Origin: Spirochaetales bacterium
GTDB lineage: Bacteria > Spirochaetota > Spirochaetia > Treponematales > UBA12059
DNA length: 16,771 nt
NCBI GenBank assembly: GCA_004525355.1
Contig: SPCK01000009.1
Span: 1-16,771, forward strand
Reading direction: 5' to 3'
The notes beneath the pieces were generated by a model. It searched no databases. It had not been told where the DNA came from and saw only the letters and a program-made list of their open reading frames with translations. Both the position numbers and the translations under genes were made by a program. Below, piece by piece: positions 1-16,771 of this stretch (position 1 is its first letter; every line of letters starts with the position of its first letter).

Positions 1-893
1 CCCGGTTTGTAGTCGGCGTAGTACAGGTCGAAAGGGGCCCTGGATGGGACGTAGAAGAGCGTGGTGTATTCGATGGTGCCTTCCGCCTTCGTATGCATCC
101 ACAGGAGGGGTTCGTCCTCTGAATCGGTGATGTTCTTGAAGAACTCGATATAATCCTCGTTCTTGAGCTCGGACTTGGGGCGGCTCCACAGGGCTTGGGC
201 GCTGTTGACCTGCTCGTCCTTGGCCGACTTCTTGCCGGTCTTCTTTCCCTTGTCGTCGTACTCGTCCTCTTCGTATGCGAGACGGATGGGAAAGGCCACG
301 TGGTTGGAATACTTCTTTACCAGTTCTTCCAGGCGCCATCGGGACAGGAATTCGCGTCCGTCGTCGTTCATCGCCAGGGTAACCGTGGTGCCGTGGCCGT
401 CCCTGCTCCCTGGTTCGATGGAGTAGCTGCCTTTGCCGTCGCTGGTCCATAGCCAGCCTGAGTCCTCGCCGGCCTTGCGCGTCAGGACGCTAACCGAATC
501 GGCGACCATGTAGCTGGCGTAGAAACCGACGCCAAAGCGTCCGATAAGGTTGGAGCCCTTGCGGCTGTCTTCCGTCATGGCCTCGAGAAAGCGGCGCGTG
601 CCAGACCTGGCGATGGTTCCAAGGTTCTCGACGAGTTCGGACTCGTTCATGCCGATGCCGTTGTCTTCCAGCGACAGCGTGCCTGCCGCCTGGTCGAAGC
701 GAATGTGGATGAGCGGATCGAAGGCGATCGCCTTGTATGCGTCGTCCGACGCGGCGAGGTATCGCAGTCTGTCGATGGCATCCGATGAGTTTGATACGAG
801 TTCACGAAGAAATATTTCACGGTGCGAATAGAGCGAGTGGATGATGAGCTGGAGGAGTTGGGTTACCTCCGCTTGAAACTGGTGCGTGGACAT
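1..893 (-). CDS. htpG: Molecular chaperone HtpG (Hsp90), N-terminal part, cut by window edge
   Basis: Cytosolic ATP-dependent Hsp90 chaperone that helps fold and remodel client proteins. About 297 codons are open from an ATG at 893 to the window edge; a full HtpG is about 630 residues, so the middle and C-terminal domains lie outside. The Bergerat ATPase fold is intact: the N box around E31/N35/D38 (RELVSNSSDAID), D77 in DNGIGM (77-82), the lid and GRFGVGFYA at 118-126, and HGTT near 157-160. After about residue 200 comes the charged, lysine/aspartate-rich linker typical of the family. The start is fixed by AGGAGA on the minus strand a few bases upstream. About 117 bases of AT-rich sequence separate it from the next upstream gene on the same strand, so it probably has its own promoter, although I could not pick one convincingly. 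Identification is by recognised family motifs. Confidence 0.96.
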   Translation of the reverse strand, partial: MSTHQFQAEVTQLLQLIIHSLYSHREIFLRELVSNSSDAIDRLRYLAASDDAYKAIAFDPLIHIRFDQAAGTLSLEDNGIGMNESELVENLGTIARSGTRRFLEAMTEDSRKGSNLIGRFGVGFYASYMVADSVSVLTRKAGEDSGWLWTSDGKGSYSIEPGSRDGHGTTVTLAMNDDGREFLSRWRLEELVKKYSNHVAFPIRLAYEEDEYDDKGKKTGKKSAKDEQVNSAQALWSRPKSELKNEDYIEFFKNITDSEDEPLLWMHTKAEGTIEYTTLFYVPSRAPFDLYYADYKP

Positions 894-949
894 GCTTGTC
901 TCCTGATGGGTAATGAATAAAATAATCGGCTGATGTTAAAAAAGCCCGC

Positions 950-998
950 ATCCTGAACAGCCTCGAGCAGGATAAAAATACCCAAACCCGGCAGGGTT
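950..998 (-). terminator. Tandem hairpins downstream of the alpha/beta-hydrolase gene
   Basis: Reading the minus strand after the hydrolase stop, AACCC-tgcc-GGGTT (arms 985-989 and 994-998) is followed by a loose T-rich stretch. A second dyad, ATCCTG/CAGGAT (arms 950-955 and 968-973), is followed by GCGGGC and a run of six T. Together they can act as a weak Rho-independent terminator pair insulating htpG, which starts at 893. The stems are short, so this is inference. Confidence 0.45.
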
Positions 999-1010
999 AG
1001 GCAAGGGTTG

Positions 1011-2006
1011 TCAGCGGACAATCCCGTTTTTTGCGATAGCCGCCGCCAACTCCTGCGGGTATTCAACGTGGGGTGTATGGCCGCATCGGTCAAATTCCAT
1101 GAAAACGGTACCGGGAGGCAGGGCGGCGAGGAATAGCTGGGCGTAGCGGTATGGCAGGATGCGATCGTTCCGACCCCATGCGAGGAATACGGGAACAGTG
1201 ATTGCGTTCAGCGATCCCTCTATCGTGTCGTGCTCGAGCGCGTTCAGGGTCACTGCCTTGAGGGCGGCCTTGCCATCGGGGGTTGCCAGATATATCCCTG
1301 CATAGCGCGCGGACGCCTCGGGGAATTTGGCCGGGTCGAACAGCACGCGGTTCTGGACTCCCGCGATGTACGTATCCTCGGTAATGAAGGCCAAGGCGAT
1401 ATCCGTTATCGCGCCCGATCCGGATGCCCATACGCCGGGGATGCCCGATTCGCCGGGCCAGCCGGCCGGTGCGAGCAATACCAATCGATCGACGAGGGTT
1501 CCGTCATGGACCATGTAATCAATGACAAAATGCCCACCCAGGCTGTGGCCAGCCAGTATTATTTCTGGAGGGTCCGCGCCGGGCATGCTTGATTTGGATG
1601 ATCGTGAGACGGTTTCCACTACTGAACGGATCGCGCCGCGGAAAAATGGCAGGTCGTAGGCGGCTCCTGCGGGTTTGTCGGACGAGCCGGAACCGGGCAG
1701 ATCGATGCACCAGATGGCTGCTCCCTGATCTTCCAGGGTCAGGGCTTCTGCGAGCTGCAGAAATTCCGCCCCGCTTCCCGCCCACCCGTGGATGAAAATA
1801 TAGCGGCGGGGAGCCTCGGGGTCGCCCAGTATGAAGGCTCTGATGACAGCTCCCTCGTACACGCACAACTCGACTGGTAAAGAGTGCAGACCCAAGGCGT
1901 CTATGGTGGCTTCAGGAACCAGGGTCGGACCGCTGGCGCAGGCCATCATCATGACCGCCGTGGCCATAACAGCCCGTGTTAAAGCGGAAAGGCGTATGGT
2001 TGCCAT
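1011..2006 (-). CDS. Alpha/beta-hydrolase fold lipoprotein
   Basis: A 331-residue serine hydrolase of the alpha/beta-hydrolase superfamily; the substrate cannot be told. The N-terminus has a basic n-region, a hydrophobic stretch and a lipobox-like MMAC with the predicted lipidated cysteine at C23, so the enzyme should be anchored in a membrane facing the periplasm or outside. The oxyanion-hole motif HGWAGSG begins at residue 73. The nucleophile elbow is GHSLGGH with S155, the acid is D281 in WGRNDRILP and the base is H310 in RCGHTPH, so the triad is complete. The frame stays open for another 137 codons upstream, but that stretch lies over the metallo-beta-lactamase gene in another frame. ATG 2006, which gives a proper signal peptide, is preferred, with GGAG very close upstream. 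The start overlaps the end of the upstream gene by 28 bases, so the two are probably translated as a coupled pair. Confidence 0.85.
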   Translation of the reverse strand: MATIRLSALTRAVMATAVMMMACASGPTLVPEATIDALGLHSLPVELCVYEGAVIRAFILGDPEAPRRYIFIHGWAGSGAEFLQLAEALTLEDQGAAIWCIDLPGSGSSDKPAGAAYDLPFFRGAIRSVVETVSRSSKSSMPGADPPEIILAGHSLGGHFVIDYMVHDGTLVDRLVLLAPAGWPGESGIPGVWASGSGAITDIALAFITEDTYIAGVQNRVLFDPAKFPEASARYAGIYLATPDGKAALKAVTLNALEHDTIEGSLNAITVPVFLAWGRNDRILPYRYAQLFLAALPPGTVFMEFDRCGHTPHVEYPQELAAAIAKNGIVR

Positions 2007-2848
2007 TGCTCCACGAATCCGCGAAAGCCGAGCGTTCGTGCTTTGTCGCCCTGCGAGTCGGCGGAATCGCCGTAATGCATAAGCCGCATCTTGGACTTGA
2101 TATCGGCGGGCAGCGCGGAGAGCTCGTCGAGAGACGCGTGCACGCCGCCGGTAAACAGTTGGCAGTCGTGGAAGATCGCTTCGACGGGGTAGCGATCCAG
2201 GAGGAATTCGAGCAGGTTCGGGTCGTAGCGCGTGTCGCTGGTAAAGACTATCCTCTCGTCTATGACAACGCCATAGGTCAGGGCTGACGAACGCCATGAT
2301 GGCGCCGAGTCTGGGATGTGCTTGGTCCTGAACATCGCCAGCTTGATCGATCCGAGGCTGGCCAGGCATAGTTGGCGATCGGCGCCGGGGACGGGGACCG
2401 GTTCGATAACGTCCCAAAAATCCTCGAAGCGCAGGAGTCTGCCATTCACTCGCTCGTTATATGCCGCTCCTCCGGCGAGGGATTTGTTCCAGAGGAACCT
2501 GCGGTACAGCTCCGGCGCGATCATGGTGGTTTTTCTGTGTGCTGCGTAGCGATTGAGTAGCATGACTTCTTCAAGGCCGCCGACATGATCCGCGTGCGAG
2601 TGCGTGATCAGGTAATTATGCACATCGGTCACGGACAGGCCGAGCGCGGACAGCGCTTCGGGTGTTCGGGTTCCGCAGTCGATCAATACATGGTCATTTC
2701 CTTTTACCACGAGAAGGTTGTTCTGGTAGAATTTTTTGGTAAAGGCACTCCCCGCGCCGATGAAAGTCAGGGTCAGAACCCCATCGTTGCAGAGTTGTAT
2801 TCGAGATGCCTCGGTGACGGATATTTTTTGCTCTTGTTTCGTCTTCAT
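1979..2848 (-). CDS. Metallo-beta-lactamase fold hydrolase (RNase Z-like subgroup)
   Basis: A 289-residue cytosolic metallo-hydrolase. The signature HSHADH supplies H83, H85, D87 and H88. Further ligand candidates are H177 (TKHIPD), D205 (FTSDTRYD) and H258 (LMHYGD), so the di-zinc site looks complete. The N-terminal GAGSAF and DCGT strands resemble the RNase Z/arylsulfatase branch of the fold, but I see no clear RNase Z exosite arm, so the substrate is open: RNA, a phosphodiester or a small ester are all possible. The start at ATG 2848 has no Shine-Dalgarno sequence. A good promoter sits directly in front, with nine bases between its -10 box and the ATG, suggesting a nearly leaderless message. 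The downstream lipoprotein hydrolase overlaps its 3' end by 28 bases. Confidence 0.88.
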   Translation of the reverse strand: MKTKQEQKISVTEASRIQLCNDGVLTLTFIGAGSAFTKKFYQNNLLVVKGNDHVLIDCGTRTPEALSALGLSVTDVHNYLITHSHADHVGGLEEVMLLNRYAAHRKTTMIAPELYRRFLWNKSLAGGAAYNERVNGRLLRFEDFWDVIEPVPVPGADRQLCLASLGSIKLAMFRTKHIPDSAPSWRSSALTYGVVIDERIVFTSDTRYDPNLLEFLLDRYPVEAIFHDCQLFTGGVHASLDELSALPADIKSKMRLMHYGDSADSQGDKARTLGFRGFVEQWQPYAFPL

Positions 2849-2857
2849 ATTCGTTAA

Positions 2858-2886
2858 ACTATACTGTAGGATGCTGATTATTTCAA
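2858..2886 (-). promoter_or_regulatory. Sigma-70 type promoter for the metallo-beta-lactamase gene
   Basis: On the minus strand TTGAAA (2886-2881), a 17-base spacer, then TATAGT (2863-2858). Only nine bases separate the -10 box from the ATG at 2848, so transcription should start two to four bases before the codon. Boxes and spacing are seen in the sequence; use as a promoter is inferred. Confidence 0.7.
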
Positions 2887-2997
2887 AAATAAGGTTTTAG
2901 TAGTGCCACAGCATTTTTGGATGAGCCGCCATAGCAGCGCGTCATTTGCATAGGGGTTCCTTTATATGTCAAGCATCGCGAGCACAAGCAAAGCTAA

Positions 2998-3021
2998 TTT
3001 TAAAGGTATCCGACTTTAAAA
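2998..3021. promoter_or_regulatory. Perfect 8+8 dyad upstream of the M23 promoter
   Basis: TTTTAAAG (2998-3005), an 8-base centre, then CTTTAAAA (3014-3021). It lies about 40 bases upstream of the -35 box at 3061 and about 110 bases upstream of the divergent promoter at 2886. This is a typical place for an activator or a second operator half. No regulator gene lies nearby. Confidence 0.4.
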
Positions 3022-3060
3022 ATTGACTCAATTGCTGCAAAGACAGTGCAATATCAGCGT

Positions 3061-3090
3061 TTGACAGGTCGATAATCAATATGGTATAGT
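3061..3090 (+). promoter_or_regulatory. Strong sigma-70 type promoter for the M23/bactofilin operon
   Basis: TTGACA at 3061-3066, an 18-base spacer, TATAGT at 3085-3090. The expected start of transcription is near 3097, leaving a leader of about 65 bases before the likely TTG start codon. The -35 box matches consensus in all six positions. Confidence 0.75.
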
Positions 3091-3102
3091 TTTTTGATTA
3101 TC
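3071..3102. promoter_or_regulatory. Operator-like dyad straddling the -10 box
   Basis: GATAATCAA (3071-3079), 14 bases, TTGATTATC (3094-3102): perfect nine-base arms on either side of the -10 box at 3085-3090, with the right arm over the predicted start of transcription. This is the arrangement of a repressor operator. The dyad is seen directly; the regulator is unknown. Confidence 0.55.
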
Positions 3103-3136
3103 CTTATAGGGCTCATCCGTCCATTTCTGCATGGGC

Positions 3137-3158
3137 AGCCCGCCAAGCGGGTTGGAGG
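3137..3158 (+). promoter_or_regulatory. Hairpin next to Shine-Dalgarno GGAGG, deciding a TTG start
   Basis: AGCCCGC (3137-3143), a 3-base loop, GCGGGTT (3147-3153; one G-U pair), then GGAGG at 3154-3158. The GGAGG is five bases before a TTG codon at 3164. The hairpin touches the ribosome-binding site, so it could keep it accessible or modulate it. Confidence 0.5.
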
Positions 3159-3163
3159 CAGGC

Positions 3164-4201
3164 TTGTCTACGCTACGACGATACAAGGAAATTGAAAAAT
3201 CGTTCGCAAAGCGTATTGCATGCGCGTTCAGTAACGTGTTTTCAGTCATAGGCCGCTTTCTTGCGCGTCTGGTTCACGCCGGTAGCCAGAAGCTTACCAT
3301 TATGTTCGTTCCCCATACCGAGCGACGCATTTTCAATCTACAGATAAGTTTCTTCGGGCTTGCCCTCGTGGTCCTCGTATTGGCCGGCGGTATCGGCGCC
3401 CTGGGTTTCGCGGCAGTGGATTATTCGGATGCCATGGGAAAGCTGGTCGGCAAGTCGGATACCCTGCAGGAGACGCAATCCCAGCTGGACGCGATGCGCG
3501 ATAACACCAGCCGACTGGTCAGCGCGGCCCGATCCTTCCAGATAGCCCTCGATGCAACGTTAGCCAAGATCGGCGCGAAGCCAGCCTCGAACAGCGATGC
3601 GAGCCGCGACGGCGACCTAGCCTCATTCTTCGAGCTGTCGGATATTGGTTCAGGTAGTTTGCGCGAAGCCGCCGAGATCGAACAGGTAACGAACTACCTC
3701 GAACGCAGCGTCAATCCTATCCAGGAATTGGGCGACATCATCGCTGCCCAGGGCGCAACGCTTACCGAGATTCCCAACCTGTGGCCCATCAAGGGCGGCA
3801 TCGGTCATATCTCCATGTATTACGGCCAGAACGAGAACCCAATCTACGGTTCGTGGTATATGCATAAAGGTATCGATATCTCCACGTTCCGCTCGGGCGA
3901 CCCCATTCTGGCCACCGCAGACGGTAAGGTCGTCACGGTAGCGTATGACATCGGCCTCGGCAATTACGTGATTTTGGAGCACAAGTATGGCTTTTTGACC
4001 CGTTACGCCCACATGAAGGCTGCCAAGGTTCAAAAAGGCCAGATGGTACGTCAGGGGCAAACGATAGGATATATCGGCAATACCGGCCTATCCACGGGAC
4101 CGCACCTGCATTACGAGATCCATCTCGGCACCGAGACCATCGATCCGCTCCAGTACATCAAGAATCGCTCGAGAGCCTCGATACTGACCCTGTCGCCGTA
4201 G
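3164..4201 (+). CDS. Membrane-anchored M23 peptidase (LytM/peptidoglycan endopeptidase)
   Basis: A zinc endopeptidase that should cut peptide cross-bridges in peptidoglycan, acting in the periplasm and tethered to the inner membrane. Numbering from the upstream ATG at 3131 (356 residues): a basic N-terminal cytoplasmic part, one transmembrane helix at about 73-97, a helical stretch at 98-210 that may form a coiled coil, then the M23 domain at about 225-345. Zinc ligands are H245 and D249 (HKGID) and H327 (HLHYE); H294 in RYAHM is the second catalytic histidine, so it looks active. TTG at 3164 (345 residues) is preferred because GGAGG lies five bases before it, while ATG 3131 has no ribosome-binding site. 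Downstream is bactofilin; M23 peptidase/bactofilin pairs shape cells in other bacteria (for example Helicobacter Csd1/CcmA), so a role in cell form is likely. Confidence 0.9.
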   Translation: MSTLRRYKEIEKSFAKRIACAFSNVFSVIGRFLARLVHAGSQKLTIMFVPHTERRIFNLQISFFGLALVVLVLAGGIGALGFAAVDYSDAMGKLVGKSDTLQETQSQLDAMRDNTSRLVSAARSFQIALDATLAKIGAKPASNSDASRDGDLASFFELSDIGSGSLREAAEIEQVTNYLERSVNPIQELGDIIAAQGATLTEIPNLWPIKGGIGHISMYYGQNENPIYGSWYMHKGIDISTFRSGDPILATADGKVVTVAYDIGLGNYVILEHKYGFLTRYAHMKAAKVQKGQMVRQGQTIGYIGNTGLSTGPHLHYEIHLGTETIDPLQYIKNRSRASILTLSP

Positions 4202-4203
4202 CG

Positions 4204-4232
4204 TTGACGCGCCAGCCGGACCCGGGTAGTAT
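4204..4232 (+). promoter_or_regulatory. Promoter in the 38-base gap, predicted leaderless start for bactofilin
   Basis: TTGACG at 4204-4209, a 17-base spacer, TAGTAT at 4227-4232. It begins two bases after the M23 stop codon and ends seven bases before the bactofilin ATG at 4240, so the first transcribed base would be at or next to the A of ATG. No Shine-Dalgarno sequence is present. Confidence 0.55.
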
Positions 4233-4239
4233 CCAGTAA

Positions 4240-4719
4240 ATGGCCGCTCCAAAAGACTTGCTTGTAAACACTCTCCTCGGTCCGGACAGCTCGTTCAGGG
4301 GAGACCTCGTAGCAGACGGTTTCGTCCGGATCGACGGAGAGCTTCGCGGATCGCTTAGAACGACCGGAAAAGTCGTTATCAGCTCGTCCGCCCGGTGTCA
4401 GGCTTCTCTCACCGCCAGGTCCGCAGTCATAGGCGGCGTCATCGAAGGTGACGTGTGCGTGACCGAGAGGCTGTCGATCCTTGACGGCGGTGTCATAATA
4501 GGCAACGTATTCGCCCCTAGGTTGGACGCGAAAACCGACGTGGTCATTCATGGCGATATCGAAGTATCGGGCACCGTTGAAGGTGCCGAGGAAGCGATGC
4601 TGGCCTTCATGAAGCGGCATGAGAGCGGATTGCTGCCGATCGGATTTGAGCGAAAGTCCAAGCGGGAATCCTCCTATCCGGATAATTCCGGAAAGGCGAC
4701 GTCGTCGTGGCGAAAATAG
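4240..4719 (+). CDS. Bactofilin (DUF583 cytoskeletal protein)
   Basis: A 159-residue bactofilin, which polymerises without nucleotide into filaments lying on the inner membrane and positions peptidoglycan enzymes. Residues about 12-115 show the short hydrophobic/glycine periodicity of a right-handed beta-helix (runs such as GDLVADGFVRIDG and GGVIEGDVCVTERLSILDGG). The N-terminal segment MAAPKDLLVNTLLGP is a possible membrane or partner-binding tail, and the C-terminal tail is basic and probably disordered. The preceding gene is an M23 peptidase and the two probably act together. In Leptospira a bactofilin affects helical cell pitch. The gene ends 13 bases inside the next one. There is no ribosome-binding site; a promoter sits immediately upstream, so it may be made both from the operon message and from a leaderless one. 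Confidence 0.93.
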   Translation: MAAPKDLLVNTLLGPDSSFRGDLVADGFVRIDGELRGSLRTTGKVVISSSARCQASLTARSAVIGGVIEGDVCVTERLSILDGGVIIGNVFAPRLDAKTDVVIHGDIEVSGTVEGAEEAMLAFMKRHESGLLPIGFERKSKRESSYPDNSGKATSSWRK

Positions 4720-5198
4720 ACGGACCCGATCCCCTCGTGACGGGGCTGGTACCCGGCCTGTCCGGACGGAAGCCCGAGAAGAAGAAGGAAACGGCAAAGG
4801 CCGGTTTTTTCAGCTCGCTCCTGAAGCAGGCCGAACGGGCCGACAGTACCCCGGCCGCCGAAGGAGAACCCTTCGTCGAAGCCGAGGTAGCGGAGTTGCT
4901 CGATGCGGTGCACAGTTCGGGCGACGACCTCAAGCACGATGCCAATATGGAGAACATAAAGGCGTACAAGAGGGCCGTCCGGAACTTCATCCATTACGTT
5001 GTAGAACGGGCATACGTGGTCGAGGAGCGCGTGTCCGGAAGAAATGTCCTCAAGCGCAAGAAGTTTACCAGTATCGCGGTAATAGACGAGAAGCTCGAGC
5101 GCCTGGCCGCCGATGTACTTTCCTCGCAGAAAGATCGGTTGGATATACTCAGACGCCTCGATGAGATACACGGCCTTCTGGTGGACCTGCTCCGCTGA
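4707..5198 (+). CDS. YaaR-family protein (DUF327)
   Basis: A 163-residue mainly helical protein resembling Bacillus YaaR (DUF327), whose biochemical role is not known. The start is GTG 4707, overlapping the bactofilin end by 13 bases; a weak purine run GGAAAGG lies ten bases upstream, so translation is probably coupled to bactofilin. The first ~50 residues are lysine- and glycine-rich and low in complexity. The conserved helical part begins near residue 55 and includes the stretch YKRAVRNFIHYVVERAY and a charged C-terminal helix that ends in LLVDLLR. In Bacillus yaaR lies close to yaaT (ricT); here the RicT-like gene follows after 27 bases, which supports the assignment. Here the pair is linked to cell-shape genes instead of the tmk and holB genes found in Firmicutes. 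Confidence 0.8.
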   Translation: MAKIDGPDPLVTGLVPGLSGRKPEKKKETAKAGFFSSLLKQAERADSTPAAEGEPFVEAEVAELLDAVHSSGDDLKHDANMENIKAYKRAVRNFIHYVVERAYVVEERVSGRNVLKRKKFTSIAVIDEKLERLAADVLSSQKDRLDILRRLDEIHGLLVDLLR

Positions 5199-5225
5199 GG
5201 ACCCGGATCTTGAGGAGAACCAATA

Positions 5226-6155
5226 ATGGATGACAACGCATATACGGACATGTCCGATGAAGAATTGCAGCACCTTGAGGATGATCAGCTCGATGTCGGG
5301 GACGATGAATCCGCCGGCAATGACCTTCCCGAGGTCCTGTACCGCCTGAAGGTAGAGCCATATAACGAGACGTACTACGCATCGTTTGACGCTCCCTTGG
5401 AGGCGGGAACCCGAGTAATCGCTCAGACGCGCTACGGCAAGGATCTCTGCATTGTCTTGGGAGCAGTGGGTAGTCCCGGATTCGTTCGGGCTGAGGATAT
5501 CCTCAAGATCGAACGAATGGCCGTCCAGGCAGATCTGGAGCGCCGGATTGTCGATGAAGAGAAGGAGCGGAAGGCTTTCCAGCTGTGCCATGAAAAAATA
5601 CGATCGCACGGTTTGCCCATGAAGCTGGTGTTTGCCCATTACTTGCTTGATGACTCAAAAGTGCTGTTCTTTTTCACGGCCGATTCACGCGTGGACTTCC
5701 GCGACCTGGTCAAGGATCTGGTGGCCATCTTCAAGATGCGTATCGAGCTCAGGCAGATCGGCGTTCGGGACGAGGCTCGGGTTGTAGGCGGGTGTGGTGT
5801 TTGCGGCCGAGTGCTGTGCTGCCATGGCGTGACGGACAAGCTGGTACCTGTTTCAATCAAGATGGCCAAGGATCAGAACCTGTCCCTGAATTCCCTCAAG
5901 ATTTCCGGTCCTTGCGGAAGGCTACTCTGCTGCCTGGCCTATGAATTCGGGTTTTATCGCGAAGCGAGACGCGGCATGCCGAACGAGGGTACCAGAATCC
6001 ATTATGACGGGACTATCCTTCGCGTCATGGAAGTCAACGTGCCGGCCGGCCGCCTTAAGCTTTCCGGGGAGGACGGCCGCTATCTGGAGGTCAAGGCAGA
6101 ACGGTTCTCGATGCAAGAAGGCCACTGGATACTGTTGGAAGAGGATGAGCAGTAA
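5226..6155 (+). CDS. PSP1-domain protein, RicT/YaaT-like
   Basis: A 309-residue cytosolic protein of the PSP1 family. In Bacillus the homologue RicT (YaaT) forms, with RicA and RicF, an Fe-S-containing complex that steers RNase Y. The N-terminal ~35 residues are acidic and probably disordered; the PSP1 domain spans about 36-290. The cysteines are C190, C193, C198, C199 (CGVCGRVLCC) and C230, C235, C236 (CGRLLCC), the cluster expected of a metal or Fe-S ligand set; the spacing of C193, C198, C199, C230 and C235 fits what I remember for Bacillus RicT. A good Shine-Dalgarno sequence GAGGAG (5212-5217) sits eight bases before the ATG. It is the last gene of the operon and is followed by a strong terminator. 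No RicA or RicF gene lies in the window. Confidence 0.88.
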   Translation: MDDNAYTDMSDEELQHLEDDQLDVGDDESAGNDLPEVLYRLKVEPYNETYYASFDAPLEAGTRVIAQTRYGKDLCIVLGAVGSPGFVRAEDILKIERMAVQADLERRIVDEEKERKAFQLCHEKIRSHGLPMKLVFAHYLLDDSKVLFFFTADSRVDFRDLVKDLVAIFKMRIELRQIGVRDEARVVGGCGVCGRVLCCHGVTDKLVPVSIKMAKDQNLSLNSLKISGPCGRLLCCLAYEFGFYREARRGMPNEGTRIHYDGTILRVMEVNVPAGRLKLSGEDGRYLEVKAERFSMQEGHWILLEEDEQ

Positions 6156-6184
6156 TAGTTCTTTTGACATCGGGGAAAAAGAAT

Positions 6185-6216
6185 GCCGCCGCAATCTGCG
6201 ACGGCTTTCTTTTTTT
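6185..6216. terminator. Bidirectional Rho-independent terminator
   Basis: Stem GCCGCCGCA (6185-6193) with TGCGACGGC (6197-6205), one C/A mismatch and a 3-base loop, followed on the plus strand by TTTCTTTTTTT. On the minus strand the stem is followed by ATTCTTTTTCCCC. It lies between the convergent RicT-like and immunophilin genes, so it can stop transcription from both sides. Confidence 0.85.
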
Positions 6217-6235
6217 CTATCCCCGGGGATCCAGG

Positions 6236-7261
6236 CTATTCGGTATAGCCCGTGATCTCGATCTCGAAAATAAGATATGAGTCCGGAGGGATGAGGCCGC
6301 CTGCGGCTCCTTTGGAGCCATAGGCATACTCTGGAGGTATTGCCACCAGCCGCTTTTCGCCCTTCTTCATTTCGGAGACGATGATGTCCCATCCTGGGAT
6401 AACCTGGTTGGAACCGACCTCGAATTCGATGGATCCACCGTGCAGGGAGGATTCGTCGAAGACCTGGCCATTCGGGAGCATGCCTTTGTATGCCACGTTG
6501 ACCAGCCAGAAACGGCGAATTGTCGGCCCAGAGCCATCTTTGAGGATTTTTTGCAGCATGCCGTCGGGGCGAGCCTCGAGATCCGGCCACCTGTCGGTAA
6601 TCTGTCTGATCAGAGCTGCCCGCTCCGCGATCTTCCTGTTCTTGATCGCTTCCATGGCCGGGGCGTACAGCGCGTTCCAGGCAGCCTGGTCGGAGCGGAA
6701 GGCCTTGGCTTCGTCGCCTATACGTAAGATACGTATGCTCTTTATGAAATCGCCTTTCTGTATTTCGGTGACGATATCCATGCCTTGGACAACTCTGCCG
6801 AATACCGTATATCGACCATCCAGGTAGGGAATGGTATCCAGCGTGATGTAAAATTGGCTGCCGTTCGTATCCGGTGCGTAGCTGGCCATACCAAGTACTC
6901 CCGGTGCGTCATGGCGGAGGTCGGGGTGTATCTCGTTGGGAAAAATGTAGCCCGCATCGCCCGTGCCGTCTCCCATGGGATCGCCGCCCTGGATGACGAA
7001 GCCCTTTTCCACGCGGTGAAAAGTAAGTCCGTCGTAGAAATGTCTTCCGGCTGTCGCATCAAGGGTCCCTTCCGCCAATCCCACGAAATTGGCCACCGTC
7101 AGACGCGCCTTGTCGAAATCGAGATGGGCGATTACGGTTCCCCTTACGGTTTCTATGCGGGCATACAGGCCGTCGGGCAGCTTGGGCTGGCCGGAGCAGG
7201 AAATGGTCAGTACAGAGAGCGCGGTTACAAGGAACGCGCCGGCCTTCAATGCGGATTTCAT
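6236..7261 (-). CDS. Dual-family peptidyl-prolyl isomerase lipoprotein (cyclophilin-FKBP fusion)
   Basis: A 341-residue secreted folding catalyst with two unrelated prolyl isomerase domains in one chain. A lipoprotein signal ends in LTISC with lipidated C22 (relaxed lipobox). The cyclophilin domain spans about 33-182: catalytic R83 in FHRVEKGF, F88, Q91 and GSQFY at 134-138 are kept. The position matching human CypA W121 is Y146 and H126 is Y151, as in many bacterial cyclophilins with weak cyclosporin binding. After a charged helical linker (about 185-235) comes an FKBP domain (about 245-341) with F268, D269, F280, V287, I288, W291, Y314 and F332, a full FKBP pocket. Cyclophilin-first fusions (CFBP) have been described in Treponema denticola and Flavobacterium. 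The start is supported by GGAGGG five bases upstream. It is a monocistronic gene ending at a bidirectional terminator. Confidence 0.93.
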   Translation of the reverse strand: MKSALKAGAFLVTALSVLTISCSGQPKLPDGLYARIETVRGTVIAHLDFDKARLTVANFVGLAEGTLDATAGRHFYDGLTFHRVEKGFVIQGGDPMGDGTGDAGYIFPNEIHPDLRHDAPGVLGMASYAPDTNGSQFYITLDTIPYLDGRYTVFGRVVQGMDIVTEIQKGDFIKSIRILRIGDEAKAFRSDQAAWNALYAPAMEAIKNRKIAERAALIRQITDRWPDLEARPDGMLQKILKDGSGPTIRRFWLVNVAYKGMLPNGQVFDESSLHGGSIEFEVGSNQVIPGWDIIVSEMKKGEKRLVAIPPEYAYGSKGAAGGLIPPDSYLIFEIEITGYTE

Positions 7262-7331
7262 TGGTCCCTCCGGAAAACAGGGTTTCTTTTAAGTCACGGA
7301 TAACCGATGCGGTTTCCAATGCTTTTCGCGA

Positions 7332-7353
7332 CGCGCCCGTAACAGAGGGCGCG
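7332..7353. repeat. Perfect GC-only inverted repeat in the divergent gap
   Basis: CGCGCCC (7332-7338), 8 bases, GGGCGCG (7347-7353). It lies between the divergent immunophilin and dCMP deaminase genes, about 70 bases before the former's start. There is no T run on either side, so a terminator is unlikely; an operator or a leader hairpin is possible. Confidence 0.4.
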
Positions 7354-7445
7354 GGAATGCAGGCTATCATGGATTGGCGCAAGCGAACAAGATCGTTCGG
7401 ATTCCACGGAGCCGCCTCCTCATGGCGTGTCGGCTTCTATCTCGT

Positions 7446-7451
7446 TATACT
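7446..7451 (+). promoter_or_regulatory. Candidate -10 box for the dCMP deaminase operon
   Basis: TATACT at 7446-7451 lies 22 bases before the ATG at 7474 and 11 bases before GGAGG at 7463-7467. At a 17-base spacing the -35 position reads TGGCGT, a poor match, so an activator or another sigma factor may be needed. Confidence 0.4.
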
Positions 7452-7473
7452 GTGAATTGTCTGGAGGCGCGTG

Positions 7474-7965
7474 ATGGGTATGGATGAGTACAGGCGACCT
7501 AGTTGGGACGAGTATTTCATGGAAGTGTGCGACGCCATCGCAAAGCGCGCCACCTGCGACCGGGGACGGTCCGGCTGCGTCATAGCGAGGGACCATCAGG
7601 TATTGGCGACCGGTTACGTTGGTGCTCCGGCAGGCCTTCCTCATTGCGACGAGGTCGGGCATCAGCTCAAACAGATGGTGCATGAGGACGGTAGCGCCAC
7701 CAAGCATTGCGTGCGCACCGTTCACGCCGAGCAGAACGCGATCTGCCAGGCAGCGCGCCGAGGTACCGCGATCGAGGGAGCGACGCTTTATTGCCGCATG
7801 ACGCCGTGCCGGACATGCGCGATGATGATAATCAATTGCGGTGTGGTCAGGGTGATATGCCAGAAGAAATACCATGACGGAGCCGAGAGCGAGGATATGT
7901 TCAAGCGCGCGGGAGTGACCGTGGAATACGTCGATGACGTCGTGGAGCGTTATGATAACCAGTGA
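7474..7965 (+). CDS. Deoxycytidylate (dCMP) deaminase
   Basis: A 163-residue cytosolic zinc enzyme converting dCMP to dUMP, feeding thymidylate synthesis. The catalytic motif is H84-A85-E86 (VHAEQNAI), with E86 as the proton shuttle, and P111-C112-x-x-C115 supplies the other two zinc ligands. The C28/C35/H57/C58 region before it fits the second, structural zinc site seen in phage T4 and ComEB-type dCMP deaminases. The length is normal. Three starts are possible: GTG 7471, ATG 7474 and ATG 7480. GGAGG at 7463-7467 gives six bases to ATG 7474, the best spacing. It heads a plus-strand group with the YmdB-like and RseC-like genes; the 68-base gap behind it carries a short hairpin (CCCGTC/GACGGG, 7973-7990). 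Confidence 0.92.
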   Translation: MGMDEYRRPSWDEYFMEVCDAIAKRATCDRGRSGCVIARDHQVLATGYVGAPAGLPHCDEVGHQLKQMVHEDGSATKHCVRTVHAEQNAICQAARRGTAIEGATLYCRMTPCRTCAMMIINCGVVRVICQKKYHDGAESEDMFKRAGVTVEYVDDVVERYDNQ

Positions 7966-7993
7966 AGTGCTCCCCGTCCCGATAGACGGGTGA

Positions 7994-8022
7994 TTGGCTT
8001 GATGATCGTCGACGTTTAGGAT
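7994..8022 (+). promoter_or_regulatory. Weak promoter candidate before the YmdB-like gene
   Basis: TTGGCT (7994-7999), 17 bases, TAGGAT (8017-8022), each box matching consensus in four of six positions. It would start transcription about five bases before the GTG at 8034, which has no ribosome-binding site at normal distance (only AGGAT, 11 bases away). Confidence 0.3.
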
Positions 8023-8033
8023 ACCTTGAACTT

Positions 8034-8858
8034 GTGAGCGTTCGAATTTTGTACATCGGCGAAATCGTTGGCCGGGTTGGCGTCTTTGCCGTAAAGAAAA
8101 CATTACCCAGCCTCAGGGATAGATTCAATCCCGATTTCATCATTGCCAACGCCGCCGGGGCCACGGGCGGTTCCGGTATCGGCAAGACCCACTCCATATA
8201 CCTGCGAAAATTGGGCATCGACGTGATTACGACGGGCGAGTCGGCCTTCTTCAAGAAGGATATCGTAGAGGCCTTCCCGGTCTCGCCATGGCTGCTCAGG
8301 CCATCAAACCACCCACCGGGCGTTCCCGGTCGCGGGCACAGGATATACCATTCGCGCGTGGGCGATGTCGCCGTGATCCAGTTGCTTGGCCAGGCTGGGT
8401 TCGGGAGGATTCACCTGGGCAACCCCTTTCACGCGCTGGACTCGCTGCTGGAGACCGTCGGCACGAATGTTCCCGTTGTTTTCGAGTTCAGGGCCGCTAC
8501 TACAGCCGAGAAGAACGCTATGTTCCGTCATACGGACGGCAGGGTATCGGCCTTGATAGGGTCCTATGCCCGCAGCCTTACCTCGGATGCCCGGGTCAGT
8601 GCTTCGGGAACGGCGTTCATTACCGATGCCGGCATGACGGGTAGTACCCTTTCGGTCTGCGGCATGGACGCACAGATGAAGATTCGCGAGTTCATGAGTG
8701 GCATCCCCGTGTGGGCCAAGGATGCGACCGCGTTGCCCGAGGTTCAGGGTTGCTCGATAGAAATCGGAGATGATGGCAAGGCGCGTTCAATCGAGGCCTT
8801 TCGAGTAGCGTGCAAGGAGGAGTTCCATGACCGAACGGGGAATAGTGACCAAGCTTGA
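8034..8858 (+). CDS. YmdB-family (TIGR00282-like) protein with lost metal site, probable pseudo-phosphodiesterase
   Basis: A 274-residue protein clearly of the YmdB/DR1281 metallophosphoesterase family by its frame motifs: ILYIGEIVGR (5-14), LLRPSN-PPG-PGRG (88-101), DGRVSA (168-173) and GTAFITDAGMTG (192-203). In active members the two metals are held by D8, E39, N40, N67, H150, H175 and H177, next to catalytic H68. Here the aligned residues are E10, A41, G42, E69, R153, Y178 and R180, with S70 for the histidine, so catalysis is very unlikely. The reading frame is clean and the surrounding motifs are kept, which argues for a non-enzymatic role (binding or regulation), not decay. Its C-terminal tail is longer than usual and overlaps the next gene by 32 bases. 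The start is GTG 8034, chosen because the family motif begins directly after it. Confidence 0.82.
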   Translation: MSVRILYIGEIVGRVGVFAVKKTLPSLRDRFNPDFIIANAAGATGGSGIGKTHSIYLRKLGIDVITTGESAFFKKDIVEAFPVSPWLLRPSNHPPGVPGRGHRIYHSRVGDVAVIQLLGQAGFGRIHLGNPFHALDSLLETVGTNVPVVFEFRAATTAEKNAMFRHTDGRVSALIGSYARSLTSDARVSASGTAFITDAGMTGSTLSVCGMDAQMKIREFMSGIPVWAKDATALPEVQGCSIEIGDDGKARSIEAFRVACKEEFHDRTGNSDQA

Positions 8859-9243
8859 AGATAGTGTCGCGACTGTAGGCATAACGATGGGAGAAGGTTG
8901 TGCGAATTGCAATTCGCATGGCGATTGCGCCATGGTAGGCGCGACGATACAAGCGGATCTGCCAGAAAATATCGGCGTAAAGGTGGGAGATCAGGTATCG
9001 ATCGAGCTGCCAAGCGGCATACAGGCTGCGGCGCTGGCTTGGCTCATCATCCTGCCGTTGTCATTGTTCTTTGCCGGATACGCGGGAGGAACAGTACTTT
9101 CGGCCGGGCGCGGAGAAGGTTTGTCCGCCCTGCTTGGGATACTCGGGATTGCCATGGGCTTGGTAGCAGCGGTCCTCGCATCCAGGCGCGGCCGCCTGGG
9201 GAGGCGGCCCAAGATCGTAGCGGTCGATCAATTCCCCGGCTGA
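8827..9243 (+). CDS. RseC/MucC family membrane protein
   Basis: A 138-residue inner-membrane protein of the SoxR-reducing/RseC family. The N-terminal cytosolic domain (1-65) begins with the family's RGIVTKLEDSVATV strand and carries C25, C28 and C34 (CANCNSHGDC), a possible metal or Fe-S site. Two transmembrane helices follow at about 66-90 and 97-116, then a short basic tail. In Proteobacteria RseC is tied to SoxR reduction and sigma-E control; in anaerobes such proteins often accompany electron-transfer (Rnf) genes, which are not present here. The Shine-Dalgarno AAGGAGGAG (8814-8822) is near perfect and lies inside the end of the YmdB-like gene, so the two overlap by 32 bases. Near its 3' end GGCCGCC/GGCGGCC (9190-9209) can form a hairpin inside the coding region. 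Confidence 0.85.
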   Translation: MTERGIVTKLEDSVATVGITMGEGCANCNSHGDCAMVGATIQADLPENIGVKVGDQVSIELPSGIQAAALAWLIILPLSLFFAGYAGGTVLSAGRGEGLSALLGILGIAMGLVAAVLASRRGRLGRRPKIVAVDQFPG

Positions 9244-9270
9244 AAACCAGGCAATGAGTCTCTCGATTCG

Positions 9271-9822
9271 CTACGCCAGAAGTACCGTTTCCGCCAGCTT
9301 TCGTGCCGCATCGTCCCCGACCAGGATTCGAGCTACGGCCACGGCGAATTCTCCTGCGCAACCCGCCGCGCGCGATGTAACGAGGTTGCCGTCTACGACG
9401 ACCCTGCCTGAGCTGAATATACCTTCCGGCACCTGGGTCTCGAGTCCGGGAAAGCAGGTAAATCGCTTGCCGGCGAGAAGCCCGCAGGCCTTGCCGAGGA
9501 CAACTGCCGGAGCCGCGCAGATGGATGCGATGACTGATCCGCGTGCCGCGTGCCGTTTGATGAATGCTCGTGCCATCTCGTCCGCGGCTATGGCATCGGA
9601 TCCCTTGCCCCCGCCGGGTACAATGACGCAATCGAAATCCTCGTCGTCAATGTCGTCCAGGACCGCGTCGGCGCCGAGCGGTATGCCTCTTCCACCGAGG
9701 ATATCCCGCCCGCCGATACCGGCGCTGGTTACTTTGACGCCCGCCCTGCGCAGATAATCGATCGGGGTAATCGCCTCGATCTCTTCGCAACCATTGGCCA
9801 GAAGAACGCACGCCGTTTTCAC
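9271..9822 (-). CDS. DJ-1/PfpI family protein (ThiJ/YajL-like)
   Basis: A 183-residue cytosolic protein of the DJ-1 branch. The nucleophile cysteine is C102 in ASICAAPAVVLG, and the conserved acid that polarises it is E16 in GCEEIEAITPID, aligned with E18 of human DJ-1. The mid-region VIVPGGGKGSD is a family hallmark. Members have been given roles in oxidative stress, as glyoxalases, and in repairing glycated molecules; the substrate cannot be told from sequence. The frame extends 18 codons upstream to an ATG, but GTG 9822 has a perfect AGGAGG (9828-9833) five bases before it and gives the normal family N-terminus. It is convergent with the RseC-like gene (27-base gap, no terminator seen) and divergent from the small membrane protein gene. 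Confidence 0.9.
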   Translation of the reverse strand: MKTACVLLANGCEEIEAITPIDYLRRAGVKVTSAGIGGRDILGGRGIPLGADAVLDDIDDEDFDCVIVPGGGKGSDAIAADEMARAFIKRHAARGSVIASICAAPAVVLGKACGLLAGKRFTCFPGLETQVPEGIFSSGRVVVDGNLVTSRAAGCAGEFAVAVARILVGDDAARKLAETVLLA

Positions 9823-9877
9823 TGACGCCTCCTTTGGAAACGCCGCGTCAGCCATGCGGCGCATCCATCCTTTCAAT

Positions 9878-9906
9878 ACTATAATCCGTTTCTGGACAAA
9901 TCAAAA
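9878..9906 (-). promoter_or_regulatory. Candidate promoter for the DJ-1 gene, overlapping the divergent one
   Basis: On the minus strand TATAGT (9883-9878); at 17 bases the -35 position reads TTTTGA (9906-9901), a weak match, while TTGATT gives a spacing of only 15. The -35 region overlaps the divergent promoter at 9893-9921, so the two may compete. Confidence 0.35.
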
Positions 9907-9921
9907 GGTACGAACTATACT
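9893..9921 (+). promoter_or_regulatory. Sigma-70 type promoter for the small membrane protein
   Basis: TGGACA (9893-9898), 17 bases, TATACT (9916-9921). Five of six matches in each box. The leader of about 33 bases holds a small hairpin, TTCCG-AAA-CGGAA (9934-9946), directly before the Shine-Dalgarno AAGGAG (9947-9952). Confidence 0.65.
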
Positions 9922-9960
9922 TCAGAAGGAAAATTCCGAAACGGAAAAGGAGCCACCAGT

Positions 9961-10242
9961 ATGGATACGAGAAACGGATTAGTGAATTTTTCGCTTTTTG
10001 TTTTTATTTTTGTTTTCGCCTTTGTCTTTTCGGTCGACGCGCTGGGTCAGCCTAATACCCTCTACGGTATTCTTGCGCTTCTGGGCTTTTTTGTGTGCCT
10101 TGTCGGCTCGCTCTTCAACGGCGTGATGGCCAATAAGGGCGGCGAGGCCATGGGCGTCTGGTTTTTCACCTACGCCGTGGTAGTCGGCATCATTACCGTA
10201 TGGTACCTTACCCGCTGCGGCACCGCCTTCGGCTGGTGGTAA
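9961..10242 (+). CDS. Small membrane protein, three helices, unknown function
   Basis: I do not recognise this 93-residue protein. It has three predicted transmembrane segments at about 8-26, 34-54 and 64-84. The first is strikingly rich in phenylalanine and valine (FSLFVFIFVFAFVF, 10-23) and is encoded by a T-rich stretch unlike the GC-rich surroundings. The loops hold NGVMANKGGEA between helices two and three, and the protein ends in GWW. The ATG has AAGGAG eight bases upstream and a good promoter, so the gene is expressed by itself. It is followed by a GC-rich hairpin. It may be a small stress or envelope protein; nothing in the sequence decides this. Confidence 0.75.
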   Translation: MDTRNGLVNFSLFVFIFVFAFVFSVDALGQPNTLYGILALLGFFVCLVGSLFNGVMANKGGEAMGVWFFTYAVVVGIITVWYLTRCGTAFGWW

Positions 10243-10268
10243 GGACGCAGTCTTTCTGAAATCAAACG

Positions 10269-10289
10269 CGGCGGCCGTATCGGCCGCCG
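10269..10289. terminator. GC-rich perfect hairpin between convergent genes
   Basis: CGGCGGCCG (10269-10277), a 3-base loop, CGGCCGCCG (10281-10289): nine perfect GC pairs. It lies 27 bases after the small membrane protein and about 110 bases after transketolase on the other strand. The following T run is poor on both strands (TTCCTTT; GTTTGATTT), so it may be a weak or factor-aided terminator or may only block exonucleases. Confidence 0.55.
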
Positions 10290-10399
10290 TTCCTTTGCCC
10301 TCCAGTGTTATCCCGCGCCATGAGCATTCAGCCTTTCCTGCGATGAGCGACGAACAACTCGTCAAAGGCTATCGAGGCTAGGTTGGCTTCCCGAATCGC

Positions 10400-12367
10400 T
10401 CAGAACGAACCGCCTGCGATGAGTCCCGCCAAGGCTTCGACTGTAAGCCCGAGGTGGGCCGCCACCTGAGCTCCCGGACCGGACTCGCCAAATCGCTCGA
10501 TTCCAAGGAACACGTCGGCTATCCGTTCCCAGCCGAGAGAACGTCCGGCTTCACAAGCCACGACTCGGCAGCCGTTTGGTATCATGGCGCGGCGTATGGG
10601 CTCGGGTTGCCCCAGGAAGGTCTCGCGAGAAAGCACGGATACTACCCGAACGCTTTTGCCCGGCACCAGGTCGGCCGCGTGCAGGGCAAGCTCGACCTCG
10701 GACCCGCTGGCAAGCACGACTACGTCAGGCTCGTCCCGGCTGTTGCGTACGACGTAGGCTCCGGTCCGGATTGTTTCCCGCCAATCCGGGTCTGCTTTGG
10801 ACAATACGGGAAGATTCTGCCTGGAAAGCGCAATTACGGTAGGACCGTCCCGCCGTTTCATGGCCCAGGACCAGGCCTCGTTCGTCTCTTCGGCGTCCGC
10901 GGGTCGAAGGACGACGACATTGGGGATGGCCCGCAGCACGGCGAGATGCTCCACGGGCTGATGGGTGGGTCCGTCTTCGCCCACGAATATTGAATCATGG
11001 GTCAGGACATAGATGACGGGCAGTCCCATGAGGGCCGACAGGCGAAGGGCAGGCCGAAGGTAATCGGCGAACACGAGGAACGTGGCACAGAATGGTTTAA
11101 GGCCTCCGTGCAGGGCGATACCATTGGAGATCGCCGCCATGGCGTGCTCACGGATGCCGTAATGCATCATACGCCCGGAGCGGTTTGAGCGGGAATAGGC
11201 TGGACCGGGTAGCTGGGTCAAGTTGGGTCCGGTCAGGTCGGCGGAACCTCCCACCAGTTGCGGCCAGGCATTCGCGACCGCTGCCAGCGCCTTGCCCGAG
11301 GCTGCGCGTGTCGCCAGTGTATCCTGGGACTTGTACGAGGGCCATTCTACCGCCCGGGATGATTTGCCTGCGATCGCGGCGTCAAGCTCGATAGCCAGGG
11401 CGGGATGCGCATCCTTCCAGGCGGAAAACGTCCGTTCCCATTCGGCATGCTCGGCGGCGAGTTCAATGCGGCGGGCCTTGAAGAACTCGATCGCTTTCGG
11501 CGACACCCAGAACTGGGCATCGGCAGGGATTCCCATGGCTTCCTTGGCTCGGGCGATCTCCTCAGTCCCCAGCGGGGCGCCATGAACCTTATGGGAACCT
11601 TGCATGGTCGGGGCTCCCTTGCCGATGACACTTTGGAGAATGACCAGGCTGGGTTTCGCGGAATCGGCCTTGGCGTGGGCTACCATGGCACGGATGCCGT
11701 CGGCGTCGTACATGTCGCCTCGCTGTACCTGCCATCCGGCGGCGGCGAAACGGGCGCCGACATCCTCGCTGAAGGAAAGGTTCGTCGCGCCGTCAATGGT
11801 GATTCGATTGTCGTCGTAAAACACGATGAGCTTGCCCAGGCCCAAGTGACCGGCCAGGGATACTGCCTCGGAAGTTACGCCTTCCTGCATGCAGCCATCG
11901 CCGGCGAGCGCCCACGTGTAGTGGTCGATTATCGTATGCCCGGGAGTATTGAATCGCGCCGCAAGCATGGTTTCGGCAATGGCCATGCCGACGGCGTTGG
12001 CCACGCCTTGGCCCAACGGACCGGTCGTCGTCTCAATGCCGGGCGCCAGGCCGTACTCGGGATGGCCGGCGCATTTGGAGCCTATCTGTCTGAAGCTCAT
12101 GATATCGTCAACGGAGATTCCATATCCTGCCATGTGCAGGAGCGAATACAGGAACATCGATCCGTGTCCCGCGGAAAGCACGAAACGATCGCGGTCCAGC
12201 CAAGCGGGCGCGGACGGATCGTGCCGCATGAATTCACCGTACAGCAAGGCTCCCAGCTCGGCACAGCCCAAGGGTAGTCCAGGGTGACCCGAATTGGCTC
12301 TCTGGATTGCGTCCATCGACAGGCAACGAACGGACATGGCTATCTCGTTCAGGGCATTCTGGTCCAT
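10400..12367 (-). CDS. tkt: Transketolase
   Basis: A 655-residue thiamine-diphosphate enzyme that moves two-carbon ketol units between sugar phosphates in the non-oxidative pentose phosphate pathway. The length is normal. The N-terminal domain shows H28 in RANSGHPGLPLG, the ThDP/metal motif GDG at 156-158 (LAGDGCMQEG) and N187 in YDDNRIT; the pyrimidine domain shows catalytic E407 in YGIREHAM, H457 in THDSI and the transketolase signature VGEDGPTHQPVEHL at about 462-475. The frame runs another 42 codons upstream, but ATG 12367 begins the normal family N-terminus and has AGGAG (12378-12374) six bases before it. It stands alone on this strand; the 185-base gap to the divergent prsW-like gene carries an ATTACAGTAAT palindrome at 12434-12444, and I could not fix its promoter. 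Confidence 0.96.
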   Translation of the reverse strand: MDQNALNEIAMSVRCLSMDAIQRANSGHPGLPLGCAELGALLYGEFMRHDPSAPAWLDRDRFVLSAGHGSMFLYSLLHMAGYGISVDDIMSFRQIGSKCAGHPEYGLAPGIETTTGPLGQGVANAVGMAIAETMLAARFNTPGHTIIDHYTWALAGDGCMQEGVTSEAVSLAGHLGLGKLIVFYDDNRITIDGATNLSFSEDVGARFAAAGWQVQRGDMYDADGIRAMVAHAKADSAKPSLVILQSVIGKGAPTMQGSHKVHGAPLGTEEIARAKEAMGIPADAQFWVSPKAIEFFKARRIELAAEHAEWERTFSAWKDAHPALAIELDAAIAGKSSRAVEWPSYKSQDTLATRAASGKALAAVANAWPQLVGGSADLTGPNLTQLPGPAYSRSNRSGRMMHYGIREHAMAAISNGIALHGGLKPFCATFLVFADYLRPALRLSALMGLPVIYVLTHDSIFVGEDGPTHQPVEHLAVLRAIPNVVVLRPADAEETNEAWSWAMKRRDGPTVIALSRQNLPVLSKADPDWRETIRTGAYVVRNSRDEPDVVVLASGSEVELALHAADLVPGKSVRVVSVLSRETFLGQPEPIRRAMIPNGCRVVACEAGRSLGWERIADVFLGIERFGESGPGAQVAAHLGLTVEALAGLIAGGSF

Positions 12368-12540
12368 GGCAGGCTCCTCGATCCATGTAGTATTGCCGGA
12401 TCGGCGCTGGCTGAAACGGCGTGTTTTTTCTTCATTACAGTAATACGAGGGAAGGGCGAGGCGCAAGCAGTTCGGGAAGGCCGGCCAGATCACCTGGGCA
12501 TTCCTGGCCGCAAGTACGGGAAAAATGAGGGAATACGCAC

Positions 12541-12546
12541 TATACT
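12541..12546 (+). promoter_or_regulatory. -10 box six bases before the prsW ATG (predicted leaderless start)
   Basis: TATACT at 12541-12546, then six bases, then ATG 12553. Transcription starting seven bases past the box would begin exactly on the A of ATG. The -35 region (about 12518-12523, GGGAAA) is weak. No Shine-Dalgarno sequence precedes the gene. Confidence 0.5.
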
Positions 12547-12552
12547 CGTGCC

Positions 12553-13248
12553 ATGTCCGAAATCATGACCCTTGTGGCGGGATCTGCCTTGCCGATCATC
12601 GTCATTATCGCCTGGTTCTATCGTCTGGACCGAGCGCGGCCCGAACCTGTAGGACTCATCGGCCGGAGCGTACTGTTTGGTTTCTTGGCGGCTGTGCCGG
12701 CGATTCTCCTGGAGTTTGTGGTCGACCTTCCCACGGCCGTACTGCCTTTCCCTTTTTCAATAGTCTGGACGGCTTTCATTACCGCAGCTTTGGTCGAGGA
12801 AGGCGTCAAGTATTTCTTCCTCAAGCGATACCTGGTAACAAACAGGCATTTCGACGAGGTCATGGATGGCATCCTGTACGCTGTATGCGTGAGCCTGGGG
12901 TTTGCGTTCGCCGAGAATATCCTATATGGACTGGCAGATCGCGGCGCGCTTCTCTTGAGGGCGTTTACCGCCGTGCCCATGCATGCCGCCGCCACCGGCA
13001 TCATGGGATACTGGATGGGACTTGCCAAGCGAGAGTCCCATCCGGCCCGTGCCGCTGCCATGTATCGCAAAGGCTTCATGACCGCGGTGCTGATTCATGG
13101 ACTCTATGATCTGTTCCTGTTTACGGCGAGCTTCCTGGCCCTCGGTGCCGTGGTCATCCTGCTGATCGCCATTGCGAAGGTACTCGGCCTTGCCAGGCAG
13201 GCAAGGCTCATCGACGATATGGATTCCGGGAGTGGAACCCGTGATTAG
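12553..13248 (+). CDS. PrsW-family intramembrane metalloprotease
   Basis: A 231-residue polytopic inner-membrane protein of the PrsW/CAAX-protease-like group. Bacillus PrsW cuts the anti-sigma factor RsiW. Family motifs are in order: E82-E83-x-x-K86 (LVEEGVKYFF), D101-E102 followed by MDGILYA, E121-N122 (FAENILYG), H144 in MHAAATG and H182/D186 in HGLYDLF. About six to seven hydrophobic helices fill the chain. The EExxK and histidine residues proposed to form the active site are present, so it is likely active. The substrate is unknown, and no anti-sigma/sigma pair lies in the window. There is no ribosome-binding site at ATG 12553 or at the next ATG (12565); a -10 box lies six bases upstream. 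An M28 peptidase gene follows after 128 bases. Confidence 0.85.
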   Translation: MSEIMTLVAGSALPIIVIIAWFYRLDRARPEPVGLIGRSVLFGFLAAVPAILLEFVVDLPTAVLPFPFSIVWTAFITAALVEEGVKYFFLKRYLVTNRHFDEVMDGILYAVCVSLGFAFAENILYGLADRGALLLRAFTAVPMHAAATGIMGYWMGLAKRESHPARAAAMYRKGFMTAVLIHGLYDLFLFTASFLALGAVVILLIAIAKVLGLARQARLIDDMDSGSGTRD

Positions 13249-13376
13249 CCGGGTACCTACACAGGCGGATGCTTTTTCAGCACTCAGCCAAATTATTGAA
13301 GGACGATGCATGCCCGGATCTGCTGGAACGTCGAGCGCCTAGAGCTTGCGGCCGCACCCCGGGGAAGGAGGAATTC

Positions 13377-15011
13377 GTGAAGGCCAACATCAACGGATCT
13401 ACCCATTCCGCGGTCGTCGCGCCCGGTTCACGCGAGCTCGCGGACTTTTTCGACGCGTTCGCGGAGATGCCGCATCGAGGTTCGGGAACACCTTATGAAC
13501 CGCGGTCGGCGCGTATTCTGGCCAGGAAACTTGCCAGCGAGACCGGAGCCCATGTAGATCTCGAGCCATTCGCAGTGGACCTTTCCAGCGGTACGTGGGG
13601 AGTGGCGATACACGGTATCCTGCTCGTTTTCGGCCTGGCGATCATCTGGTGCGCGGGGCTCGCATCGACATTTCTGCGAGGTCCGGGCGCTTTGGCCACC
13701 CGCCTGGGCTGGATGGGTACCGTCCCGATACCGTATGCGACCGCCGCGTTCCTGTGGATAATGCTCCTGTTGGGATCACGGCTGTTCGCAGACTATAAGA
13801 GCTGGAATATCGCCTCGTTTTTCGTACCCAACGCCGACTCCTTCAATGTCATCGCAACCGATATGCCTCCGCTGGAGCAGGATCCGGTCAAGATCAGGCT
13901 TGCCGAGCAGGAACGGTGGCGCCTTCGTTTCACGGATGCCCAAAGCGCAGGAACCAGTCGACTGGTGATTGTCATGGCGCATTACGACTCCGCGCGGCAG
14001 CTGCCATCCGATAAAACGCCGCGTTGGCTCCTCGCCGCCCTCAAGAGCGGCATCGGTACGCTTCCTACCATAGCCTATTGCGTGTTGGCCGGTATTTTAT
14101 TCGGTGTTCTGGTGCTGGGTATCTTGAACCTCAATGATTACGTTTACAGCGGCACGTTCGGCCTGGTGCTTTCGGTATTTCTGCTGCTGGCCGTGATCAG
14201 CGCCCTTTCCTTCGCGGCTATCGAAGGATTCACCGCCGCCAAGTCGTCTTCGCTTCCCTTCGTACAGGGCATGAATGACGATTTTTCCGGGGTCGCCGCG
14301 GCTTTCCAGGCGCTCAAAACCACACTGGCACCTGCGGTCGGCCCGGGAGGGCAAACTGCCGGATCGAATGTAAACCAAGGGAATGGAACACGAGTCATGA
14401 CCGTATTCACCGGGGCGGAGGAAAACGGCTTGCGTGGATCGGCGCTATTTGCGCGAGAGGTACTGACTCCGGCCATCGATGTGTTCGGTGCGGAAAACGT
14501 CGAACTTATCAATCTGGACACGGTTTCTGGCGGTACGCTGCGGTTGTTTTCAAGGGAGAAGAATTTTACCGGCGCAACGGTCGGCGGCCAGCCCGAATTC
14601 GGACGCGCGTTCTGGAAGTGGGCAACGGGACCGATAGTATCGCGCTCCAGAGCCGTTTCCATCCTAACGCCCTCCCAGATACAGACCTGCCTGCGAGAAT
14701 CGGGTACATCCTTCAGCCTGAATCTTGAGCTCTCCGAGGATCCGGTACCCGCATGTACCGATCTGAGCGGCATCTGGGCAGGTCTACCTTCACGTCACCG
14801 GAAGACATTACGGGCCTTCTCCATCGTTTCCAGGGTGAAAAGCACGGAGGATCCGCTTGCGCGGCCCCGCGATTACCACAAGCAATCTGATTCGGTGGAA
14901 ACCCTGTTCCTGGATGCCGAGCCCGGCAACTTCGGTACGGTCGCTGCGCTGGCCGAGGTTATCGGAACGTACTTGGCCATGGGAAGAAAGGACAGGAATT
15001 CAATCACTTGA
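13377..15011 (+). CDS. Membrane M28 family metallopeptidase with internal membrane insert
   Basis: A 544-residue zinc aminopeptidase-like protein. The co-catalytic zinc site is complete: H202 in MAHYDS, D301 in GMNDDFSG, catalytic E348 and ligand E349 in TGAEENG, D381 in NLDTVSGG and H511 in DYHKQSDS. Two transmembrane helices precede the domain (about 76-98 and 115-133). Unusually, two more (about 226-248 and 258-282) lie inside the peptidase domain between H202/D204 and D301, where soluble M28 enzymes have only a short loop. The catalytic side should face one side of the membrane with the insert as a hairpin anchor. The frame is open 36 codons further upstream, but GTG 13377 has AAGGAGGA just before it. 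The stop codon overlaps the -35 box of the next gene. Substrate unknown; peptides or lipid-linked products are possible. Confidence 0.88.
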   Translation: MKANINGSTHSAVVAPGSRELADFFDAFAEMPHRGSGTPYEPRSARILARKLASETGAHVDLEPFAVDLSSGTWGVAIHGILLVFGLAIIWCAGLASTFLRGPGALATRLGWMGTVPIPYATAAFLWIMLLLGSRLFADYKSWNIASFFVPNADSFNVIATDMPPLEQDPVKIRLAEQERWRLRFTDAQSAGTSRLVIVMAHYDSARQLPSDKTPRWLLAALKSGIGTLPTIAYCVLAGILFGVLVLGILNLNDYVYSGTFGLVLSVFLLLAVISALSFAAIEGFTAAKSSSLPFVQGMNDDFSGVAAAFQALKTTLAPAVGPGGQTAGSNVNQGNGTRVMTVFTGAEENGLRGSALFAREVLTPAIDVFGAENVELINLDTVSGGTLRLFSREKNFTGATVGGQPEFGRAFWKWATGPIVSRSRAVSILTPSQIQTCLRESGTSFSLNLELSEDPVPACTDLSGIWAGLPSRHRKTLRAFSIVSRVKSTEDPLARPRDYHKQSDSVETLFLDAEPGNFGTVAALAEVIGTYLAMGRKDRNSIT

Positions 15012-15035
15012 CAAAAGTACACGAGATGTCATAAT
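15008..15035 (+). promoter_or_regulatory. Promoter of the PEBP gene, overlapping the M28 stop codon
   Basis: TTGACA at 15008-15013 (its TGA at 15009-15011 is the M28 stop), 16 bases, CATAAT at 15030-15035. Consensus -35 and five of six at -10. Transcription should begin near 15042, leaving about 38 bases of leader with a CACAC/GTGTG repeat touching the Shine-Dalgarno. Confidence 0.65.
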
Positions 15036-15079
15036 GTGTAAGCTAGAATAGCACACAACGTGATAGTGTGGAGGTTGCC

Positions 15080-15604
15080 ATGAGATTGACAAGTCCGTCA
15101 TTTGCCGACGGGGCGAACTTGCCCTACGATTGCGCTTACGAAGGCGGTAACAGTTCTCCGGCGCTTGCCTGGACGGTTGCGCCCAGTGGAAGCGTGTCAC
15201 TTGCCTTGACTTGCGTAGATACAGACGCTCCGTTTCAGAAATTCTGGGTTCATTGGCTGGCTTGGAATATTCCCGCCTGGGAAACCAGGCGTCTTGTGGG
15301 GCAACTGCCGTACGCCAGGCTCGAGGATGGTACCGAACAGGGATTGAATGATTTTCTCGAGTTCGGTTGGGGCGGTCCCTGCCCGCCTTCGGGTACACAT
15401 CGCTACGTTTTTACCTTGTACGCGTTGGATTCAATGCTGAAACCTGATGGACCCGGTATCCAGGATCTCTTTCAGGCAATGGAAGGCCACGTAATCGAGG
15501 CGGCCGAGCTTGCTGCCTGCTATGCTCCGGATGGTGCTATTGTATCGTACGAGGCCATCGCCAGGGAAGGCCGAGCCAAGTTTCGGTACTCAAGGACGGC
15601 CTGA
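15080..15604 (+). CDS. PEBP family protein (YbhB/YbcL-like)
   Basis: A 174-residue protein of the phosphatidylethanolamine-binding (PEBP) family in its bacterial YbhB/YbcL form. Family motifs: D47-T48-D49-A50-P51 followed by H58 in WVHWLAWNIPA, and GPCPPSGTHRYVFTLYALD from residue 99, with H107. These line the anion-binding pocket. No signal peptide is seen, so it is cytosolic. Function is poorly known in bacteria; binding of a small anionic ligand or inhibition of a protease or kinase are the usual ideas. ATG 15080 is chosen because GGAGG (15070-15074) is five bases upstream; a GTG at 15068 in frame overlaps that site and is less likely. It has its own promoter and ends two bases from the convergent ABC-F gene. 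Confidence 0.9.
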   Translation: MRLTSPSFADGANLPYDCAYEGGNSSPALAWTVAPSGSVSLALTCVDTDAPFQKFWVHWLAWNIPAWETRRLVGQLPYARLEDGTEQGLNDFLEFGWGGPCPPSGTHRYVFTLYALDSMLKPDGPGIQDLFQAMEGHVIEAAELAACYAPDGAIVSYEAIAREGRAKFRYSRTA

Positions 15605-15612
15605 CGTCAGGC
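15599..15612. repeat. 14-bp perfect palindrome holding both stop codons of convergent genes
   Basis: GCCTGACGTCAGGC reads the same on both strands. Its plus-strand TGA (15602-15604) ends the PEBP gene and its minus-strand TGA (15609-15607) ends the ABC-F gene. There is no room for a conventional terminator between the genes. Confidence 0.9.
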
Positions 15613-16771
15613 TATATCTGCGTAGGTTTCCAGGTCACTCGCGACTTTTTCCCATTCCGCGCTCGCTTGCGCGATTGATACCTCCAGGTCGGAAAGGTCG
15701 CCTTGCAGCTCCCTCATACGCGAACCGTCGGAATAATTTTCCGACTGCGCCATGGCGGCGTTCGCTTCGGCCTTGCGCGCTTCTAGAGACTCGATAAGCC
15801 CGAGGAGTTCCGCTTCCCGCTTGACCAGCCTGTTCCGTTCAGCCTTGCGTTTCTTGTCTTGCTCACGTGAAGTTTTCGCGTCCATGGGAACCGCTATGGA
15901 GGTTGGACGCGGGGCATGAAGCGTGTATTCGGAAGCGGCAAGCGTTTCAGGCAATGCATGGACGGCTTTGCCGTCAGGCATGGTCTCCCTGGCCTTTTTA
16001 TCCAGATAGTATCCATAGTCGCCCGCGAACAGGCGCGGCGAGGTGCCGCATGACAGCTCGAGAACCTGATCCGCCAGGCCTTCTATGAAAAAGCGATCAT
16101 GGGATACGAAGAGTACCGTGCCCTTGAAACGTTGGAGCGCCTCCAGCAATACGTCCTTGGAATCAAGGTCCAAGTGATTGGTGGGTTCGTCCAGAATGAG
16201 CAGGTTGGCCGGATGCAGCAGCATCTTGAGCAGGGCCAAACGAGATCGTTCTCCGCCAGAGAGTACCCGTACCGGTTTGTGCACGTCGTCGCCTCTGAAC
16301 AGGAACGCTCCGAGCAGGTTGCGCAAACTGGGCACCAGGTGGGTTGGGCAGGCCGACTCGGCCTCCGCCTCGGCGGTCAGGGCCTCGTTCAATTCATCGG
16401 CGACATCCTGGGAGAAATAGCCGACGGTGATGCCGGTGCCGTACCGGATGCTACCTTCGTATTCATTGTCCCGGCAGCCCAGAAGGCGCATAAGCGTCGA
16501 TTTGCCGGCGCCGTTGCGCCCGACGAAGGCGATTTTGGATCCTGAATCTATGATCATCGACAGCTCGTCCACCACCTTTGCGTCACCGTAGTTTTTTTTC
16601 AGTCCCTCGATCGTTACGGCGATCCTGCCTGCGTGCGGTGGCGGCGGGAAGGAGAAATGTACGCGCTTGAGGCCTTCCGGGATGATAATGGGTTCTATTT
16701 TATCCAGCTGCTTGACTCGGCTCTGCACCTGCGCGGCCTTGGTTGGCTTGTAGCGGAAGCGTCGAATAAAG
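15607..16771 (-). CDS. ABC-F family ATPase (Uup/EttA group), C-terminal part, cut by window edge
   Basis: A cytosolic, non-transporter ABC protein with duplicated ATPase domains; ABC-F proteins act on the ribosome. The visible 387 residues run to the window end and include the end of the inter-domain linker (KAAQVQSRVKQLDKI, the P-site tRNA-interaction region), the second ATPase domain and a C-terminal arm. Walker A is GRNGAGKST at about 84-92, the signature LSGGE at about 169-173, Walker B LLILDEPTNHLD at about 190-201 and the H-loop FVSHDRFF shortly after; all catalytic residues are intact. The last ~85 residues are a charged coiled coil (Lys/Glu/Ala-rich), as in Uup-like members. The first ATPase domain lies outside the window; an in-frame GTG at 16728 is internal, not the start. 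Convergent with PEBP. Confidence 0.94.
   Translation of the reverse strand, partial: FIRRFRYKPTKAAQVQSRVKQLDKIEPIIIPEGLKRVHFSFPPPPHAGRIAVTIEGLKKNYGDAKVVDELSMIIDSGSKIAFVGRNGAGKSTLMRLLGCRDNEYEGSIRYGTGITVGYFSQDVADELNEALTAEAEAESACPTHLVPSLRNLLGAFLFRGDDVHKPVRVLSGGERSRLALLKMLLHPANLLILDEPTNHLDLDSKDVLLEALQRFKGTVLFVSHDRFFIEGLADQVLELSCGTSPRLFAGDYGYYLDKKARETMPDGKAVHALPETLAASEYTLHAPRPTSIAVPMDAKTSREQDKKRKAERNRLVKREAELLGLIESLEARKAEANAAMAQSENYSDGSRMRELQGDLSDLEVSIAQASAEWEKVASDLETYADIA

Follow-up and report, generated by a model that had tools for sequence, protein, structure and literature searches.

The gene at positions 8,034 to 8,858 of the window (the whole stretch of 16,771 nucleotides that was analysed) encodes a YmdB-family protein in which the metal site of the active enzymes has been replaced throughout. 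The protein belongs to a single clade of the family, here called type B, in which the replacements follow a largely conserved pattern; the family members with an intact site are called type A, and one of them is encoded in the same genome. On balance, we favour the reading that type B is a pseudo-phosphodiesterase: an old second YmdB lineage, the relined pocket of which may bind a ligand or partner and thereby regulate or assist the type-A pathway.

Identity and fold of the protein

The 8034-8858 protein scored 236.7 bits with the Pfam YmdB family (PF13277), for which the gathering cut-off is 27. The match covered residues 6-255 of the protein and positions 1-252 of the 253 in the profile. The TIGR00282 score was 173.9 bits, which is under the NCBIfam cut-off of 254.15; this cut-off by itself cannot split the two types, since the intact type-A copy also reached just 243.9-245.5 bits. 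The AlphaFold2 model of the protein had a mean pLDDT of 94.3 and a pTM of 0.92. The Foldseek search with this model identified B. subtilis YmdB (4b2o) as the top solved structure (TM 0.90/0.93, 35% identity), and the four top solved structures were the same four YmdB-family structures that the sequence search gave. Judged by the predicted structure, the protein is a member of the calcineurin-like YmdB fold. In public records, type-B proteins are named TIGR00282/YmdB family metallophosphoesterase or 2',3'-cyclic-nucleotide 2'-phosphodiesterase. Calling them metallophosphoesterases deserves a warning, given that the site is missing from their sequences. The features of the region are listed in Table 1.

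Table 1. Positions of the type-B gene, its altered sites, and its flanking genes in the window.
Feature	Positions	Strand	Remarks
dCMP/cytidine-deaminase family gene	7471..7965	+	PF00383 2.3e-24; 68 bases upstream of the paralogue
Type-B YmdB paralogue	8034..8858	+	GTG start, 274 aa, open frame; PF13277 and AF2 model
E10 (YmdB D8, metal ligand)	8061..8063	+	Glu in 86/87 type-B loci
A41 G42 (YmdB E39 N40, ligands)	8154..8159	+	A41 rare; type B usually D/N/E
E69 S70 (YmdB N67, ligand; H68, catalytic)	8238..8243	+	From the alignments
F73 (YmdB D71, second dyad residue)	8250..8252	+	Dyad according to excerpts of PMC10406935
F123-H127, type-B loop F-x-R-x-H (F123, R125, H127)	8400..8414	+	F in 72, R in 71, H in 72 of 87
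R153 (YmdB H150, ligand)	8490..8492	+	Arg in own subclade; His in 68/87 type-B loci
Y178 and R180 (YmdB H175 and H177, ligands)	8565..8573	+	K/R at 177 in 86/87 type-B loci
RseC/MucC-type membrane protein gene	8827..9243	+	PF04246 8.7e-20; 32-base overlap with the end of the paralogue

Loss of the metal site

Alignment to 4b2o and the family alignment showed that the YmdB residues D8, E39, N40, N67, H150, H175, and H177 are replaced by E10, A41, G42, E69, R153, Y178, and R180, respectively, so that 0/7 metal ligands are kept. The catalytic H68 is replaced by S70. The catalytic dyad H68/D71 corresponds to S70/F73, with neither residue kept; F73 is the less telling of the two, because most type-A sequences have E at position 71 (E in 40/48, D in 2/48). 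The list of ligands, the catalytic role of H68 and D71, and the binding of the second Fe(II) by D8 and H177 were taken from excerpts of PMC10406935. Alanine at the position of A41 was found in 1/87 type-B loci and in two of the 120 best-listed protein matches (of 713), one of which is the 8034-8858 protein itself.

The phmmer alignment to 4b2o has no gaps across the metal-site motifs. Misalignment is unlikely, because the motifs are ungapped, the model is confident, and YmdB is the best solved match. A shifted yet complete metal site was also considered and looks unlikely from the alignment and the predicted fold. E10 and E69 could in principle hold a metal weakly. An earlier note on this DNA, made from the letters alone, had assigned the protein to the YmdB family with an intact frame, and had listed replacements at all seven ligand positions and at the catalytic His. 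The Pfam match, the AF2 fold match to 4b2o, the open frame of 274 aa, and the two alignments confirmed this reading, with the residues exactly as the note gave them; the structure model that it had proposed confirmed the YmdB fold.

Site patterns and spread of the type-B clade

The sites were compared as strings of the residues at YmdB positions 8, 39, 40, 67, 68, 150, 175, and 177, which read DENNHHHH when intact. Among 58 relatives (own genome included), 49 had a match (42 both types, 7 one type), and 9 had none. The type-A locus L078, which lies in two frames, is in this genome count and out of the site tables. DENNHHHH was found in 43/43 type-A versus 0/47 type-B sequences of the relatives. 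The set was enlarged by 47 loci across the phylum (42 type B, 5 type A), and the final site table holds 87 type-B loci (the incomplete L079 and L081 were left out) and 48 type-A loci. All eight residues are intact in 48/48 type-A loci.

The replacement across the type-B clade is patterned and largely conserved, with E at 8, E/D at 67, and K/R at 177. Among the 87 type-B loci, position 8 is E in 86 and Q in 1, and never D; position 67 is E in 57, D in 28, and another residue in 2; position 177 is R in 51, K in 35, and G in 1. Position 39 carries D (48), N (23), E (14), A (1), or G (1), and position 40 carries G (59), S (21), or other residues (7, one of them N). Position 150 is H in 68, R in 9, and other in 10; position 175 is H in 50, G in 24, Y in 10, and other in 3. 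Thirteen residue types occur at position 68, with H in one locus; this sole type-B locus with His at 68 is L056 (G006), and its string is EDSEHHHK. Of the 333 loci found in named genomes, the best 80 gave E at position 8 in 79 and D in 1, K/R177 in 80, H150 in 72, and H175 in 56; many of them come from genomes already in other sets, and the sets overlap. One-off degeneration is ruled out by the clade-wide pattern.

Phylogenetic trees were reconstructed with the eight site columns removed. Type B forms a single clade (bootstrap 100, SH-aLRT 99) on a tree of 43 chosen rows, which leaves out long-branched rows such as L124-L126 and L056; on the 87-row tree with long-branched rows included, the clade has an SH-aLRT of 99. 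B. subtilis YmdB groups with type A, and the tree is unrooted. Of 148 genomes sampled from the class, 124 had at least two TIGR00282 matches, 15 had one, and 9 had none, as counted by eye on match numbers, not on type. Most of the Spirochaetia sampled carry both types, and type B accompanies the enzyme through much of the class, including genomes of ~1 Mb. Eight loci from families outside the class and inside the phylum comprised three of type B (L154, L158, and L161) and five of type A. One of the best 80 (of 333) titled loci is labelled Cloacimonadota (L235). The putative Borrelia-type loci L124-L126 come from 0.9-1.8 Mb genomes with two YmdB-family genes, and their type-B site is ENFENDGR; the type-B gene of L124 has a signal peptidase II gene and a gene of the EPSP-synthase family in its vicinity. 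In genus g19 (L151; G324, G377, G390, and G522), the type-B matches are split into at least two stretches near profile position 190, which suggests an insertion at this position.

Probable stepwise loss of the ligands

An acid at 39, an acid at 67, His150, and His175 are all kept in 48/87 type-B loci. The same set was found in 52/80 of the named-genome loci (best 80 of 333) and in 76/120 of the best-listed protein matches (of 713); these sets overlap. A His-keeping example is the type-B protein of Breznakiella homolactica (L226), with the string EDGECHHR. According to excerpts of PMC10406935, the same four positions carry the single metal of MslH. The 8034-8858 protein has A, E, R, and Y at 39, 67, 150, and 175, and so lacks a single-metal ligand set of the MslH kind. 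The four-ligand set is also missing from the putative Borrelia-type loci, the putative Treponema-type loci (ENSDLSGR), and the own subclade (mostly ENGEARYR). Neither His (150, 175) is present in 19/87 type-B loci. On the 87-row tree, His150 requires at least 6 changes, His175 at least 13, and the acid at position 39 at least 9. Since 48/87 loci retain the single-metal set, the loss looks stepwise, and the own subclade counts among those that have completed it.

The losses at different positions go together. R150 occurs in 41 of the 120 best-listed protein matches (of 713), and D39 was found in 0/41 of these versus 77/79 of those with H150. Similarly, among the 87 type-B loci, an acid at 39 is present in 61/68 with His150 versus 1/19 without it. 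Tree-based independent-pair tests of coupled ligand loss pointed in the expected direction, with too few pairs for significance. R150/Y175 is common to 31 of the 120 best-listed protein matches (of 713), with 73% mean pairwise identity. These lineages offer a natural record of how a two-metal site is taken apart, from two metals through plausibly one to none, and Arg would now occupy the vacated positions.

Selection and the conserved pocket

Between close relatives, type-B genes show purifying selection. The dN/dS input comprised 33/47 type-B and 27/43 type-A sequences, with 16 pairs per type listed. Among the pairs listed, dN/dS was 0.036-0.157 in the 11 type-B pairs with at least 84% identity and 0.036-0.161 in the 7 type-A pairs with at least 86% identity. 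Selection was measured on close type-B pairs, the 8034-8858 gene itself having no close enough relative; pairs of its own subclade gave 0.098 (L067/L072) and 0.157 (L069/L072). The pairs of 61% identity or less (among the pairs listed) gave 0.42-0.49 in type B and 0.47-0.68 in type A, values that we set aside as unreliable, since synonymous sites are saturated at this distance.

The residues conserved specifically in type B include K21, T44, H53, K59, F123, R125, H127, N130, A158, and R201. H127 sits in an insert that is missing from 48/48 type-A loci. Position 201 is R in 81/87 type-B loci and M in the 8034-8858 protein and L055 (2/87), a departure at a type-B-conserved position. Lost catalytic residues, a kept fold, and purifying selection (on the close type-B pairs), which define a pseudoenzyme in the loose sense, were all found. 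The earlier note had proposed a pseudoenzyme because of loss at every site, and had suggested an alignment with spirochaete homologues and a check for relaxed selection. No relaxed selection was found in the close type-B pairs, which is consistent with that proposal. However, the alignment showed replacements recurring across the type-B clade; the change is a clade-wide patterned replacement, not an isolated loss.

Genomic context and co-retention

The TIGR00282 search of the own assembly identified two genes. The second one (L001, contig C479) is type A, keeps all seven ligands and H68, and shares ~32% identity with the 8034-8858 protein. With an intact YmdB in the genome, the ancestral activity is therefore probably still in the cell. 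The L001 gene lies behind an RNase Y gene. RNase Y was upstream in 6/7 of the type-A loci tested (of 48), and the seventh, from a putative Treponema-type genome, has a TatD-type gene in its place. The 8034-8858 gene has no RNase Y neighbour and is flanked by the deaminase and rseC genes. By eye, ten genomes of family f3 have type B within ~5-8 kb of rny, on one contig and in the same orientation. A linkage of type B to RNase Y was not used as evidence, as cheR/cheB, lpt-type, and ABC-transporter genes intervene at the two loci examined with Pfam, and a D-Ala-D-Ala ligase gene too at one of them.

The deaminase gene is near type B in 31/47 of the relatives' loci, and several others have a TPR-protein gene instead. 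An RseC-type frame lies directly downstream, mostly overlapping, in 67/89 type-B versus 0/48 type-A loci; the profile was made from the frames beside type B at 36 of these loci, for which the count is not independent, and the type-A flanks searched were 1-3 kb. The 67 loci consist of 63 by the cut of the script and L043, L051, L061, and L128, which are strong matches with a stop-to-stop frame starting further upstream. Pfam analysis of 8 downstream frames elsewhere identified RseC in 5, no family in 2, and an EPSP-synthase-like protein in 1 (putative Borrelia-type). The genomic linkage is between type B and RseC, not between type B and type A, which speaks against the favoured tie to the type-A pathway. 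The neighbouring RseC has the Cys motif C25-x2-C28-x5-C34. In E. coli, RseC spans the membrane with two helices and carries a CX5CX2CX5C motif on its cytoplasmic side (PMC11729352, excerpts). RseC as a general partner is weakened by RseC-type genes in 7/9 f3 relatives without A and B, and by the lack of any RseC-type match in 7/47 type-B-bearing relatives.

Other genes of the window were also noted. The small frame at 9961-10242 (+) ends in FGWW and is membrane-protein-like by eye; its homologues (56-76% identity) lie shortly downstream of type B at 15 other loci. At 6236-7261 (-), cyclophilin and FKBP domains are fused in a single protein (PF00160, PF00254). A row of M23 peptidase, bactofilin, DUF327, and RicT-type genes occupies 3131-6155 (+), and RicT is upstream of type B in 12/47 loci. 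In B. subtilis, RicT works together with RNase Y.

In f3, A and B are nearly always kept or missing together. Of the 245 f3 genomes, 38 have A and B, 2 have B alone (G501 and G518), none has A alone, and 205 have neither; the types were told apart by bit score, 38 of the 40 genomes with a match having two or more. RNase Y was matched in 243 of the same 245 genomes, so the absences of A and B are not from assembly gaps. Many of the absences are within one genus (g22), while genus g19 is split; two or more loss events are therefore likely. The co-absence leans heavily on g22 and reflects few independent events.

Possible function of type B

The favoured pseudo-phosphodiesterase reading may be outlined as follows. 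In the type-B ancestor, a Glu-Lys/Arg pair (E10-R180 here) would have taken over from the D8/H177-bound metal, and the other metal site (39, 67, 150, and 175) would have stayed possible. In the own subclade, the second site would have been replaced too (E69-R153, Y178, and N/A at 39). These Glu-Arg contacts are deduced from the matching positions of the alignment. The Arg side chains would occupy the places of the two metal ions; with Arg in both places, the protein probably performs no phosphodiester hydrolysis by the YmdB mechanism. The pocket residues conserved in type B (E10, H53, K59, R125, H127, and R180) would most likely bind either an anionic ligand, for example a nucleotide or the end of an RNA, or another protein. 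A candidate partner is the RseC-like membrane protein of the neighbouring gene. From the sequences, a binding or partner role appears likely, and we infer that type B acts as a partner in the type-A pathway. Unlikely in our estimate, as a more specific proposal, is an 'arginine-for-metal' receptor, in which E10-R180 and E69-R153 would hold a phosphate ligand uncut. This ligand would be related to the type-A substrate or product, and in Spirochaetia the A enzyme and the B sensor would make up a two-part system for signalling or RNA ends, with its output given by A itself or by the RseC-type protein as a membrane iron-sulphur protein.

Type B might instead be a re-tooled enzyme acting on a different substrate, with a single metal or with metal-free acid-base chemistry (metal-free in the own subclade). 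The acid/acid/His/His set of many type-B loci and the type-B-conserved H53, K59, R125, and H127 are in favour of this possibility, as is MslH, which combines a YmdB-like fold with a single metal and catalyses a new reaction (PMC10406935, excerpts). However, the own, Treponema-type, and Borrelia-type lineages keep the gene without the four-ligand set, both His are gone from 19/87 loci, and position 68 tolerates 13 residue types in 87; we regard a re-tooled enzyme as doubtful. Quite improbable, in our view, is that type B serves as a dedicated cytosolic scaffold for the neighbouring RseC-type membrane protein, loosely in the manner of Vps29 and with no functional tie to type A. The RseC-type frame following B and never A (with the profile drawn from 36 of these loci), PF04246 in the window and in 5/8 downstream frames tested elsewhere, and the cytoplasmic Cys motif of E. 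coli RseC (PMC11729352, excerpts) would fit such a scaffold; Vps29 binds a 12-residue 4-Cys/Zn microdomain, according to excerpts of PMC7539009. On the other hand, RseC occurs without A and B and B occurs without RseC, f3 genomes nearly always hold both A and B or neither, and the Vps29 parallel is loose (TM 0.28, rmsd 18.7), with Vps29 still binding divalent metal (PMC7539009, excerpts).

Several ligands have changed together and the source assembly is fragmented (506 contigs), as might be expected of a decaying copy or of an assembly or alignment artefact. This explanation is very hard to credit given the low dN/dS in close type-B pairs, R150/Y175 shared by 31 of the 120 best-listed protein matches (of 713), and the same neighbours in the relatives. 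The pseudo-phosphodiesterase reading may also be of practical use: a conserved sister seemingly unable to cut, with its pocket conserved, could help to fish for the ligand.

Comparison with known systems

In an open-licence literature library, no title or opening of an abstract pointed to a non-catalytic YmdB paralogue. Type B is a pseudoenzyme-like lineage inside the known YmdB family, and the negative literature search is no proof of absence.

The eukaryotic retromer protein Vps29 uses a phosphoesterase fold as a protein-interaction scaffold, according to the title of a 2005 paper cited in PMC7539009; against the model, it was found at Foldseek rank 43 (E 1.6e-03), a poor fold match. The lasso-peptide epimerase MslH has a YmdB-like fold that has lost the second metal; it retains one Ca(II), bound by the equivalents of E39/N67/H150/H175, together with a His/Asp dyad, whereas the 8034-8858 protein keeps neither (PMC10406935, excerpts). 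The own-genome type-A protein belongs to the same fold family, and differs by the intact ligands and H68 and by the RNase Y neighbour. B. subtilis YmdB (4B2O) shares the same full-length fold and the family frame motifs with the 8034-8858 protein, which differs from it by the type-B loop F-x-R-x-H, the complete replacement of the metal ligands, and the loss of H68 and D71.
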